From contig CALUWA010000003.1 of assembly GCA_944324365.1 (NCBI GenBank), positions 62,001 through 126,000 on the forward strand: DNA of 64,000 nt, given 5' to 3'. Below, in pieces: positions 1-64,000 of the stretch (position 1 is the stretch's first letter; every line of letters begins with the position of its first letter). A program made the translations under genes and the position numbers. The notes beneath the pieces were generated by a model. That model ran no database searches, had not been told where the DNA came from, and worked only from the letters and a program-made list of their open reading frames with translations. The stretch is from Candidatus Gastranaerophilales bacterium (lineage in GTDB: Bacteria; Cyanobacteriota; Vampirovibrionia; Gastranaerophilales; Gastranaerophilaceae).

Positions 1-1287
1 TCTTCAAGAGAAGAACTTGCCGAATCTGAAACGGATTTTCTTTCAATGTTTGCGCAGCAGATTGAACTTGCGATAACAATTGCGGATTTGTTTGAAAAGG
101 TTAAAGAGCAGGCCATAACGGACGGGATGACAGGACTTTATAACAGAAGATATTTTGAAGAGTATCTTAAAAAAGAAGTCACAAGGGCAAAACGTATCAA
201 TCAGCCGTTTAGTATTATCGGAATTGATCTTGATTTTCTCAAAAAAATTAACGATAAATACGGGCATGCATACGGTGATTTGGCGATAAAATCAATTGCG
301 CAGGTTCTTATGTCGAATGCCCGTTCCATTGATACGGCGGCCAGAATGGGTGGAGAAGAGTTTAATATTATTTTGCCCGGTGTAACCTCGGAAGGTGCTA
401 TGGTTGCTGCGGAAAGAATTCGTAAAGCAATTGAAAGTACTGAACTTGAAACAATCGGACATATTACGGCAAGTATTGGTGTTGCAACGTTTCTTGAGCA
501 TTCGGATAATATAGAGGATATTCTGGAATTAACTGACCAGGCAATGTATCTGTCTAAGCGCAACGGTCGAAATCAGGTTACGCTTGCAAAACCTATTGAT
601 GAAACTTCTTGGCAGGAGCTTGCGGTCAGTGCGTTTTTAGATATATTGAATAAGCGAAGAATCCCGCTTGCAGAGAATTTTAAACAAAATTTATCAAATA
701 AATTAATAAGCAACAGTTCCCAAAGTGAGGTTTTATATTCCGTTGCGGATTTACTAACGCAGACATATAATCCGCTTCATAAACAGGGTGTTGTAAAATC
801 GAAAGTTCTCACTGCAGTGAGCCTTGCAAAACGTTTTGACTTGCCTAAGGAAGAAGTTGATAATTTAAAAATCGCAATGCTTCTTTATGACATAGGAAAT
901 TTGCTTGTTCCTCAGGAAATATTTAAAAAAGCTGCTCCGCTTACTGATGATGAGCGTAATATGATAAAAGAACATCCCGTAATTGCGGCTAAAAAGATTT
1001 TGACACCTATTTCGTACATTCAGGATGTTATTCCGATTGTTGAATATCATCATGAAAATTGGGACGGAAGCGGTTATCCCGCGAAATTATCTAAAAATGA
1101 AATTCCTATGACCTCACAGATTGTGCTTATTGTTGATGCTTATTATGCACTGACGGAGCCCCGTCCTTATAGGGATAAACTAGCTCCCGAGCAGGCTTTG
1201 GAAGAGATTAAAAAAGATGCGGGTAAAAAATGGAATACTGCTTTGGTGAATGAATTTACAGCTCTTATAGAAAATGATTTGAAATAA
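1..1287 (+). CDS. GAF?-GGDEF protein with degenerate HD-GYP domain (5' partial)
   Basis: The reading frame is open from the first base, so the N-terminus lies outside the window; the visible start resembles the end of a GAF-type sensor domain. A GGDEF domain follows with an intact GGEEF signature at 349-363 and, five residues upstream, an RSID inhibitory I-site, so diguanylate cyclase activity is likely. The C-terminal half is HD-GYP-like: it keeps HHENWDGSGYP and a VDAYYAL segment, but the metal-binding His-Asp pair reads Tyr-Asp (LLYDIGN at about 880-900), so phosphodiesterase activity is doubtful. A paralogue with an intact HD pair lies at 55535-57514. thiL starts 2 bp after the stop, so the genes probably form an operon. 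The domain call is firm; the catalytic outcome is inferred. Confidence 0.9.
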   Translation, partial: SSREELAESETDFLSMFAQQIELAITIADLFEKVKEQAITDGMTGLYNRRYFEEYLKKEVTRAKRINQPFSIIGIDLDFLKKINDKYGHAYGDLAIKSIAQVLMSNARSIDTAARMGGEEFNIILPGVTSEGAMVAAERIRKAIESTELETIGHITASIGVATFLEHSDNIEDILELTDQAMYLSKRNGRNQVTLAKPIDETSWQELAVSAFLDILNKRRIPLAENFKQNLSNKLISNSSQSEVLYSVADLLTQTYNPLHKQGVVKSKVLTAVSLAKRFDLPKEEVDNLKIAMLLYDIGNLLVPQEIFKKAAPLTDDERNMIKEHPVIAAKKILTPISYIQDVIPIVEYHHENWDGSGYPAKLSKNEIPMTSQIVLIVDAYYALTEPRPYRDKLAPEQALEEIKKDAGKKWNTALVNEFTALIENDLK

Positions 1288-1289
1288 CC

Positions 1290-2192
1290 ATGAAAGAAAG
1301 AGAATTTATAAATATTATAAAAAATACCTTAAATTCAAAATATATCGGAGATGATTGCGCGTATTTGCCTGAATTGGGTATTGTTGTGACCCAGGACAGT
1401 TTGGTTGAAGGGGTTCATTTTTTAAGAGAGAAAATAGCTCCGTATGAATTAGGTTTTAAATCTGCTGCCGTAAATATTTCAGATGTATGTGCAAGCGGGG
1501 CTGAACCAAAATATATGACATCTGCAATTTCTCTTCCAGATAATACGGATGAAAATTTTATAAAGGAATTTTACAAGGGAATGCAGGATGGAGCTAAAGG
1601 TGTTGAAGTTATCGGGGGAGATATCACGGGCGCGGATAAAATTTATATTTCAGTGACTGCAATAGGGACAACTGCCGGCCGCAGAATAGCTTCAAGAAAA
1701 AATGCAAAACCCGGTCAGAAAATTATTGTATCCGGAAATCATGGCTCTTCGGCTGCCGGTTTGAAATTGCTTTTGAGCGGGCAAGATAAAAACAACAAAT
1801 TTATTAAAGCACACATTATGCCGGATGTTCAGCTTGAATTTTCAAAAAGAATTGCAGCCGAAATTAAAGAGGATTATGCGATGATGGATACTTCGGACGG
1901 ATTGATGGATGCTTTGTCTGCTATTTCATCTGAAAGCGGAGTAATGCTCGAGGTCGATTTTGATAAAATTCCGCATGACAAAGATTTGGAAAGTTTTGAT
2001 GATTGGGAGGATTTAGTGCTTTTCGGAGGCGAGGATTACGGACTGGTCGCAGCGGCAAATGATGCTTACGGCGGAACTGTTATCGGAAAGGTTCTGCCGG
2101 GATGCGGCGTAAAAATTAATTACAAAAATTCTTCCGTAATATATTCAAAAGAGGATGTGGAGAAAAATTTATTTAAACATTTTAAGGAGTAA
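1290..2192 (+). CDS. thiL: Thiamine-monophosphate kinase
   Basis: This 300-residue protein phosphorylates thiamine monophosphate to thiamine diphosphate with ATP in the cytoplasm. Family motifs are visible in order: IGDDCA (19-24), QDSLVEGVHF (35-44), AVNISDVCASGAEPKY (60-75), GGDIT (109-113) and MMDTSDGLMDAL near 200. These are the Mg/nucleotide-binding and substrate motifs of the ThiL/PurM fold. Length is close to the usual 310-330 residues. It lies between the GGDEF gene and ispD with gaps of only 2 bp on each side, so cotranscription is likely. No thiamine riboswitch is visible upstream. Confidence 0.93.
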   Translation: MKEREFINIIKNTLNSKYIGDDCAYLPELGIVVTQDSLVEGVHFLREKIAPYELGFKSAAVNISDVCASGAEPKYMTSAISLPDNTDENFIKEFYKGMQDGAKGVEVIGGDITGADKIYISVTAIGTTAGRRIASRKNAKPGQKIIVSGNHGSSAAGLKLLLSGQDKNNKFIKAHIMPDVQLEFSKRIAAEIKEDYAMMDTSDGLMDALSAISSESGVMLEVDFDKIPHDKDLESFDDWEDLVLFGGEDYGLVAAANDAYGGTVIGKVLPGCGVKINYKNSSVIYSKEDVEKNLFKHFKE

Positions 2193-2194
2193 TT

Positions 2195-2854
2195 ATGACA
2201 ATAAATGCAATAATAACGGCCGGAGGAAATTCCTCCAGGTTCGGGAATAAAAATAAACTTCTGGAGAAAATTAACGGTATTGAGGTTATTAAATATACTG
2301 TAGATGCTTTCAGGTATTCTAAAGTCGATAAGATAATTATATGTGCGAATGTTTCTATAATAGATGAGTTGAAAAATCTGTTTTCAAGCTACGAAAATGT
2401 TGTGATAATTGAAGGCGGGAATACAAGACAGCAATCAGTTTATAACGGCTTAAAATATGAAGAATGCGATTACGTTCTTATCCATGATGGAGCAAGACCC
2501 GTTATCACAACAGAAATTATAAATATTTGTGCTGAAATGGTTAAAGAAGTAAAAGCTTTATCTGTTATGACAAAAACCATAGATACAATAAAAGAAGTCG
2601 AACACGGCAAAATTGTAAAAACTATCGACCGTTCAAAATTATATAATACCCAAACTCCGCAGGCTTTTGATTACAATTTGATATTAAAGGCTCATCAAAA
2701 ATTTGAAGGTAAAAACTTTACTGACGATGCCGGCATGCTGGAAGAGCTCGGCGAAACTGTTTATGTAATTGACGGAAGTTACAGAAATATAAAAATTACA
2801 ACACAAAGTGATATTGAACTTGCAAAGGTGTATTTAACACATATTAATTATTAA
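2195..2854 (+). CDS. ispD: 2-C-methyl-D-erythritol 4-phosphate cytidylyltransferase
   Basis: This is the MEP-pathway enzyme that joins CTP and methylerythritol 4-phosphate. At 219 residues it has normal length. Visible motifs are the nucleotide-binding TAGGNSSRFG (8-17), GGNTRQQSVYNGL (74-86), HDGARP (97-102), TQTPQAF, and the C-terminal GSYRNIKITTQSDIELA. It is the last gene of the GGDEF-thiL-ispD run, preceded by an AAGGAG ribosome-binding site inside the thiL end. A second gene of the pathway, ispG, lies at 5574-6629. Confidence 0.95.
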   Translation: MTINAIITAGGNSSRFGNKNKLLEKINGIEVIKYTVDAFRYSKVDKIIICANVSIIDELKNLFSSYENVVIIEGGNTRQQSVYNGLKYEECDYVLIHDGARPVITTEIINICAEMVKEVKALSVMTKTIDTIKEVEHGKIVKTIDRSKLYNTQTPQAFDYNLILKAHQKFEGKNFTDDAGMLEELGETVYVIDGSYRNIKITTQSDIELAKVYLTHINY

Positions 2855-2913
2855 TTTATGTAAACATGTGTGAAAAAAAGTAGCAAAAATATTTTTTTCG
2901 GGCTTTAAGATAG

Positions 2914-2919
2914 TATAAT
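2914..2919 (+). promoter_or_regulatory. Putative -10 element before the 2944 gene
   Basis: A perfect TATAAT lies 25 bp before the ATG at 2944, with an AAGGAG ribosome-binding site in between. No convincing -35 hexamer is visible, so this is a tentative promoter. Confidence 0.4.
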
Positions 2920-2943
2920 AAGAAAGGCTCACAAGGAGAAAAT

Positions 2944-3606
2944 ATGGACGTAAACAGAATTGAAAGTATAGCTATTCCAACAGCTCTTGCCGGTGTTGCT
3001 GCCGGAGGGGCGGGTTTTGTTTCTGCAAAAGCTATAAAAAATGGCGAAATGACTGAAAAATTTACTAATTATATTGCTGACAGTTTTGAAAAAAATGATA
3101 AAAAATTAATGAAAACTGCCGATAAGCTTGATAAAATTAATCCTTTTATAACTGATGAAGATGTTATCAAATTAAACGGCGACAGAGAAAAAGTATTGGC
3201 GTTTGCTGATAAGAAACTAAAATCAGCACATGCAGCATTGGAAAAGTTTGCAAATAAACATGCCAAAGCTTTGGGTATTGTTCCTGAAGAAGGTCAAACA
3301 ATGAAAGATGCCGTAAAAGCATTTTTGAAAGATAAAGATGCAGCTGCTGTTAAAGAAATTTTCCTTCCTGAATCTACAAGAAGAATTTTGGAAAATGCTG
3401 ATTATAAAAAAGCTATAAAAGACGAATTTGCAGAAGCTTTTGACAGTACTAAAAAACAATTTAAAAAAGGCAGTGAAGAAAGTGCTAAATTCTTCAAACG
3501 CGCAGCTTTGAATATGAAATTGAAACAGGCAGGTGTATTTGCCGGTTTGGCTTCCGGAGTTGCTCTTGTAAGTTCGGCAATTGCTTCAAAAATTTCTAAT
3601 TCTTAA
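2944..3606 (+). CDS. Alpha-helical membrane-associated protein of unknown function
   Basis: I do not recognise this 220-residue protein. It has a Gly/Ala-rich hydrophobic segment near residues 10-30 and another near 198-218, with a long Lys/Glu-rich, mostly alpha-helical middle between them. It has no cysteines and no catalytic motif. There is no classical signal peptide cleavage site; the two hydrophobic ends could insert in a membrane with the charged middle on one side. An AAGGAG site lies just before the ATG, a TATAAT further upstream and a clear terminator downstream, so it is a monocistronic expressed gene. Function is unknown. Confidence 0.75.
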   Translation: MDVNRIESIAIPTALAGVAAGGAGFVSAKAIKNGEMTEKFTNYIADSFEKNDKKLMKTADKLDKINPFITDEDVIKLNGDREKVLAFADKKLKSAHAALEKFANKHAKALGIVPEEGQTMKDAVKAFLKDKDAAAVKEIFLPESTRRILENADYKKAIKDEFAEAFDSTKKQFKKGSEESAKFFKRAALNMKLKQAGVFAGLASGVALVSSAIASKISNS

Positions 3607-3657
3607 TAATAATTAAAAACAACAAAAACGAAATTCCAAAAGAAGACATGAAAGAAG

Positions 3658-3690
3658 CAGCCTCTCGAAAAACGGGAGGCTGTCTTTTTG
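3658..3690 (+). terminator. Rho-independent terminator
   Basis: A 10-bp stem (3658-3667 with 3673-3682, one G-T wobble) closes a five-base A loop and is followed by TCTTTTTG. It ends the monocistronic 2944-3606 gene. Confidence 0.9.
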
Positions 3691-3715
3691 TTTGTATATA
3701 AGTAAAAGGAGAAAA

Positions 3716-3910
3716 TTATTGTTCGTTAAATATTGACGGATTGAATGTTGTGATATTTTTAAGGTCATCCGGAGAAAATATTGTTTTGCAATTCATCTCA
3801 ACAATATTGTTGACAGAGCTGTTTTCTGCGTTGCCCTGTGTTTTGAACTCTTGCCAATAATTTTTGCCAAGATCAGGTGTCCCTTGTTGATACTCATTAA
3901 AATTTCCCAT
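3716..3910 (-). CDS. Small hypothetical protein
   Basis: This 64-residue acidic, asparagine-rich soluble protein has no signal peptide or membrane segment. An AAGGA sequence 8 bases before the ATG supports translation. It lies between the terminator of the preceding gene and a response regulator gene on the same strand, 80 bp away. No family is recognised. It could be a minor adaptor or a spurious reading frame; the ribosome-binding site favours a real gene. Confidence 0.5.
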   Translation of the reverse strand: MGNFNEYQQGTPDLGKNYWQEFKTQGNAENSSVNNIVEMNCKTIFSPDDLKNITTFNPSIFNEQ

Positions 3911-3990
3911 ACGATAATCCTTATTAACATGGTTTTATATCGTCAAAAACGGGAAATTCTTTAATTTTTTCGTTTAAAAAGTTACAAAAC

Positions 3991-4659
3991 TTAAACAAGT
4001 CCCTCTTTGAGTGCTTTTACTGCAGCCTGGGTTCTGTCATCAACTACGAGTTTTTGGATAATGTTACAAACGTGCGCTTTTGCGGTATGTTCTGATATTG
4101 TGAGTTCCTGAGCAATTTCATTATTCGATTTGCCATCTACTACGAGCTTTAAAACTTCATATTCTCTTTGGGTTAAATTTGCGTGCTGCTCTTTAAACAT
4201 TGCACGCGACATGTGTCTTGGCGGAACTATACCGCAATTCTTATCTCTCAATATGGGAACAACCTGCGGGTCAAGCCACATGGCACCGTCTTTTACCGTT
4301 TTTATTATCATTTTTAGGATTTCAATATTGATATCTTTCATAACGTATGCCCTGGCTCCGGCATGAAGTGAATCCATAACTTCCTGTTCTGACAGATGGG
4401 AAGTTAAGATAATAATTTTTGCCTGCGGGCTTATTTCGATTATTTTCTTTGTAGCTTCAATCCCTGTAATATCGGGCAGACCTATATCCATTAGAATTAC
4501 ATCAGGATGTGATATTTTGTAGTTTTCAACGGCTTCTTTGCCGGTTTGGGCTTCTGATATTACATCCAGTTCTTTATGCTCTTCAAATAAAGATTTCAAA
4601 CCGACGCGCATCAACTTATGATCTTCTACCAATAATATTCTGACCGGTGATATATCCAT
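3991..4659 (-). CDS. NarL/FixJ-family response regulator
   Basis: This 222-residue protein has a receiver domain (about 6-122) with the acidic pocket at VEDH and the phospho-acceptor Asp58 in LMDIGLP, the switch Thr in ILTSH and Lys in VMKD. A LuxR-type helix-turn-helix follows (about 161-217: LTQREYEVLKLV, SNNEIAQELTISEHTAKAHV). It should bind DNA when phosphorylated by a sensor kinase. No histidine kinase is adjacent, so it is an orphan in this window. An AGGAG site precedes the ATG. Confidence 0.92.
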   Translation of the reverse strand: MDISPVRILLVEDHKLMRVGLKSLFEEHKELDVISEAQTGKEAVENYKISHPDVILMDIGLPDITGIEATKKIIEISPQAKIIILTSHLSEQEVMDSLHAGARAYVMKDINIEILKMIIKTVKDGAMWLDPQVVPILRDKNCGIVPPRHMSRAMFKEQHANLTQREYEVLKLVVDGKSNNEIAQELTISEHTAKAHVCNIIQKLVVDDRTQAAVKALKEGLV

Positions 4660-4793
4660 ATCTCCTCCTGACTTTATTTCTATTGCTATTTAATTTATAA
4701 AATACAAGCAGTCAGATTTAATCGTCCTTAAAAAAACTTTTTAAGGCTATATTATTGAAGTAAGATTTTTAAGTATAATTTTGTTTAAAATTT

Positions 4794-5537
4794 TTAAAGA
4801 TGTCTTAATATAGGCATTACCAGCTGATCCGCGAGTTCGGATGCTCCTTCAAATTGTCTTGCGCGGACAAGGCTCGCTGCCAGTTCATAATCATATTCGA
4901 CTTCGCGGTGTTCTACACTGAATGTTCCGTTATTAAAATCTATAATTGCGTAATTTGCTTTAGGAACCCCAGTCATAGGTCTGCCAACACTTCCGACATT
5001 TACAACGGTCTGCTTTGAAAGAGTTTGATACCCGCAAGGAACATGGGTATGTCCGCATAAAATAAGATCAGAAGTTTCGCCTTGAATAATTTCAAGAATT
5101 TCGGACATTTTCATTCCAGGAAGAATATCTTCGTTGCTTTTTCGCGGAGAGCCGTGCACTAATAAAACCGAAACCCCCTCTACCATTAAAGATTTTCTTT
5201 CGGGTAATGACGCGAGATATTCTTTTTTATCTTTTTCAATGATATCAACATCATCCAAAAGCGCATTCGCCATTACCGGGAATTTTGCCTGCAGTTTGTC
5301 ATACATTTTTAAGTTAAAATCGGTTATCATTTTGTCGGTATTGCCCTGAATAACGACCCAATCTTGCGCTTTGTTCATAAAATAATCAAGAACTGCGCGC
5401 GGCTGAGGGCCTGCCATCGCAAGGTCGCCGAGGCACCATACCTGTTCACAATTATTCATTTGCAAATCAGCAATAACACTTTCTAATGCCTGAAAATTTC
5501 CGTGTATATCTGATATTACAGCTGCTTTCATATGCAC
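4794..5537 (-). CDS. Calcineurin-like metallophosphoesterase (YfcE/MJ0936-like)
   Basis: This 247-residue cytoplasmic protein has the metal-binding motifs in order: SDIHGN near the N-terminus, GDLA, GNTD and CGHTH, followed by NVGSVG. These define the small metallophosphatase family of phosphodiesterases; substrate is not predictable. The first ATG is chosen because AGGAG sits 8 bases before it; a second ATG two codons later would be too far. It is divergent from ispG with only 36 bp between them, and a perfect palindrome lies in that gap. Confidence 0.88.
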   Translation of the reverse strand: MHMKAAVISDIHGNFQALESVIADLQMNNCEQVWCLGDLAMAGPQPRAVLDYFMNKAQDWVVIQGNTDKMITDFNLKMYDKLQAKFPVMANALLDDVDIIEKDKKEYLASLPERKSLMVEGVSVLLVHGSPRKSNEDILPGMKMSEILEIIQGETSDLILCGHTHVPCGYQTLSKQTVVNVGSVGRPMTGVPKANYAIIDFNNGTFSVEHREVEYDYELAASLVRARQFEGASELADQLVMPILRHL

Positions 5538-5554
5538 TTCTCTCCTTTTTTTTC

Positions 5555-5570
5555 TTTATGATATCATAAA
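5555..5570. promoter_or_regulatory. 16-bp perfect palindrome between divergent genes
   Basis: TTTATGATATCATAAA is a perfect palindrome in the 36-bp gap between the phosphoesterase gene and ispG. It could be an operator for a dimeric regulator. It ends 3 bp before the ispG ATG, and its TATGAT could serve as a -10. Confidence 0.45.
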
Positions 5571-5573
5571 AGT

Positions 5574-6629
5574 ATGATTAAGAGAAGAGAGTCAAAACAA
5601 ATTTCTATAGGAAATGTAAAAATCGGGGGAGATGCTCCAATTAGCGTGCAATCTATGTGTAATACAGATACGCGTGATATAGAAAAAACATGTTCCCAAA
5701 TAAATGAACTGGCACAGAAAGGCTGTGATATAGTCCGGCTTGCTGTGCTTAATAAAGATGCGGCGGAAGCTATAAAAGAAATTGTCAAAAAATCATCTGT
5801 GCCGCTTGTTGCAGATATTCATTTTGACTACAGGCTTGCAATTCAATGTATAAATAACGGAATTGCCGCGCTTAGAATTAATCCCGGCAACATAGGCAAA
5901 AGAGAAAATGTTGAAAAAGTTGTTAAACTTGCAAAACAACAGCAAATTCCTATCAGAATAGGGGTTAATGCAGGGTCTTTGGAAAAAGATTTGATAGAAA
6001 AAAATATTCCTCTTTCCGAAAAAATGGTAATTAGTGCAATGAGTCATATCAAAATTCTTGAAGATTTGGATTTCGATATGATAAAAGTTTCGCTAAAGTC
6101 TTCTGATGTTATGACTACAATAGAAGCTTATCGTGCTATTGCCGAAAAAATTCCGTATCCTCTGCATTTGGGAGTGACTGAAGCAGGGACTTTAAGAGGC
6201 GGGCTGATTAAATCATCTATAGGACTCGGAACTCTTCTTGCAGAAGGAATTGGGGATACTATCAGGGTTTCCTTAACTGAAAATCCTGTTGAAGAGGTTA
6301 GTGCCGGTATAGATATCCTGAAAAGTTTAGGTTTGAAAACAGGCGGGGTGAATTTTGTGTCTTGTCCAACTTGCGGAAGAACTCAAATTGATTTAATATC
6401 CCTTGCCAAGAAAGTTGAAGAACGATTTAAAGATTTAGATAAACCAATAACGATCGCCACTATGGGTTGTGCGGTCAACGGCCCGGGAGAGGCACGTAAT
6501 GCCGATTTTGGTATTGCCGGCGGCATCGGTGAAGGTTATATTTTTAAAAAAGGCGAAATTATAGCAAAAGTTCCGGAAAATCAACTTTTGGAAAAACTGG
6601 AAGAAGCTATTAAAAAATCATACGAATAG
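5574..6629 (+). CDS. ispG: 4-hydroxy-3-methylbut-2-enyl diphosphate synthase
   Basis: This 351-residue iron-sulfur enzyme performs the penultimate step of the MEP pathway. The N-terminal barrel carries GGDAPISVQSM, VADIHFDYRLAI and LRINPGN. The C-terminal cluster-binding part carries CPTCGR and TMGCAVNGPGEA, giving the three expected cluster cysteines. Length is typical of the short bacterial form. There is no visible Shine-Dalgarno before the ATG and the divergent gene starts 36 bp away, so the mRNA may be very short-leadered. Confidence 0.96.
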   Translation: MIKRRESKQISIGNVKIGGDAPISVQSMCNTDTRDIEKTCSQINELAQKGCDIVRLAVLNKDAAEAIKEIVKKSSVPLVADIHFDYRLAIQCINNGIAALRINPGNIGKRENVEKVVKLAKQQQIPIRIGVNAGSLEKDLIEKNIPLSEKMVISAMSHIKILEDLDFDMIKVSLKSSDVMTTIEAYRAIAEKIPYPLHLGVTEAGTLRGGLIKSSIGLGTLLAEGIGDTIRVSLTENPVEEVSAGIDILKSLGLKTGGVNFVSCPTCGRTQIDLISLAKKVEERFKDLDKPITIATMGCAVNGPGEARNADFGIAGGIGEGYIFKKGEIIAKVPENQLLEKLEEAIKKSYE

Positions 6630-6674
6630 TACATTTATTTTAGTTGTAAAGATTTTATAATAATATTGCAAGTG

Positions 6675-6704
6675 TTGCAAAAAAATGTTAGTATTATATA
6701 TAAA
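6675..6704 (+). promoter_or_regulatory. Putative promoter for the 6718-9657 operon
   Basis: TTGCAA (6675-6680) and TATAAA (6699-6704) are separated by 18 bp, 14 bp before the ATG at 6718 with an AGAGG between. Reasonable but unproven. Confidence 0.45.
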
Positions 6705-6717
6705 GCAGAGGTGTTTT

Positions 6718-7059
6718 ATGAAAAAATTTTTATTAGTATTTGGCGTACTGGCAATATCTCTTCCTGCATTTGCCGGAATTGGTGTTGAGGAGTCAACAAG
6801 TTCTGAATATTTAAGGAATTACGGATACTCAACTGAAGCAGTTAAGTATATTAATTTGAATAAAGCTCAGGTTAAGGGTGAAAAATTTGTTACTCCAATC
6901 AGTGACAGACGCCAGTCAAATTTATATACAGATTCAGCAGTATGGAATACTATTGTTGATAAAACCGTAGATTTCTTTAATTACCTTGATCCTGCGCAGG
7001 ATAGAGATAAATTTATGCGTCAGGATATTAAGTATTATGCAAATACTCAGGATTTATAG
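6718..7059 (+). CDS. Small secreted protein of unknown function
   Basis: The start at 6718 is preferred over an upstream ATG at 6685 because AGAGG precedes it and it gives a clean signal peptide (MKKFLLVFGVLAISLPAFA, cleavage before GIG). The mature protein is about 94 residues, polar, with no recognised domain. Its end overlaps the start of the next gene by 23 bp, and the following two genes also encode exported proteins, so the three probably act in the envelope together. Function is unknown. Confidence 0.7.
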   Translation: MKKFLLVFGVLAISLPAFAGIGVEESTSSEYLRNYGYSTEAVKYINLNKAQVKGEKFVTPISDRRQSNLYTDSAVWNTIVDKTVDFFNYLDPAQDRDKFMRQDIKYYANTQDL

Positions 7060-7726
7060 AATCAAGGTTTGTTCTTATCTTTTGTTAGGTACATGGTTGT
7101 GTTTTTCATGTGCGTTAGGCGTGTACGCTGATACTGTGCCGACAAAAGAACTTGATTATAATAACAGCACCTCTTCTAGTAATATGCTGAAATCCCCGCA
7201 AAAAATAGAACAGGAAGCGGATGCACTGTTTTATAAAGGTGTTGCATCAAAGGATAAAAATTTAAAAGAAGCTTATCTTACCAAAGCACTTGCTAAGTAT
7301 AAGCTTCTTTTGAGTATGCAGCCGGATAATGCAGTATTCTGTACACAAATCGGCGTTATACTTGAACTTAAAGGGTATAAAACACATGCAAAAAATTATT
7401 TTTTCAGAGCAATTAACTTAGAAAAACTTAACCCTTTTGCCAACTATTATTTTGCGGAGTATTATTTCAATATGAAAGACTATCATAATGCATTAAAGTA
7501 TTATAAGATGGCCTTGAAAAACGGATACGGTTCGTATTACGAAGTACATAATCGTCTTGCAACAGTCTATGAAAAACTTGGCGATTTAGAAAAAGCAAAA
7601 GACCATTACACTGTATCCCAAATGCTTAATCCGAGTCAAAAAGAACTGAATGATAAAATTTTGATATTGGGCAATACTTACTATAATAAAAAAGAGTATC
7701 AACTTAAGCCTGAGATGGAGTACTAA
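7037..7726 (+). CDS. Exported TPR-repeat protein
   Basis: I chose the ATG at 7037 because it gives a signal-peptide-like start (hydrophobic SYLLLGTWLCFSCALG, then VYA-DT); the frame extends upstream but only through the preceding gene. The mature part has tetratricopeptide-like repeats, such as NPFANYYFAEYYFNMKDYHN and YEVHNRLATVYEKLGDLEKA, which form helical protein-binding surfaces. Its stop overlaps the next start (TAATG), indicating translational coupling to the GHL10 hydrolase-like protein. It is probably a periplasmic scaffold or partner; the partner is unknown. Confidence 0.8.
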   Translation: MQILRIYRIKVCSYLLLGTWLCFSCALGVYADTVPTKELDYNNSTSSSNMLKSPQKIEQEADALFYKGVASKDKNLKEAYLTKALAKYKLLLSMQPDNAVFCTQIGVILELKGYKTHAKNYFFRAINLEKLNPFANYYFAEYYFNMKDYHNALKYYKMALKNGYGSYYEVHNRLATVYEKLGDLEKAKDHYTVSQMLNPSQKELNDKILILGNTYYNKKEYQLKPEMEY

Positions 7727-9657
7727 TGAAATTTAAGAATTTAATATTATTAATCTTATTAATTTTCAATATTATGTTTTTACCTGCTTTTGCGGAAGAA
7801 CATAATATGTATGCTCCTTACAAGCTTGAGCAAAACGAAATTTTATTCAGTCAGTCACGTAAACAGGTTGATGCTGTTAATCCGACAATTTATTCAAATC
7901 GTTCAGGGTCGCATTTCCCTGGAGCAAGAGGAGCGGATCAGCTTATATTATATACTTCCGCATACGGCGATAGAACAATGACTAACGAATTTGGTGCGGA
8001 AGCAATTATTGTAGGAAATACTGTAACCGAATTGAGCGGGGCGGATTCTTTTATTCCTCCGGACGGGGCTGTTATAAGCGGTCATGGTGTCGGGAAAAAC
8101 TGGATAAATTCCAATATCAGTATCGGAACAAAAATTTATTATGATGAAAATACCGGTGTTATTACGACATATAACACCTCAAAGAGTCTTATGTTTGAGG
8201 CTTTGCAAAAAATAGAAGAAGCTTCTTCTATGATAAATTATTATAAAGCACAAAATCCTTCTTATGACTGGAAAGTTCCGAATAATTTCATAAAAGATGC
8301 CCAAAATTATGTGAGAAAAGGTGCAAAAAATCCGGATGAGGTTCAAAAGTATTCTAAACTTGCAATAGAATCAGCAAATGCAGCGATTAAGAGCGTCCTT
8401 CCTTTTAAAGTGAACGAATTTAAAGGGGTTTGGCTAAGACCGACTGAAACCAAGGAAATTGAAATTGCAGCTGCAGTAAATAAAATTAAAAAAGCCGGGA
8501 TAGATAACATTTTTTTGGAAACATATTTTCATGGGCGCACAATTTTCCCGAGCAAAACTATGGAAAGTTATGGGTTTATAGCCCAAAATGAAAAATTCAG
8601 AGAATTTGATCCGCTTAGGGTTTGGATTAGAGAAGCACATAAACAGGGTATAAAAGTTCATATATGGTTTGAAACTTTTTATGTAGGAAATCAGGAGCCT
8701 TCTGCTTATTATAAAAATATTCTTGCAGTTAAACCTGATTGGGGAAATAAAACTCTGACAGGTTACGAGTCCGCAGTCGCAACCCCGTCATCTTCTGAGC
8801 ATAACGGATATTTCCTTGATCCGGCAAACCCTGAAGTCCAGGAATTTTTATTAAGACTTCTCGCTGAAATAATTAATAATTATAAACCGGATGGCATAAA
8901 CCTTGATTATATAAGATATCCGCAGGTTATTTCGCCTTCTGCCTCCGGCAACTGGGGATATACGGATATTGCAAGGTCATTATTCTACCAGCAGTATGGT
9001 GTTGACCCGGTTAAGATTGCTACTACTCATCCGTTATGGGTGAAATGGGGAGATTTCAGACGCCAGCAGGTTACGGATTTTGTGGAAAAAGTCGGGAAGC
9101 TTGGCAAATCCAAAGGTATTTATGTAAGTGCCGTAATTTTCCCTGATAAAAGTATTGCTTATTCAAGAAAAATGCAGGATTGGGCAACCTGGTCACAAAA
9201 ACATTTTGTTCAGGCCTTTACTCCGCTGTTTCTTACTTGCAACCCGAAAACTCTTAATTCCCAAATTACAACTGTGCTGAATTATAAAACTCCGGAAACG
9301 GATTTGATAGCAGGTCTGTTTGTTACGTTTATGGGCGGGAGTGAAGAAGACTTAATCAGACAAATCCATGAAACAAGAAAAGTTAATGTTAACGGGGTGA
9401 GCCTCTTTGATTATGCACATTTGACTCAAAAATATATTAATGCACTTTCTACAAGGGTATTTTCATCAAAGGATAAGGTGGATACCGATAATATAAAACC
9501 AAATGCAAGAAAAATAAATTGGAATGCCCCGATTGAGCCTTCTGTCGAAAGTGGTGAAACTTCGCTTGTGATTAAGAAATTTGATCCGGGAAGTGAAATT
9601 ACACTGCCGTTAAAAGCTCCTTCTCCTGTGCTCTCTGTCAGCCGGAAAAAGTATTAA
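7726..9657 (+). CDS. Secreted family-10-like glycosyl hydrolase (GHL10)
   Basis: This 643-residue protein begins with a signal peptide (hydrophobic core, cleavage after LPAFA). Residues about 60-150 form a beta-rich domain (NEFGAEAIIVG, PPDGAVISGHG) like that seen before GHL10 domains in cyanobacteria. The catalytic-like part starts at FKGVWLRPTETKEI and continues with GIDNIFLETYFHGR, HKQGIKVHIWFETF, GYFLDPANPEV and PDGINLDYIRYPQ, a TIM-barrel pattern. Family members are thought to act on cell-wall or envelope glycans; the substrate here is unknown. It is translationally coupled to the TPR gene. Confidence 0.85.
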   Translation: MKFKNLILLILLIFNIMFLPAFAEEHNMYAPYKLEQNEILFSQSRKQVDAVNPTIYSNRSGSHFPGARGADQLILYTSAYGDRTMTNEFGAEAIIVGNTVTELSGADSFIPPDGAVISGHGVGKNWINSNISIGTKIYYDENTGVITTYNTSKSLMFEALQKIEEASSMINYYKAQNPSYDWKVPNNFIKDAQNYVRKGAKNPDEVQKYSKLAIESANAAIKSVLPFKVNEFKGVWLRPTETKEIEIAAAVNKIKKAGIDNIFLETYFHGRTIFPSKTMESYGFIAQNEKFREFDPLRVWIREAHKQGIKVHIWFETFYVGNQEPSAYYKNILAVKPDWGNKTLTGYESAVATPSSSEHNGYFLDPANPEVQEFLLRLLAEIINNYKPDGINLDYIRYPQVISPSASGNWGYTDIARSLFYQQYGVDPVKIATTHPLWVKWGDFRRQQVTDFVEKVGKLGKSKGIYVSAVIFPDKSIAYSRKMQDWATWSQKHFVQAFTPLFLTCNPKTLNSQITTVLNYKTPETDLIAGLFVTFMGGSEEDLIRQIHETRKVNVNGVSLFDYAHLTQKYINALSTRVFSSKDKVDTDNIKPNARKINWNAPIEPSVESGETSLVIKKFDPGSEITLPLKAPSPVLSVSRKKY

Positions 9658-9720
9658 TACCTGCTGAAATTTGCTTTTTTTGTACCTTCGTGCTAAGCTT
9701 TTCCGGTAGGGAAAAGTTTT

Positions 9721-10725
9721 ATGAATATAGATAAAGCAAAACTGGTTTCTTATATTAAGAAATTAACAGAGCCGAAAATTCTTGTAATAGGCGACCTTGC
9801 AATGGACGAAATGGTCTATGGTGATGCGGAACGGATTTCCCGTGAGGCTCCGGTGCTTATCTTGCAGCATACTCATACAAAACCGATATTGGGCGGCGCG
9901 TCTAATGCGGCGCATAACGTTGCTACTTTAAACGGCGGTAAAATATCCGTTATTGGAGTATTTGGAAAGGATTACCAGGCGGAACAGCTTTTTGAGGCTT
10001 TCGAGGCTGCTAATATCGATACAAAAAATGTCATACAGGACGAAACCCGTAAAACTATTACAAAAACCCGTATTTTAGGTTCTATTACAACATCAATTAC
10101 CCAGCAGATTGTAAGAATTGACAGGCAGACAAATGAACCTTTATCAAAAGAAACTGAAGAAAAAGTTATAAAGAATATAGAAAAAGCTATTCCGGATTTT
10201 GATTTGATTATTTTATCCAATTACCATATCGGAACTTTGACCAAAAATGTTATTGAGAAAACAATCGAGCTGGCGCGTAAATATAATAAAAAAATTGTTG
10301 TGGATGCGCAGCGTGATTTGGCATGTTACAAAGGTATTACTTCTATGACCCCGAATCTTCCGGATACTCAGAAGTCTGTCGGGTTTACTATAAATGATTT
10401 ATCTGATATGGAAAAGGCCGGAGATATTTTGTTAAAAGAAACCGGAGCGCAGGCAATACTTATTACCTGCGGGGCTGACGGTATGTTTGTTGCCGAGCCC
10501 GGGCGGAAGTATACAAAAATTCCTGTATTCAACAAATCCGAAGTATTTGATGTTACAGGTGCCGGAGATACGGTTACTGCAGTATATTCACTCGCGCTTG
10601 CAGCGGGTGCGGATCCCGTTTATGCTGCTCTTATCGGAAATGTTGCAGCGAGCATTGTCGTAAGACAATGGGGCTGTGCCACGACGACTGTTAAAGAACT
10701 TCTTGAAGCAGTCGAAAAACTCTAG
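9721..10725 (+). CDS. rfaE1: Heptose 7-phosphate kinase, PfkB family
   Basis: This 334-residue sugar kinase matches the N-terminal half of HldE: VIGDLAMDEMVYG, RISREAPVLI, LGGASNAAHNVATL, and the PfkB signature FDVTGAGDTV with the catalytic Asp. It should make heptose 1,7-bisphosphate for LPS core precursors. The nucleotidyltransferase half found in fused HldE is absent, so that step must be encoded elsewhere. It heads a run with a DUF4330-like gene, an IctB-like membrane protein and tlyA. A ribokinase-type alternative is possible, but the N-terminal motifs favour heptose kinase. Confidence 0.85.
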   Translation: MNIDKAKLVSYIKKLTEPKILVIGDLAMDEMVYGDAERISREAPVLILQHTHTKPILGGASNAAHNVATLNGGKISVIGVFGKDYQAEQLFEAFEAANIDTKNVIQDETRKTITKTRILGSITTSITQQIVRIDRQTNEPLSKETEEKVIKNIEKAIPDFDLIILSNYHIGTLTKNVIEKTIELARKYNKKIVVDAQRDLACYKGITSMTPNLPDTQKSVGFTINDLSDMEKAGDILLKETGAQAILITCGADGMFVAEPGRKYTKIPVFNKSEVFDVTGAGDTVTAVYSLALAAGADPVYAALIGNVAASIVVRQWGCATTTVKELLEAVEKL

Positions 10726-10740
10726 TATAAGGAGAACTTT

Positions 10741-11319
10741 ATGGACAAATTTGAATTTTTGAAAAATCTGAAAGCATTTGATTTAATTGTTATACTTGGG
10801 GTTGCAATTGCTCTTGCTGTAGGATTTTTAACTTTTAAGCAGGTCAGACAAACTGCTGACAAGCAAATTGAAACAACTTCCCCTATAGTTTTTGATGTTT
10901 TCCTGAGAGGGATTACACTCACGGGTTCTGAAACTCCTTTAAAAGCAGGGGACAAAACTTTTATCAGCATAAGAAATGTGCCATATTCTGATTTGGAAGT
11001 TGTCAATGTGAAAACAGAAAGAAAAAAGACTATTCTTCCTGTTTTATCAAACTCAAAAAATGCGGCAAAAAATGTTTTGATTGTTGATGATGTTGCACAA
11101 AATAGCTTGTATGATATAGTTGTTACACTTACTGACACGGCAAAAATTACTAAAGACGGCGCAGTTGTGGGCGGAAATAAAATTAAAATGGGACTTCCTA
11201 TTACATTGGAAGGCGGAAATTACAAATTTAACGGTACTGTCTCCAATATTGTTGTATCCCATGATGATATCAAAGGTGATGTTGATACTAATATAAACAA
11301 GATTGATGATGTTCAATAG
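10741..11319 (+). CDS. DUF4330-like membrane-anchored protein
   Basis: This 192-residue protein has one N-terminal membrane helix (about 14-30: FDLIVILGVAIALAVGF) and an extracytoplasmic beta-rich domain. The pattern YDIVVTLTD, GNKIKMGLPITLEGGNYKFNG resembles DUF4330, a family common in cyanobacteria with no known function. It lies 15 bp after rfaE1 with an AAGGAGA ribosome-binding site, and its end overlaps the IctB-like gene, so a role in envelope sugar metabolism is inferred only from context. Confidence 0.65.
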   Translation: MDKFEFLKNLKAFDLIVILGVAIALAVGFLTFKQVRQTADKQIETTSPIVFDVFLRGITLTGSETPLKAGDKTFISIRNVPYSDLEVVNVKTERKKTILPVLSNSKNAAKNVLIVDDVAQNSLYDIVVTLTDTAKITKDGAVVGGNKIKMGLPITLEGGNYKFNGTVSNIVVSHDDIKGDVDTNINKIDDVQ

Positions 11320-12637
11320 TTTATTCAAATTTACTCAGTCAAAATTGAATGTATTATATGAAAACAGTTTGTTCCTTCAAAATCTGGACAAACTGATTTT
11401 CGCATCTGTTATTTTAGTATTTTTGGCATCGACCTGTTTATCTTCGGATGTGATAGGATTTTTGGCGCTTATTACAATATTTTTGACGGTTTTGCAGCTT
11501 TTGACAAAACCAGGTGAAAAATGCGAGCCGGTTAAATTTGAACTGTGGCTGCTTGCTTATTTTATGATTGTAATCATAAGTCTTGCAGGTTCAACTCTTT
11601 TTGCTTTGAGTTTAAAAGGGTTTATGAAAACAGTTACTTATCTTGGTTTTTATGTTTCGATTGTTCATTATCTTAAACATAATAAAAATAAGATACCTTA
11701 TATCCTCGCTGCAATTGGGGTTTGTATTAGTTTTGAAAGTATTATTGGAATTTTGCAAAATTTCGCTCAGGTTAGCGAGATTTCAACCTGGCAGGATGTT
11801 TCAAAATTAAATCCGGAAGAAGTTATGACGCGTGTTTACGGTACTTTAAAACCGTATAATCCGAATTTGCTTGGCGGATATTTTGTCGCCGGCATTCCTT
11901 CTTTATTTGGTTTGAGCGCTTACCTTTTGTCGGAAAAATATTTTAAGACGGGTATAATTTCATTAGGGTTTGCATTTTTGTCAGTTATAACGCTGTTTTT
12001 GACGGGATGCCGCGGTGCTTATATTGGTTGTATGGTTATTCTTACCGGATTGTTTTTGGTTGCGGCTAAATTTTTCTGGCACAAATTTAAAAAATTATTC
12101 CTGGCAATTCTTGCTTCTTGTTTTGCATTTGCGACGGCGGCATTGTTGTTTGTAAGCTCATTGAGGGCAAGGGTTCTTTCCATATTTGCGATGAGACAGG
12201 ATTCTTCAAATTCTTTCAGATTTAACGTTTACCAATCTTCCTGGCAGATGTTTAAAGATAACTGGCTGCTCGGTATCGGGGTCGGGAATAAAAATTTCAG
12301 AGAAATATACGGACTTTATATGCGCACAGGTTTTGATGCTTTAAGTGCATATAATATCTTCCTTGAAACTGCAGTTGAAAGCGGAATTTTTGCTTTGATT
12401 GCTTTTGTCGGGTTTTTGATCATTATGCTGAAAGAAGGAATTTGTTTCATTATTAAATCAGATGAAATCAAAGATGTTATATTTGTATCAACGGCAGTTA
12501 TTTCTATTTGTGCCGTGATGGTTCACGGGCTTGTTGATACTGTATTTTTCAGACCGCAGCTCCAATTTGTTTTTTGGACAATGGCAGCTGTTATTTCGGC
12601 AGTTTTACAGCAAAAAAGCAGCCGGAGTGAGAATTAG
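11306..12637 (+). CDS. O-antigen ligase/IctB-family membrane protein
   Basis: This protein of about 443 residues has around ten membrane helices and the Wzy_C/O-antigen ligase pattern: TRVYGTLKPYNPNLLGGYF, FLTGCRGAYIG, SSNSFRFNVYQSSWQMF, LLGIGVGNKNFREIYGLY, AYNIFLETAVESG and MVHGLVDTVFFRPQ. This array closely follows the cyanobacterial IctB family, once proposed as bicarbonate transporters but related to glycan ligases. Two adjacent ATGs (11306, 11309) overlap the upstream gene by 11-14 bp and the Shine-Dalgarno is weak; coupling is likely. In a heterotroph beside rfaE1, a glycan ligase role is more likely than carbon transport; that is inference. Confidence 0.82.
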   Translation: MMFNSLFKFTQSKLNVLYENSLFLQNLDKLIFASVILVFLASTCLSSDVIGFLALITIFLTVLQLLTKPGEKCEPVKFELWLLAYFMIVIISLAGSTLFALSLKGFMKTVTYLGFYVSIVHYLKHNKNKIPYILAAIGVCISFESIIGILQNFAQVSEISTWQDVSKLNPEEVMTRVYGTLKPYNPNLLGGYFVAGIPSLFGLSAYLLSEKYFKTGIISLGFAFLSVITLFLTGCRGAYIGCMVILTGLFLVAAKFFWHKFKKLFLAILASCFAFATAALLFVSSLRARVLSIFAMRQDSSNSFRFNVYQSSWQMFKDNWLLGIGVGNKNFREIYGLYMRTGFDALSAYNIFLETAVESGIFALIAFVGFLIIMLKEGICFIIKSDEIKDVIFVSTAVISICAVMVHGLVDTVFFRPQLQFVFWTMAAVISAVLQQKSSRSEN

Positions 12638-12639
12638 TT

Positions 12640-13449
12640 ATGTCAAAAGAGCGGCTTGACAAGTATTTGACGGATTTGGGGTATTTCGATACCAAAAGTA
12701 AAGCTGCTGCGGCTATTCTTGCCGGGCATGTTAAGATTAACGATGAGTACATTACAAAAGCAGGGTTTCAGATTAATCCCCAAAAAGAATATGAAATAGA
12801 AGTTAAATCAATGCCGTATGTCTCCAGAGGCGGTTTTAAGTTGAAAAAAGCGCTTGATGCTTTTGATTTTTCGGTAAAAGATAGAATTTGCCTTGATGCA
12901 GGAGCTTCTACTGGTGGATTTAGCGACTGTTTGCTTCAAAACGGCGCAAAATTTGTCTATGCGGTTGATGTCGGATACGGGCAGCTGGATTGGAAAATCC
13001 GTTCTGATAACCGGGTTAAAGTTATTGAAAAAACAAATTTAAGGATTTGTGAGGTTTCTGATATTTATACGGAAGATGAACCGGTTGCGGATTTGTTGGT
13101 GAGTGATTTGTCGTTTATTTCACTAACAAAGGTGCTTGGAAATTTGAAAAAACTTCTTGCGCCTGATTTTCATGAGATGATTTGTCTGATAAAGCCGCAG
13201 TTTGAGGCCGGGAAAGAAAACGTCGAAAAAGGCGGAGTTGTGCGCGATAGGAAAGTGCACGCGGAAGTTATCCAAAATATCATCGATTGCGCGAGAGGCC
13301 TTGAATACAAAATTAAAGGGTTAACATATTCATCTATAAAAGGCCCTTCCGGGAATATTGAATATCTTGTGTGGCTTTCTACTTCCGGGGAAAATATTAA
13401 TATTGAAATAAATTCCGTGGTGGATAATGCATTTTTGAACTTGAATTGA
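12640..13449 (+). CDS. tlyA: TlyA-family rRNA 2'-O-methyltransferase
   Basis: This 269-residue protein has an N-terminal S4 RNA-binding domain (about 4-62: RLDKYLTDLGY, GHVKINDEYITKAG) and a Rossmann methyltransferase domain with the SAM-binding LDAGASTGGFSDCLLQNGA and VDVGYGQLDWKIR, the LLVSDLSFISL motif and IKPQFEAG. TlyA proteins methylate ribosomal RNA and are often mislabelled hemolysins. It starts 2 bp after the IctB-like gene. Repeat-rich DNA follows directly. Confidence 0.93.
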   Translation: MSKERLDKYLTDLGYFDTKSKAAAAILAGHVKINDEYITKAGFQINPQKEYEIEVKSMPYVSRGGFKLKKALDAFDFSVKDRICLDAGASTGGFSDCLLQNGAKFVYAVDVGYGQLDWKIRSDNRVKVIEKTNLRICEVSDIYTEDEPVADLLVSDLSFISLTKVLGNLKKLLAPDFHEMICLIKPQFEAGKENVEKGGVVRDRKVHAEVIQNIIDCARGLEYKIKGLTYSSIKGPSGNIEYLVWLSTSGENINIEINSVVDNAFLNLN

Positions 13450-13770
13450 TTGCGCTCCCTTGCATAACCCATGTTATGTGCCTGAGGCACGACACTATAA
13501 CGCGTCTTGGATTATTGGCGGCTCGACCGGCTCAACGCAGCTCTCGCCCGGACGAGTTTCGCTGCGCTCACTCTTGCCAAAATCCGCTTCGCTGTGTAAA
13601 ACGCACAATTAGTAGTATTTATTGTTCATTTTCTCTTTTTTGTTGCGAAGCAAAGCGGATTGTGAGCGTAGAGTGAAGAGCGTTGCCGAAGGGCAATGCT
13701 CTGGAACTCGTAATACGCGAACAACCAAGCAGAGAAAGAAGTGAACCGAAGAAAGAGAAAGCACGCAAAC

Positions 13771-13872
13771 GTTCCCTGCATTTCGCTGACGCTCAATGCC
13801 TAAATGTTATTTGAGCTTTCAGCTCAAATTCTTTCAAGGCTCACGATCGCACTGCGTGCACGTTCGCCTGAC
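13771..13872 (+). repeat. Dispersed intergenic repeat R1, copy 1
   Basis: About 100 bp starting GTTCCCTGCATTTCGCTGA and ending CACGTTCGCCTGAC. Near-identical copies occur at 28996-29099 and 59966-60066. Similarity to copy 3 extends about 20 bp upstream. It contains a TTGAGC...GCTCAA hairpin that is kept in all copies although its loop differs. Confidence 0.85.
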
Positions 13873-14028
13873 ACACTTACGTGAGTAACAGATAGCAGTT
13901 TTGCGTGTGCGTAAGCACGATAGCAAAACCCAAAAGATTTTGTGAGCGAAGCGAACAAAACGTACGTCCATTCGGTCAAAGCGATGCCGCAGGCAGCGCA
14001 GAAATCTTTTGCGGGTTTTTCTCTTTTG

Positions 14029-14073
14029 GTTCATTTTCTCTTTTTGCTTCGCAATCAAAAAGAGAAAATGAAC
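14029..14073. repeat. Perfect 18-bp hairpin
   Basis: An 18-bp arm (14029-14046, GTTCATTTTCTCTTTTTG) is followed by a 9-base loop and its exact complement (14056-14073). A direct copy of one arm with one extra T lies near 13623. The structure sits near the right end of the 666-bp repeat block. Confidence 0.8.
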
Positions 14074-14147
14074 AATAATTTACATAACTTATGTATGTGG
14101 TCGATAGATGCACATAACATGGGTTATGTATATGTCACGACAAAGCA

Positions 14148-15503
14148 TTAATAATTTGTGAAAATTGCACGAAGAATATACTCTTCCAGCATTTTCTTAT
14201 CGGCCGGTTTAGATTTTGGATCATTAATCATAATATCAAAAGCTAAATCTCTGCCGTTTCTGGTTGTGATATAACCGGCAATTGCGCTGATATCAGTAAG
14301 AGTACCGGTTTTTGCTTTGAGGTTGTCTTTGAAATACAGCATTCTGTTTTCTAAAGTTCCGCTGCCCGGAGAGGCCATTGCCGATTTATAAACATCAAAA
14401 TTCTCTAATTTTGCTTCCGCAACAAGGAAAGAAGTCATAAAATCAGCTGTCATTAAGTTGTTTTTGGAAACTCCGCTCCCATCAACAATTTTAATATCTT
14501 CAGCTTTCAATCCCTGCTTTGAACAAAAATCATTAAACATTTTTACTGCCGACTCAATAGAGCCGGTATTCTTAACAAATTTCCCACCCGCAATTTTAAA
14601 GACGGATTCTGCGACCATATTGTTACTATTCTGTAAAATATCAGCCATCGCTATTTTTAGAGGATGGGTTACTGATTTTATTAAATACACATTTTTATCA
14701 GGAAGCTTTTTCTCTGCGAACTGTCCATAATACTCAATTTTAGCATTGGTTATAGCTTCTTCAAGCCTTAATCTGAAATATAATTTCATATTAGGTACAG
14801 GAATAGTTATTTTTGAGAGTTTTTGAACCGTGCCATCCAGCTGCAGCATACCGGCAGGCAGATTAGTATTATGTACAATATTAATGTTATTAGATTTGCC
14901 GGTTGTAACAAGGTTCATAAACCCCATCGGATAAAAAACTTCCGTATAAACATTTGCGGGAGCTCCCATGCCGGTAGGAGCAACAATAATATTAATAAGA
15001 TTTCTGTCGAGATTATAAGACCCAAACTTCGGCATAAGAGGGTTGAGTGCATCATCCCACTGCCAGCCTTCGCCCCAGTTAACAGAATCTAAAACATAAT
15101 CATCTATGTAAACCATTTTAGGTGTAAGCACGTTTTTAGTTTTTGCCTCATTGAACAAAGTCTTTAAATCACCGGTTGACAAATACGGATCTGCTCCGAG
15201 TTTCAAAAACAATTCATTATTAGTAGATTTGTATAGTGCCGTTTCAAATTTATAATCTTTGCCAAGAGTATTCAACGCAGCAGCAGAAGTTACGAGTTTT
15301 TGGGTTGAAGCAGGATTAACCGGCTTTTCGTCATTCAGTTCAAAAACAGTTTTGCCGGTTTGTATATCTTTTACGGATATGGAGATTGCACTTTTGTTAA
15401 TTTTGGAATCGCTAATTGCTTTATCTATCGAATTAACGGCAAATGCCGGAACTGCCAGTCCCATAACCCACATCATCAGACCAAACATTAATATTTTTTT
15501 CAT
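14148..15503 (-). CDS. dacB: D-Ala-D-Ala carboxypeptidase/endopeptidase, PBP4 type (S13)
   Basis: This exported penicillin-binding protein trims or cuts peptidoglycan crosslinks. It has a signal peptide (MKKILMFGLMMWVMGLAVPAFA) and the three active-site motifs: STQK in NPASTQKLVTSAAAL, SNN in LQNSNNMVAESVFK and KTG in LKAKTGTLTDISAIAGY. The start at 15503 forms an ATGA overlap with the upstream gene; an ATG two codons earlier (15509) is also possible. Length (about 450 residues) fits the family. It is the last gene of a three-gene operon with the nitrilase and DUF374 proteins. Confidence 0.93.
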   Translation of the reverse strand: MKKILMFGLMMWVMGLAVPAFAVNSIDKAISDSKINKSAISISVKDIQTGKTVFELNDEKPVNPASTQKLVTSAAALNTLGKDYKFETALYKSTNNELFLKLGADPYLSTGDLKTLFNEAKTKNVLTPKMVYIDDYVLDSVNWGEGWQWDDALNPLMPKFGSYNLDRNLINIIVAPTGMGAPANVYTEVFYPMGFMNLVTTGKSNNINIVHNTNLPAGMLQLDGTVQKLSKITIPVPNMKLYFRLRLEEAITNAKIEYYGQFAEKKLPDKNVYLIKSVTHPLKIAMADILQNSNNMVAESVFKIAGGKFVKNTGSIESAVKMFNDFCSKQGLKAEDIKIVDGSGVSKNNLMTADFMTSFLVAEAKLENFDVYKSAMASPGSGTLENRMLYFKDNLKAKTGTLTDISAIAGYITTRNGRDLAFDIMINDPKSKPADKKMLEEYILRAIFTNY

Positions 15504-16324
15504 ACACATATAACCTCGTAACTTTTTTTGATATCTTTTAGTATAGTACAAGAATTTCTGTACGCATACATATCGTTAAAATTTATTTCACAAGTAATAA
15601 TACCTTGTTTTTGATCTTTAATTTCAGCAATGGTTTCACCAAGATAATCGATAATCCTGGAATGTCCGATATTCCATTCATCTCCTTTTATATGTCCGGA
15701 TTGAGTTAAGGCAACCATGTATGCCTGATTTTCGATTGCGCGGGAACGGGTCAAAACTTCCCAAGGAAGCGGTTTTGAAATTCCCCAGGCAGCCATGTTA
15801 ACAAGAAGATCCGCCCCTGCTTTTCTGTACTCGCGGAAAATTTCCGGAAATCTAATATCATAACAAATCGTAAGCCCTGTTTTCACACCGTCAATATCAA
15901 CCATAACAGGAGATTTGCCGGTTGTGATATAACTTCCTTCCGTACAGCCGCAATATGAATACAAATGCATTTTAGAATACATTGCAATAAGCTCCCCTTT
16001 GCGGTTTATGACAGGGCAGGTATTGTATAAGCGACCGTCAGAGTTTTTCAGGATAAAACTACCGCCAAGAATATTTACATTATAATCTCTCGCAATAGAC
16101 GCCAAAAGCTTTATCGTGTCGCTGTTGTCCAAAGTTTCTGCGGAGGATACAAAATCTTCACAAGACCATCCGACAGTCCAAACTTCCGGCAAAACAAGAA
16201 TATCTGTATCTCCCTGAAATCCCTTTGAAACAATATTTTCAACACATTTAAAATTTGCCCTTTTATCCCCAACTACAGATGACATTTGCAAAGCTGCAAT
16301 TTTTATTTTTTTAGATTGTTCCAT
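15500..16324 (-). CDS. Carbon-nitrogen hydrolase (nitrilase superfamily)
   Basis: This 274-residue cytoplasmic amidase-like protein shows the Glu-Lys-Cys triad: Glu47 in LPEVWT, Lys118 in YSKMHLY and Cys154 in TICYDIRFPE. It resembles omega-amidase/NIT-type enzymes that hydrolyse small amides; the exact substrate cannot be read from sequence. It overlaps the upstream acyltransferase gene by 22 bp and the downstream PBP4 gene by 4 bp, so the three are cotranscribed. Confidence 0.9.
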   Translation of the reverse strand: MEQSKKIKIAALQMSSVVGDKRANFKCVENIVSKGFQGDTDILVLPEVWTVGWSCEDFVSSAETLDNSDTIKLLASIARDYNVNILGGSFILKNSDGRLYNTCPVINRKGELIAMYSKMHLYSYCGCTEGSYITTGKSPVMVDIDGVKTGLTICYDIRFPEIFREYRKAGADLLVNMAAWGISKPLPWEVLTRSRAIENQAYMVALTQSGHIKGDEWNIGHSRIIDYLGETIAEIKDQKQGIITCEINFNDMYAYRNSCTILKDIKKSYEVICV

Positions 16325-16986
16325 AATTTATTTTTCTTAGCCTCCTTATATTCAACAGGAAGTCTTTTTTGAATATCTTCCAAGGCTTCTTTAATCTGTT
16401 TTCTTATATCCGCTTCTTTTTCCTGCGGCAAATCTTTCGGAACATAAATAGGATCACCATATAGATTTAAAATTTTGCAGTCACCAAAAGGGGCTGTCAT
16501 TTTATCCCAGGACGGAAGGTTTACAAAATTCCACTGAGGACAGTACCATCCCATAGGAACAATAGGAGCGCCGGACATTTTTGCAAGCCTTACAGCACCG
16601 TTTTTAACGGTATGCAGAGGACCGTGCGGGCCATCCACCATAAGCGCAACACACCCGCCTTTATTAAGCCATTCCGCCATATGAAGGCTGCTTTCAATAG
16701 CTCCGCGTTTGCCGGCAGAACCCCGTACGGTTTTAAACCCTAAGCCTTCGACGGCATAAGCAACAATATCGCCATCTAGGGAATTGCTTATCAAAACGGT
16801 TAAATTTGCTTTGTTTTGTATTCCGTATATACAAAACTGATCCGCATGCCACATTACATAAATACAAGGCTCAATGTTGCGGTTATTGATTTCCAAAATA
16901 TGCGTAAAATACTTCTGCATCTGCATATAACCGCTGATAGCCTTTTTAAGAACTATGACATTTTCACTGTTAATCAATCTTACCAT
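16303..16986 (-). CDS. DUF374 lysophospholipid-acyltransferase-like protein
   Basis: This 227-residue protein matches the DUF374 family: IYVMWHADQFCIYG, VLISNSLDGDIVAYAVEGLGF, VRGSAGKRGA, VALMVDGPHGPLHTVKNGAVRLAKMSGAPIVP written here in parts, and LNLYGDPIYVP. Members are acyltransferase-fold proteins, often near lipopolysaccharide genes; DGPHGP is typical of the family. It has no long membrane segment. It is the first gene of the minus-strand operon ending at the PBP4 gene. An envelope lipid role is inferred. Confidence 0.85.
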   Translation of the reverse strand: MVRLINSENVIVLKKAISGYMQMQKYFTHILEINNRNIEPCIYVMWHADQFCIYGIQNKANLTVLISNSLDGDIVAYAVEGLGFKTVRGSAGKRGAIESSLHMAEWLNKGGCVALMVDGPHGPLHTVKNGAVRLAKMSGAPIVPMGWYCPQWNFVNLPSWDKMTAPFGDCKILNLYGDPIYVPKDLPQEKEADIRKQIKEALEDIQKRLPVEYKEAKKNKLWNNLKK

Positions 16987-17044
16987 ATGAAAAATTTAAC
17001 ATAAACAGAACCCGGAAGCAAGATATTTACTACCTTTAGTGGAC

Positions 17045-17072
17045 TTGCACAAATTCTTTTTTGAGATATAAT
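17045..17072 (+). promoter_or_regulatory. Putative promoter of the tig-clpP-clpX cluster
   Basis: TTGCAC (17045-17050) and TATAAT (17067-17072) are spaced by 16 bp and lie about 43 bp before the trigger-factor ATG at 17115. Confidence 0.6.
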
Positions 17073-17114
17073 TTGATAAGATATGATACACAAATTGTAA
17101 AGGAAAATAAGTTT

Positions 17115-18452
17115 ATGCAAGTTACACTAGAAAATGAAAAAGAGAATGTAGTAAAATTAGACATCACAGTCCCGGCAAAAGAAGCAGCAGATGCTTACAA
17201 TCAGGCAGTTAAGAGAATTTCACAATACGTAAATATAGATGGCTTCAGAAAAGGAAAAGCTCCAAGACAAGTTGTAGAAAGACATGTCGGAGTGGAAAGA
17301 ATTAAACAGGAAGCTCTTGAAGGTTTGATGCCAAGAGTTTTAAGCCAGGCAATAGATGAGAATAAATTGGATGTTATTACTCAACCATATATCACATCCT
17401 ATGACTATACCGTTGGCGAAGATTTAAAAGTTACGGCAAAAGTTGAAACAAGACCTGAAGTTACTTTGGGTGAATATAAAGGCTTAACAGTTGAAGTTGA
17501 AGATTCTCCTGTAGCAGAAGATTCAATGGAAAAAGCTCTTGATGCGTTAAGAAACCAACACGCCGAAACAAAAATTATCACAGACAGAGCAACAAAAGAT
17601 ACAGATATAGTTAAAATTGATTTTGACGGCTATGTAAACGGCGAAAAAATCAAAGGCGGAGAAGGCAAAAACTATCCGCTTGACTTAGCTCATTCAAACT
17701 TTATTCCGGGCTTTGCAGAACAATTAATCGGTAAAAATCTTAATGAAGAATTTGATATTGAAGTTACTTTCCCGGAAGATTATCATGATGAATCTTTGAA
17801 AGGTCAGAAGGCAACTTTCAAAATCAAAATAAACGAAATCAGCGAAAGAGTTGTTCCTGAATTGACAGATGAATTTGTTCAAAAAACAGGTCCTTTCAAA
17901 ACTGTTGACGAATTAAAAGCTGATATTCAAAAATATTTGGAAGAAGCAAGAGAAAATACAAATAGAAACAACTCGGAAAATGAAGTATTTAAAAAGGTTA
18001 TTGAAAACGCAAGCGTTGAAATTCCTGAATCTATGATAGAAAGAGAAGCTCAATCACTTACCGCTGAATACAAAAACAGATTGGCTGCTCAGGGCATCAG
18101 CTGGGAAATGCTTACAAAAGCTCAAGATGAAAATGAACTTCTTAAAAATATCCATGAGGATGCAAAAATCAGAATTAAAAATTCACTTGTAATAGACAAA
18201 ATTGCAAAAGTTGAAGATTTAAAACTTGAAAGAACAGATTTGGATAAGAAGTTTGCAGAATTAAGTGCTGCTTACAGAATTTCTCAGCAGGATTTATACA
18301 AACAAATCGGTAAAAACCCTGAAATCTTATCTTCATTATCTCAGCAGGCAATGAACGATAAGGTTAGAGATTTTCTTCTTAACAACAACGATGTAAAAAT
18401 TGTTGCTCCGAAAAAGAAGAAAGAAAAGAAAGAAAAAGTTGAAGAAAAATAA
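17115..18452 (+). CDS. tig: Trigger factor (ribosome-associated chaperone/PPIase)
   Basis: The 445-residue chaperone binds nascent chains at the ribosome exit tunnel. It has the ribosome-binding N-terminal domain with GFRKGKAPRQVVERHVG, a FKBP-type prolyl isomerase domain (about 150-240: DIVKIDFDGYVNG, FIPGFAEQLIG, FPEDYHDESLKGQKATF) and the helical C-terminal domain, ending in a lysine-rich tail. The ATG at 17115 is chosen because AAAGGA precedes it and the alignment with the family starts there (MQVTLENEKENVVKLDI). It precedes clpP and clpX, a common order. Confidence 0.96.
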   Translation: MQVTLENEKENVVKLDITVPAKEAADAYNQAVKRISQYVNIDGFRKGKAPRQVVERHVGVERIKQEALEGLMPRVLSQAIDENKLDVITQPYITSYDYTVGEDLKVTAKVETRPEVTLGEYKGLTVEVEDSPVAEDSMEKALDALRNQHAETKIITDRATKDTDIVKIDFDGYVNGEKIKGGEGKNYPLDLAHSNFIPGFAEQLIGKNLNEEFDIEVTFPEDYHDESLKGQKATFKIKINEISERVVPELTDEFVQKTGPFKTVDELKADIQKYLEEARENTNRNNSENEVFKKVIENASVEIPESMIEREAQSLTAEYKNRLAAQGISWEMLTKAQDENELLKNIHEDAKIRIKNSLVIDKIAKVEDLKLERTDLDKKFAELSAAYRISQQDLYKQIGKNPEILSSLSQQAMNDKVRDFLLNNNDVKIVAPKKKKEKKEKVEEK

Positions 18453-18490
18453 GAATATTCGTATAATGAAATAAGAAAGGGAAAATAAAT

Positions 18491-19081
18491 ATGAGTTTTG
18501 TACCTGTCGTAATAGAACAATCAAGCAGAGGAGAACGCTCTTTTGACATATTCTCAAGACTGTTAAGAGAAAGAATAATCTTTTTGGGCACTCCGATTGA
18601 TGATATGGTCGCAAATTTGGTAGTAGCACAGCTGCTTTTGCTGGACAGCGAAAATCCTGAAAAGGATATTATGCTGTACATTAACAGCCCGGGCGGAAGT
18701 GTAACTGCAGGTTTCGCAATTTACGACACAATGCAGCATATCAGAGCTGATGTTTCAACTATTTGTTTGGGTCAGGCAGCTTCAATGGGAGCATTCCTTT
18801 TGTCTTCCGGCGCGAAAGGCAAAAGAATGGCACTTCCTCATTCCCGTGTCTTAATTCACCAGCCGCTAGGCGGAGCTCAAGGTCAGGCTACCGACATTGA
18901 AATCCAGGCAGCTGAAATTATAAGAATTAAAAAATCATTAAATGAAATTCTTGCAGCTAACACAGGCCAGTCTTTGAAAAAGATTGAAAAGGATACAGAC
19001 CGTGATTATATCATGACTCCTGCGGAAGCTTTAGAATATGGTATGATTGACAAAGTTGTATCCAGAGATGCTATCAAGTAG
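18491..19081 (+). CDS. clpP: ATP-dependent Clp protease proteolytic subunit
   Basis: This 196-residue serine protease subunit forms the barrel chamber fed by ClpX. The catalytic triad is visible as Ser98 ([11 protein letters not shown]), His123 ([10 protein letters not shown]) and Asp172 ([12 protein letters not shown]). There is an AAAGGG-like ribosome-binding site. It lies between tig and clpX, 38 bp after the former and 27 bp before the latter. Confidence 0.97.
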
Positions 19082-19108
19082 AATTTCAAAACAGGAGAAA
19101 TTAATATT

Positions 19109-20416
19109 ATGCCAAAGCATGATGACAGCAGATTAAAATGTTCCTTTTGCGGAAAATCTCAGGACCAGGTAAAAAAATTAATTGCCGGGCCGGAAGTTTA
19201 CATCTGCGATGAATGTGTAGAACTTTGTAATGAAATTCTTGATGAAGAATTTTTTGAAAATAAGGACAAAGAAGGCGCTGAGGGTTCAGAAGATAAAAAG
19301 GATGAAAAACCTATTCCGAAACCTCATGAAATCAAGGCTTATCTTGACCAATACATCATAGGTCAGGATGATGCCAAAAAAGTCCTTGCCGTTGCGGTGT
19401 ATAACCATTACAAACGCTTAAAACACAATAAGAATACTGATTTAAAGAATAATGTAGAAATTCAAAAATCAAACATTTTACTTGTAGGGCCGACAGGTTC
19501 AGGTAAAACTTTGCTGGCACAGACATTGGCAAAAATGCTTGATGTACCGTTTGCAGTAGCAGATGCAACAACATTAACGGAAGCCGGTTATGTCGGTGAC
19601 GATGTTGAAAACATTCTTTTAAGACTTTATCAGAATGCTGATTTTGATTCTGCAAAAGCAGAACGCGGGATTATCTATATTGATGAAATTGATAAAATTT
19701 CAAGAAAATCAGAAAATACATCAATCACAAGAGATGTATCCGGAGAAGGTGTTCAACAGGCATTGTTAAAAATGATTGAAGGCACCGTTGCACATGTTCC
19801 GCCGCAGGGAGGAAGAAAACATCCTCACCAGGAATTTATAGAAGTTGACACAAGCAATATCCTATTTATTGTAGGCGGTGCGTTTGTAGGTTTGGAAAAA
19901 ATCATTGAAAGACGTGCCGATGTAGGTTCTACTGTAGGGTTTGGCGCAAAAGCTGCTATGTCACAGGCGGAAAAAGATGCAAATGCAGCCAAAATGCTTA
20001 AAAAACTCCAGCCGGAAGATTTGTTAAAATTCGGATTAATCCCTGAATTTATCGGCAGAATTCCGACCTATGCAGTCCTTGATCCGTTAAATGAAAAAAC
20101 ATTAAAGATGATTTTGACGGAACCAAAAAATGCTGTATTAAAACAATACAAATGTCTGCTCGAGATGGACGGTGTGGATTTGGAATTTGAACCTGACGCA
20201 ATTGACTTAATTGCACAGGAAGCATTAAAACGCAAAACCGGTGCCAGAGCGCTTCGCTCAATTGTTGAAGAGATCATGCTTGATGTTATGTATGATGTAC
20301 CGTCAAAAGAACATTCCGATAAAATCGTCATAACAGCAGATATGGTTAAAAACAGAAAGTGTGCGGAATTAATTCCGCTTCCTAAAAAAGAAGATAGTAA
20401 AGAAATTTCTGCATAA
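19109..20416 (+). CDS. clpX: ATP-dependent Clp protease ATP-binding subunit ClpX
   Basis: This 435-residue AAA+ unfoldase has the N-terminal zinc finger (CSFCGKSQ then CDECVELC), Walker A GPTGSGKT, Walker [11 protein letters not shown], the [19 protein letters not shown] sensor region, the IGF-like loop and the C-terminal sensor 2 ([10 protein letters not shown]). It recognises substrates and feeds ClpP. A terminator follows at 20442. Confidence 0.97.
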
Positions 20417-20441
20417 TTATATATAATACAAACAGAAAACA

Positions 20442-20475
20442 GAGAACCCCTTATTAAGGGGTTCTCTTAATATTT
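20442..20475 (+). terminator. Terminator after clpX
   Basis: An 11-bp perfect stem (20442-20452 with 20456-20466) with a three-base loop follows clpX by 25 bp. The T tail is short and mixed (TTAATATTTC). Confidence 0.8.
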
Positions 20476-20554
20476 CTACAAATTTTGCCGAAGATTTAAC
20501 AAAACTTGCGGTATTTTTGTTTTTATATAAGTAATATAAGGTAGAAGGCAGAAT

Positions 20555-21571
20555 ATGAGTGTTTTAAAAATATTAAATTTTACGGCAGACTCATCATTAC
20601 TAAATAAATTTAAAAACCAGCAAAGTGCACAGCAAATAGCACAAGAAGCTGCCCAGCAAACAGCACAAGAAGCTGCCCAGCAAACAGCATCCCAAATTCA
20701 GCAGACAAATCCTCTGCAGCAAACATCTCAATCTGAACAACAGGAACAAACACCGGAAAATAAAAATAACCATATTACAAGAAATATAAGTATCGGTGTT
20801 GGTGCAGCTTTAGCCCTGATTACTTTAGGAATTAGCGGAAGAAGAGGATATCTTGGAAAAGGGATACAAAAATTTCTTGGCGGAGCTGAAAAGAAAAGCA
20901 AGAATATAACAGATGATGTAATTACCCATTCTGAAACAAGAAGCAGCAAACCCGGCTCAAGTAATATACCGGAAGCCGAATTAGTAAAATTCAGGAATAA
21001 TATCAATGCACAGCTTGACAGAACAGTTCCGAATATTACGGAGCCGTTGCGAATAGAAGTTCCAAAACTTCCGGAAAATTTTGAAGAATTAGAAAAACTT
21101 GCAAAAGAAGCAAAAGGACAAGGCATTACAAGCGTAGAACACAATGGAACCAGATATAATATCATCAAAGACAAGGATAATAACTTATTGAGTTTAATTA
21201 GTGATAAACGCATTCTTGTTTTTGAGCCCGAAACCGGACAGCTTAAATTGGATAATATTAGCACCAGAGGTTTAACTATCCGGTACGAAAATAATAAAAT
21301 CCAGTATATAACAAAGGATGTTGGCAACAACTCTTGGTTTTATACCGAAAAAGGCGAGTTAACTACTTTAAGACAAGCTTATATTGCAAACGGCAAAAGT
21401 ATAGCAAAATGTTCAAGTATCTCACCAGACGGGTACATCAATGGAATAGCGCATATTAATAAAACCGATAAGATAGGGATAAAAGATGATTTTTATGACA
21501 ATAACGGCCGATTAATAGGCGAAAATTTCTATGATGATGCTGGAAACATTATCGAGGCCATAGAATATTAA
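20555..21571 (+). CDS. Q/A-repeat membrane protein with MORN-like C-terminus, unknown function
   Basis: I do not recognise this 338-residue protein. Residues about 22-65 are a Gln/Ala-rich coiled-coil-like segment made partly of a perfect 24-bp DNA duplication (QEAAQQTA units). A hydrophobic helix follows at about 77-92 (ISIGVGAALALITLGIS). The C-terminal 120 residues have short beta-hairpin-like repeats (LVFEPETGQLKLDN, TRGLTIRYENNKIQYITKD, DDFYDNNGRLIGENFYDDAG) reminiscent of MORN/YwqK-type antitoxin repeats. There is no signal peptide. It stands alone between clpX and polA. Confidence 0.7.
   Translation: MSVLKILNFTADSSLLNKFKNQQSAQQIAQEAAQQTAQEAAQQTASQIQQTNPLQQTSQSEQQEQTPENKNNHITRNISIGVGAALALITLGISGRRGYLGKGIQKFLGGAEKKSKNITDDVITHSETRSSKPGSSNIPEAELVKFRNNINAQLDRTVPNITEPLRIEVPKLPENFEELEKLAKEAKGQGITSVEHNGTRYNIIKDKDNNLLSLISDKRILVFEPETGQLKLDNISTRGLTIRYENNKIQYITKDVGNNSWFYTEKGELTTLRQAYIANGKSIAKCSSISPDGYINGIAHINKTDKIGIKDDFYDNNGRLIGENFYDDAGNIIEAIEY
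20641..20688 (+). repeat. Perfect 24-bp tandem duplication inside a coding region
   Basis: Two identical 24-bp units (20641-20664, 20665-20688) encode an eight-residue Gln/Ala-rich repeat. Recent duplication or slippage is implied, and copy number may vary between strains. Confidence 0.9.
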
Positions 21572-21656
21572 TCGAATTGACATATCAAAAATAAAGATTC
21601 TTCTTTTGTATGTAACAATTCTTGATAAAAACTGTTTTTTATGAAAAAATACTTTT

Positions 21657-24488
21657 ATGGGGAATAGTAAAACATTAATCTTAATTGACGGGCACGCTCT
21701 CGCTTTCAGACAATATTATGCACTTGAACGCACAGGGATGAAAACCTCTGACGGTCAGCCGACTTGGGCTGTATACGGTTTTTTTAAGGCAATATTTGAC
21801 CTTTTAAAAAACCAAAAAATCAAAACGGATGCAATCGCCGTAACATTTGATGTAAGCCATCAGACATTCCGTGTTGAGAAATACGAAAATTACAAAAGCA
21901 ACAGAGAACAAATGCCTGATACTATGCGTTCCCAAATGGATTTGATATATGACGGGCTGAAGGCTTTTAATATTCCTATTTATACAAAAGAAGGCTATGA
22001 AGCCGATGATGTTATCGGAACAATTTCGAAAGAAGCATGTGAACTTGGGCATAAAGTTTTAATTTTGACAGGGGATCAAGACGCGTTCCAGCTTATTGAT
22101 AAAAGCGGCTGCGTAAAAGTTATTATACCTTCAAAGGGGGAACTAAGAGAGTATGACTGGAATGCGGTATACGATAAACTCGGGGTTTATCCTGACCAAA
22201 TTATTGACTACAAAGCCTTGAGGGGGGATACCTCCGATTGTATTCCGGGAGTCCGCGGCATAGGAGAAAAAACAGCACAAGCTCTATTAAAAGAATACGG
22301 TAATCTTGATAGCGTAATTGCGCATGCCGGCGAAATAAAACAAAATTCCCTAAGAACAAAGCTTGAAACAGGGATAGAAGATGCTAAATTAAGTTATTTT
22401 CTTGCAACAATTGTTAGAGATCTTGATATCAATTTTGATTTTGACAAAACGAAAGTAGAACTTCCAAACATATCGAAAGTTACTGAATTTTTAAAATCCA
22501 TGCAGTTTTACGGTTTTATCAAAAATATCAATTCAATATTGGCTTCATTTAACCCGGATATTGAACCTGTAAAAATTGATACTGACAATCAGGCAAAAAC
22601 AGCACCCGACACACGCCAAAACCAAATTCAGCTCGGGTTATTCGCAGATGTTGTCCATGATGAAATCAACAAAAATGAAACCGGTGCGGGATTTAATCAC
22701 AAACTTATTACAGATAATTCGGATTTTGAAGATTTATGCCAAAAATTAAAAGAACAGGAACTTATTTCATTTAACATAAAAGCATATATAAGAAATGCCG
22801 TAGAAAGTTATGTTGCTGGAGTTGCGATAGGTTACAGAACCGATGCAAACAGTCCGGCAGAAACATTTTACATCCCGGTTAACCATTCAACGCTGGAAAA
22901 GCAGCTTAACATTAAAGAAGTTATGAGCGGGTTAAAACCTGTTTTTGAAAATGAAAACATTAAAAAAACAACATACGATGTAAAAGTCGAATACAGCACA
23001 TTAAGATCAAACGGAATAAAACTTAAAGGAGTATATTTTGATGTCATGCTTGCCAGTTATATTAAAAACCCTGCAAGAAAACATGATATCGAAATTCAGG
23101 CAATGGAAAATCTTAACCATGCGGTATGCGAATATGCAAGTTTTGAAGATATAAAGAAAAACAAAGTTCATATAGAAAACGCGGATATTGATAAAGTTTT
23201 GTTGTGTGTGTGCGATGAAATTACAACCATTCTGGATTTAACCGACTATTGGAACAAAAACCTTGCACCGGAAGAGTTAAAAGTATTGAATGAGATAGAA
23301 CTTCCGGTATCAAAAGTTTTGGCGGAAATGGAATACAACGGAGTCTCCATAGATACAAAATACCTTGAGGATCTTTCAGAATCTATGGAAGAAAATCTGG
23401 AAAAACTTGAGCTGCAAATATATGAACTTGCAGGATGCGAATTTAATATAAATTCGCCTAAACAAGTCGGAGAAGTTTTGTTTGACAAACTGGGACTGAA
23501 AACAAAAAAACGTAAGAAGTCTACGGGAGCAGAAGTTCTTGAAGAGCTTGCAGGAGAATATGAAATTGCGCAAAAACTGCTTGACTACAGGAAATTTGCC
23601 AAACTAAAATCAACCTATACGGATGCCCTGCCTACACTTATAAGCAGAAAAGACAACCGTATTCATACGACATTTAACCAAACCGTAACAACAACAGGTC
23701 GGCTTTCTTCGTCTAATCCGAATTTACAAAACATTCCGGCAAGGACAGAAGACGGCAACAAAATTCGTGCAGCCTTTATACCTAAGGACAAAGAAAACTC
23801 GGTTTTGTTGTCAGCCGATTATTCCCAAATTGAGCTCAGATTGCTTGCACACATTTCAAAAGACCCGCACCTAATAGAGGCATTTAACAATAATATTGAT
23901 GTACATACTCTGACGGCATCAAAAGTTTTTGAAGTTCCGATAGAGCAGGTCACAAAAGAAATGCGCTACAAAGCAAAAGCCGTAAATTTCGGAATAATCT
24001 ACGGGCAGAGCAAATACGGACTTGCCAAAGCAGTCGGTATTAGCAATTCGGAAGCTGAAGAATTTATAAACAAATATTTTGCAACTTATCCTAATATAAA
24101 ACTGTATATGGAAGCAACGGTAGAAGAAGCTTTAAAACGAGGGTATGTGGAAACTCTTTTCGGGCGCAGAAGATACCTGAAAGCCGAGCTTGAGAGTCCA
24201 AATATTATGATAAGAGAATTTGCAAAACGCGCCGCAATCAACCAGCCGCTTCAGGGAACAGCCGCCGATTTGATGAAAATTGCAATGATTGACTTTTCGA
24301 AAAAACTGAAAGAAAATAATCTTAAATCAAAGATGATATTACAAGTCCACGACGAACTTGTAATAGAAACATTAAACAAAGAACTTGATCAGGTGAAAGA
24401 ACTTGTGAAAAGTGCAATGGAACTTAACCAGCCGTTAAGAATTCCGCTTGTTATTGACATAAGCACGGGTAAATCATGGAAAGAATAA
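21657..24488 (+). CDS. polA: DNA polymerase I
   Basis: This 943-residue enzyme has an N-terminal 5'-3' exonuclease (about 1-290: LILIDGHALAFRQYY, GYEADDVIGT, TGDQDAFQL, DYKALRGDTSDCIPGVRGIGEKTA), a middle 3'-5'-exonuclease-like domain (about 345-520) and a family-A polymerase (about 550-943) with TTGRLSSSNPNLQNIP, motif A SADYSQIELR, motif B RYKAKAVNFGIIYG and motif C QVHDELV. In the middle domain the DxE metal ligands read NIK (LISFNIKAY), so proofreading is probably lost. It repairs gaps and removes Okazaki primers. Confidence 0.96.
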   Translation: MGNSKTLILIDGHALAFRQYYALERTGMKTSDGQPTWAVYGFFKAIFDLLKNQKIKTDAIAVTFDVSHQTFRVEKYENYKSNREQMPDTMRSQMDLIYDGLKAFNIPIYTKEGYEADDVIGTISKEACELGHKVLILTGDQDAFQLIDKSGCVKVIIPSKGELREYDWNAVYDKLGVYPDQIIDYKALRGDTSDCIPGVRGIGEKTAQALLKEYGNLDSVIAHAGEIKQNSLRTKLETGIEDAKLSYFLATIVRDLDINFDFDKTKVELPNISKVTEFLKSMQFYGFIKNINSILASFNPDIEPVKIDTDNQAKTAPDTRQNQIQLGLFADVVHDEINKNETGAGFNHKLITDNSDFEDLCQKLKEQELISFNIKAYIRNAVESYVAGVAIGYRTDANSPAETFYIPVNHSTLEKQLNIKEVMSGLKPVFENENIKKTTYDVKVEYSTLRSNGIKLKGVYFDVMLASYIKNPARKHDIEIQAMENLNHAVCEYASFEDIKKNKVHIENADIDKVLLCVCDEITTILDLTDYWNKNLAPEELKVLNEIELPVSKVLAEMEYNGVSIDTKYLEDLSESMEENLEKLELQIYELAGCEFNINSPKQVGEVLFDKLGLKTKKRKKSTGAEVLEELAGEYEIAQKLLDYRKFAKLKSTYTDALPTLISRKDNRIHTTFNQTVTTTGRLSSSNPNLQNIPARTEDGNKIRAAFIPKDKENSVLLSADYSQIELRLLAHISKDPHLIEAFNNNIDVHTLTASKVFEVPIEQVTKEMRYKAKAVNFGIIYGQSKYGLAKAVGISNSEAEEFINKYFATYPNIKLYMEATVEEALKRGYVETLFGRRRYLKAELESPNIMIREFAKRAAINQPLQGTAADLMKIAMIDFSKKLKENNLKSKMILQVHDELVIETLNKELDQVKELVKSAMELNQPLRIPLVIDISTGKSWKE

Positions 24489-24904
24489 AATTGAAAATAT
24501 TATTAATAACAGCAGTTGTTTTGTGTGCAGTATTTTTAGGACATCCGGCAAAATGCGAAGAAATTCCGGAATCGCAGCTTACAATACCTCAGACAGTTTC
24601 GTACGATAACTGTACAAAAACATATTATATTCCTTCGGAAAAGTTGTTTTATCTGACACTTGCAAGCATAAGCGCCAACCGTTTTGAAATAAAAGAGATG
24701 CAGTCAAAAACCGGTTACATTTTGTTCAAAGCTGCAGGAAAAGAATTTCTTGCAACAGTAGTTTACTACGGACTGAACAAGAGTATGCTGAAAATTACTC
24801 CGACAAACAACAATTACTATTTTGCTCCGGGAATAGTTTTGAATATTTTCAAATATATTGACCTGAACCTTGAAAGTCCTGTTGAATCCATTCCGAAAGA
24901 ATAG
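24476..24904 (+). CDS. Small exported protein of unknown function
   Basis: This 142-residue protein starts inside the end of polA (13-bp overlap) and has a signal peptide (LKILLITAVVLCAVFLGHPAKC, then EEIPES). The mature part is beta-rich, with two cysteines near the N-terminus and no recognised domain. Cotranslation with polA is likely. Function is unknown. Confidence 0.65.
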   Translation: MERIKLKILLITAVVLCAVFLGHPAKCEEIPESQLTIPQTVSYDNCTKTYYIPSEKLFYLTLASISANRFEIKEMQSKTGYILFKAAGKEFLATVVYYGLNKSMLKITPTNNNYYFAPGIVLNIFKYIDLNLESPVESIPKE

Positions 24905-25074
24905 AACTGTTTGCAGAATTACCCTCGTATTCCTTTGCTCTATATTGAGCTTCCGAGAGCTGTATTGCCAGGTTTATCTGGGAATAAAATTTCTTTAATG
25001 TAATAAGTTTCAGCCTATATACAAAATGGGATTGCCCGTATGAAAATGACGCTTCACGATGCTAATAGTGTCCG

Positions 25075-25647
25075 CTATCCGCGGATTTTTCTTGCATAAG
25101 ACAAACCGGCCGGCAAATCTAAAACCGTGTGCAGATAATCCGGGTGCGCATTAATGGCATTTATATATGTTTGAACCTTTTCTTTATGGGAAAGTACATT
25201 GTCACATGTATATATCCCGCCGGCTTTCAAATGCGGGTGTATTAGTCTGAAATAATCAACAGATTCTCTTTTGTTTGCATCCACAAACGCAAAATCGACT
25301 TTGAAATCTTCCGGCAAATACTCCAAAACTTTGCATGCTTCACCCGGGCGTATTGTTATAACATCCGCAACATTACATTTTTCAAAGTTTGCCTGTGCTA
25401 TTGAATATCTTTTTTCGTAAAATTCTATTGTTGTTAAGTGTCCGCCGTTTGCTTTAAGGGCTTTACCAAGCCAAATTCCGCTGTAACCGTTTGAAGTGCC
25501 GACTTCAATTCCTGATACAAATCCTTCGGTTTTGATTATTTGATGGAGAAATAATGCCGTTGGACGCGAAATATTCCAAAAATCCCGCTGAGTTTTCTCA
25601 AGCTCTTTTAATACTTCCTGCGTTGTTTTGTCAAATTCCTGTATCAT
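25075..25647 (-). CDS. SAM-dependent O-methyltransferase (COMT-like)
   Basis: This 190-residue cytoplasmic methyltransferase shows the SAM-binding motif GIEVGTSNGYSGIWL, the ribose-binding TTIEFYEKRYSIA, the metal-site region DFAFVDANKRESVDYF and GGIYTCDNVLSHKEK, as in class I catechol-O-methyltransferase-like enzymes. Its start overlaps the end of the upstream beta-propeller gene by 4 bp. The substrate is unknown. The 170 bp downstream of it show no gene. Confidence 0.85.
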   Translation of the reverse strand: MIQEFDKTTQEVLKELEKTQRDFWNISRPTALFLHQIIKTEGFVSGIEVGTSNGYSGIWLGKALKANGGHLTTIEFYEKRYSIAQANFEKCNVADVITIRPGEACKVLEYLPEDFKVDFAFVDANKRESVDYFRLIHPHLKAGGIYTCDNVLSHKEKVQTYINAINAHPDYLHTVLDLPAGLSYARKIRG

Positions 25648-27074
25648 TTTCCTATCTTCTTAATTTGGTTCATAATTACTATTGAATTTACAGGAGTTTC
25701 AAGCTGATTTACTTTAATTACGGACTTTTTGTCAAGATCAAGTATTGAATAAATTCCCGCTTTTGCATCCGTTACTAACGCAAGATTAGAGTTTCCTATG
25801 CGTGTCATTTTTGTCGGGAACTGATTTGAGGTTAATTCAATGGTTTGAGTTCGGGTATCTATCGTTGTATCTATTACGTCAATAGTTTTGTCAGCAGCTC
25901 CAAGTACAAATAACGTATCTTTATATGCAAGCATATCAACCGGTTTTTCTGAAATTTCATTTTCTGACATTAAACCCATTGTATCGTAGTCAATTATTGC
26001 AAGACGATTTTTTGTGCGGCTTGTGACATAAATCTTATCGTTAACATACGCAATTTTAGACACGTTAGGGAAGCGGCCTATTTCTTTTAAAAGGTAATTA
26101 TTATCTAATTCCACAGCCCAAATTTCACGAGTCTGCTTGTCGTTATAAAAAAGCTTTGTTCCGTCCTCGCTTAATATAACTTTCTCACACATTCCGTTTA
26201 GACGAAGCTGTTTTTTTATTGTCATTGTATTTAAGTCAACAACATAGATGCTGGCATCTTCTCCGCTTGAAACATATGCTGTTTTATTTTTTTCATCAAT
26301 AACTATTTCATCCGGCTGCGTTTTAAATGAAATTTCTTTTATAACTTTTTCGTCAGCAAGCGAAATTACGTCCATAGACTTTTTATCGTATGAAGTTACA
26401 AGCAGAAAATCCTGATAACCTTTTATCGTTATAGGGGTGCTTTCCTGGTATAGTGCATAATCTGCAACTTTTTTTACAGGGTTTACTACTTGAATATTTT
26501 TTGTGATGTTAGATGTGATATAAAACATTTTGTTTTGAAGCGGTACTATTCCGCTTATCGAATTAACGGCAGCACTTTCTTTTGACTGTGATACCGGAAT
26601 CACAAGTCCCGTATCATGAGTTGTTGTAATGTTCAAATTCCCTATAATGTTTTTTAAGTTTGCAGGTACTATAAAGTTTTTAGGAACTAACATATCTTGC
26701 GGCAAAAGTCCTGTTCTAAGTTCCAGCGGAGGGATTGTCAGGTTAACAACCGTATTTTTACCCTTGCTGTTTGTCAGCATTTTAAGTAATACGTAATCAT
26801 TGCTGAGTATTATGGCATCAGGTTTCTGTGCCATAGTTTGGCCTGCCGGAATAGTCGATTTTATTTTAACTTCTGTTCCGTCATTAAATTTTGAAGGAAT
26901 TAGCGGCAGGTAAACTGTGTTATCCGGTAAAATCACAACCCCGTCAAAACGGAAATTTGTATCAGGGAAACTGGACTTTATAAAATCTTGTATATTATCA
27001 GGCAACGGAGCTGCAATTGCGGTTCCAAGCGATAAGCATATCAAAATTCCTAACCCGGTTAATGATTTACGCAT
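25644..27074 (-). CDS. Exported beta-propeller (YncE-like) protein
   Basis: This 476-residue protein has a signal peptide (LTGLGILICLSLGTAIA-AP), a beta-rich N-terminal region of about 150 residues, and then repeated propeller blades such as NKTAYVSSGEDASIYVVDLN, LSEDGTKLFYNDKQTREIW and VNDKIYVTSRTKNRLAIIDY. This is typical of YncE-type periplasmic seven-bladed propellers, which bind ligands or proteins. It overlaps dnaJ by one base and the methyltransferase by four, so it is cotranscribed with heat-shock genes, an unusual setting. Function is unknown. Confidence 0.78.
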   Translation of the reverse strand: MRKSLTGLGILICLSLGTAIAAPLPDNIQDFIKSSFPDTNFRFDGVVILPDNTVYLPLIPSKFNDGTEVKIKSTIPAGQTMAQKPDAIILSNDYVLLKMLTNSKGKNTVVNLTIPPLELRTGLLPQDMLVPKNFIVPANLKNIIGNLNITTTHDTGLVIPVSQSKESAAVNSISGIVPLQNKMFYITSNITKNIQVVNPVKKVADYALYQESTPITIKGYQDFLLVTSYDKKSMDVISLADEKVIKEISFKTQPDEIVIDEKNKTAYVSSGEDASIYVVDLNTMTIKKQLRLNGMCEKVILSEDGTKLFYNDKQTREIWAVELDNNYLLKEIGRFPNVSKIAYVNDKIYVTSRTKNRLAIIDYDTMGLMSENEISEKPVDMLAYKDTLFVLGAADKTIDVIDTTIDTRTQTIELTSNQFPTKMTRIGNSNLALVTDAKAGIYSILDLDKKSVIKVNQLETPVNSIVIMNQIKKIGK

Positions 27075-28204
27075 TACTGAAATACTCCTTTAACTTTAGA
27101 AAGTAGTGATTCCTGCGGCTTTTTACCGCTTCTTAATTCATAGATTTTCCTGTACAGGTCTTTTTCCTGTTCGCTTAATTGTGTCGGAATTTTCACAGAA
27201 ACAACCACTATATGATCACCGCGTTGTGAAGGACGCGATAATATTGGAATACCCGCATTTTTGATTCTTATGGAATTTCCGTTTTGTATTCCGGCATGAA
27301 TTTGTACTTTTTGCTCACCGTCGAGAGTTTTAATTGAAACTTCATCTCCTAAAACTGCTTGCTCAGGAGTTATTTGAAGTTTTGTATAAACATCTGCCCC
27401 GTCGCGCGTGAAGTAATCGGAAGCTTTTACGTGAATTACGACGAATAAATCTCCTGCTCTTCCTCCGTTTGTTCCGGCATCCCCTTCGCCGGAAACTCTC
27501 ATTTTAGAAAGGTTATCAACTCCAGCAGGAATTTTTATTTCGATTTTCTTTTCTTTTTCTATTTTTCCGTAACCTTTGCAAACTTTGCAAGGGTTTGAAA
27601 TTTTTACACCGCTGCCGTGGCAATCAGGACAGGTGCTTATTTGAGTGAATGCTCCAAGTGGTGTCCTTGCAACCGTTTGAACTTGTCCGCTGCCGTGGCA
27701 GGTAGGGCAGGTTATAGGTTTTGAACCTTTCTCAGCACCGGTTCCGCCGCATTCCGGGCAGGCCTCCAAGTGGTCGAAAGAAATCTCTTTTGTTGTCCCA
27801 AAAACAGCTTCTTCAAATGAAATTTCAACGTCATATCTTAAATCATCTCCTGGCTGCGGCGCATTAGGATCCGGTCTTCCGCCGCCAAAGCCGAAGCCGC
27901 CTCCAAAGCCTCCGAAAAATGTGTTAAATATATCATTTAAATCGCCAAATCCGGCTTCAAACGGGCCGCCGGTATTAAATCCTGCATTCTTCAATCCGTC
28001 TTCGCCGTAGCGGTCGTATGTAGCACGCTTGTTGTCATCCATTAATGTTTCGTATGCTTTGCCTAACTCTTTAAATTGGGCTTCCGCATCAGGTGCTTTG
28101 TTAACATCGGGGTGTAAAGTTCTTGCTTTCTTTCTGAAAGCTGATTTTATCTCATCCTTAGAGGCATCTTTTGAGACACCCAATATTTCATAGTAATCTG
28201 CCAT
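27074..28204 (-). CDS. dnaJ: Chaperone protein DnaJ
   Basis: This 376-residue co-chaperone has the J domain with HPD ([12 protein letters not shown]), a Gly/Phe-rich linker (about 78-115) and four CxxCxGxG zinc motifs ([32 protein letters not shown]), followed by the substrate-binding C-terminal domains. It stimulates DnaK ATPase. It follows grpE by 64 bp, with no dnaK between them. Confidence 0.97.
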
Positions 28205-28268
28205 TTTTCCCTATTCTTCTTAATGTCTTCTTCTTTTATTATATTTGAATTTTTTTCTGTGTCCAATT

Positions 28269-28838
28269 TTAGCTTGCTGTTGCAACATTCACCAATGTCG
28301 GACGTAATACTTTATCGCCCATTTTATAACCCTTCTGTAATTCACTGATAATTGTGTTTTCAGGGTATTCGTCTGTTGGAGTGCGCATTACTGCTTCATG
28401 GAAGTTCGGGTCAAATTCTTCTCCCTCTGCTTTAATTTCTTCCATTCCGAGTTTATTAAGTGCTTCAATAACCTGCTTATGAACAAGATCAAAACTTTCT
28501 TTTACTTTTTGGCAATCTTCAATGTTTTCAAGAGATTTTTTGCCTCTTTCAAAATTATCGAGAACTTCAATCATTTTTTTGAGTGCATTTTCCGTTCCGA
28601 ATTTCAAGAGGTTTTCCCGCTCTGCTTCCTGACGTTTTCTGTAGTTATCAAAGTCTGCCGCAAGCCTCAAATATTGGTTATTAAGATTATCAAAATCTTC
28701 TTTTAACTTGTCAAAATCTGAATTTTCAGAAGCTTCCGGCTGTTCGGAGTCTGATGGAGTATTTTCCTGAACTGAATCTTTTGTTTCTTCTGTTATTTCT
28801 TCATTTTTAAACGGGTTATGTCCATGTTTATGTTTCAT
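28269..28838 (-). CDS. grpE: Nucleotide exchange factor GrpE
   Basis: This 189-residue protein has an acidic disordered N-terminus, a long coiled coil (LAADFDNYRKRQEAERE) and the C-terminal beta domain (EGEEFDPNFHEAVM, GYKMGDKVLRPTLVNVA). It exchanges nucleotide on DnaK. An AGAGGT site precedes the ATG and AT-rich TATAAT-like sequence lies upstream. It heads the grpE-dnaJ-propeller-methyltransferase run. No HrcA gene or CIRCE element is visible. Confidence 0.96.
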   Translation of the reverse strand: MKHKHGHNPFKNEEITEETKDSVQENTPSDSEQPEASENSDFDKLKEDFDNLNNQYLRLAADFDNYRKRQEAERENLLKFGTENALKKMIEVLDNFERGKKSLENIEDCQKVKESFDLVHKQVIEALNKLGMEEIKAEGEEFDPNFHEAVMRTPTDEYPENTIISELQKGYKMGDKVLRPTLVNVATAS

Positions 28839-28995
28839 TTCTCTACCTCTTTTACATATTATATAATATAGTAATTATAAAATAACAAAAATGATAATGG
28901 AATAAAATTTATTATTTTTTAATATTTGTTCTTCCTCTCTAAGAGAGAAATTCTTACATAACCCATGTTATTGGTACCTTTTTTGATACACAAAG

Positions 28996-29099
28996 GTTCC
29001 CCCTGCATTTCGCTGACGCTCAATGCCTAAATATTGTTTGAGCTTTCAGCTCAAATTCTTTCAAGGCTCACTATCGCACTTCGTGCACGTTCGCCTGAC
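28996..29099 (+). repeat. Dispersed repeat R1, copy 2
   Basis: Near-identical to 13771-13872 over about 100 bp, here directly followed by repeat R2. It sits in the 514-bp gene-free gap between grpE and plsY (28839-29352), which otherwise holds one CATAACCCATGTTAT motif (28956) and no credible gene. Confidence 0.85.
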
Positions 29100-29114
29100 G
29101 CAATTTTACTAGGC

Positions 29115-29216
29115 GTCATTGCGAGGTCGGATTTTCGGTAGGGCGCCGTGGCACGAAGTGCCCCAGCCCGCAAGTTGGAGCCGGACGTTACTCCGGCGAC
29201 AACCCGAATAATCCGA
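29115..29216 (+). repeat. Dispersed repeat R2, copy 1
   Basis: About 102 bp starting GTCATTGCGAGGTCGGATTT and ending at a CCGAATAATCCGA motif. Essentially the same sequence recurs at 39023-39124. It contains GGCAC-GAA-GTGCC and GCCGGA-CGTTAC-TCCGGC hairpins, and like palindromic R3 repeats it begins TCATTGCGAGG and leads into a GAAGCAATCC end. Confidence 0.9.
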
Positions 29217-29352
29217 AGCTTTGCGACGAAGCAATCCAAGATGTTCCATTCCCGGCTTGGGGAGGGTCAAGGTAAGGGACACCAACCTTCCCGAAGTGGA
29301 AATCAATTATAATAATTAAGTGATTATGTCATTAAATAAATAATTTAATTGG

Positions 29353-29955
29353 TTATCTTACCTTGTTCTCTTCCCCTTTTAATAATCTTTGGATATTTGA
29401 GCGGTGAAGCCATATTACATAAATTGCTGCCAGCGCACAATATGCGGCATATGCAATATGCCCGTCGAGAAAATACATTAAAAACGGAGATATCGCGAGC
29501 GCAATAATCGAACCTAAAGAAACGTATTTTGACAAATAAGTTATAATTGACCAGATAACAGCAATTATAAGTCCGACCTGCCAATTAAGCGCGAGAATTG
29601 TTCCTACACCGGAAGCCACTGATTTCCCGCCGGTAAATTTGAGGAAGATTGATTTGGAATGTCCGAGAATTACCGCAACTGCCGCCAAAACCGGAAGAAG
29701 TCCTATTCCTGTAAAAGTTGTTGTTAAAATTTTTGCCAGAATAACAGGCAGGGCACCTTTGAATGCATCAAGAAGCAGTGTTATGAAAAACCACTTTTTC
29801 CCCATTACTCTTTTTACATTTGTAGCGCCCGTTGAACCGGAACCTATTGTTCTGATATCTTGACCGGTGAAAGCTTTTACAATTATATATCCTGTCGGAA
29901 TTGAACCTATCAGATAAGCTCCAAGTATTGTTAAAATTATTTCCAGTAATTCCAT
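29353..29955 (-). CDS. plsY: Glycerol-3-phosphate acyltransferase PlsY
   Basis: This 200-residue inner-membrane enzyme transfers acyl groups from acyl-phosphate to glycerol 3-phosphate in the first step of phospholipid synthesis. It has five to six membrane helices and the family motifs SGSTGATNVKR (about 41-51), GHSKSIFLKFTGGKSVASG (about 97-115) and HRSNIQRLLKGEENK at the C-terminus. AGGGAG-like sequence precedes the ATG. Confidence 0.95.
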   Translation of the reverse strand: MELLEIILTILGAYLIGSIPTGYIIVKAFTGQDIRTIGSGSTGATNVKRVMGKKWFFITLLLDAFKGALPVILAKILTTTFTGIGLLPVLAAVAVILGHSKSIFLKFTGGKSVASGVGTILALNWQVGLIIAVIWSIITYLSKYVSLGSIIALAISPFLMYFLDGHIAYAAYCALAAIYVIWLHRSNIQRLLKGEENKVR

Positions 29956-30069
29956 AATTTCTCCCTAATCTAGTTTTAATAACGTATGGAATTATAACAT
30001 AATTTTATTTATAATAGCAATATTGCGAAACTTTGTAAAATATGATATTATGCGAATGAGAGTTGGTTT

Positions 30070-30738
30070 ATGAACAAAAGACTGATTATACTTGGAATAG
30101 TAATACTGGCAGCTTCTGTTATTTTGAAAATTGTATGGACAGGGCTTACCAAAATAAAGGTTGATAATTTTAAGCCTGCGGCTGTTATGTTTGTTCTTGA
30201 TTCTTCGGCTTCCAATCAAAAGGATTTGCCTGAGCAGAAAAAGCTTTTAAGACAAATATGCAACCTTCTTGATCCGGAGGATAAAATTAAAATTATAAGA
30301 GTGTCTGAAGATGCGTATTTGATTTATGAAGGTGCGCCGTTTAACGGCTCCAATATAAATAAGGTTATGAATGCATTTACTGCTTATGATGAAAAGGATT
30401 ACGGCACAGCATACGGCAGCGGTTTGAAAAAGGCGCTGAATTATTCTGTTGAAATGAAAAAATTGGGCTATATGCCGGCTGTTGTTGTCATAGGTGATTT
30501 GGAAAACGAAGGTGAGACAGATAAGCAGATTAACTGGAACACTCTGCCAGCAGAAGTTAAAAAAGTAAAGGCAACTGCTCCGGATTTAGCTATGATGTTT
30601 TTGTATGCTCATCCTGAAAAACTTGATCAGGTAAAAGAAACTTTGCTGCCTGTTTTGGGCGAGGTAAAGCTTATAGTTTCGCCTAAACAAAATTGCGACA
30701 GGGCAATAAGACAATTTATACATGCACTTGAAAGATAA
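30070..30738 (+). CDS. Membrane-anchored von Willebrand factor A-like protein
   Basis: This 222-residue protein has an N-terminal membrane anchor (about 5-24) and then a VWA-like fold beginning AAVMFVLDSSASN, where DSSAS matches the DxSxS metal-site motif. A later GTAYGSGLKKAL and VVVIGDLENEG fit the remaining strands. Such domains bind partner proteins through a metal ion. It starts a three-gene operon with an FHA-like membrane protein and a TonB-like protein (gaps of 9 and -1 bp). Confidence 0.72.
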   Translation: MNKRLIILGIVILAASVILKIVWTGLTKIKVDNFKPAAVMFVLDSSASNQKDLPEQKKLLRQICNLLDPEDKIKIIRVSEDAYLIYEGAPFNGSNINKVMNAFTAYDEKDYGTAYGSGLKKALNYSVEMKKLGYMPAVVVIGDLENEGETDKQINWNTLPAEVKKVKATAPDLAMMFLYAHPEKLDQVKETLLPVLGEVKLIVSPKQNCDRAIRQFIHALER

Positions 30739-30747
30739 GGATATAAT

Positions 30748-32355
30748 ATGGCTGCGACAATTACGATAAAATCTTCTACGGGTGAAAAACAGTTTAAAAA
30801 TAAAAATCTTATAAATGTCGGAAATAATCCGAAATGTGATTTTGTTATCCAGACCGGATTTGATGTAATCATTACGGTTCAAATTAACAAAGAAACCGGA
30901 GATTGCTTTGTTTCAAACAACTTTAAAAACGCAGGTGTATTATTTAAAGGAGAAGTGCTTGGCAGGGTAAAAGTTGAAAAAGTCTGCAAAATAACATTTA
31001 AAGACAGCAATGAATATATAGAAATCCATGTTGATTCAACGGGGGTTATTGATATGTCATCTGTTGATATTGTGAATTTGTCCGAAACACAATTAAGAGA
31101 TTTGTACGGAGATGACCCTTCCGTATTGGCTAAGGTTAAGCTTGAAAAATCAAGGGCGCCTATTGAAAACGCAAGAATAGCAATTACAAAACAAATTGCA
31201 TATCCGATTGCGGAATTAAAAAGCAAAATAAGGGCTAATACAAGGACAAGTTTGTTTTTGCATATAGCGCTTTATATATCATCAATTTTCAGCGCATTTG
31301 CCGTGGCAAACTATCTGATGGGATTATCAACCCAGGAAGCTTCAAAACATGTATATCTGGCGACAAATATTCAGGCATGGATTGCGTATTCGTTTATTGT
31401 ATTTTCAATAGCTTTAATGTTGAAACAAGGAGTTTATTTGTATCTCCAGAGCAAAACCATTAAGCAGTCGATGACTTCTGCTTTGGCTCAAAATTTTATG
31501 TTATGGGGTTCGGTAATTTTTATAATCGGAATTTATACCGTAAACCAGATTTACTTTATGTCGTTGAGTAATTTTATTGCTTTTTCGATATTTATAACGT
31601 TTTTCTTTGTAGGTATTATGACGGCGCTTGCAATCGGCTGCGGATATTTCAAAAGTAATTCTGCTGAGTACAAGGCTGTTTTAAATAAATATGAGTTCAG
31701 AGAAGATTTTGAAACCGTATTAAAATCTTATAGAGTTTGGATAGACAGATTTATAAACTCTTTGAGTCATACAAAAATTAATAATATTAAAGACCGAACA
31801 TTTATGCTCCAGTTGAAATCTTTCGGAGAAATTATAATCGGGATATTAACGGCACCTTTGCTGGCATATGGTGTTTCAAATACTCTGGCTATGTGTTTTC
31901 CGGAAGCTGCCGGATGGGTTAGAATTTCCGGTTTAAGATTCAGTCCTGTATTTTTGGGGCTTGCTACTTTCTTAATCATTTTCGCATTTTTTGCTTTTGT
32001 AAGTGCGTTTTTGACCGGCAAAAAAATTCAGGGTTCACAGGTTATTAAACAGGATGGTTTTTCTGATTACCGTCAGCATGGGGTTTTAATTTTCGGGCTT
32101 GAGGGTACACGAAAATTAGAGTCAGATATGCGGCTTTATTTGAGTATTGCCTGTGTAATTATTTTTATAGAATTTATGATGAACGTTTCGTACTTTATGA
32201 GTGAAACCGGCGGGGATTTCAAAGGGGTAATGCTGAGTGTTGTGGCGGCACTTGTTCCTACTGCCTTATTGATTGCAGAAACTCTTATGCTTTCCCAAAC
32301 ACGTTATGAAGTATGGGCGTGTGATGAATTAATTGCGAAATTAGATAAAGACTAA
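30748..32355 (+). CDS. FHA-like domain fused to polytopic membrane protein
   Basis: The first about 90 residues of this 535-residue protein look like a forkhead-associated fold (KNKNLINVGNNPKCDFVIQ, then strands through ITFKDSNEYIEIHV), which would place it in the cytoplasm as a phosphopeptide reader. The rest carries about eight to nine membrane helices from residue 168 onward with no recognised transporter motif. It is the middle gene of the VWA/FHA-like/TonB-like module and overlaps the next start by one base. The FHA call rests on pattern only. Confidence 0.6.
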   Translation: MAATITIKSSTGEKQFKNKNLINVGNNPKCDFVIQTGFDVIITVQINKETGDCFVSNNFKNAGVLFKGEVLGRVKVEKVCKITFKDSNEYIEIHVDSTGVIDMSSVDIVNLSETQLRDLYGDDPSVLAKVKLEKSRAPIENARIAITKQIAYPIAELKSKIRANTRTSLFLHIALYISSIFSAFAVANYLMGLSTQEASKHVYLATNIQAWIAYSFIVFSIALMLKQGVYLYLQSKTIKQSMTSALAQNFMLWGSVIFIIGIYTVNQIYFMSLSNFIAFSIFITFFFVGIMTALAIGCGYFKSNSAEYKAVLNKYEFREDFETVLKSYRVWIDRFINSLSHTKINNIKDRTFMLQLKSFGEIIIGILTAPLLAYGVSNTLAMCFPEAAGWVRISGLRFSPVFLGLATFLIIFAFFAFVSAFLTGKKIQGSQVIKQDGFSDYRQHGVLIFGLEGTRKLESDMRLYLSIACVIIFIEFMMNVSYFMSETGGDFKGVMLSVVAALVPTALLIAETLMLSQTRYEVWACDELIAKLDKD

Positions 32356-33227
32356 TGATAAAAGCTTTAAGTACATTTGTAATTATAACTGTTTTGTTGC
32401 TGACAATATTTTCATCGGCGATAAAACCCGGTTTGCATAAACAATTTATTCTTACACATCCGGATTTCAAAATAAGTAACCTGAGCCAGCGCCCGACTGA
32501 TTTGCAAAGTGTACAGATGTTTAGGCTTGGCGATGCTCCGGAACCTATTGCGATAGAAAATACGAATCCTGTTGTAGTTGGATCGGAGCCCAAAATTATT
32601 CCTTCTGATATAAAGATTATTCCGTCAGATTTTGTACAACCTGTTTCTCCCGGAAATCAGGAGCGTACAACTCAGCAAAAACCTCCGCAGGAGCTTAATA
32701 ACAGCGATAAAGTACTTGATCAGGTCGAAAAAATGTTGAATTCCGAGATTACGCCGCCTGTAGAGCAGCCAAAAGCTGAACAAAAGAAACCTGATACTAA
32801 AAAAACAGAGAACGCAAAAAAAGAAGATAAGCCGTTGACATGTTCTATATGTGATCAGCTGAAAAATCCGAAAATCAGAGCGGAATTAATTGCTTGGAAT
32901 AAGTGGCGCAGTGATTTGCAGAACAAAATTATGGAACTTTCATACGTGGAAGCTCCGTACGGAACACTTTTTTATTTTACATTTACGGTTGATAATAACA
33001 GGCGCATAAAAAATATTCGGATAATTTCAACACGTCCGAATACGGAAGAGGATATAAAAAATATCCGTTCTACTATTGTGAGTTTGAATGGCGACAAGAT
33101 GCTTGATTTTCCGAAAGGTACAAACAGAAAATCCGTCACTTTTTCTGGCGGATTTCTGATAAGTGATTATGAACAATTCTCTACCCCGTCAGATTTTAAA
33201 GATTTTGAGTATGTTCAATCATATTAA
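32355..33227 (+). CDS. TonB/TolA-like periplasm-spanning protein
   Basis: This 290-residue protein has one N-terminal membrane helix (about 5-23), a long Pro/Gln/Lys-rich linker (about 55-160) and a C-terminal alpha/beta domain (LIAWNKWRSDLQNKIMELSY, PYGTLFYFTFTVDNNRRIKN) that resembles TonB/TolA-type C-terminal domains. Such proteins carry force or contact from the inner to the outer membrane. Two cysteines (CSICDQL) precede the domain. It is coupled to the FHA-like gene. No ExbB/ExbD is adjacent; the polytopic partner may take that role, which is inference. Confidence 0.6.
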   Translation: MIKALSTFVIITVLLLTIFSSAIKPGLHKQFILTHPDFKISNLSQRPTDLQSVQMFRLGDAPEPIAIENTNPVVVGSEPKIIPSDIKIIPSDFVQPVSPGNQERTTQQKPPQELNNSDKVLDQVEKMLNSEITPPVEQPKAEQKKPDTKKTENAKKEDKPLTCSICDQLKNPKIRAELIAWNKWRSDLQNKIMELSYVEAPYGTLFYFTFTVDNNRRIKNIRIISTRPNTEEDIKNIRSTIVSLNGDKMLDFPKGTNRKSVTFSGGFLISDYEQFSTPSDFKDFEYVQSY

Positions 33228-33233
33228 AATTTT

Positions 33234-34262
33234 TCAAGGTAAATTTTTCCAATAGCCTTTTTCTCCTGTATCAGGATTTATGTCATTGACTGCAAAATAG
33301 CTGCAACCTATGCCATTAGCTTTTTGGTTTGATTTTGAATTACAAGGGTCTCCTGCACGTTGTATTTGATATTCAAATTTATAGTCCAGCTCTTTCAATT
33401 CCTCATCCGTGTAAGCTTTAGTTTGTTTAATGGGTGTTAATGTATTATTTTTAGGATTTATATAAAATCTGAAAATGTCATGTCCTAGCTGATTTGGTTT
33501 TTTATATCCATTTGTATCCAGAGTTACATATACCTTACCTTCATTAATGTGGAAATTCATCCAGGCTCCATCACGGTTTTGTCTCATTCGCCATATATTC
33601 CCGCCTCCAGCATATGCATCTTTTTCTGTTACTTCCTGTTTATTATTGTATGTTCTTACTGAGTCTTTTCTGATTACAGTATATGCATCGTTTATCCACA
33701 TACTTTCTGTATTTGATTTGTTTAACGCGTTATATAGTATTCTGTAACAAAAATTGTTATTTGGATAAGGTATGACACCATTACTTTCCCCAGAATCAGG
33801 GTCTACTTTATAATTAGGATCAAGGGTCGTACAATATTTTGCAAAATCTTCTCCACCATAATTTGCTACAGCTTGTAATATTACCTGTTGTGCAATTGAA
33901 TATCCTTTTTTAAACAGGTTTTCCAGAACAAGTTTTCTATAATCTCGTACAAGCATCGGCATTGTCATTGCCGCAACGATGCCGATTATACCCAAAGTTA
34001 TAAGTACCTCCGCAAGCGTAAACGCCGCTTTCTTTTTGTCATTCTGAGGATGAAATCCGAAGGGTCTTTTTTCCCCGTCATTGTTATATACTTTGTCATC
34101 CTGAGCGATAGCGAAGGATCTCTCATTAAAGGAGATTCTTCGGGCTTCGCCCTCAGAATGACGCTTCCCGTCATTGCGAGGAGCTTGCGACGAAGCAATC
34201 CATAGATCGCGCAACAAATGCGCGATGACAGGCTTTGGTACATCCTGCCTGCCACATGTCAT
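33234..34262 (-). CDS. Prepilin-like secreted protein with repeat-derived N-terminal leader (locus C)
   Basis: The type IV prepilin signature AAFTLAEVLITLGIIGIV (Phe codon at 34022-34020) is followed by a hydrophobic helix and a 240-residue, Cys-containing globular domain ending YWKNLP. The first in-frame ATG (34262) has no ribosome-binding site and lies inside a palindromic repeat, so the encoded 80-residue pre-sequence (with VIAHLLRDLWIASSQAPRND) is translated repeat DNA. The frame stays open upstream to a G14 tract and a leader ATG at 34413 with a GGAGG site, but that ATG is one base out of frame. Prepilin peptidase would remove any leader. It converges with the TonB-like gene 6 bp away. 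Role: surface pseudopilin or secreted protein, inferred. Confidence 0.75.
   Translation of the reverse strand: MTCGRQDVPKPVIAHLLRDLWIASSQAPRNDGKRHSEGEARRISFNERSFAIAQDDKVYNNDGEKRPFGFHPQNDKKKAAFTLAEVLITLGIIGIVAAMTMPMLVRDYRKLVLENLFKKGYSIAQQVILQAVANYGGEDFAKYCTTLDPNYKVDPDSGESNGVIPYPNNNFCYRILYNALNKSNTESMWINDAYTVIRKDSVRTYNNKQEVTEKDAYAGGGNIWRMRQNRDGAWMNFHINEGKVYVTLDTNGYKKPNQLGHDIFRFYINPKNNTLTPIKQTKAYTDEELKELDYKFEYQIQRAGDPCNSKSNQKANGIGCSYFAVNDINPDTGEKGYWKNLP
34170..34230. repeat. Palindromic repeat R3 inside the locus C leader
   Basis: GTCATTGCGAGGAGCTTGCG through CGCGATGACA. Nearly the same 60 bp occurs in reverse at 39212-39273, also inside a prepilin leader and in the same sense relative to the prepilin gene. 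It supplies the VIAHLLRDLWIASSQAPRND peptide. Confidence 0.85.
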
Positions 34263-34356
34263 CGCGGAAAATCTTCGAACTTCACCCTTAGAATGATGAT
34301 ATAGTATAGACTTTAACCTGTCTAAAAGGCTGAAACTATCTCCAAAAGCGGAGAGT

Positions 34357-34413
34357 CTACCCCCCCCCCCCCCGGAGAATATAGGTATAATCGGGATTTT
34401 CAGGTTTTAACAT
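34357..34413 (-). CDS. Leader reading frame running into a G14 tract (locus C)
   Basis: ATG at 34413 lies 8 bases after GGAGGA and encodes MLKPENPDYTYILRGGGG then TAG. The glycine codons are the G14 tract at 34373-34360 on this strand. Removing one G (or adding two) would read through without a stop into the prepilin frame ending at 33234. As sequenced it is an 18-residue peptide. Confidence 0.6.
   Translation of the reverse strand: MLKPENPDYTYILRGGGG
34360..34373 (-). promoter_or_regulatory. G14 homopolymer, putative phase-variation or slippage tract
   Basis: Fourteen C on the plus strand (G14 in the gene sense), the longest such tract in the window, between a leader ATG and an open prepilin frame. 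Tracts of this length are classic slipped-strand sites; length in any one assembly may be uncertain. Confidence 0.7.
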
Positions 34414-34449
34414 TTGATATATCCTCCATAAATTCGAATAACTGTTAAT

Positions 34450-34478
34450 ATTTTAACTTATTTTTAAACCTTTTACAA
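34450..34478 (-). promoter_or_regulatory. Putative promoter for locus C leader
   Basis: TTGTAA (34478-34473) and TAAAAT (34455-34450) are spaced by 17 bp, placing transcription start about 30 bases before the leader ATG at 34413. Confidence 0.5.
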
Positions 34479-34540
34479 GTGTGGACGAAGTCCACCCTAC
34501 ATAACTCATATTAACTCCTGCTCATAATACGTGTAGAATT

Positions 34541-34885
34541 TTAGTACAACCCGAGGAGTTTATATTTATTGAATTCTGCTATTTGAGTGGCTCCGGTCAT
34601 TTGCTGCGCTTGAATGGTTGTATCATTTTTGAGGTTGTCTTGTGAGGATTCCGCACCTGCTTTTTCAGAATCTTGAGTTTTGCTTACAAATTGTGTATTT
34701 TGTACTTCCTGATTTTTCTGAGCCTGTTGTGCTGATTTTGCGGCTTCAAGTTTTGCTTTGTCCGTACTCTTATTCCCGGTCGGTTCAATACCTAATGCGC
34801 GTAATTCTCGGATAATTCTTTGGTATTCACTGTCTATCGCCATTCCTGATGCTGTGCCGCTCAATGCTGTAACATTCATTGCCAT
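34541..34885 (-). CDS. Small Gln/Ala-rich hypothetical protein
   Basis: This 114-residue soluble protein has a strong GGAGGAG ribosome-binding site 6 bases before the ATG. The N-terminal third is a short helical segment (DSEYQRIIRELRALGIEP); the rest is polar, low-complexity (KSAQQAQKNQEVQNTQ). No signal peptide, no membrane segment, no recognised family. It lies beside two other small genes of unknown function. Confidence 0.7.
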   Translation of the reverse strand: MAMNVTALSGTASGMAIDSEYQRIIRELRALGIEPTGNKSTDKAKLEAAKSAQQAQKNQEVQNTQFVSKTQDSEKAGAESSQDNLKNDTTIQAQQMTGATQIAEFNKYKLLGLY

Positions 34886-35047
34886 CGCTCACTCCTCCAA
34901 TTAGTATATATTATATATATACCCAAATATATAACAATTTAAACATTTTGTTACAAATTGTAATAAAAATGCCGGCATTTAGCTGCCGGCAAGATATATC
35001 CTTTTTTCGATTTTCTTTTCCTATATTTCCTATATTCCAACGATTAA

Positions 35048-35224
35048 CTAAGCTATAAAATTGTTTCCGTAGATGTTTGCACCGTGAAAGAATGATTGCT
35101 TCATTATTTCGACAAGTGATTTTCTGATAATGTGTTTACCTGACAAATCTACTTCTTTAAGTGCGTTTGCTGTGTTTTTATATGTATCTGTTACCGTATT
35201 CGGCATTAAAATTGTCTTAGCCAT
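35048..35224 (-). CDS. 58-residue small hypothetical protein
   Basis: The frame starts MAKTILMPNTVTDTYKNTAN and ends NIYGNNFIA. An AGAGG site lies 6 bases before the ATG. It is basic, soluble and has no recognised motif. It occupies most of the otherwise empty gap between the 34541 and 35405 genes. A second small gene of this size class lies at 54801-54965. Confidence 0.6.
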   Translation of the reverse strand: MAKTILMPNTVTDTYKNTANALKEVDLSGKHIIRKSLVEIMKQSFFHGANIYGNNFIA

Positions 35225-35404
35225 TTTGTCCTCTCTTCTTTTTATCTCTCGTATATATATAAAAAATTTTGCCTAAAAATTATTGACTTTTTATATAAAA
35301 ATTATCTATTTTTTGTTACATAACTTAATATTATAAATTAAAGATTTTTGAGGAAAATGCCGTAATTATTGGTGAATAATAACGACTTAAGGAGCATATA
35401 AAAG

Positions 35405-36685
35405 ATGGTAGATGCAATAAGTTCAATAAATTTGGCGACAAAAACCTATTTACAAAAGAAAAAGGATGAGGATATTGCCTGGGAGCGACTTACGCCGAGC
35501 CAGATTATACAATATATGAACGACGGGGAAGATGTTCCGGAAGAGATTATGCGCTGGGCAGAGGATGTAAGCAAGCTTGAGGACGCCCCGGATGATGTTA
35601 CTTATGAGTCGGTGAACGGAGCAACTACCCTTGAGGAGATTAACAATATTAATTCCCAAAGCGATGAACCGGATGCGGAGGATGCTGCGGCAAAAACATC
35701 TATGACGCAGGCTCAGGCTTTCCGTGAAAGCATGGAAGCGAGCGGAGAAACAAAATACCAGCAGGGCAAAACTTTATCAAAGATGAGCAGCGGCTATGTT
35801 ATACAGGAAAAAGCAATGGAAATAAGTCTTGAGAACAGTGCTGATGAAGCTGAAACTATAAGTACGGTTGCAGAAATTAAAGCAGAGATGACAGAAAGAA
35901 GAACGTCGTCAATGAAGCAGGAGTTAGATAATCTTATTGCAAAAGCGCAAAGTAAAGATAAAAGTCTTACCCCTGCGGATTTAAACAGAATTGCAGAACT
36001 CGGCGGGATTTTGAATGCTCTTGGCACTCAGGCTCAGGCTGATTTGGCAGATATCGGAGCGGAATTAAGTGCACTGGAAGCTGAAGTTCAACAATTTACA
36101 ACTCTTCCGCCGGAAGCCGCTGATTTTGGCACCGAAGCTGTTGCTGTCGGGGCGGAACTTGTAACAGATGATACGGCACAACAAGCACAGATTAACGAGG
36201 CTGCCTCTAATACAGACGGTATAAATACTGCCAAAATTACAATGAATATGGCTAAGTATAAGATATTCTCAACTTTATTCGACAGAAATTACAGAATGGG
36301 ACTTGAGGCAATTAAAAACGGCAGCAATGCAATTGACGCAGGTGCAAGCGGTACAGCGGCACTTGATACGGCGCAATCCGGTATTGATACACAGTTTACA
36401 AGAATTGAGGGAGCACAGGCTACGGTTGAAAATGGAACCGGTGTCGGAGGATTTGATATTCCGCGAACCGCCGCGCAACAGGATAATCAAAATGCACAAG
36501 ATGCTAACTCTGACAGTACAACCTCTGCAAACAACGACCAAACCGCTTCAAATGATGAAGATAAGAAGAGCGAAGAAATCAAGATTTCTTCTGACAAAAC
36601 CGGAGAAACCGATGTTAAAGACAGTACCTTGGTTGTAGATTCAGACGAATTAAGGAAACGCCGTGAAGAAAAAGGTCTAGCTTAA
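35405..36685 (+). CDS. Acidic Ala-rich helical protein of unknown function
   Basis: This 426-residue protein is strongly acidic, mostly helical with coiled-coil-like stretches (about 130-220), has no cysteine, no signal peptide and no membrane segment, and ends in a disordered Asn/Asp/Ser tail (about 350-426). The composition is like secreted filament or effector proteins exported without a Sec signal, but no family is recognised. TTAAGGAG precedes the ATG. It converges with the mannosidase gene, overlapping it by 9 bp. Confidence 0.7.
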   Translation: MVDAISSINLATKTYLQKKKDEDIAWERLTPSQIIQYMNDGEDVPEEIMRWAEDVSKLEDAPDDVTYESVNGATTLEEINNINSQSDEPDAEDAAAKTSMTQAQAFRESMEASGETKYQQGKTLSKMSSGYVIQEKAMEISLENSADEAETISTVAEIKAEMTERRTSSMKQELDNLIAKAQSKDKSLTPADLNRIAELGGILNALGTQAQADLADIGAELSALEAEVQQFTTLPPEAADFGTEAVAVGAELVTDDTAQQAQINEAASNTDGINTAKITMNMAKYKIFSTLFDRNYRMGLEAIKNGSNAIDAGASGTAALDTAQSGIDTQFTRIEGAQATVENGTGVGGFDIPRTAAQQDNQNAQDANSDSTTSANNDQTASNDEDKKSEEIKISSDKTGETDVKDSTLVVDSDELRKRREEKGLA

Positions 36686-38704
36686 AAATAATTCGTTTAC
36701 CTTTTTCTCATAATCTTTAGCTGCAAAAAATCCCGCGGCAAATTCTACGGTATTTTTACCCAACAACTGTGCTGCGTTTACCGGAATCGGAGGTCCGGCA
36801 GGAGTTGAACGTGAAGGGTTTTTCGGGTTTGAAATTATTCCCGTTGAACGGAGCAGGGTTATTGAAAGCGAATTTTTATATACCTCGTATTCGGTCAACC
36901 CTTTTGTTACAATTCCAAAATTACTCGTGCCGACAAATCTTTGCATAGGCGCGGTGTTAGTCCACACTTCAATCCCTCTGGTTTTTGGCAGATGTTTTCT
37001 TATATTGTAATCCGGGTTAAATTTTCGCTCAATAAGAGTGTTCATATCTTCCGATAATGTATGGTAAACGGGCTCTTTGAGGTTAAATCTTACCTGCCAT
37101 AATCTGTTTTTTAGTCTGTTGTTCCAATCTATTCTGAACCGCAGAATATCCGAATTTTTATCAAGTAATACATTAACATTGAAAAAACTTGTTTTGATTT
37201 TTAAGCCTGAACGTAAATTCCCGTTCGTTAGAATTTCGGATGAAATAATTTCAGCGGTTTCTCCGTTGTCGTTTTCAACTGCTCCGAAGTTGTATGTATC
37301 CCCAAAATCCTTGTATCTTACAAAATCTACCGTAACTTCACTGTTAATTCTTATTTTTCCGTTTGATACTTTTAATTTTATATGTGAGTTTGATATTTCG
37401 GTATTCGAAATTTTTAACTTGTCATCAGACGGGGCGATTTCTCTTATATATTTATAAATTGTTGTATAATCCTCCGTGACGGGTATTCTTTGGGTATTAT
37501 ACAAAATTTCGTCAGGAAAGCCTCTGTGTTTAGATATTATTTGGGCGTCTTTAGGCAAATCTGTATCTTCAAAAATCGCCGTCGCATGATATTTTTTGTT
37601 GTATCTTACCCATAATTTATCAAATTTTTCAGGATAAATATTTTTCAATTCTTTCAGAATTGTTTCCGCAGTTTGAATAATTTTTTTGTAGCGGATTGTG
37701 TTTTCCATATGGACATCATCGGTGGAACATCCGCAAATGCCATCATGTGCCTGATTCTTTAAAAGGAGTTTATAAGCGTATTCTATTGAACTGTCGTATT
37801 TTCCGCCAAATTCTTTTTGAAATTCATCTGCAAGATTTAATTTATATGAGGCCTCTGCATTCAGTTTTTTTATATCTAATCTTGCAGAGTAACTTCCTTG
37901 CAGGATAAAAGTTTTGCTGTTGTCCCTGAGTTCATCGTTCCACTCAAATTTAAAATTGTCTTTTACGAGTTCAAAATATTCAAACGGAGTGGATAATTTT
38001 ATTTCGTAATCGTCCAAAAGTGAATTTACTTTTTCGATTTGATCTTTGATATCCGGCTCTACTCCGAGATGATCCGCACCTATCGGAAGAAGCAGCACAT
38101 CTTTTGATTTTTCTGCAATTTTATCAAGGTTGCCCTTCAGCCATTTTGCCTTATCTTCAATAGACAATTTCGCAGAAAAAATATCCATATAATAGCCGCG
38201 TATGAGATTTATTGTGTTAACTCCGTTGAAGATGAATTCGGACGGAATATCTCCGCATCCGCGCCAGACAATACACTTGTCAATTCCGTATTTTTTAAGC
38301 AGGGGCGGAATATTTTTGCTATGTCCGAAAGTATCCGCCAGATATCCTATAAAATCCTGACAGCCAAAATTTTTGGAGATTTTAAGCCCAATTTCCAAAT
38401 TCTTTTCAAAACAATCCTTATTAGTTAAAAATTCATCCACAAGCGTATAAAACGGGCCTATAAAAAGCCGTTTTTCCGCGATAAATTTTCTGATTAACTC
38501 TTCGTTTTGAGGTTTTATCTCTAAGTAATCCAACATGGCCGAAACCTGCCCGTCAAAGTAAAATGCCGGAATTTTGTTCTCTTTGAGAAGTTCAAGAACA
38601 TTGTCAAAAACTCTTATGAGCCTGAGCCGGAAAACTTCAAACTCTCTGTACCATTCTCTGTCCCAATGCGTATGTAAATAGGCTATAACTTTTTTCTTCT
38701 GCAT
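36677..38704 (-). CDS. Alpha-mannosidase, glycoside hydrolase family 38
   Basis: This 675-residue cytoplasmic enzyme cleaves alpha-mannosides. The zinc-binding N-terminal HTHWDREWY (11-19) and the nucleophile Asp124 in YLADTFGHS match GH38, as does NQAHDGICGCSTDDVH with a further zinc ligand. C-terminal beta domains follow. It has no signal peptide, so it would act on imported oligosaccharides or internal glycans, fitting a host-associated heterotroph. It is transcribed alone, with the repeat-rich prepilin locus A behind its start. Confidence 0.92.
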   Translation of the reverse strand: MQKKKVIAYLHTHWDREWYREFEVFRLRLIRVFDNVLELLKENKIPAFYFDGQVSAMLDYLEIKPQNEELIRKFIAEKRLFIGPFYTLVDEFLTNKDCFEKNLEIGLKISKNFGCQDFIGYLADTFGHSKNIPPLLKKYGIDKCIVWRGCGDIPSEFIFNGVNTINLIRGYYMDIFSAKLSIEDKAKWLKGNLDKIAEKSKDVLLLPIGADHLGVEPDIKDQIEKVNSLLDDYEIKLSTPFEYFELVKDNFKFEWNDELRDNSKTFILQGSYSARLDIKKLNAEASYKLNLADEFQKEFGGKYDSSIEYAYKLLLKNQAHDGICGCSTDDVHMENTIRYKKIIQTAETILKELKNIYPEKFDKLWVRYNKKYHATAIFEDTDLPKDAQIISKHRGFPDEILYNTQRIPVTEDYTTIYKYIREIAPSDDKLKISNTEISNSHIKLKVSNGKIRINSEVTVDFVRYKDFGDTYNFGAVENDNGETAEIISSEILTNGNLRSGLKIKTSFFNVNVLLDKNSDILRFRIDWNNRLKNRLWQVRFNLKEPVYHTLSEDMNTLIERKFNPDYNIRKHLPKTRGIEVWTNTAPMQRFVGTSNFGIVTKGLTEYEVYKNSLSITLLRSTGIISNPKNPSRSTPAGPPIPVNAAQLLGKNTVEFAAGFFAAKDYEKKVNELFLS

Positions 38705-38761
38705 TCTGTCATTATATCTCTTTGATACTTTTGGGGCAAGATTGTAAAGTGCCTGAGGGAC

Positions 38762-38790
38762 TTGAAAAATGATTGAAAATAGTTTATACT
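38762..38790 (+). promoter_or_regulatory. Putative promoter of prepilin locus A
   Basis: TTGAAA (38762-38767), 17-bp spacer, TATACT (38785-38790). The same layout is kept at locus B (60222-60250) while flanking bases differ. Confidence 0.65.
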
Positions 38791-38813
38791 GATAGAAAAT
38801 GGAGGATAGAAGT

Positions 38814-38867
38814 ATGCAAAAGTTAAGTATAGCGCGGAAATACCGGGAGGGGGGTATTTACATCTAA
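38814..38867 (+). CDS. Leader reading frame with G-rich tract (locus A)
   Basis: ATG at 38814 is 7 bases after GGAGGA and encodes MQKLSIARKYREGGIYI, then TAA. The tract GGGAGGGGGG lies at 38845-38854. One base on, the alternative frame is open without any stop from 38833 through 39963, the end of the prepilin gene. The equivalent at locus B has the same offset. Confidence 0.6.
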   Translation: MQKLSIARKYREGGIYI

Positions 38868-39022
38868 GTCGGGACAAGGGTTTACGCCTATTTGCCATTG
38901 CGGCGGTTCCGGTGTTTTACAGGGTTTAATCAGAAGGTTTTATAAAGCAGTCATTCAGAGGTACGCAGCACCGAAGAAGTGCCTGAGGCACAACATTATA
39001 ACACGTTTTTGTATTACCAATC

Positions 39023-39124
39023 GTCATTGCGAGGTCGGATTTTCGGTAGGGCGCCGTGGCACGAAGTGCCCCAGCCCGCAAGTTGGAGCCGGACGTTACT
39101 CCGGCGACAACCCGAATAATCCGA
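39023..39124 (+). repeat. Dispersed repeat R2, copy 2
   Basis: Nearly identical to 29115-29216. Here it lies in the stop-free stretch between the leader tract and prepilin A, so it could be translated (for example as VGRRGTKCPSPQVGAG) if the leader frame is joined. Confidence 0.9.
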
Positions 39125-39176
39125 TAAAAAGCGAAGCAATCCAGGAAAAGAGATCGCGGACAAACCTTTGGTTTTC

Positions 39177-39273
39177 CGCGATGACATATGGCTGGTGGAA
39201 TGCGTCAAAATATGTCATCGCGCACTTGTTGCGCGATCTATGGATTGCTTCGTCGCAAGCTCCTCGCAATGAC
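39177..39273. repeat. Palindromic repeats at the start of prepilin A, including R3
   Basis: A 13-bp perfect inverted repeat (CGCGATGACATAT, 39177-39189 with 39210-39222) contains the ATG at 39181. It is followed by R3 (39212-39273), inverted relative to 34170-34230. Confidence 0.85.
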
Positions 39274-39963
39274 GGGAAAAAGAGATTCTTCGGATTCCAT
39301 CCTCAGAATGACAAAAAGAAAGCTGCGTTTACGCTTGCGGAGGTGCTTATAACTTTGGGTATAATCGGCATAGTTGCTGCAATGACGCTTCCGACATTAA
39401 TCGCTAACTACCAGAAAAAAGTTGTAGAAACGCGGCTTATTTCTTTCTATTCAAAAATCAACCAGGCATATAGAATGTCTTATGCAGAAAATGGCGATAC
39501 TGCTGATTGGATTATATCGGATAAAAATTATAGTTATAACGAGATGCTGGATTGGCTGGAAAAATATATATTTCCATATATGAAACATTATGATGTAAAA
39601 CAATGTAATGGTAAAACTACCGGTCAAATAGGTGTTTGTGTAACAATTCCTGACGGCAGTCTATACTGGTTTTCAATAGATAATAACGGTCAGGATGTTG
39701 TTTACTTTGTTAATGGAGTATTTGGAGATATAAATCCCCGAAATAAATTTGGGTTTAATTTCTCAAAAAGAGTAAGTTTTGGCTCTACCTATAAACAGAG
39801 TATGGACTTTTTAGATCCGTATATACTCAACTGGGACGGACGAAGAGAATCTTTATTTACCGATGGTACTTGGGGCTGCAGAAAAGGCTGCACAAACTGT
39901 GCTTACTGTACAAAGTTAATCCAGCTTAACGGCTGGGAAATTCCGGATGATTATCCGTGGTAG
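39181..39963 (+). CDS. Prepilin-like secreted protein with repeat-derived leader (locus A)
   Basis: The prepilin signature AAFTLAEVLITLGIIGIV (Phe at 39328) is followed by a globular domain with paired cysteines (CRKGCTNCAYC) ending WEIPDDYPW. The N-terminal 49 residues come from palindromic repeat DNA (VIAHLLRDLWIASSQAPRND) and match the locus C leader almost exactly. The ATG at 39181 has no ribosome-binding site; the frame is open upstream for another 116 codons to the G-rich tract, with no ATG, GTG or TTG. The true start is therefore likely the out-of-frame leader ATG at 38814. The C-terminal WxIxDDYPW is shared with locus B. Confidence 0.75.
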   Translation: MTYGWWNASKYVIAHLLRDLWIASSQAPRNDGKKRFFGFHPQNDKKKAAFTLAEVLITLGIIGIVAAMTLPTLIANYQKKVVETRLISFYSKINQAYRMSYAENGDTADWIISDKNYSYNEMLDWLEKYIFPYMKHYDVKQCNGKTTGQIGVCVTIPDGSLYWFSIDNNGQDVVYFVNGVFGDINPRNKFGFNFSKRVSFGSTYKQSMDFLDPYILNWDGRRESLFTDGTWGCRKGCTNCAYCTKLIQLNGWEIPDDYPW

Positions 39964-40153
39964 CAAGCTCTGTATTCTCTTTCGTATATTTATTTGTTAT
40001 ATATTTTTTATATTTTAACTTTTGTAAATTTATTCACCAGAATTAGTTCTACAGGATTATATTTTTTATCCTTTTGTGTTATATATTTTCATGTAGAAGC
40101 TTGGTTATTATAAGATAAATAATTTAAGTAAAAAGAGAGATATGGAGGCATTA

Positions 40154-41878
40154 ATGTCAGTAGGTCAATTTGTATTTATGTTACACAGCCATCTTCCTTA
40201 TTATAGAAAAGCCGGTATGTGGCCTTTCGGGGAAGAAAACCTTTATGAATGTATGGCGGAAACTTATGTTCCTTTGTTGAATGCGATTTCCGAGCTTTAT
40301 GATGAAGGTATTAAGGCAAAATTGACGGTAGGTATTACACCTATCCTTGCGGAACAATTAAATGATGAACACCTGAAACATGGGTTCGTCAAATATTTGG
40401 ATTCAAGAATAGCAAAAGTTTCAAAGGATTTGGAAAGATATCCTGATCCAAATGTTCCTCATTCTCAACACTTAAAATATTTAGCAAAATATTATTTTGA
40501 CTGGTTTAATTATATCAAGGATTCATTCGTAAATAAATACGGTATGGATTTGATAAGTGCGTTTAAAAAATACCAAGATTTGGGTTGTATTGAGATTACA
40601 ACATCAGGTGCAACTCATGGCTTTTCTCCATTATTGGCGACTGACAGCAACCTGAATGCACAATTTAAAGTTGGTTCTGATACTACAAAAAGACTTTTCG
40701 GTAAAAAAGCAACCGGCTGCTGGCTTCCTGAATGTGCTTACAGACAAGGTTACGAATATGTTGGCAAAGATGGCCAAAAACATTGGCGTCCGGCAATTGA
40801 AGTTACTCTTCAAAATAACGGTATTGAATATTTCTTTACGGAATCACACGTTATTGAGGGCGGCAATTCAATTGGAAACAGACGTGTAATTGGGGTTTAC
40901 GGAAATATTGAGTACATTCCGCTTCCTGAAAGACCGGCTACAGGTTATGATACTTATTCTGCATACTGGCTTCCTGATGCACAGGTCGCAGTAATGGGCA
41001 GAAATGACAGAGCTGGTTATCAGGTTTGGTCTGCGGCTGACGGATATCCGGGTGACGGCTGCTTCCGTGAGTTCCACAGAAAAGATGCTAATTCCGGTAT
41101 GCACTATTGGAGAATAACTTCTCCTAAGACTGATTTAGGCGATAAGATGCTTTACGATCCGGTATTAGCTTTGAATAAAGTAAATGAAAATTCCGACCAC
41201 TATACAACACTGATTTATCATTTATTGAATGATTACAAAAAGGCTCACAACGGCAAAGAAGGGCTTGTAATGGTATCATTTGATACTGAATTGTTTGGAC
41301 ACTGGTGGTTTGAAGGTGTGGAATTTATCAAACAGGTTGTTAAAAAATTCCATACATATCTTCCGGAAGTTGAAAGAATGACAGCAGGGGAATATATTCA
41401 TGCTCATCCTCCGACAGAAGCTATTCAAATTCCTGAAAGTTCTTGGGGACAGGGCGGACACTTCTATGTATGGCAAAACCACTTAACGGAATGGATGTGG
41501 CCTATTATCCACTCTTGTGAAAAACGTATAAACCGGATTGTTGACAGATATCCTGAAATTCCGGAAGATAAGCTTCTTCACAGAGCGTTGAACCAGATGG
41601 CAAGAGAGAACTTGTTGCTTCAAAGTTCGGATTGGCCGTTTTTGATTACGACTTGGCAGGCAAAAGATTACGCAACTGACAGATTCAGAGAACATGTTGA
41701 CAGATTTGAAACAATCTGCGATATGATTGAAAGCGGCAATATTGATGATGCTAAGTTAAAAGAAATTGAAAGTATTGATAACTGCTTCCCTGTAATTGAC
41801 TATAGGGTATATCAATCGTTAGAAGAAGGGGTTATCCCTCAACAATCGAAAAAATTAGCTCCGCTTTATTCAGACTAA
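40154..41878 (+). CDS. GH57 1,4-alpha-glucan branching enzyme-like protein
   Basis: This 574-residue protein belongs to glycoside hydrolase family 57: N-terminal HSHLPYYRKAG, the nucleophile Glu193 in GCWLPECAYRQ and the acid/base Asp377 in VSFDTELFGHWW. Family members of this type create alpha-1,6 branches in glycogen. The ATG at 40154 is chosen over 40142 because GGAGG lies 5 bases before it, made from the upstream ATG itself. No other glycogen gene is adjacent. A terminator follows. Confidence 0.9.
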   Translation: MSVGQFVFMLHSHLPYYRKAGMWPFGEENLYECMAETYVPLLNAISELYDEGIKAKLTVGITPILAEQLNDEHLKHGFVKYLDSRIAKVSKDLERYPDPNVPHSQHLKYLAKYYFDWFNYIKDSFVNKYGMDLISAFKKYQDLGCIEITTSGATHGFSPLLATDSNLNAQFKVGSDTTKRLFGKKATGCWLPECAYRQGYEYVGKDGQKHWRPAIEVTLQNNGIEYFFTESHVIEGGNSIGNRRVIGVYGNIEYIPLPERPATGYDTYSAYWLPDAQVAVMGRNDRAGYQVWSAADGYPGDGCFREFHRKDANSGMHYWRITSPKTDLGDKMLYDPVLALNKVNENSDHYTTLIYHLLNDYKKAHNGKEGLVMVSFDTELFGHWWFEGVEFIKQVVKKFHTYLPEVERMTAGEYIHAHPPTEAIQIPESSWGQGGHFYVWQNHLTEWMWPIIHSCEKRINRIVDRYPEIPEDKLLHRALNQMARENLLLQSSDWPFLITTWQAKDYATDRFREHVDRFETICDMIESGNIDDAKLKEIESIDNCFPVIDYRVYQSLEEGVIPQQSKKLAPLYSD

Positions 41879-41898
41879 TTTGATAAACTTATTTAAAG

Positions 41899-41930
41899 GA
41901 CTCCGTGAAATTCACGGGGTCTTTTGTTTT
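41899..41930 (+). terminator. Terminator after the GH57 gene
   Basis: An 11-bp stem (41899-41909 with 41911-41921, one wobble, essentially no free loop beyond one base at the tip as written, so the top pairs are probably open) followed by TTTTGTTTTT. Confidence 0.85.
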
Positions 41931-42026
41931 TAGTAAAAATTTTAAATCAGGGTATTGCAAAAAAAAATTCAGCATTTTATAATAAAAATTGTCGAAAGGT
42001 CTTCGGCAGTTGACAAAAGAATTTAT

Positions 42027-42101
42027 GGGAGCGTAGCTCAGTTTGGTTAGAGCGCATGCCTGTCACGCATGAGGTCGCGAGTTCGAGCCTCGTCGTTCCC
42101 G
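42027..42101 (+). tRNA. tRNA-Asp (GTC)
   Basis: A complete cloverleaf: acceptor GGGAGCG/CGTTCCC, D arm GCTC/GAGC, anticodon stem CATGC/GCATG with loop CTGTCAC (anticodon GTC), T arm GCGAG/CTCGT with loop TTCGAGC. The discriminator is G and CCA is not encoded. Its last 15 bases recur at 42274 and, with one change, 43402. Confidence 0.97.
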
Positions 42102-42140
42102 AATTAAATAACCACCGGTATTACCAGTGGTTATTTAATT
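42102..42140. terminator. Hairpin terminator directly after tRNA-Asp
   Basis: A 14-bp perfect stem (AATTAAATAACCAC at 42102-42115 with 42127-42140) begins right after the discriminator base and ends in TTTT. Could act in both directions. Confidence 0.75.
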
Positions 42141-42179
42141 TTGCGAAGGGTTCGAGGTGAGAACTTTTAAAGTTCGAGC

Positions 42180-42267
42180 GACCTGCGAGCAGAGGGCGAA
42201 GGCTTGTCTGCTTATGGCTTTGGCCATATAAGCAGACAACCGTAGACCCGTTTAATGCGAGCAGGTC
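42180..42267. other. Structured non-coding segment between tRNA-Asp and its tail copy
   Basis: An outer pair GACCTGC/GCAGGTC (42180-42186, 42261-42267) encloses an 11-bp stem TTGTCTGCTTA/TAAGCAGACAA (42204-42214, 42229-42239). No reading frame is evident. It may be a co-transcribed small RNA or only repeat structure. Confidence 0.35.
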
Positions 42268-42273
42268 AAGACG

Positions 42274-42291
42274 GCCTCGTCGTTCCCGCCA
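42274..42291 (+). repeat. Copy of the tRNA-Asp 3' end with encoded CCA
   Basis: GCCTCGTCGTTCCCG is identical to the last 15 bases of the tRNA gene (42087-42101) and here is followed by CCA. It looks like an attachment-site remnant or the original tRNA end displaced by an insertion. Confidence 0.75.
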
Positions 42292-42298
42292 TTAAAAG

Positions 42299-42321
42299 AA
42301 GCCCGTTAGTCGGGCTTTTTT
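42299..42321 (+). terminator. Terminator upstream of the ClpN-membrane gene
   Basis: AAGCCCG-TTAGT-CGGGCTT stem-loop followed by T6. It probably belonged to the tRNA transcript. The next gene starts only 15 bp later, leaving no room for its own promoter. Confidence 0.85.
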
Positions 42322-42335
42322 ACTAGGAAGTAGAA

Positions 42336-43088
42336 ATGTTTGAAAAATTTACAGAAACAGCACTAAAGATAATCATGGCTGCTGAAAAAGAAGCGAGAAT
42401 ACTAAATAATAACTTTGTGGGTACAGAGCATATCTTATTAGGTTTATCTACTGAGAAATCTCGAGCTTTAGAAATATTAAATAGTTTGGGCTGTAATCTA
42501 GATAATATTATGAAAACTGTAGAAAAAGGTTCTGATGTTGTTGGGGTTGAAATTGCATTCAATTCAGAAGCAAAAGAACTTTTTCAGAATGCTTGGGCAG
42601 AAGCAAAAAAATTCGGACAACCTGTTACAGAACTACATTTATTAATAGCTTTAACATATTCTGAAGGTAAACATATACAAATTTTTAAAGATTTGAATAT
42701 AGATATTGATAAAATTAAAACTTTATCAGTAGAAAAAGCAGAAAAAATGGAAATAAAATTAAATTCCAATGGACTTATTGTATCAACTTGTTACATATTG
42801 ATAGTAGCTTTATTAGTATTATTTTCGTATATTTTGTTGAATAATTTAATATCATCTCTTTCTATTACATATAGTAAGGTGATTTTTATTGTTGGACTTA
42901 TTATTACAACCTTTTTTGTGCGTAATAAACTTATATTTCATTTTGGAGTTGGGCAAGTCCCAATTAAACTAATAGAATTAATAAGAACCATTTGTTTAGT
43001 TATAGGAATACTATTTATTGCTATTTTAATCTTGGTATCAATAATATGGCTTATGATAACTATTGGTAAATATAGATATTCTGCTTAG
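42336..43088 (+). CDS. Clp N-domain fused to membrane helices, no ATPase
   Basis: The first about 140 residues are a double Clp_N (ClpA/ClpC N-terminal) repeat: MFEKFTETALKIIMAAEKEA, NFVGTEHILLGLSTEKSRA, then a second repeat with FNSEAKELFQNAWAEAKKFG and VTELHLLIAL. In ClpC this module binds adaptors and substrates. Instead of AAA+ domains, three to four membrane helices follow (about 148-171, 180-198, 222-246). The gene is AT-richer than its neighbours and lies between tRNA-Asp tail copies, suggesting acquisition by integration. It could tether or decoy Clp adaptors at the membrane; that is speculation. AGGA lies 7 bases before the ATG. Confidence 0.82.
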   Translation: MFEKFTETALKIIMAAEKEARILNNNFVGTEHILLGLSTEKSRALEILNSLGCNLDNIMKTVEKGSDVVGVEIAFNSEAKELFQNAWAEAKKFGQPVTELHLLIALTYSEGKHIQIFKDLNIDIDKIKTLSVEKAEKMEIKLNSNGLIVSTCYILIVALLVLFSYILLNNLISSLSITYSKVIFIVGLIITTFFVRNKLIFHFGVGQVPIKLIELIRTICLVIGILFIAILILVSIIWLMITIGKYRYSA

Positions 43089-43210
43089 AAAAACGGTATT
43101 TATTCTAAAGTCCTAATGAATAAACATACTTTTTGCGTATGTTTTGATTTTAAGTGTTCATAATATTTCTTAAAAAGTTCGAACCTTGCAACGTCAACCC
43201 CGCCATTAAA

Positions 43211-43237
43211 AAAGAACCTATAAAGGGTTCTTTTTTT
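43211..43237 (+). terminator. Terminator after the ClpN-membrane gene
   Basis: Stem AAAGAACC/GGTTCTTT with T7. It is preceded by CCCCGCCATTAAAA, which resembles the end of the tail copy at 42285. Confidence 0.85.
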
Positions 43238-43401
43238 AATGGCCGAATGCCATTGGCGAGAAATGCATTTTGCGAGTTCGGCGGATTTGCGGACGAATGG
43301 AGTGAACGTAGTGAACAAATCCGGATAGCGAACAGATTGAGCCGGCAAAAGCAAAGCTTTTTTAGGCGAAACTCTGTGAGCGTGGAGCAAATCCAAGACA
43401 A

Positions 43402-43418
43402 GCCTCGTCGTTCCTGCC
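43402..43418 (+). repeat. Second copy of the tRNA-Asp 3' end
   Basis: GCCTCGTCGTTCCTGCCA matches the tRNA tail with one change (C to T) and encodes CCA. With 42274-42291 it brackets 1.1 kb containing the ClpN-membrane gene. Confidence 0.7.
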
Positions 43419-43465
43419 ATTTAAAAATATATCTTCTTGAAAATAGGTAAAGAAATATTAATAAC

Positions 43466-44209
43466 TTAGAAAATAAATTCAAATACAATACCGTAGATTC
43501 TTTGTCCCGAATAATTTGATATAACATAAATTGCAGAATTATACGTATGTGAATCAATCGGGATTGTTTTCATTATAATTCCCGGAGAATCTGTAATTTC
43601 GTTTTTAATACTTTTCATAACTTCTATATCGGGGTGTTCTTTCATATTTGATTGTTTAAGCAGATACATTTCTACGGTCATTTCTTTTTGCTCAAAAGGA
43701 TCTGTTACATGTGTCACTTTGATTGATTTTGTGCCATTCGGAATCTCAAATTTTATTGAATCAAATGTTCCTTTTTCAATTTTGGTATCATAAATAAGAA
43801 TATATTTTGAATGCGGACAGTAGTGAATTTCGTTTAAACTTAATGCTTTTTTTAAATACGGGTAATTATTGTTAATTCTTGCATAAAATTCAGAATTAGG
43901 ATTTTCATCTATACAAAATGGCACAAGCGGGTTTGAAGCCCCTCTTATGCAGCCTGCCGCCAGATTTTGTTCAAGTTTTCTTTTGTATAACCAGCCGCCT
44001 AGTCCGAGCAATGCTGCTCCTCCGATAGAACCAAGAGTTATTGCGGTGACCGCGCCCCCGGATAATCCGCCGCTTTTATTACTGTCTGATGTAGATGCCG
44101 CCGGATTTTCATCTATTGCAAAAACGAATGACGGCTGGCCTACTCTTGCCATTGTCATAGGCGAACTTATTGCAAATATAACAAATAATGTAAATAGTTT
44201 TTTCAGCAT
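43466..44209 (-). CDS. Secreted or membrane protein of the pilus-like cluster
   Basis: This 247-residue protein has a signal peptide (LFTLFVIFAISSPMTMA) and a second Gly/Ala-rich hydrophobic helix (about 53-72: SGGAVTAITLGSIGGAALLG) followed by a basic stop (YKRK) and a beta-rich C-terminal domain. No family is recognised. It is coupled (1-bp gap) to a subunit-like gene and divergent from the chaperone-usher-like operon, so a role as anchor or accessory pilus protein is inferred from position. Confidence 0.6.
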   Translation of the reverse strand: MLKKLFTLFVIFAISSPMTMARVGQPSFVFAIDENPAASTSDSNKSGGLSGGAVTAITLGSIGGAALLGLGGWLYKRKLEQNLAAGCIRGASNPLVPFCIDENPNSEFYARINNNYPYLKKALSLNEIHYCPHSKYILIYDTKIEKGTFDSIKFEIPNGTKSIKVTHVTDPFEQKEMTVEMYLLKQSNMKEHPDIEVMKSIKNEITDSPGIIMKTIPIDSHTYNSAIYVISNYSGQRIYGIVFEFIF

Positions 44210-44210
44210 T

Positions 44211-44690
44211 TTAAACCCGTCCCAGTGTAATTACTAACCTAGCTCTATATGAAGTACATACAGTGGTATCATGTGCAAGTACCTGCGGGACAAAAAAGTC
44301 TGTTTCAATTTTGTCGTGCGGATTGTTAATTGTATAAGCTGCGGGGCTGACCGATAAATCTTCATTATTCAGCGGGTATCTGCCGCATGTACTGCAGCAG
44401 CTTTCAAATTTTGCACTGACTTGTATCGGTTCGGATAAATTTGTTGTTATTCTTACTGTAAACGGACTTAGGCTTAGCCTGTAACATTTTTCATTTACCT
44501 GTTCGGTTTGTTTTATTACAACGTTATGCAGTTCGGCGTCTTTATCGTATTCAACATTTTCGACAATAATTTTTTCTATATGCAGAACTTCAGGGACAAC
44601 TGTCTGCAGGGTTTGTGAGGAATATTTTTCCGCAAATGCTGTTGTTCCTGTTGTAAAACATATAATAATTACTAAAATAAATTTTCTCAT
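44211..44690 (-). CDS. Putative pilus subunit (divergent arm)
   Basis: This 159-residue secreted protein (signal peptide ending TTAFA-EKY) has an N-terminal segment SQTLQTVVPEVLHIEK that parallels TQILRATLPAFVDIK (46576 gene) and ESVLTTIVPSAAVVQ (47196 gene). This shared pattern, L-x-T-x-x-P followed by alternating hydrophobics, is what one expects of a donor strand or first strand in fimbrial subunits. A CCSTCG cysteine group is unusual. It is divergent from the main operon. Confidence 0.55.
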   Translation of the reverse strand: MRKFILVIIICFTTGTTAFAEKYSSQTLQTVVPEVLHIEKIIVENVEYDKDAELHNVVIKQTEQVNEKCYRLSLSPFTVRITTNLSEPIQVSAKFESCCSTCGRYPLNNEDLSVSPAAYTINNPHDKIETDFFVPQVLAHDTTVCTSYRARLVITLGRV

Positions 44691-44843
44691 AACTCTTTCT
44701 TCATTAAAACTTTATAACTGATAAATAAATTTAAAATTCTCCGATAAGGCAGGAAATTTATTATCCGATAGTATTCAACTACAGGTTATTTTTTTATTTA
44801 AAAAAAGATTTTTAAATATTTATGCTTGAGGATTTAAATCAGA

Positions 44844-45737
44844 ATGAAAATAATAATTAAGTTTATCATACTAATATTATTGGTTATTATAAGCCCGTCA
44901 GCCCTGGCAAATACATATTTTCGTGCGGAGCTTACGGGTGTTCCCGTTATAACAAATACCTCTATAACTGCAAATGTCGGACTAACTTACCTGCAAGTCG
45001 GGTTTGCAAGGCTTTTTGTAAGTTCATTAGACCAATATATAACTAATAATGATAATCCTTTGGTAAAAATTCCGGTCAATAATTTGTATTTAATCTGTGA
45101 CGGGCAGTCTTTTCAGATAAGCAATACAGGAAGCCAAATGTTTTATGTCGATATGATTGATTTTACGAGAACGGCACAGAAAAATGTGAGTCTGCGTTTG
45201 GAAAATATCGGGGAACTTCCTGCAGGAACATATTCTGTTCCGTTAAAGTTTATAAACAGAACAGGAATTACTTTAGATTATGAGTGCGAGTTTTTATTGA
45301 CTTTTGTTGTTGACGAAAAACAGGCTGTAAGTTCTTTCAGCGGAGATCCTTATATCATACTTAGTGAAGAAGATGTTTTCAATAAACAAATTTCAGTAAA
45401 AAACAAGAACGATGTAAGGCTGGATTTAACTTCTAACACGAATTGGAAACTTTGGCTTGATACATCAAATATAAAGGAACTTGAGGGAGAATACTCACTT
45501 CTTGTGAAAAATGTTTCCGGAAACATAAGTAACTATGAACAAAATATAGTAAGACTTTTGCCAAATCAACATTATCTGCTTGCGCAGGGAACCTCAACTA
45601 TTCGCGGTACGGAACTGGGTAATAGTATTCCTACAAATCTTACTCTTGAATATTCATTTAAAAATTCGGAAACAGACAAGTATATAAAAGAAGGTATAAG
45701 ACAGTATCCGCTGACTTATGTAATAGAGAGGGAATAA
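44844..45737 (+). CDS. Secreted beta-rich protein, putative pilus tip or adaptor
   Basis: This 297-residue protein has a signal peptide (IIKFIILILLVIISPSALA-NTY) and a two-part beta-strand-rich mature region, the first about 30-150 with two cysteines (YLICDG, DYECEF) and the second about 165-297. It resembles no family I can name. It is the first gene of a tight five-gene run (gaps 1, 9, 11 and -1 bp) with a PapD-like chaperone and an usher-like protein, so a tip adhesin or large subunit is a reasonable guess. Confidence 0.6.
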   Translation: MKIIIKFIILILLVIISPSALANTYFRAELTGVPVITNTSITANVGLTYLQVGFARLFVSSLDQYITNNDNPLVKIPVNNLYLICDGQSFQISNTGSQMFYVDMIDFTRTAQKNVSLRLENIGELPAGTYSVPLKFINRTGITLDYECEFLLTFVVDEKQAVSSFSGDPYIILSEEDVFNKQISVKNKNDVRLDLTSNTNWKLWLDTSNIKELEGEYSLLVKNVSGNISNYEQNIVRLLPNQHYLLAQGTSTIRGTELGNSIPTNLTLEYSFKNSETDKYIKEGIRQYPLTYVIERE

Positions 45738-45738
45738 T

Positions 45739-46566
45739 ATGAAAAATTTATTGAAATTATTTGTGCTTATTTTGACAATTATTGTAAACACCAATTACGG
45801 CTTTGCGGCTGTAAAGGTAATGCCTACATTAATAGAGCTCAATGCAAATAAAAGCAAAGGGAATTATCTTACGACATCATTTTTTGTTCAGGCCGATAAA
45901 AATGAAACTATAAGATTTAAATTATATCCCGAATATTTTACGATAACCGATGAGGGAAAAATGAGTGCCGTACCGGTTTGTGCAAATAATGACAACCTTA
46001 TTCCGCATGCGCGCTTCGTTCCTAACGAATTTACATTAAAAAACGGGGTTCCGCAGCTTGTAAGGGTGACGTTTACCGATATAAAAAGCCTGCCTGACGG
46101 TGAATCCAGAATGGTTATGTTTATAGAAGACGTTGCGGCAAAAGAGATTATTCTGCCGAATAAAAATAAAAATGTTAATACCAAACTCATTGTAAAAACA
46201 CGGCTTGGTATACCGATATATGTTGATAAAGGAAAGTTTGTGAAGGTAGGTTATTTTGATGACCTGCAGGTGCAAAAAAATAACCGGAACCTTGTGTATA
46301 AAATGGAGCTAAGCGCCGGCGGAAACAGTAAAGTCCGCTATCACGGCAAAGCTCAGATTATTAAAGATAAAAATCTTATAAAAGAGTTTAACTTAAACAG
46401 CAACACAATAAGAGCAAATGGTGTCTTTGAGGAGCAGGGGCTTATTCCTGACGATTTAAAAGACGGCGATTATATCTTGAAAGTTATTTTAACTTATAAA
46501 AACGAAAAAGGGGAAAATAAAAATCTTATAAGAGAAACCCAATTTAATGTTAGTAATTCAATTTAA
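45739..46566 (+). CDS. PapD-like periplasmic pilus chaperone
   Basis: This 275-residue protein has a signal peptide (ending NYGFA-AVKV) and two Ig-like domains. The N-terminal pattern KVMPTLIELNANKSKGNYLTT, IRFKLYPEYFTI, and the strand FVPNEFTLKNGVPQLVRVTF follow the first domain of archaic-type PapD chaperones, and KVRYHGKAQI...GVFEEQG fits the second. It would fold and cap subunits encoded next to it. The match is by strand pattern; sequence divergence is high. Confidence 0.65.
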   Translation: MKNLLKLFVLILTIIVNTNYGFAAVKVMPTLIELNANKSKGNYLTTSFFVQADKNETIRFKLYPEYFTITDEGKMSAVPVCANNDNLIPHARFVPNEFTLKNGVPQLVRVTFTDIKSLPDGESRMVMFIEDVAAKEIILPNKNKNVNTKLIVKTRLGIPIYVDKGKFVKVGYFDDLQVQKNNRNLVYKMELSAGGNSKVRYHGKAQIIKDKNLIKEFNLNSNTIRANGVFEEQGLIPDDLKDGDYILKVILTYKNEKGENKNLIRETQFNVSNSI

Positions 46567-46575
46567 GGAGAGAAC

Positions 46576-47184
46576 ATGAAAAAAACAAAACTTTTAGCTT
46601 CACTTTTGGTATTTGCGGCAACATGTATGTGTGTGCAGGCAGAAACTTTTGACACCCAGATTTTAAGAGCAACACTGCCGGCATTTGTTGATATTAAGGC
46701 CGAAACTGATATTCAGACAAAAACAATTGACCCTGCAACCGGTAATCTTGACAGCGGCTTTTTATCTGTTTTTACAATCCAGGCAAATGATAAGGTAGAT
46801 TTATACCTGACTGCAAAAGCCGATACGGAAGCCGGTTATGACAAAGCATTCTTTAAAAAAGCAGGAGTTGTATATGTGATTTTGACTAATACAGCGAAAA
46901 AACCTACAACAGCCGCACTTGCGGATATTAAAACCGGCTCGGCTGTTCCTGCAAACAACCCGAATGCTATAGCTTATCCTGTAACCGGTGTTAATATTGC
47001 GGGAGCCACTACTGTAGAACCGCAATACAATGACGGCAAAAACCAGTACGAATTTACGGTAAATCCGGGAGTTACAACTGCCACAACAACAATATCCGCG
47101 GCAGTAGATTCAACTACATACTCGTTTGATGATAATGCCGGAACTTATGAGGCATACGTCACTTTGACAGATACTACAACATAG
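46576..47184 (+). CDS. Putative major pilus subunit
   Basis: This 202-residue protein has a strong AAGGAG site, a signal peptide (LLASLLVFAATCMCVQA) and a Thr/Ala-rich mature beta protein without cysteine. N-terminal TQILRATLPAFVDIK and internal NNPNAIAYPV and AGTYEAYVTL recur in the next gene (SNPNVIAYPV, AGVYESVITL), so the two are paralogous subunits. Position between chaperone and usher-like genes and the best ribosome-binding site suggest the abundant subunit. Confidence 0.65.
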   Translation: MKKTKLLASLLVFAATCMCVQAETFDTQILRATLPAFVDIKAETDIQTKTIDPATGNLDSGFLSVFTIQANDKVDLYLTAKADTEAGYDKAFFKKAGVVYVILTNTAKKPTTAALADIKTGSAVPANNPNAIAYPVTGVNIAGATTVEPQYNDGKNQYEFTVNPGVTTATTTISAAVDSTTYSFDDNAGTYEAYVTLTDTTT

Positions 47185-47195
47185 GATATTTTCGG

Positions 47196-47801
47196 ATGAA
47201 AGATAACATTATTATTCTTCTTTCGATATTACTTACCGCACCGGCTTGTTCCGGTGCGGCGGTAATGGAGAGCGTGCTTACAACCATAGTGCCTTCTGCG
47301 GCTGTTGTTCAGGCAGTTCCAAACTCAAAAAACAATAGTGTAATAAATCCGGAAAACGGTTTTCAATCAGGTTTAGAAGCCGTGTTTAACGTTAAAACCA
47401 ACGGGGATGACAGCACATATGACTTTGTTATTTCAAGCTCTATTGATACCCTTGGCGGGGTGAAGAGTGCATATGTTATGAACAACGGTAAATTATATCT
47501 GATGCTGGGTAATAAGGATAATTTACCTGAAGCAGGAGCCGTTTTGGATATATTATCGGGCAGTCCGGTTAGTAATCCCAATGTTATTGCTTATCCTGTT
47601 ATTAATAATTCCCCGTATGATATAACACCTCAAACTTATAACGGAACTCTTTGCTGCAAAGTTTTGAGCAAAGGGCACCAGGATATGAATATTTCCCAGT
47701 TTATCAGCAGTACACCGCTTGTTAATACTTATTCAATCGGAGAGGATTCTGCCGGAGTTTACGAATCTGTAATTACACTGAATATATACAGGAAACCTTA
47801 A
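47196..47801 (+). CDS. Putative minor pilus subunit
   Basis: This 201-residue secreted protein is a paralogue of the 46576 product with the same order of motifs (ESVLTTIVPSAAVV, SNPNVIAYPV, AGVYESVITL) and a pair of adjacent cysteines (LCCKV). It overlaps the usher-like gene by one base, so translation is coupled. Confidence 0.63.
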   Translation: MKDNIIILLSILLTAPACSGAAVMESVLTTIVPSAAVVQAVPNSKNNSVINPENGFQSGLEAVFNVKTNGDDSTYDFVISSSIDTLGGVKSAYVMNNGKLYLMLGNKDNLPEAGAVLDILSGSPVSNPNVIAYPVINNSPYDITPQTYNGTLCCKVLSKGHQDMNISQFISSTPLVNTYSIGEDSAGVYESVITLNIYRKP

Positions 47802-50557
47802 TGAAAATTTTTATACTGCTGATGTTTTTAATTCTGGGAGGAGCTTGCTGCGCTTTTTCGCAAACCGCATCTACAACTGTGACTTCTATGACCGTAAATG
47901 AAGCTGAGTCTTATGATTTGGAAGTTTATATGGATTCTTCAAACAATATTTTTCTGCCGGTAAAACAAATTGCAAAAATTTTTAATATTCCCATTTCAAT
48001 GAACCACTCTCAGAAAGAAATTATATTTTGTAACTTTGAGGAGAAAAAAGTTCGTATAAATAGAGCCGGTACATTTGTAGATGATAACAAACAGCAGGCC
48101 TCTGTGTTTTTTCAAAAAAACGGAATTATTGAGCCGGATGAATTTTATATTGATAAACAGACTGCTTTTTTTATTTTTAATTCTGATTTTGATATTGATG
48201 AGAGTTCTTTAGGGGTATCGGTTGTAAATAAATATATAGTAAAGAATGTTGAAAATTCACAGGAAGATGAAGCTCCGGAAAAAGAAATTTTACAGCCGAA
48301 GGAGAAAGGCAAATTATCATTTGATACGTTTGAAGTCAACAATTCAATGATGAACGATTCTACAAAACAGGTTTATTTAAATGCGACGCAAAATAATGTA
48401 ATGTTCAACAATAATACAAGAATGAGCTTAAAAGGTAAATTGTATGATGGAGATTATGCCCTAAACTTTAATACAAATAATTATACTCAACAATTTTTTT
48501 CATTTGGCGGGTTAAGTTTTACCTACAGGAACAAATGGCGAGATAAATACTACGAACTCGGGCAGGTCTCAGGATTTAGAGATAATTACAATTCCATTGG
48601 TACTATGTTAATCGGCGCACAGTTGTCGGATTACGATGAATACGCGCAAAAGGATAATATGTTTAAAGATAATATCTTAAAAAAAGGAGATTCCAGACAT
48701 CGTATTTTTGCGGGAATATCCGGTTTTAATAACCGGCTGTTCAGTTCAAACGGCTATATTTATCAGATGACATCAAAAAAACTCGTCACCGGGTTTAACA
48801 GGCAATATGGAATTGATGATAATATAAAACTTGATACAAAAGTAATCTACGATAAAATTATTCAGAAAAATAATGATGCATTGTTCTTAACGAATTTATA
48901 TAACGATTATTCGATTTTGTCGTCAGGGGTTTACAGAAATCCTAATACAATGGAAGGAGCCAGTGTTATAAATACTTTGAGCTTATTTAAGAATGAATTT
49001 TATAAATTGAATGCTCTTGCCGGAGTTTCGGTGATGAAAGATTTTAACTATGATTCCGGGAAATACAAGCCCGGATATTCCTTGTCATTGGAAAATATAT
49101 TGGATTATAAAAATACAACACTTAAGTTTCGCCTGTATCAGCAATCGCCAAATTATTATGTTGCCGGTTCGGATTCCGGTTTTATTTGTGACAGGCTCGG
49201 GGCCGAAATAGGAGCAAACTATGCCCGTGACAACTTAAGCGCTAATGTACGTTATACCAGATATCTTTCAAATTTGGACAAAAGGTATCTAGGCGGTACA
49301 ACTACATTCGATGAAGCCTATATAAATGCGGGAGCGAAAATATTTAATTTTGCAAAAGTCCGCCTAAACGGAAATCTCAGATACGGAGAAAACAGTATCG
49401 GGCATAATCTTAACTATTACTACAATTTGAATGTTAACAAGAGTATAAACCAAAATTTAACTTTGGAGGCCGGGCATATGGGAAATGCTTATAACACGGA
49501 ATACGCATCCGGTTATAATTCATATTCCAGCGGGTTTAAGAGTAATTACGATACTACATATCTGAACGCTAACTACAGATTACCGAAGAATAAGGGCGTG
49601 CTGACTCTCGGGCATGATACAGTAAATTATGAATCAGGCGGTGCAAGAAACGATTATAATATGATAAAAGTTAATTACAGATTTCCGGAATTTAAAAGAA
49701 TAATTTTGGGGCTTGGAATTGGATATAAATATCAAGGACTTGACGGCGGTTGTACATATAGCGTAGCAATAGGCTACAGAACAAAAACAGGCATGATAAT
49801 CAGCCTGAATTATCAATATAATACGGCAATGGGATATGTTTTTAACAATATGTATATTCCGGCAAATTCAAGGCATTCAATTAATTTTACAATGAATGAT
49901 ACTTTTGCATTTTCAGGCAGCGGGCTTCAATCTATAGGGACTAGTTCTCCAAACGAGGGATTTGTTGAGATAGTTGCTTATATAGATAAGAATAATAATA
50001 AAATTTTTGATAAGGATGATATAAAGGTTCCGAATGTTCCGTTTCAGGTTGGCTGGAAAAGCCACTCTGTAAAAACAAAACGCAGCGGATTTTGCCCGCT
50101 TCAAAGTGTTGAAAAAGGGTACTATGATGTAAAACTTGACGGAGATAATCTGCACGCAAATCTTTCACCAGCTAGAAAAATGACGCAGCATATCTATGTA
50201 GATCCCTTGAAGATTACCAGAGTGGAATTTCCTCTTGTGAGTTCTGTCGGAAATATTTCAGGTAAATTGAAAATAGCAGATGATTTTAACAGAAATATGG
50301 TAATATCCGATTTTATTGTTTCTCTTTTCGATATGGAAGGTCATGAAATTTCTTATTCAACGGTGGATTCGCAGGGAAATTATTATTTTTCCGGTATTTC
50401 TCCCGGAAAATATAAAATTACTTTGGATGAAAGTTTTATAAATGATTATAATTTAGTACCGGATGAAAATAATGGTGAAATAACCATAGATATTCCATAT
50501 GTTTATAAAGAATTTGTGGAGTTGAACAATCAGGATTTGGTTTATAAATGTTTCTGA
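47801..50557 (+). CDS. Usher-like outer-membrane protein
   Basis: This 918-residue protein has a signal peptide (LILGGACCAFS), an N-terminal domain (about 35-150: YDLEVYMDSSNNIFLPVKQI, DEFYIDKQTAFFIF) like usher N-terminal domains, a long region of amphipathic beta strands (about 190-700, with YELGQVSGFRDNYNSIGTM), and two C-terminal Ig/SdrD-like domains (VEIVAYIDKNNNKIFDKDD; GNISGKLKI with GISPGKYKITL). This is the layout of chaperone-usher secretion channels, though no close relative is recognised. It would translocate the adjacent subunits. An alternative is a generic beta-barrel surface protein. Confidence 0.62.
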   Translation: MKIFILLMFLILGGACCAFSQTASTTVTSMTVNEAESYDLEVYMDSSNNIFLPVKQIAKIFNIPISMNHSQKEIIFCNFEEKKVRINRAGTFVDDNKQQASVFFQKNGIIEPDEFYIDKQTAFFIFNSDFDIDESSLGVSVVNKYIVKNVENSQEDEAPEKEILQPKEKGKLSFDTFEVNNSMMNDSTKQVYLNATQNNVMFNNNTRMSLKGKLYDGDYALNFNTNNYTQQFFSFGGLSFTYRNKWRDKYYELGQVSGFRDNYNSIGTMLIGAQLSDYDEYAQKDNMFKDNILKKGDSRHRIFAGISGFNNRLFSSNGYIYQMTSKKLVTGFNRQYGIDDNIKLDTKVIYDKIIQKNNDALFLTNLYNDYSILSSGVYRNPNTMEGASVINTLSLFKNEFYKLNALAGVSVMKDFNYDSGKYKPGYSLSLENILDYKNTTLKFRLYQQSPNYYVAGSDSGFICDRLGAEIGANYARDNLSANVRYTRYLSNLDKRYLGGTTTFDEAYINAGAKIFNFAKVRLNGNLRYGENSIGHNLNYYYNLNVNKSINQNLTLEAGHMGNAYNTEYASGYNSYSSGFKSNYDTTYLNANYRLPKNKGVLTLGHDTVNYESGGARNDYNMIKVNYRFPEFKRIILGLGIGYKYQGLDGGCTYSVAIGYRTKTGMIISLNYQYNTAMGYVFNNMYIPANSRHSINFTMNDTFAFSGSGLQSIGTSSPNEGFVEIVAYIDKNNNKIFDKDDIKVPNVPFQVGWKSHSVKTKRSGFCPLQSVEKGYYDVKLDGDNLHANLSPARKMTQHIYVDPLKITRVEFPLVSSVGNISGKLKIADDFNRNMVISDFIVSLFDMEGHEISYSTVDSQGNYYFSGISPGKYKITLDESFINDYNLVPDENNGEITIDIPYVYKEFVELNNQDLVYKCF

Positions 50558-50611
50558 TTTTCTTGCAAAGTTATGGTATGTATAGTTAAATATTAAAGAG
50601 GTATATGTTTT

Positions 50612-51487
50612 ATGAAAATTATAAACGTTGAAACTTCCGGAGGACTTGTATTAAAAGGTGTTATGTGGAATTCTGAAAATCAGGATACCGTTGTTATTTT
50701 GATGAACGGATTGTGCAGCAATATTTTTCAAAACGAGTTTTTTGCGGCAACCGGAGAACTGCTTTATAAAAACAATATCTCATTTATTTGCGCGCAGGCA
50801 ATGGATGCTTTTTCTTACATGGGCTATTTTGACAGCAAAAAAAGAAAACTGATTAATACGGGAGTTGTAAACACCGATTTCAGCAAAGCGTATGAAGATG
50901 TCGAGGCTTATGTAAAATTTGCGAAAGAAGCGGGGTTTAAACGTATAATTCTTGGCGGACATTGTATCGGTTCAAACAAAGTTATTAATTATCTTGCGAG
51001 CACAAAAGATGATTTTGTTGACAGCTTCATCATATCTTCGCCGGTTGATTTAACCCACTTTTGGGATACGTTGAAGGACAAAGATATGTATCTTGAAACT
51101 GCGGAACGGTTTGTAAAAGAAGGCCGCGGAGATGATATTCTTCCGTTTATATTTTTGAATTTTTCGCCGATGAGTGCAAAAACTCTTCTTGATTTTTATC
51201 ATGCGGATAACCTTAGAAATTGTCCCGTAATCAGTAATGACGGAGAAACGGATTCATTAGGCGCCATCAAAATTAACGGTACTTTTTTAATCGGTTCAAA
51301 TGACAGTATGACTGGTGGTGATGCGGAAGGGTTTGTAAAAAAGATTAATTCTTATTGTCAAGAACCTGAAAAAAATCGTATAGTGATTGTTCCTCATGCA
51401 ACCCATATTTTTTACGGCAAGCATAATGAGTATGCATCTGCCGTGTTGAAAAGTGTTTTATATAAAAATTTGGAATATGCCGGGTAA
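50612..51487 (+). CDS. Alpha/beta hydrolase with cysteine nucleophile position
   Basis: This 291-residue cytoplasmic protein has the alpha/beta-hydrolase order: oxyanion region ILMNGLCSN, nucleophile elbow GGHCIGS with Cys118 in place of serine, an acidic residue near GSNDSM and a histidine in PHATHIFYG. Dienelactone hydrolases also use cysteine here. The closest pattern is DUF1749-type hydrolases. The substrate is unknown. AGAGG precedes the ATG. Confidence 0.75.
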   Translation: MKIINVETSGGLVLKGVMWNSENQDTVVILMNGLCSNIFQNEFFAATGELLYKNNISFICAQAMDAFSYMGYFDSKKRKLINTGVVNTDFSKAYEDVEAYVKFAKEAGFKRIILGGHCIGSNKVINYLASTKDDFVDSFIISSPVDLTHFWDTLKDKDMYLETAERFVKEGRGDDILPFIFLNFSPMSAKTLLDFYHADNLRNCPVISNDGETDSLGAIKINGTFLIGSNDSMTGGDAEGFVKKINSYCQEPEKNRIVIVPHATHIFYGKHNEYASAVLKSVLYKNLEYAG

Positions 51488-51509
51488 TCTTGGTTTCCTT
51501 ATGCAAAAA

Positions 51510-51537
51510 AAAGCCGGCGTATAAAACGCACGGCTTT
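51510..51537. terminator. Bidirectional terminator between convergent genes
   Basis: AAAGCCG-GCGT stem with ACGC-A-CGGCTTT and a five-base loop, A-rich before and T-containing after. It lies between the hydrolase gene and sepF. Confidence 0.8.
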
Positions 51538-51577
51538 ATTCAAAAATAACTATCCTCTCTTCTTACCCATTATGTGA

Positions 51578-52081
51578 CTATTGAAGAGGTGCTCTCCACA
51601 ATGAATCACTAAATTTATTTTGAGTTTGGTTCATATCTACAGACAAAGTTACATTGCTTGGTGTAAATACAAATACCAAATCTCCGACTTTTTGCGGTTT
51701 GCCGTTTAATGCATGAGCAGCTCCGCATACAAAATCAATTGTTCTTTGAGATTGTTCTTTATCTAACAAGTGAAGATTAAGAACAATAGTTTTTCTATCT
51801 TTAAGGTGTTGAACGATTTGAGCAGCATCATCAAATGAACGAGGTTCCATAACAATAACTTCATAACCTCTGTAATTAGGGTGTGTAACTACCTTTAAGT
51901 CATTATTTTTTTCTTGTCTTGGTTGATAAGTATAAGCAGGATCCAATGCTAAATTGTCTTCTGTTTCATATTCATCATCAATAATTTCTTCACCCATTTC
52001 ATCAAATATAGTTTCTTTTGGTTCAAAACCCTTTACCAAAAAATCTACAACTGATTTGATTTTGTCTGTAACTGCTGCCAC
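51578..52081 (-). CDS. sepF: Cell division protein SepF
   Basis: This 167-residue protein has an N-terminal membrane-binding amphipathic helix region, an acidic linker and the SepF/DUF552 domain (RGYEVIVMEPRSFDDAAQIV, RKTIVLNLHLLDKEQSQRTIDFVCGA). SepF rings tether FtsZ to the membrane in Gram-positives, cyanobacteria and archaea. It follows yggS by 42 bp, the usual order. ftsZ is 10 kb away on the other strand. Confidence 0.95.
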   Translation of the reverse strand: MAAVTDKIKSVVDFLVKGFEPKETIFDEMGEEIIDDEYETEDNLALDPAYTYQPRQEKNNDLKVVTHPNYRGYEVIVMEPRSFDDAAQIVQHLKDRKTIVLNLHLLDKEQSQRTIDFVCGAAHALNGKPQKVGDLVFVFTPSNVTLSVDMNQTQNKFSDSLWRAPLQ

Positions 52082-52123
52082 CGTTTTTCCTCCGTCCTTT
52101 TATTAATTTATTACTAATTTCCA

Positions 52124-52786
52124 CTAACTAAACAATTTTCTGCCTATTCTGAGCATTGTCGCTCCCTCTTGAGCTGCAATCACGTAATCTTGACTCATTC
52201 CCATTGATAATTCGTTAAGTCTGCAATTAAACATTGTTTCCAATTCCTTTTTGGTATCCGCAACATCTTTAAAAAGACGTCTAATCTCTTCTTCCGGAGC
52301 CCCGAGAGGAGTCATATTCATTAATCCCAAAACTTTGATATTCGGAAGTTTCTGAATTTCGCCAAAAGCTTCAAATAATTCACTTTTGGAAAATCCGGAC
52401 TTTTGAACCTCTCCGGCATTGTTTAACTGCAATAAAATATTCTGAACTTTCCCTAATTCCCCTGCTTCGCAGGAAATCTTTGAAGCAATTTTAAAAGAAT
52501 CGACTGAATGAATTACATCAAAACCTTCGACAGCACGCTTTGCTTTGTTGCTTTGCAAATGTCCGATAAAGTGAAATTTTGAATTAGCTCTCACTTCTTG
52601 CGGCAAATTGTTAATTTTTTCAAGAGCCTCAACGACTCGTGACTCCCCAAAATTTCTCAACCCTGCCTCGTAAGCAGCAATCATAGCTGTCTCGTCAAAA
52701 TATTTCGTAACTGCAATAATATTTGGTTTATAAGGTGCGATTTCTTCCTGTATTTGTAAAAGATTCTTTTCGATAGTATATTGCAT
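52124..52786 (-). CDS. yggS: YggS-family PLP homeostasis protein
   Basis: This 220-residue protein binds pyridoxal phosphate through the lysine of IIAVTKYFD and has the family motifs NFGESRVVEALEK, FHFIGHLQSNKAKRAV, HSVDSFKIASKIS and LSMGMSQDYVIAAQEG. It has no known catalysis and buffers PLP. The start at 52786 (MQYTIEKN) matches family length; an ATG 45 bases upstream would add a non-conserved extension. Confidence 0.93.
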   Translation of the reverse strand: MQYTIEKNLLQIQEEIAPYKPNIIAVTKYFDETAMIAAYEAGLRNFGESRVVEALEKINNLPQEVRANSKFHFIGHLQSNKAKRAVEGFDVIHSVDSFKIASKISCEAGELGKVQNILLQLNNAGEVQKSGFSKSELFEAFGEIQKLPNIKVLGLMNMTPLGAPEEEIRRLFKDVADTKKELETMFNCRLNELSMGMSQDYVIAAQEGATMLRIGRKLFS

Positions 52787-53120
52787 AAATAATCTTACCC
52801 TTACAAGAAAGCGCTCAAATCTTTTGAGCATATATCAATTTTAGCGTATCTCTTCGATATGCACAACTATTTTATTTTTTACACTTATTCAGGCTTTATC
52901 CTTCCCTCAAAACCATGATTAATTCATGCTTTTGCGGTTTTTAACAATTCTTAATTTTTAGTAACATTTATTAATACACTGTTAAGCGGGCATGCCTGCT
53001 ATGTTTGTCATATCAATGTACAAAAAATAATTATAGTTTTAAATTAAACGATAATTCATAAAAAATACTCCTCTAAACAGAGGAGATTTTAAAAAAATTT
53101 TAAAGTGTAAAATAGTCATT
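52787..53120. other. Gene-free gap
   Basis: These 334 AT-rich bases show only a terminator at 53068 and a short inverted repeat near 52820. I see no gene or other signal. Confidence 0.6.
53068..53085 (-). terminator. Terminator of the 53121 gene
   Basis: CTCCTCT-AAAC-AGAGGAG hairpin followed, on the minus strand, by TATTTTTTAT. Confidence 0.8.
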
Positions 53121-53666
53121 TTATGCAAGATAATCCAGCATTATATCCTGTACAATTTGGTTTATGGATGTTGCGCCGTGTTTAACCTGCGGAGGATAGA
53201 CTATAGAGCGTGCTACCTCGTTAAAAGCATCTCCGCATAATCTATTAAGATTATAACCGAGAATAACTCCTTCATTAAAATCGTCACTTGTTAAATAATC
53301 ACTGTTTACCTCAAATTTTTCATTTGGTTTTGTATTAATTGCACGGGTTAACTTAGCTAAAAAAGTATACAAAGATACTGTATTACGCTGGGGAGGCAGC
53401 GGTTTATTGTTAAGTATAATGTTTGTGACAATTCCATGATCCGTAATAACTCTCTGTCCGACAATATTTATAAAATTACTGTTAAGAGGGTTATTGTAAT
53501 TTTCATCTCCGCCGGTTTTGCGCAAAGTATCTTTAAATGCACTTAAATCCTTTCCTTCATAATCGTCTGTAAGCTGAGCATTTAAAACAACTGCTTCCAT
53601 CCTATTATCGGGGGATGTCACGTTTAATGAACTTACGTTTTTAATTCCTGTAAAATTTATCTGCAT
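53121..53666 (-). CDS. Hypothetical soluble protein
   Basis: This 181-residue protein has an AGGAG site 6 bases before the ATG and its own terminators on both sides, so it is an independent transcript. It has no signal peptide or membrane segment. No family is recognised; the single cysteine (NRLCGDAF) is not in a motif. Confidence 0.7.
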   Translation of the reverse strand: MQINFTGIKNVSSLNVTSPDNRMEAVVLNAQLTDDYEGKDLSAFKDTLRKTGGDENYNNPLNSNFINIVGQRVITDHGIVTNIILNNKPLPPQRNTVSLYTFLAKLTRAINTKPNEKFEVNSDYLTSDDFNEGVILGYNLNRLCGDAFNEVARSIVYPPQVKHGATSINQIVQDIMLDYLA

Positions 53667-53732
53667 AATTTTCTCCTGTAGGCTATAAAAAACCGGTAAA
53701 AATATTTTTTGCTAGTTTATCCCCAAAAAAAA

Positions 53733-53760
53733 GACCTCTGTTTTGTATTATCAAGAGGTC
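53733..53760 (-). terminator. Terminator of the 53914 gene
   Basis: GACCTCT/AGAGGTC stem with a 14-base loop, followed on the minus strand by T8. Confidence 0.82.
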
Positions 53761-53913
53761 AAGGTTGGTTATTTTGGTTATGTTATAGTATTGTTATGGT
53801 TATATGTGATTGTGTTTAGGTAAATGTCATTGTTTTCATCATTATTAATAGCGCTGAATATAAATATTTGCGCCTAATGTTTTTAATATTTACAAAACGT
53901 TACAAATTGGCGG

Positions 53914-54756
53914 TTAATTTGGTAAATAGCGTTTTGGAATAGGTGAATACTCTTGTACAACCGGAATTGTAGTCATTGTACATACGGAAGGATTATTTAC
54001 GTAACTGTTCCAAAGCTTTTCTGCTGTGGCATCATAAACATATTTTCTGTTAAAAGCCCGCATTGTATTATACAATTCAAAAACCTGCGTATCATCAAAT
54101 CTGCAGTTAACTTTCAGGGAACCGTACGACGTTGTAATAATCTGTGTATAATTACATCTGCCGTCATAATCTTTGAATATAAATTTTAAGTCATGGAACA
54201 CTGTTCCCTGGTTATTTAAGTCATTTGTTTCCGCATATATAGAGCAATCTCGGAATTTTTCAATAAACTTGTCCGAAAATCCGTTTTCAGCCCGGACAAT
54301 TCCCCCTAAAAGAAATAGAACCAAAAGAATTAGAAATTTTTTCTTTTTTGCAGTCTTTTTTAAAACATCAGCAAAAGGAACTATAGGAAGCATCTTGTAG
54401 CCGCAGTCATCGGACAATGCTCCTCCCATAGAAAACAGCTCTTCCTGCGGATATCTTCTGCAAATTCCGGGTCTGGTTTTGTGAATTTTGCATTTGTGTG
54501 TGACAGGGTCAAGATTTTGGCATTCAAAGACAAGCCCCGTTTCATCCTTATCTATAACTTTCAAATATGTATAAAATCTGTGAAGATATTGAAGCTTTTT
54601 AAATTCTTCCTCATCCTGAATAACGTGTTTAAAATGTTTGACGTAAATTTTTGTGCAGCATTTGCCGCAAGCATTACATTTCCCTGTTCGGTAATACTTC
54701 CGTCCCAAAATTTTAGACAAGATAAATTTTCTGATACTTAATAAAAAATTTTCCAT
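53914..54756 (-). CDS. YkgJ-type cysteine-cluster protein fused to a periplasmic domain
   Basis: The N-terminal about 125 residues carry the YkgJ/UPF0153 metal- or cluster-binding cysteines: CNACGKCC (27-34), ECQNLDPVTHKCKIH and RPGICRRYP. After residue 133 a basic stretch and a hydrophobic segment (KKKKFLILLVLFLLGGIVRA) that looks like a signal peptide are followed by a 130-residue extracytoplasmic-type domain with cysteines. YkgJ proteins are normally a single domain, so this is a fusion. The ATG lies within a terminator-like hairpin and lacks a ribosome-binding site; TTG codons at residues 13 or 17 are alternatives. Confidence 0.75.
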   Translation of the reverse strand: MENFLLSIRKFILSKILGRKYYRTGKCNACGKCCTKIYVKHFKHVIQDEEEFKKLQYLHRFYTYLKVIDKDETGLVFECQNLDPVTHKCKIHKTRPGICRRYPQEELFSMGGALSDDCGYKMLPIVPFADVLKKTAKKKKFLILLVLFLLGGIVRAENGFSDKFIEKFRDCSIYAETNDLNNQGTVFHDLKFIFKDYDGRCNYTQIITTSYGSLKVNCRFDDTQVFELYNTMRAFNRKYVYDATAEKLWNSYVNNPSVCTMTTIPVVQEYSPIPKRYLPN

Positions 54757-54783
54757 GCCAAAAACATAATAGCATGGAAAATT
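54747..54783 (-). terminator. Terminator hairpin overlapping the start codon of the YkgJ-fusion gene
   Basis: A 12-bp perfect stem (GCATGGAAAATT 54772-54783 with 54747-54758) is followed on the minus strand by a T run. It ends the small 54801 gene, yet its 3' arm contains the ATG of the downstream gene, so it may act as an attenuator. Confidence 0.7.
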
Positions 54784-54800
54784 CTTTATCTGACGCTTAA

Positions 54801-54965
54801 TTAAAGTGATGTTACATTATAATCACGTTCGGCCTTTGTGCTTGAAGTTTCGCATACAAACTTAAGGCACTTATTAATAAACGCTTCAACTGCGCTCAAT
54901 TCGTTCTGCAAATTTTCGTAATTAGCTTCTTTTTTGTTTTCGGTAATTAATTCTTCATATCTCAT
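54801..54965 (-). CDS. 54-residue small protein
   Basis: MRYEELITENKKEANYENLQ begins a 54-residue helical, charged protein with two cysteines (NKCLKFVCET). AAGGAG sits 7 bases before the ATG and a terminator hairpin follows its stop, which together support a real gene. No family is recognised. Confidence 0.65.
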   Translation of the reverse strand: MRYEELITENKKEANYENLQNELSAVEAFINKCLKFVCETSSTKAERDYNVTSL

Positions 54966-55074
54966 AAATTATCTCCTTAAAAAACTTCACGTGTTCACTT
55001 ACGGATAATATGCCCAAAAACTTTAAAGAATTAACAAATTTGTTACAAAACGTTATTTCAGCGTCATGACCGGA

Positions 55075-55266
55075 TTATATAAACCAAACAAGAACAGAAG
55101 CAACTAAACACAGAGAAAATATTACCCAGGATAAAATCTCTTTTGGGTTCTTTTTAGTTCTTTTCGGCGGTATAGATTGCGAAATCTGTTCAAAGGTGTC
55201 ATTTCCGCAATCGCAATATAAAACCCTCTGCGGGTAAATCTTTTTACAAATCTTACATCTAAACAT
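55075..55266 (-). CDS. Zinc-ribbon membrane mini-protein
   Basis: This 63-residue protein has CKICKK and CDCG pairs forming a zinc ribbon (residues about 4-20), a basic linker and one C-terminal membrane helix (SWVIFSLCLVASVLVWFI). Small membrane-tethered zinc ribbons are common but of unknown role. It is last in a run of minus-strand small genes. Confidence 0.65.
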   Translation of the reverse strand: MFRCKICKKIYPQRVLYCDCGNDTFEQISQSIPPKRTKKNPKEILSWVIFSLCLVASVLVWFI

Positions 55267-55334
55267 ATATCCAGTTTAATATATATTTTTAGTTTTTTCA
55301 AGATTAATTAATGTAAAAAAATCGAATTTTAGGG

Positions 55335-55376
55335 TTAAAAAAAGTAGAAAAATAGTTTATACTACTAATGTAGTAT
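55335..55376 (+). promoter_or_regulatory. Putative promoter with operator-like palindrome
   Basis: TTAAAA, 17 bp, then TATACT (55358-55363); the -10 overlaps a perfect inverted repeat ATACTAC-TAAT-GTAGTAT (55359-55376). It would drive the GGDEF-HD-GYP gene from 170 bp upstream and could bind a repressor. Confidence 0.45.
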
Positions 55377-55534
55377 GAAGTTAAAAAGGATTCTCAATTA
55401 ACTTTGCCATCTAAATGGCGGATTGTAAAAAGTTGGTGACAGAGTAAAATATTTTAAGGAATGTTAAATTTCCTGTAATAATTAACAACTAAAATTTTTC
55501 ACAAGTTTTAATTCAGTGTCAGGCAGGTAGAAAT

Positions 55535-57514
55535 TTGGAAAATAGTTTAGATATAGATAATTTACAAACTGCGGTGGAGAAGCCGAAAAAGAACCGTCGG
55601 GCTAATACGGTTACTAATCCTGTTGCAAAAAATACCCCGCCTAAAACTGAGAGTAAAAAAAGCACAAAGAAAAATATTACAGAAAAGAAAATAAATGAAC
55701 CTGCCAAAAATGCGGCGCCTGTTGAAAACCCGCTTTCAAAGAACAGGGAAATTGTTGCAAGACTTAACCATATCAGTACTGTTAAGTCATCTAACAAAAT
55801 GTACGGCGGTTACTTAAATAACTCTTTGACATCGGTAAGAAAAGCAATTGACTATACAGAGCTTGTTAAAGATTTGAGCATGGCACTGCAAAACAAAAAA
55901 ACGTTAAATGATTTATTTTCAGCAGTTCATAATATTTTTACGGATAAATTACACTGTTATTTCACGGCTTTCGGGACATACCACGAAAAATCCAAATGTA
56001 TAAATCTAAAGCTTACAAATGCAATGGGCAGCACATATTCATCCAAAATATTCCTATCGGAAAGCGACAATCCGGTAATCGAGTGCTTTACAAATATGTC
56101 TGCCGTTATGCAGAAGGACAATAAATTCTTAAATATTCCTTATATGAAAAATGCACCGACAATACTTCTTCCGCTGGTGTCCTTAGGGCAAAGGGTCGGT
56201 GTAATGATACTTGGCAAAGAAAGCGAAGATTACAACATCGGAATATTGTCATTTATTGCAAATTTTGCGGCAATGTTTATGCAGAATATAGATTTGCAGG
56301 AAAAAACCAACAAATATGCAAACACAGATACTCTCACAACCCTATATAGCCACAGAGGGTTCCAGGAAGTTCTTGCAAATGAAATTATCAAAAGTGACGA
56401 CACGGATACACCGTTATCAATTGTCATGTTTGATATAAACAACATATCAAAAATAAACAGGGAACTGGGACACGCAAAAGGGGACGAAGTAATAAAACTT
56501 CTTGCGGAAAAAATAAAACAAAATATCCGCTCAAACGATAAGGCAGGAAGATACGGCGGAGATGAAATTGCCGTAATTCTGCCAAATACAAATACAAATG
56601 ATGCCAAATATCTTGCGGAATATATTACATACTGCCTGTCGTGCTGCTTTGTGGATGATGTCGGGCCGGTGAAAGTTTCTGTGGGAATTTCAACATACCC
56701 TGAAAACACAAAAGATCAGGAAAAACTGCTTATTCTTGCCGAGCAGGCAATGTATATCTCAAGAGCCAGAGGCTATAAAGAAGGGATGTCCGCTATAGTA
56801 AGTTCATCAGATTTTAATTTCTGGGATGATGCGGCGCTTAATTCGTTTGCTGAAGTTATTGCAAAACGGCATGCACAGCTTGGTATTAGTTTTGAAGATG
56901 AACTTGTACACAAGTTTAACAACGAAGAATTTTTATCTCATAACCACCTGATAGAAATGGTAACATCGCTTGCCGGAGCAATTGATGCTAAAGACCCATA
57001 TACAAAAGGCCATTCCACAAGCGTTTCCAGATACTCAGAAGCTTTGGCGCGTGCAATAAATCTTCCGGAAGAGGAAGTCCAGAAGATTACGCTTGGCGGA
57101 CTTTTGCACGATGTCGGAAAAATCGGCATACCGGAAAATGTCTTGAGAAAACCGGGAAAACTTGAAAAAGATGAATGGGAGATTATGAAACAGCACCCTG
57201 TAATCGGGGCTGAAAAAGTGCTGGCACCGAATGAAGCGCTAAGTCATCTTATTCCGATTGTAAAATATCACCATGAACATATTGACGGAAGCGGCTATCC
57301 GGAGCACTTGAAAGGGGAAGAAATTCCGCTTTCGGCAAGGATTGTTGCAGTAGCAGATACATACCACGCCCTGATAAGCGACAGACCTTACAGAAAAGGA
57401 ATGTCCGTTGAAAAAGCCTGCGAAATTCTCCAGGAAGGTGCAGGAAAATTGTGGGATGCTGATTTGGTCAGACACTTTATCGCTATCGCGCCGTCACTTT
57501 CAACGACTATTTAA
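55535..57514 (+). CDS. GAF-GGDEF-HD-GYP c-di-GMP turnover protein
   Basis: This 659-residue protein starts at TTG (AGG 7 bases upstream; no suitable ATG). It has a basic disordered N-terminus (about 1-70), a GAF domain (about 105-255), a GGDEF domain with GGDEI (341-345) and I-site RSND, and an HD-GYP domain with intact LLHDVGK (His525-Asp526) and HIDGSGYP. It may both make and degrade cyclic di-GMP in response to the GAF ligand. Compared with the paralogue at 1-1287 it has a complete HD pair, but Phe to Ile in the cyclase signature. Confidence 0.93.
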   Translation: MENSLDIDNLQTAVEKPKKNRRANTVTNPVAKNTPPKTESKKSTKKNITEKKINEPAKNAAPVENPLSKNREIVARLNHISTVKSSNKMYGGYLNNSLTSVRKAIDYTELVKDLSMALQNKKTLNDLFSAVHNIFTDKLHCYFTAFGTYHEKSKCINLKLTNAMGSTYSSKIFLSESDNPVIECFTNMSAVMQKDNKFLNIPYMKNAPTILLPLVSLGQRVGVMILGKESEDYNIGILSFIANFAAMFMQNIDLQEKTNKYANTDTLTTLYSHRGFQEVLANEIIKSDDTDTPLSIVMFDINNISKINRELGHAKGDEVIKLLAEKIKQNIRSNDKAGRYGGDEIAVILPNTNTNDAKYLAEYITYCLSCCFVDDVGPVKVSVGISTYPENTKDQEKLLILAEQAMYISRARGYKEGMSAIVSSSDFNFWDDAALNSFAEVIAKRHAQLGISFEDELVHKFNNEEFLSHNHLIEMVTSLAGAIDAKDPYTKGHSTSVSRYSEALARAINLPEEEVQKITLGGLLHDVGKIGIPENVLRKPGKLEKDEWEIMKQHPVIGAEKVLAPNEALSHLIPIVKYHHEHIDGSGYPEHLKGEEIPLSARIVAVADTYHALISDRPYRKGMSVEKACEILQEGAGKLWDADLVRHFIAIAPSLSTTI

Positions 57515-57522
57515 GTATTGTT

Positions 57523-58029
57523 CTACTTCGGAATTTCTATGTGTACACTATCTTGATGCTCAGAAAGAAGTCTGTCAATTTCATCTCTTGCTTCAAGTTT
57601 TGAGGATAGCTCTTTTTTCTCAATATTATATTTTTTGCAAAGTTTGTCGTAATAGTAAAGCTGCTTTTTCGTAGGCGGTTCTTTACTCATTTTTACTTCC
57701 TGCAAAAATTTTCTCTTTTTCTTTTCGTATTCTTTATTTGCCTGAATGATAGGCTCCTGCTTTTTTTTGTAATCGTAATATCTTCTGCATTCTGTCAAAA
57801 ATTTTTTGGTATCCGAAAGAAACTGTTCATCCTCTATAATATCAGCTAAAAATTCAAACCGTGAAGCGTTGATTTCAAGATAATATTTCTCGTCCTCCAA
57901 AAAATTTTCGAGGATATTATCGACAGTTAATTCCGGAGATTTTTTAACCAAAGCTCTCAAAAAGTTGCACAAAGCGGATTTCTGGTTCTTGGTAAAATCA
58001 AGATAAATTTGTTTTTTAATCTCATACAT
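57523..58029 (-). CDS. Hypothetical charged helical protein
   Basis: This 168-residue Lys/Glu/Tyr-rich soluble protein looks largely helical, with a central coiled-coil-like part (about 78-118: CRRYYDYKKKQEP, EYEKKKRKFLQEV). No motif, signal peptide or family is recognised. It converges with the GGDEF-HD-GYP gene 8 bp away. Confidence 0.65.
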   Translation of the reverse strand: MYEIKKQIYLDFTKNQKSALCNFLRALVKKSPELTVDNILENFLEDEKYYLEINASRFEFLADIIEDEQFLSDTKKFLTECRRYYDYKKKQEPIIQANKEYEKKKRKFLQEVKMSKEPPTKKQLYYYDKLCKKYNIEKKELSSKLEARDEIDRLLSEHQDSVHIEIPK

Positions 58030-58146
58030 AGTATTTATTTTAACACAACGCGGCGATGCGGCTTGAATTTTACAAAATGTAAATAAATACTTTCAAAACA
58101 ACATACTTTTTTGTATGATGTGGGTGTATGGAAAGGAGAAGCCAAG

Positions 58147-58788
58147 ATGCCAAAATTTAATTTAATGTCGTATATAATGCCTCCTGAGGATAAGATGTTT
58201 TTCCAACTCTTTCAGGACAGTGCGGAAATTTGTTTAAAGTCAGCCAAGCTTTATGATGAGGTTATGCACACACAGCTTACGGAAGAACAAAAAGAAAAAG
58301 CTCTTAAATACAGGAAAAAAGGAAAGCTTTCATATAAATTAGTTTTGAAACAGTTAAATAAGAGTTTTATAACGCCGATAGAAAGGGAAGATATCCAATA
58401 TATCGCTTCTCAGTTAAACAAAATTAATAAAAAAATTATTAAAGCCTGTCTTAATTTGGATGTGTATCATTTGACATCATACACGGAAGAAATGAAAGAA
58501 CAGGCTTTAACTTTGGTTCAGGCAACGGAACAAATGGGCGAAATCATCAGAAAGTTTAAAAAAGTATCTGATGTTGAGGACATTACAAAAACCAATATTG
58601 CAATGAAAGAACTTGAAACACACGGCGATGAAATCCACCATAGAGCAATGTATGAGCTATTTTCCGGCAAATACGATGCACTTGATGTAATTAAGCTGCG
58701 TGATATGTATAAAGAGATTGAAAATGCACTTGATGCTTGTTTCAACGTATCAGATACAATTTTGAATGTTGTATTAAAGCAAAGTTAG
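58147..58788 (+). CDS. PhoU-like DUF47 protein
   Basis: This 213-residue helical protein matches the DUF47/TIGR00153 phosphate-transport regulator family: PPEDKMFFQLFQDSAE at the start, EREDIQYIASQLNKI, MKELETHGDEIHHRAM and the C-terminal KEIENALDACFNVSDT. DUF47 proteins pair with PiT transporters and bind metal clusters. The ATG at 58147 is chosen over 58111 because AAAGGAG precedes it. The PiT gene begins 28 bp downstream. Confidence 0.9.
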   Translation: MPKFNLMSYIMPPEDKMFFQLFQDSAEICLKSAKLYDEVMHTQLTEEQKEKALKYRKKGKLSYKLVLKQLNKSFITPIEREDIQYIASQLNKINKKIIKACLNLDVYHLTSYTEEMKEQALTLVQATEQMGEIIRKFKKVSDVEDITKTNIAMKELETHGDEIHHRAMYELFSGKYDALDVIKLRDMYKEIENALDACFNVSDTILNVVLKQS

Positions 58789-58816
58789 CTTCTACAGTTA
58801 TGAAAAAGGATAATTT

Positions 58817-59827
58817 ATGTCATTAACATTATTAATATTAATAGCGGTAATTGCAGTTGCTCTGCTTTTTGAATTTATAAACGGATTCCATGACTGCGCG
58901 AATGCTATTGCAACAGTAGTTTCTACAAAAGTTTTATCTCCAAAGCAGGCTGTGCTGTACGGGGCAACTCTGGAATTTATCGGAGCCTTAACCGGAACTC
59001 ACGTTGCTAAAACAATAGGTGCCGGAATTGTTAATGCCGATATGGTAACATTAACGGTAATTTTCAGTGCATTGCTCGGAGCTGTTATATGGAATTTATT
59101 CACATGGTATCTCGGTTTGCCGTCAAGTTCTTCCCACGCATTAATAGGAGGGCTTCTTGGAGCCGCTATCGTTAAAGCCGGCGTTGGCTGTGTGCATTTT
59201 GCAACTTTAATTGACAAAGTTATAATCCCGATGTTTGCATCGCCTGTATTGGGTTTTTGTATGGGTTTTACGGTAATGCTGATTATGATAAGAATTCTTT
59301 GGCATACAAATCCTCAGGTTGTAAATAAGAGATTCAGAAAATTACAGCTTTTATCATCCGGTCTGATTGCATTAAGCCACGGTTCAAACGATGCTCAAAA
59401 AACAATGGGTATTATAACTTTGGCACTTTTGGCATGCGGATATCTGCACAAATCTCCGACAGGAGATTTTGATATTCCTGTATTTGTAATAATTATTTGT
59501 GCGATTACGATGGCCGCAGGAACTATGAACGGCGGATATAAGATTATCAAAACAATGGGGCACAAAATAATAAAACTTAAACCTGTACATGGTTTTGCCG
59601 CCGAGACCTCCGCAGCTTCTTTAATATTGATGGCGTCGCATTTTGGTATCCCTTTAAGTACAACTCATATTGTATCAACTGCAATTATGGGGGTAGGTTC
59701 TACATTGCACGCACACGCCGTAAAATGGAGGGTTGTCGGAAATATTGTAACAGCCTGGGTAGTAACAATTCCGGCTTGTATGATTTTGTCAGCCGCTATC
59801 TATTTTGTAGTTGAAAGTTTTAAGTAA
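58817..59827 (+). CDS. PiT-family inorganic phosphate transporter
   Basis: This 336-residue inner-membrane protein has about ten helices and the two inverted PiT signatures: FINGFHDCANAIATVVSTK (about 16-34) and LSHGSNDAQKTMGI (about 192-205). It imports phosphate with protons or sodium. It is encoded with its DUF47 partner, a standard pair. Confidence 0.95.
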   Translation: MSLTLLILIAVIAVALLFEFINGFHDCANAIATVVSTKVLSPKQAVLYGATLEFIGALTGTHVAKTIGAGIVNADMVTLTVIFSALLGAVIWNLFTWYLGLPSSSSHALIGGLLGAAIVKAGVGCVHFATLIDKVIIPMFASPVLGFCMGFTVMLIMIRILWHTNPQVVNKRFRKLQLLSSGLIALSHGSNDAQKTMGIITLALLACGYLHKSPTGDFDIPVFVIIICAITMAAGTMNGGYKIIKTMGHKIIKLKPVHGFAAETSAASLILMASHFGIPLSTTHIVSTAIMGVGSTLHAHAVKWRVVGNIVTAWVVTIPACMILSAAIYFVVESFK

Positions 59828-59965
59828 TTTCTTTTTACAGCTTGTCTTGCAGCCAAAAGAAAAGAAATAGACGTTCACGACCGAATGAAAGAGTGAAGCC
59901 ATTTTGCATGTTTTGAGCAGAGCTCTCAAATGCAAAAGAAGGCAAGAAAGAGAAAACACGCAAAT

Positions 59966-60066
59966 GTTCCCTGCATTTCGCTGATGCTCAATGCCAAAAT
60001 GTTATTTGAGCAAAAGCTCAAATTCTTTCAGGGCTTACTATCGCACTTCGTGCATGTTCGCCTGAC
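59966..60066 (+). repeat. Dispersed repeat R1, copy 3
   Basis: Similar to 13771-13872 and 28996-29099, with the hairpin loop changed (TTGAGC-AAAA-GCTCAA) but the stem kept. Confidence 0.82.
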
Positions 60067-60081
60067 TCAATTCCTCCAGGT

Positions 60082-60163
60082 GTCATTGCGAGGAGCAACG
60101 CGACAAAGCAATCCATAAAACCATAGAAAATTTCCTGGATTGCTTCGCTTAGCTCGCAATGAC
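60082..60163. repeat. Palindromic REP-like element (R3 family)
   Basis: Arms GTCATTGCGAG/CTCGCAATGAC (60082-60092, 60153-60163) and AAGCAATCCA/TGGATTGCTT (60106-60115, 60137-60146) form a long hairpin of the widespread CATTGCGAGG...GAAGCAATCC type. Confidence 0.88.
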
Positions 60164-60221
60164 GTAAAACGCGCTGCGTTGTCCTTAACAGCGCAGCGTC
60201 ATATTGATGTGCCTCAGGCAC

Positions 60222-60250
60222 TTGCAAAATTTGCGAACATCGTTTATACT
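60222..60250 (+). promoter_or_regulatory. Putative promoter of prepilin locus B
   Basis: TTGCAA (60222-60227), 17-bp spacer, TATACT (60245-60250), about 23 bp before the leader ATG. Confidence 0.65.
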
Positions 60251-60272
60251 GAGGAAAAAGGAGGATAGAAGT

Positions 60273-60326
60273 ATGCAAAAGTCAAGTATAGCGCGGATAT
60301 ACCGGGGGGGGAGTATTTACATCTAA
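60273..60326 (+). CDS. Leader reading frame with G8 tract (locus B)
   Basis: ATG at 60273, 7 bases after GGAGGA, encodes MQKSSIARIYRGGSIYI then TAA. The G8 tract is 60304-60311. The frame one base on is open from 60292 to 61224. The purine tract has the same total length as in locus A although the interrupting A is at a different position. Confidence 0.6.
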   Translation: MQKSSIARIYRGGSIYI

Positions 60327-60444
60327 GTCGGGACAAGGGTTTACGCCTATTTGCTATTGCTGTGGTTATGTCGCTTTAAGAAATTTAGTACGAGGTATTT
60401 ATAAATTTGCAAGGTCGAAGTGTGAAGACATCCTGGGAAAGATA

Positions 60445-61224
60445 TTGCGCAGCGGAGTGCGCGATGACAGATTTTGGTACATTTTACCAACTACATATCA
60501 TTGTGAAAGCTGTAAGCCTGTCTGCGATTTAAAGAAGAATGCGGCATTTACTCTTGCAGAGGTGCTTATTACTTTAGGTATAATTGGTGTAGTTGCCGCA
60601 ATGACAATGCCGATGCTAATAGCTAAATACCAAAAATTAGTTACTGCTAATAAATTGAAAGTAGCTTATTCTTTGATTGCTCAATCAATAGAACGTGCAG
60701 AAGCGGATTATGGCTCCGTAAAATATTGGACGTTTGATTCAGAAGAAGCTTTTGTAAATAAATATGTTAAACCATATTTTCAGGTTGTACGTGTATATGA
60801 TGTTGGTTCTTTGCCGGCAGATTTTCATCATTATTGCAGAACTGGCAATATTTGTGACTCATATGGTTCATTTCGTGCTGCCAGTAAAATTGTTCTGAAA
60901 AACGGTATGATGTTGTCTATGGATATTGACACAACTACAAACAACTATGTGTGGTTGACAATTACGGTCGATTTAAATGGTCTGAAAGACTACAGCACCT
61001 ATGGCAAAGATACATTTGTGTTTAGTTTGGATCCTGATTATGAAAAATTATTACCATACGGTTTAGGAAGAGTAACGGGAGAGTTTACAGATACAATTAG
61101 AGATAAGTCGCGTGCTGCCTTGTTATCAGGATCTGATGCCAGAAGTTGTGTTAATAACGGTATATTTTGTGCAGCTGTAATATTTATGGATAACTGGCAG
61201 ATTAAAGACGATTACCCATGGTAG
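60445..61224 (+). CDS. Prepilin-like secreted protein (locus B)
   Basis: The signature AAFTLAEVLITLGIIGVV (Phe at 60547) is followed by a globular domain with cysteines and a WQIKDDYPW end similar to locus A. The first possible in-frame start is TTG at 60445 (GTG at 60457), neither with a ribosome-binding site. Upstream the frame is open to the G8 tract, one base out of phase with the leader ATG at 60273. A terminator follows the stop, so this is a single-gene transcript. Role: surface or secreted pseudopilin, inferred. Confidence 0.75.
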   Translation: MRSGVRDDRFWYILPTTYHCESCKPVCDLKKNAAFTLAEVLITLGIIGVVAAMTMPMLIAKYQKLVTANKLKVAYSLIAQSIERAEADYGSVKYWTFDSEEAFVNKYVKPYFQVVRVYDVGSLPADFHHYCRTGNICDSYGSFRAASKIVLKNGMMLSMDIDTTTNNYVWLTITVDLNGLKDYSTYGKDTFVFSLDPDYEKLLPYGLGRVTGEFTDTIRDKSRAALLSGSDARSCVNNGIFCAAVIFMDNWQIKDDYPW

Positions 61225-61229
61225 TAAAA

Positions 61230-61264
61230 CAAGAGCCTCATAACTAATTAATATGAGGCTCTTG
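61230..61264 (+). terminator. Terminator of prepilin locus B
   Basis: A 13-bp perfect stem (CAAGAGCCTCATA, 61230-61242, with 61252-61264) followed by TTTTAA. Confidence 0.88.
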
Positions 61265-61312
61265 TTTTAACTATTCATTGCATAAACTTTAAGCTTGTGA
61301 TATTTTCTTTGT

Positions 61313-62116
61313 ATGAATAATAAGTGTTTCGGAATTTGTTATAATCCTCAGATTGTAAGAGCTGCCGCGGTTGGAAATTCTATAAAATTTAAGCTTGAGG
61401 CTTGCGGGTTTCGGGCGAAAATTGTTGATATTGACAGCTTGTGTCAAGGATTTGATTTTGTCTTTATAATCGGTGGAGATGGCACCATTTTGAAGGCTGC
61501 CAGATTTTATGCAAAATCTGATACTCCGATTTTTGGGATAAATCTTGGGAGGCTCGGTTTTCTCTCACAGGCTTCCGAAGATATGCTTGATGAGGCTGTT
61601 TCTCGGATTGTAAACGAAAATTATGCAGTTGAAGAAAGAGTTATGCTCCAGGCAGGAACTTCCATAGCCTTGAATGATATTGTTATAAAAGGTTCTTCTA
61701 CAGGGCGAACGTCAAGATTTTCGTTAAAAATTAATGATAAATCCGTATGTGATTACTTGGCTGATGGTATTATTGTTGCAACGCCGACAGGCTCTACTGC
61801 ATACGGCTTATCTGCCGGAGGGCCGGTTTTGACTCCGGGCTTGAGGGCTTTTGTAATTGTGCCGATTTGCCCGCATACTCTGACTGCCCGCCCGCTTGTT
61901 GTTCCTGATAACGAGAAAATTACTGTCTGTACATCCGAAAAAAATAAAAAATATGTTATTTCTGCTGACGGTCAGGAGTTTTGCGAGGCTTCGGAAGTTA
62001 TTGAAATAGTTAAGTCGCCGTATTGTGCAAAACTTGCTCTGCTTAATAATTCGGATTTCTATACAATCTTAAGAGATAAGCTGCATTGGGGAGAATCTCC
62101 AGCATTCTGCTCCTGA
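61313..62116 (+). CDS. nadK: NAD kinase
   Basis: This 267-residue enzyme phosphorylates NAD to NADP. Visible motifs are IIGGDGTILKAAR, GINLGRLGFLSQ, LNDIVIKGSSTGR, the DGIIVATPTGSTAYGLSAGG glycine-rich motif and ARPLVVPDNEKI. The ATG lies 48 bp after the upstream terminator; no strong Shine-Dalgarno is seen. Confidence 0.95.
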   Translation: MNNKCFGICYNPQIVRAAAVGNSIKFKLEACGFRAKIVDIDSLCQGFDFVFIIGGDGTILKAARFYAKSDTPIFGINLGRLGFLSQASEDMLDEAVSRIVNENYAVEERVMLQAGTSIALNDIVIKGSSTGRTSRFSLKINDKSVCDYLADGIIVATPTGSTAYGLSAGGPVLTPGLRAFVIVPICPHTLTARPLVVPDNEKITVCTSEKNKKYVISADGQEFCEASEVIEIVKSPYCAKLALLNNSDFYTILRDKLHWGESPAFCS

Positions 62117-62271
62117 AAATCTCTATCTTAACTTTTGTTCATAATTAAGCTTAAATTATTGTACATTTTTCTTATTTAAAATAGTATGTTATTATATTAT
62201 TGATAAATTCTAATGTATATTAGGGTTGATGTATGGAAATCAAGTAATATTTAATATAAGAGGTAAAACTA

Positions 62272-63459
62272 GTGGAAAATTTCGTATCAGATATCTTTGC
62301 GAAAAAAGATGAAACAGCGACAGGACAAGCTCCTTCCGCAAGATCAAATGTTAACCCGACAAACATTAAGGTTGTAGGTGTCGGCGGCGGCGGCGGAAAC
62401 GCTGTTAACAGAATGATAAAGTCAGGACTTTCCGGAGTAGAGTTCTGGTTAATGAATACAGACTTACAGGTTCTTGAATACGGTCAAACCAAGAATAAAA
62501 TTCAGCTTGGTGCAAAATCAACTGAAGGTCTTGGTGCCGGCGGCGATCCTTCTGTTGGTGAAAAAGCTGCTGAAGAAGCTCAACAGGAAATTACGGAAGC
62601 ATTAGATGGCGCTGATATGGTATTTATCACTGCAGGTATGGGCGGCGGAACCGGTACCGGTGCTGCTCCGATTGTTGCTAAGATTGCTAAGGAATTAGGA
62701 ATTTTGACAATTGCAGTTGTTACAAAACCTTTCTCTTGGGAAGGCCGTAAAAGACAAAACCAGGCTAACCAAGGTTTGGAAAAATTAAGAGAATCTGTTG
62801 ACGCGGTTATTGTTGTTCCTAACGATAAATTATTGCAGGTTGTTGACAGACAGGTTTCTTTAACTGAATCTTTCTTAATTGTTGATGAAGTACTGTTAAG
62901 AGGTGTTCAGGGTATTTCCGATATCATTACAATTCCTGGTATGATTAACGTTGACTTTGCCGATGTTAAGAGTGTAATGCAGGCATCAGGTTCTGCATTG
63001 ATGGGTATCGGCCGTGCTCAGGGTGAAGGCAGAGCGGTTAAAGCTGCTGAAATTGCAATCAACTCACAACTTCTTGAATCTTCTATCAACGGTGCTACCG
63101 GCGTAATCGTTAATATTACCGGCGGACCTGACATGACATTGCACGAAATTTCTGATGCTGCAAACATTATTCACGATGCAGTTACGGAAGACGCAACAGT
63201 TATTATCGGTACTGCTGTTAACGAAAATATTCAGAACGAAATTAACGTAACAGTTATCGCTACAGGTTTTGAAGTTAAGAAAAATGTTGAAATGCCGAAA
63301 ACTGATATGAAACAGTTGAGTGCATCTGATTTCTTCGCAGGAACATTCTCAAATGCAGTTCCTGGTGCTTCTACAGCAGCAGCTCCGAGAAGAAGTTCTA
63401 TGCCGCAGATTTCAACAGGTTTTTCAAATATAGAAATTCCTGATTTCTTGAAAAAGTAG
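62272..63459 (+). CDS. ftsZ: Cell division protein FtsZ
   Basis: This 395-residue tubulin-like GTPase forms the division ring. It starts at GTG with AGAGGT 8 bases upstream. Motifs: GVGGGGGNAVNRMI, the tubulin signature GGGTGTGAAP, and the T7 loop NVDFADVKSVM. A variable linker leads to the C-terminal peptide NIEIPDFLKK that binds SepF or other tethers. A terminator follows. Confidence 0.97.
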   Translation: MENFVSDIFAKKDETATGQAPSARSNVNPTNIKVVGVGGGGGNAVNRMIKSGLSGVEFWLMNTDLQVLEYGQTKNKIQLGAKSTEGLGAGGDPSVGEKAAEEAQQEITEALDGADMVFITAGMGGGTGTGAAPIVAKIAKELGILTIAVVTKPFSWEGRKRQNQANQGLEKLRESVDAVIVVPNDKLLQVVDRQVSLTESFLIVDEVLLRGVQGISDIITIPGMINVDFADVKSVMQASGSALMGIGRAQGEGRAVKAAEIAINSQLLESSINGATGVIVNITGGPDMTLHEISDAANIIHDAVTEDATVIIGTAVNENIQNEINVTVIATGFEVKKNVEMPKTDMKQLSASDFFAGTFSNAVPGASTAAAPRRSSMPQISTGFSNIEIPDFLKK

Positions 63460-63480
63460 AACTTACAAAATACATATACA

Positions 63481-63512
63481 AAAATCCCGCGCTGAATTGG
63501 GCGGGATTTTTT
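63481..63512 (+). terminator. Terminator after ftsZ
   Basis: AAAATCCCGC/GCGGGATTTT stem with a 10-base loop, ending TTTTTTG. Confidence 0.9.
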
Positions 63513-63565
63513 GTATGTTGAGCTGGTTTAGGTATTTAAGCGTTTAAGCGCATAAAAAAGGCATA

Positions 63566-63595
63566 AAAAAGGCGGGTCGCAAAACCCGCCTTTTT
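63566..63595. terminator. Bidirectional terminator, mainly for rpsA
   Basis: A 12-bp perfect stem AAAAAGGCGGGT/ACCCGCCTTTTT with a six-base loop between convergent ftsZ and rpsA. Confidence 0.9.
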
Positions 63596-63609
63596 AGAGT
63601 ATTTATTGC

Positions 63610-64000
63610 TTATGCATCTTTGTTAATATCTTTGATGCTCAATGCAATTCTGTGTTCTTGCGGTGTGAATTTCTTAATAAGAACTTCTACACTGTCGCCA
63701 ACTTTGAATTCGTTAAACGGATTAACGTTTTCATTGCTCATTTCAGATACCGGAAGAAGTGCTTCTACTCCAGGGAAAATGTTTATGAATGCGCCGAATC
63801 CGGTTACTTTGTTTACTGTCCCTGTGATAATCTGGCCTTCTTCAAACTGACCTTCAATTTGCTGCCAAGGATCTTCGCCCATTCTCTTTAAAGAAAGCGA
63901 AATTCTTTTTAGTTCATTATCTATTTTGATAATTTTAACTTCAACAGTTTCGCCTAAAGAAATAACATCTGACGGGTGTTTAATTCTCTGCCAAGAAATT
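63610..64000 (-). CDS. rpsA: Ribosomal protein S1 (5' partial)
   Basis: The frame is open to the window edge, so the N-terminal part is missing. The visible 129 residues include the end of one S1 RNA-binding repeat (ISWQRIKHPSDVISLG, ELKRISLSLKRMGEDPW) and a complete last repeat (GQIITGTVNKVTGFGAFINI, GVEALLPVSEMS, IALSIKDI). S1 binds mRNA on the small ribosomal subunit. Confidence 0.9.
   Translation of the reverse strand, partial: ISWQRIKHPSDVISLGETVEVKIIKIDNELKRISLSLKRMGEDPWQQIEGQFEEGQIITGTVNKVTGFGAFINIFPGVEALLPVSEMSNENVNPFNEFKVGDSVEVLIKKFTPQEHRIALSIKDINKDA

Follow-up and report, generated by a model that had tools for sequence, protein, structure and literature searches.

A portable leader and homopolymer cassette as a putative length switch for a large prepilin repertoire in Gastranaerophilales

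Most of what is known about homopolymer switching comes from pathogens adapted to a host and from a few commensals. By analogy, the closest precedent for the locus studied here is found in the sortase pili of a gut commensal, Bifidobacterium breve UCC2003. There, a well-signalled leader ORF precedes a pilus ORF without signals, and a G10-G12 tract joins the two ORFs when it loses one G; the majority state is one G too long, and the ON state is enriched in the mouse gut (PMC9187656). In Neisseria, poly-G tracts of 9-20 in coding sequence switch the type IV pilus gene pilC and pilin-modifying glycosyltransferases, and a gonococcal genome carries a mean of 18 poly-G tracts in many gene families (PMC5953494, PMC10327513). 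PilC is a pilus-associated adhesin, however, and not a pilin, while the major pilin varies by recombination with pilS (PMC5953494, PMC10327513). Campylobacter jejuni has G tracts in surface-structure genes including transferases, with an insertion bias at G8 and a deletion bias at G11 and longer; its 18-39 loci per strain (above 80 in one subspecies) belong to many gene families, and no common start cassette has been noted (PMC8355987).

We analysed a stretch of 64,000 nucleotides (the window) from the genome of a Candidatus Gastranaerophilales bacterium, in which the locus at 33234-34478 on the minus strand shows a comparable layout. A preliminary description had read it as a translated leader separated by a G14 tract from a prepilin frame one base out of phase, and had inferred that expression is switched by tract length or by slippage. 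Comparison with related loci supports the switch, and changes of tract length in DNA are better supported than slippage of RNA polymerase or ribosome. In the explanation that we consider best, at a rough probability of 0.76, about 30 loci share a portable start cassette by which a very large prepilin repertoire undergoes slipped-strand phase variation. This reading rests on the observed architecture, reading frames, conservation and state changes between relatives. B. breve, an actinobacterium, has one or two sortase-pilus operons per genome and LPXTG pili, whereas the organism of the window has type IV prepilins, tens of loci, a shared start cassette and, in its lineage, a poly-C version. Unlike in C. 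jejuni, the loci belong predominantly to one prepilin family, and the genome has mismatch repair genes. The proposed mechanism is of a known kind; what is new is how many loci it covers, that its start cassette is portable, the lineage in which it occurs and the existence of a version with C tracts. Our literature search found no paper joining Gastranaerophilales with phase variation, and the only match for Melainabacteria with phase variation was apparently a flagellin survey.

The window locus, all of whose elements lie on the minus strand, opens with a promoter-like TTGTAA-17-TAAAAT (34450-34478), which scores 9/12 in a consensus scan and has related upstream sequence in the family A paralogues. 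Promoter-like matches of such kind arise in shuffled sequence too, and the functional role of this one is inferred. The Shine-Dalgarno sequence GGAGGA (34422-34427) is found in every family A paralogue. From ATG 34413, the leader coding stretch extends over 13 codons to the tract (34374-34413; 40 nt, MLKPENPDYTYIL followed by C), and its family, A, is common to 9 further loci in the genome. The G14 tract (34360-34373), one of five in the genome, is the presumed length switch, and at this length the leader frame ends at TAG (34357-34359). The prepilin frame is at +1 relative to the leader; behind the tract its first stop is the TGA whose last base is 33234. Both the placement of these elements and the open +1 frame agree with the preliminary description. 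The internal ATG 34262, which had likewise been described as having no ribosome-binding site, indeed lacks one, and we rejected it as the true start on this ground and because many sister loci have no start codon there.

Recomputing the translation for tracts of G10 to G17 revealed that G13 and G16 join the leader to the prepilin, as had been predicted, and that G10 does likewise. The other lengths (G11, G12, G14, G15, G17) give products of 17-30 aa only, and a single-base change of the tract toggles the locus between full product and truncation. Judged from sequence, the G14 is best read as the G12 state of family A in which the A before and the C after the tract (A-G12-C) have each become G, and its frame state would then equal that of the G12 paralogues. 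A miscall of one base at this very tract remains possible.

Between the tract and the mature protein lies an open pro-segment in the prepilin frame (34023-34359), largely of dispersed repeat sequence, with stop-free equivalents in all counted fused loci. It is expected to be removed together with the leader, by a cleavage that is inferred. The mature prepilin (33234-34022) runs from the F of FTLAEVLITLGIIG (F at 34022) to the stop. The protein has a class III signal, with the prepilin cleavage motif, Glu5 and a hydrophobic helix, and matches PF07963 (4.3e-6) and TIGR02532, both over the curated cut-offs. Its AlphaFold model (pLDDT 74) displays a long N-terminal helix and C-terminal strands, and a fold search of the PDB with this model gave no significant match. 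The profile match to Geobacter and gonococcal pilin covers the N-terminal helix. The protein does not qualify as an LPXTG pilin with a dedicated sortase, being of prepilin type by Pfam and NCBIfam without a sortase-pilin match. Its processing by prepilin peptidase and its display on the surface are inferred.

The same arrangement had been claimed for two other prepilin loci in the window. Translation confirms the same +1 offset at both, but their tracts are interrupted and not pure G. On the plus strand, a family B leader with interrupted tract GGGAGGGGGG (38814-38854; tract 38845-38854) is followed by an open pro-segment and prepilin (38855-39963, mature from 39328). A second family B leader, also on the plus strand and with interrupted tract GGGGGGGGAG, that is G8AG (60273-60313; tract 60304-60313), stands before another open pro-segment and prepilin (60314-61224, mature from 60547). 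Both prepilins were identified by profile match and translation; the leaders are of the MQK..SIAR.YR family, and each tract has 10 bases. The globular part of the two pilins (39181-39963, 60445-61224) matches Pfam DUF6613, whose function is unknown and of which our literature search found no mention. We also notice that the stretch from tract to prepilin (34023-34359, 38855-39327 and many sister loci) consists of dispersed repeats, open in the prepilin frame and encoding peptides like HLLRDLWIASSQAPRNDG. They may resemble the dispersed palindromic repeats of other bacteria.

The source genome (2.05 Mb, 36 contigs) contains 38 G tracts of at least 8, about 30 runs of at least 9, and five of exactly G14. 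At window composition, chance would give per 2.05 Mb about 5-10 runs of at least 8, 0.2-0.4 G/C runs of at least 10, and 0.001 runs of at least 14. The long G tracts are not due to chance. Thirty of the 38 belong to cassettes of promoter, Shine-Dalgarno, leader and G(n) placed before prepilin genes (6 in frame, 23 at +1, 1 at +2). The two large leader families have different flanks, CTCCA-G11/12-CTAG in family A, which is ON at 11, and TACC-G9/10-TATC in family B, which is ON at 9. PF07963 has 60 matches in the genome, so that about half of the prepilins carry a cassette. Outside the prepilins, G tracts are present in three glycosyltransferase genes, one of GT8 and two of GT2, and in a gene for a polysaccharide pyruvyl transferase, which a G14 tract splits at +1; such genes are among the classic phase-variable classes, which further supports the switch. 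These G11-G14 tracts are in L038 (6285, 5429 and 3683 on the minus strand) and L047 (1993). The MutS1 and MutL genes are intact. Loss of mismatch repair was therefore rejected as the driver, and switching may be slower than in organisms lacking these genes, a point that weighs against the proposed switch.

We propose that replication slippage would add or remove G's in the tract. With the tract in register (G10, G13 or G16 at the window locus), ribosomes coming from the leader would translate a poly-glycine stretch and the pro-segment and continue into the prepilin, from which the prepilin peptidase is expected to cut off all residues before FTLAEV. Neither the leader nor the tract length would then leave a trace on the mature pilin. 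At G14, translation would halt at once. The assembled loci would be mostly OFF, usually by one extra base, and a single-base deletion would restore expression. Slippage within a population and expression are themselves inferred; no read data stand behind the switch, and length heterogeneity within one population is undemonstrated.

Sampling of 247 fused loci from about 20 genomes revealed all three frame states, with 42 loci (17%) in frame and 136 at +1; the remaining 69 are at +2, and G033 contributes 38 of them. Tract lengths range from 7 to 15, and the base is G or C. The in-frame share falls below one third (p about 1e-8 in a binomial test, merely indicative since the loci are related), and +1 leads in 11 of the 13 genomes having a clear majority. 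Simple random switching would predict a less regular default, which counts against the switch. Two further observations do so as well: the interrupted tracts of the two family B loci, where the +1 offset and the open frame are nevertheless kept, and two very close orthologous pairs (G010-G011) with identical tracts. A primed OFF default would fit, by analogy with B. breve, whose fused ORF likewise arises by loss of one G (PMC9187656), and with the deletion bias of C. jejuni tracts at G11 and longer (PMC8355987). Copying of cassettes from a founder could, however, produce much the same picture.

Such regularity could also reflect programmed slippage of RNA polymerase or ribosome, by which out-of-frame DNA would yield a set share of prepilin while the tract length stays fixed. 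Inside genomes the offset is very regular, at +1 in most and at -1 in 38 of 45 loci of G033, where the length is also nearly constant (G10 in 39 of 45); it is steadier than length in G000, G004, G011 and G012. The out-of-frame loci are, moreover, open and under purifying selection. Across lineages, however, there is no fixed offset with a fixed slippery sequence: the offset is +1 in most genomes, -1 in G033 and 0 in 17% of loci, and it varies even between closest orthologues. Interrupted tracts retain the offset, the runs may consist of either G or C, and transcript indels in E. coli or Buchnera do not occur at G/C runs (PMC5574713). The regularity within genomes is explained by cassette copying. 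Programmed slippage thus appears unlikely and less probable than a tract-length switch, but it is not excluded. Mutational equilibrium of tract length was considered as the sole cause of the uniform lengths and rejected; it fits G033 and G023 but not G000, G004, G011 and G012, in which length varies with register.

Comparison of related pilins bears on the same question. Among the best cross-genome pairs (at least 50% identity), 9 agree in state and 10 differ, approximately as expected for independent states at these frequencies, whereas close paralogues within a genome share their state in 15 cases and differ in 2. In one pair with DNA-identical mature pilins, one MAG has an in-frame G10 tract and the other a G11 tract at +1; since their leaders are not the same either, conversion of the start could be involved. 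A state that is uncorrelated across genomes favours change at the DNA level over a fixed programmed offset.

The out-of-frame genes do not look abandoned. All of 144 loci with at least 15 codons from tract to motif (13426 codons in total) are free of stops in the prepilin frame, whereas just 2 of the 288 other frames are. These loci had been selected as open, and the informative part is the contrast with the other frames. No ATG, GTG or TTG occurs between tract and mature start in 41 of 166 loci, and 35 of these 41 are out of frame. For the mature pilins, dN/dS is 0.15-0.25 in four orthologous pairs with both members at +1, and 0.06-0.26 in out-of-frame paralogues; the two nearly identical G010-G011 pairs had too few changes for an estimate. 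Purifying selection on pilins that are out of frame suggests that genes assembled in the OFF state are used often enough to be kept. The low dN/dS and the open frames also argue against decay, that is, against the out-of-frame copies being dead genes. The related concern is that metagenome assemblies give wrong homopolymer lengths: short reads cope poorly with poly-G, and in several MAGs contigs stop at tracts, as reported for Neisseria (PMC10327513). Tracts, leaders and downstream sequence nevertheless recur in many independent assemblies, and we find artefact or decay hardly credible as the explanation.

Cassettes, taken with 50 nt before the leader and 30 nt past the tract, are 83-88% identical between loci of a genome, in contrast to 47-49% for the pilins beyond their first 30 codons; the cassettes of G033 are more diverged (60%). 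The orthologous pilins G004_L183 and G012_L174 of two sister species, 98% identical, carry different leaders. In a related MAG, a pilin resembling that of L041 is preceded by a cassette region with 91% similarity to the one of L057. Copying of cassettes between loci can make one frame state common within a genome. We considered whether the tract and leader act mainly as a DNA or RNA element, such as a recombination site, a G-quadruplex or an attenuator, with the frame relation being secondary. Homogenisation between loci and exchange between orthologous pilins would suit such an element, as would the loci of G021 type, whose leader stands apart from the prepilin, in front of a hairpin. It is difficult to reconcile with the fused loci, which are open in the prepilin frame alone and in many cases offer no alternative start, and with the replacement of poly-G by poly-C in G023. 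We therefore regard an element of this kind as quite improbable. A G-quadruplex or a glycine-specific role as the general function is unlikely given the poly-C version; the swap from G to C suggests that the slippery run, rather than the encoded amino acid, matters.

Among relatives, a pattern of Shine-Dalgarno, ATG, leader and at least G9 is present in 84 of 286 genomes of the order and 14 of 50 genera, every one of which belongs to the family of the window's organism. It occurs in none of 22 sampled genomes from other families, and a reversed-pattern control was near zero. Cassette counts reach 87 per genome. A scan of genome contigs with the family A leader gave no hit; a second scan identified Candidatus Gastranaerophilales MAGs and Candidatus Scatousia excrementigallinarum as named relatives. 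Five cassette-free genomes have just 4-9 prepilin matches each, and those inspected start with an ordinary Shine-Dalgarno and ATG. G023, representing one genus, has 83 prepilin matches and no G cassette but 91 hits to a poly-C pattern, some of them overlapping (for example L587-L615); in 23 sampled loci its tracts are C7-C9, with offsets of +1 in 10, in frame in 7 and +2 in 6. In G010, G011 and G014 many contigs break off no more than about 100 bases from a G tract or leader; assemblies are thus fragmented at these loci, whose real number may exceed the counts. L409 (CALUVM, apparently the single hit G211:C38, in another genus) displays a family B cassette in a genus mostly without the pattern, owing to either horizontal transfer or binning contamination. 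We found no cassette of this type in viral collections. Many viral contigs (L285-L364) have the generic pattern of Shine-Dalgarno and ATG, then at least G10 within about 45 bases.

An uncultured, widespread gut lineage of non-photosynthetic relatives of Cyanobacteria thus appears to place about half of some 60 prepilin-type genes under homopolymer switching, by means of one reusable module. If true, its surface coat would be variable in very many combinations, and the odd internal starts reported by gene callers would be explained. Surface variation in Gastranaerophilales can be tested from existing metagenome reads.

A side branch is seen in G021 and CASDPF, where 36 units of leader and G tract, typically leader-G11, are with one exception not fused to a prepilin (for example L073, L086 and L097). 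A hairpin CCGTG...CACGG lies about 70 nt behind the tract in 32 of the 36, and in 34 the prepilin has its own Shine-Dalgarno and ATG. The sequences of these units are paralogues and not independent observations. Phase variation by transcription attenuation at this terminator-like hairpin is a hypothesis only, and we know of no precedent for it. The wider picture that joins such attenuation to a start cassette of promoter, leader and homopolymer, spread over tens of prepilin genes per genome in one family and giving an unusually large combinatorial on/off repertoire one base from ON, remains tentative. With one more G (G12), the leader ORF would end no more than 20 nt from the hairpin start, or past it, in 28 of 32 units; at present it ends about 60-70 nt before.
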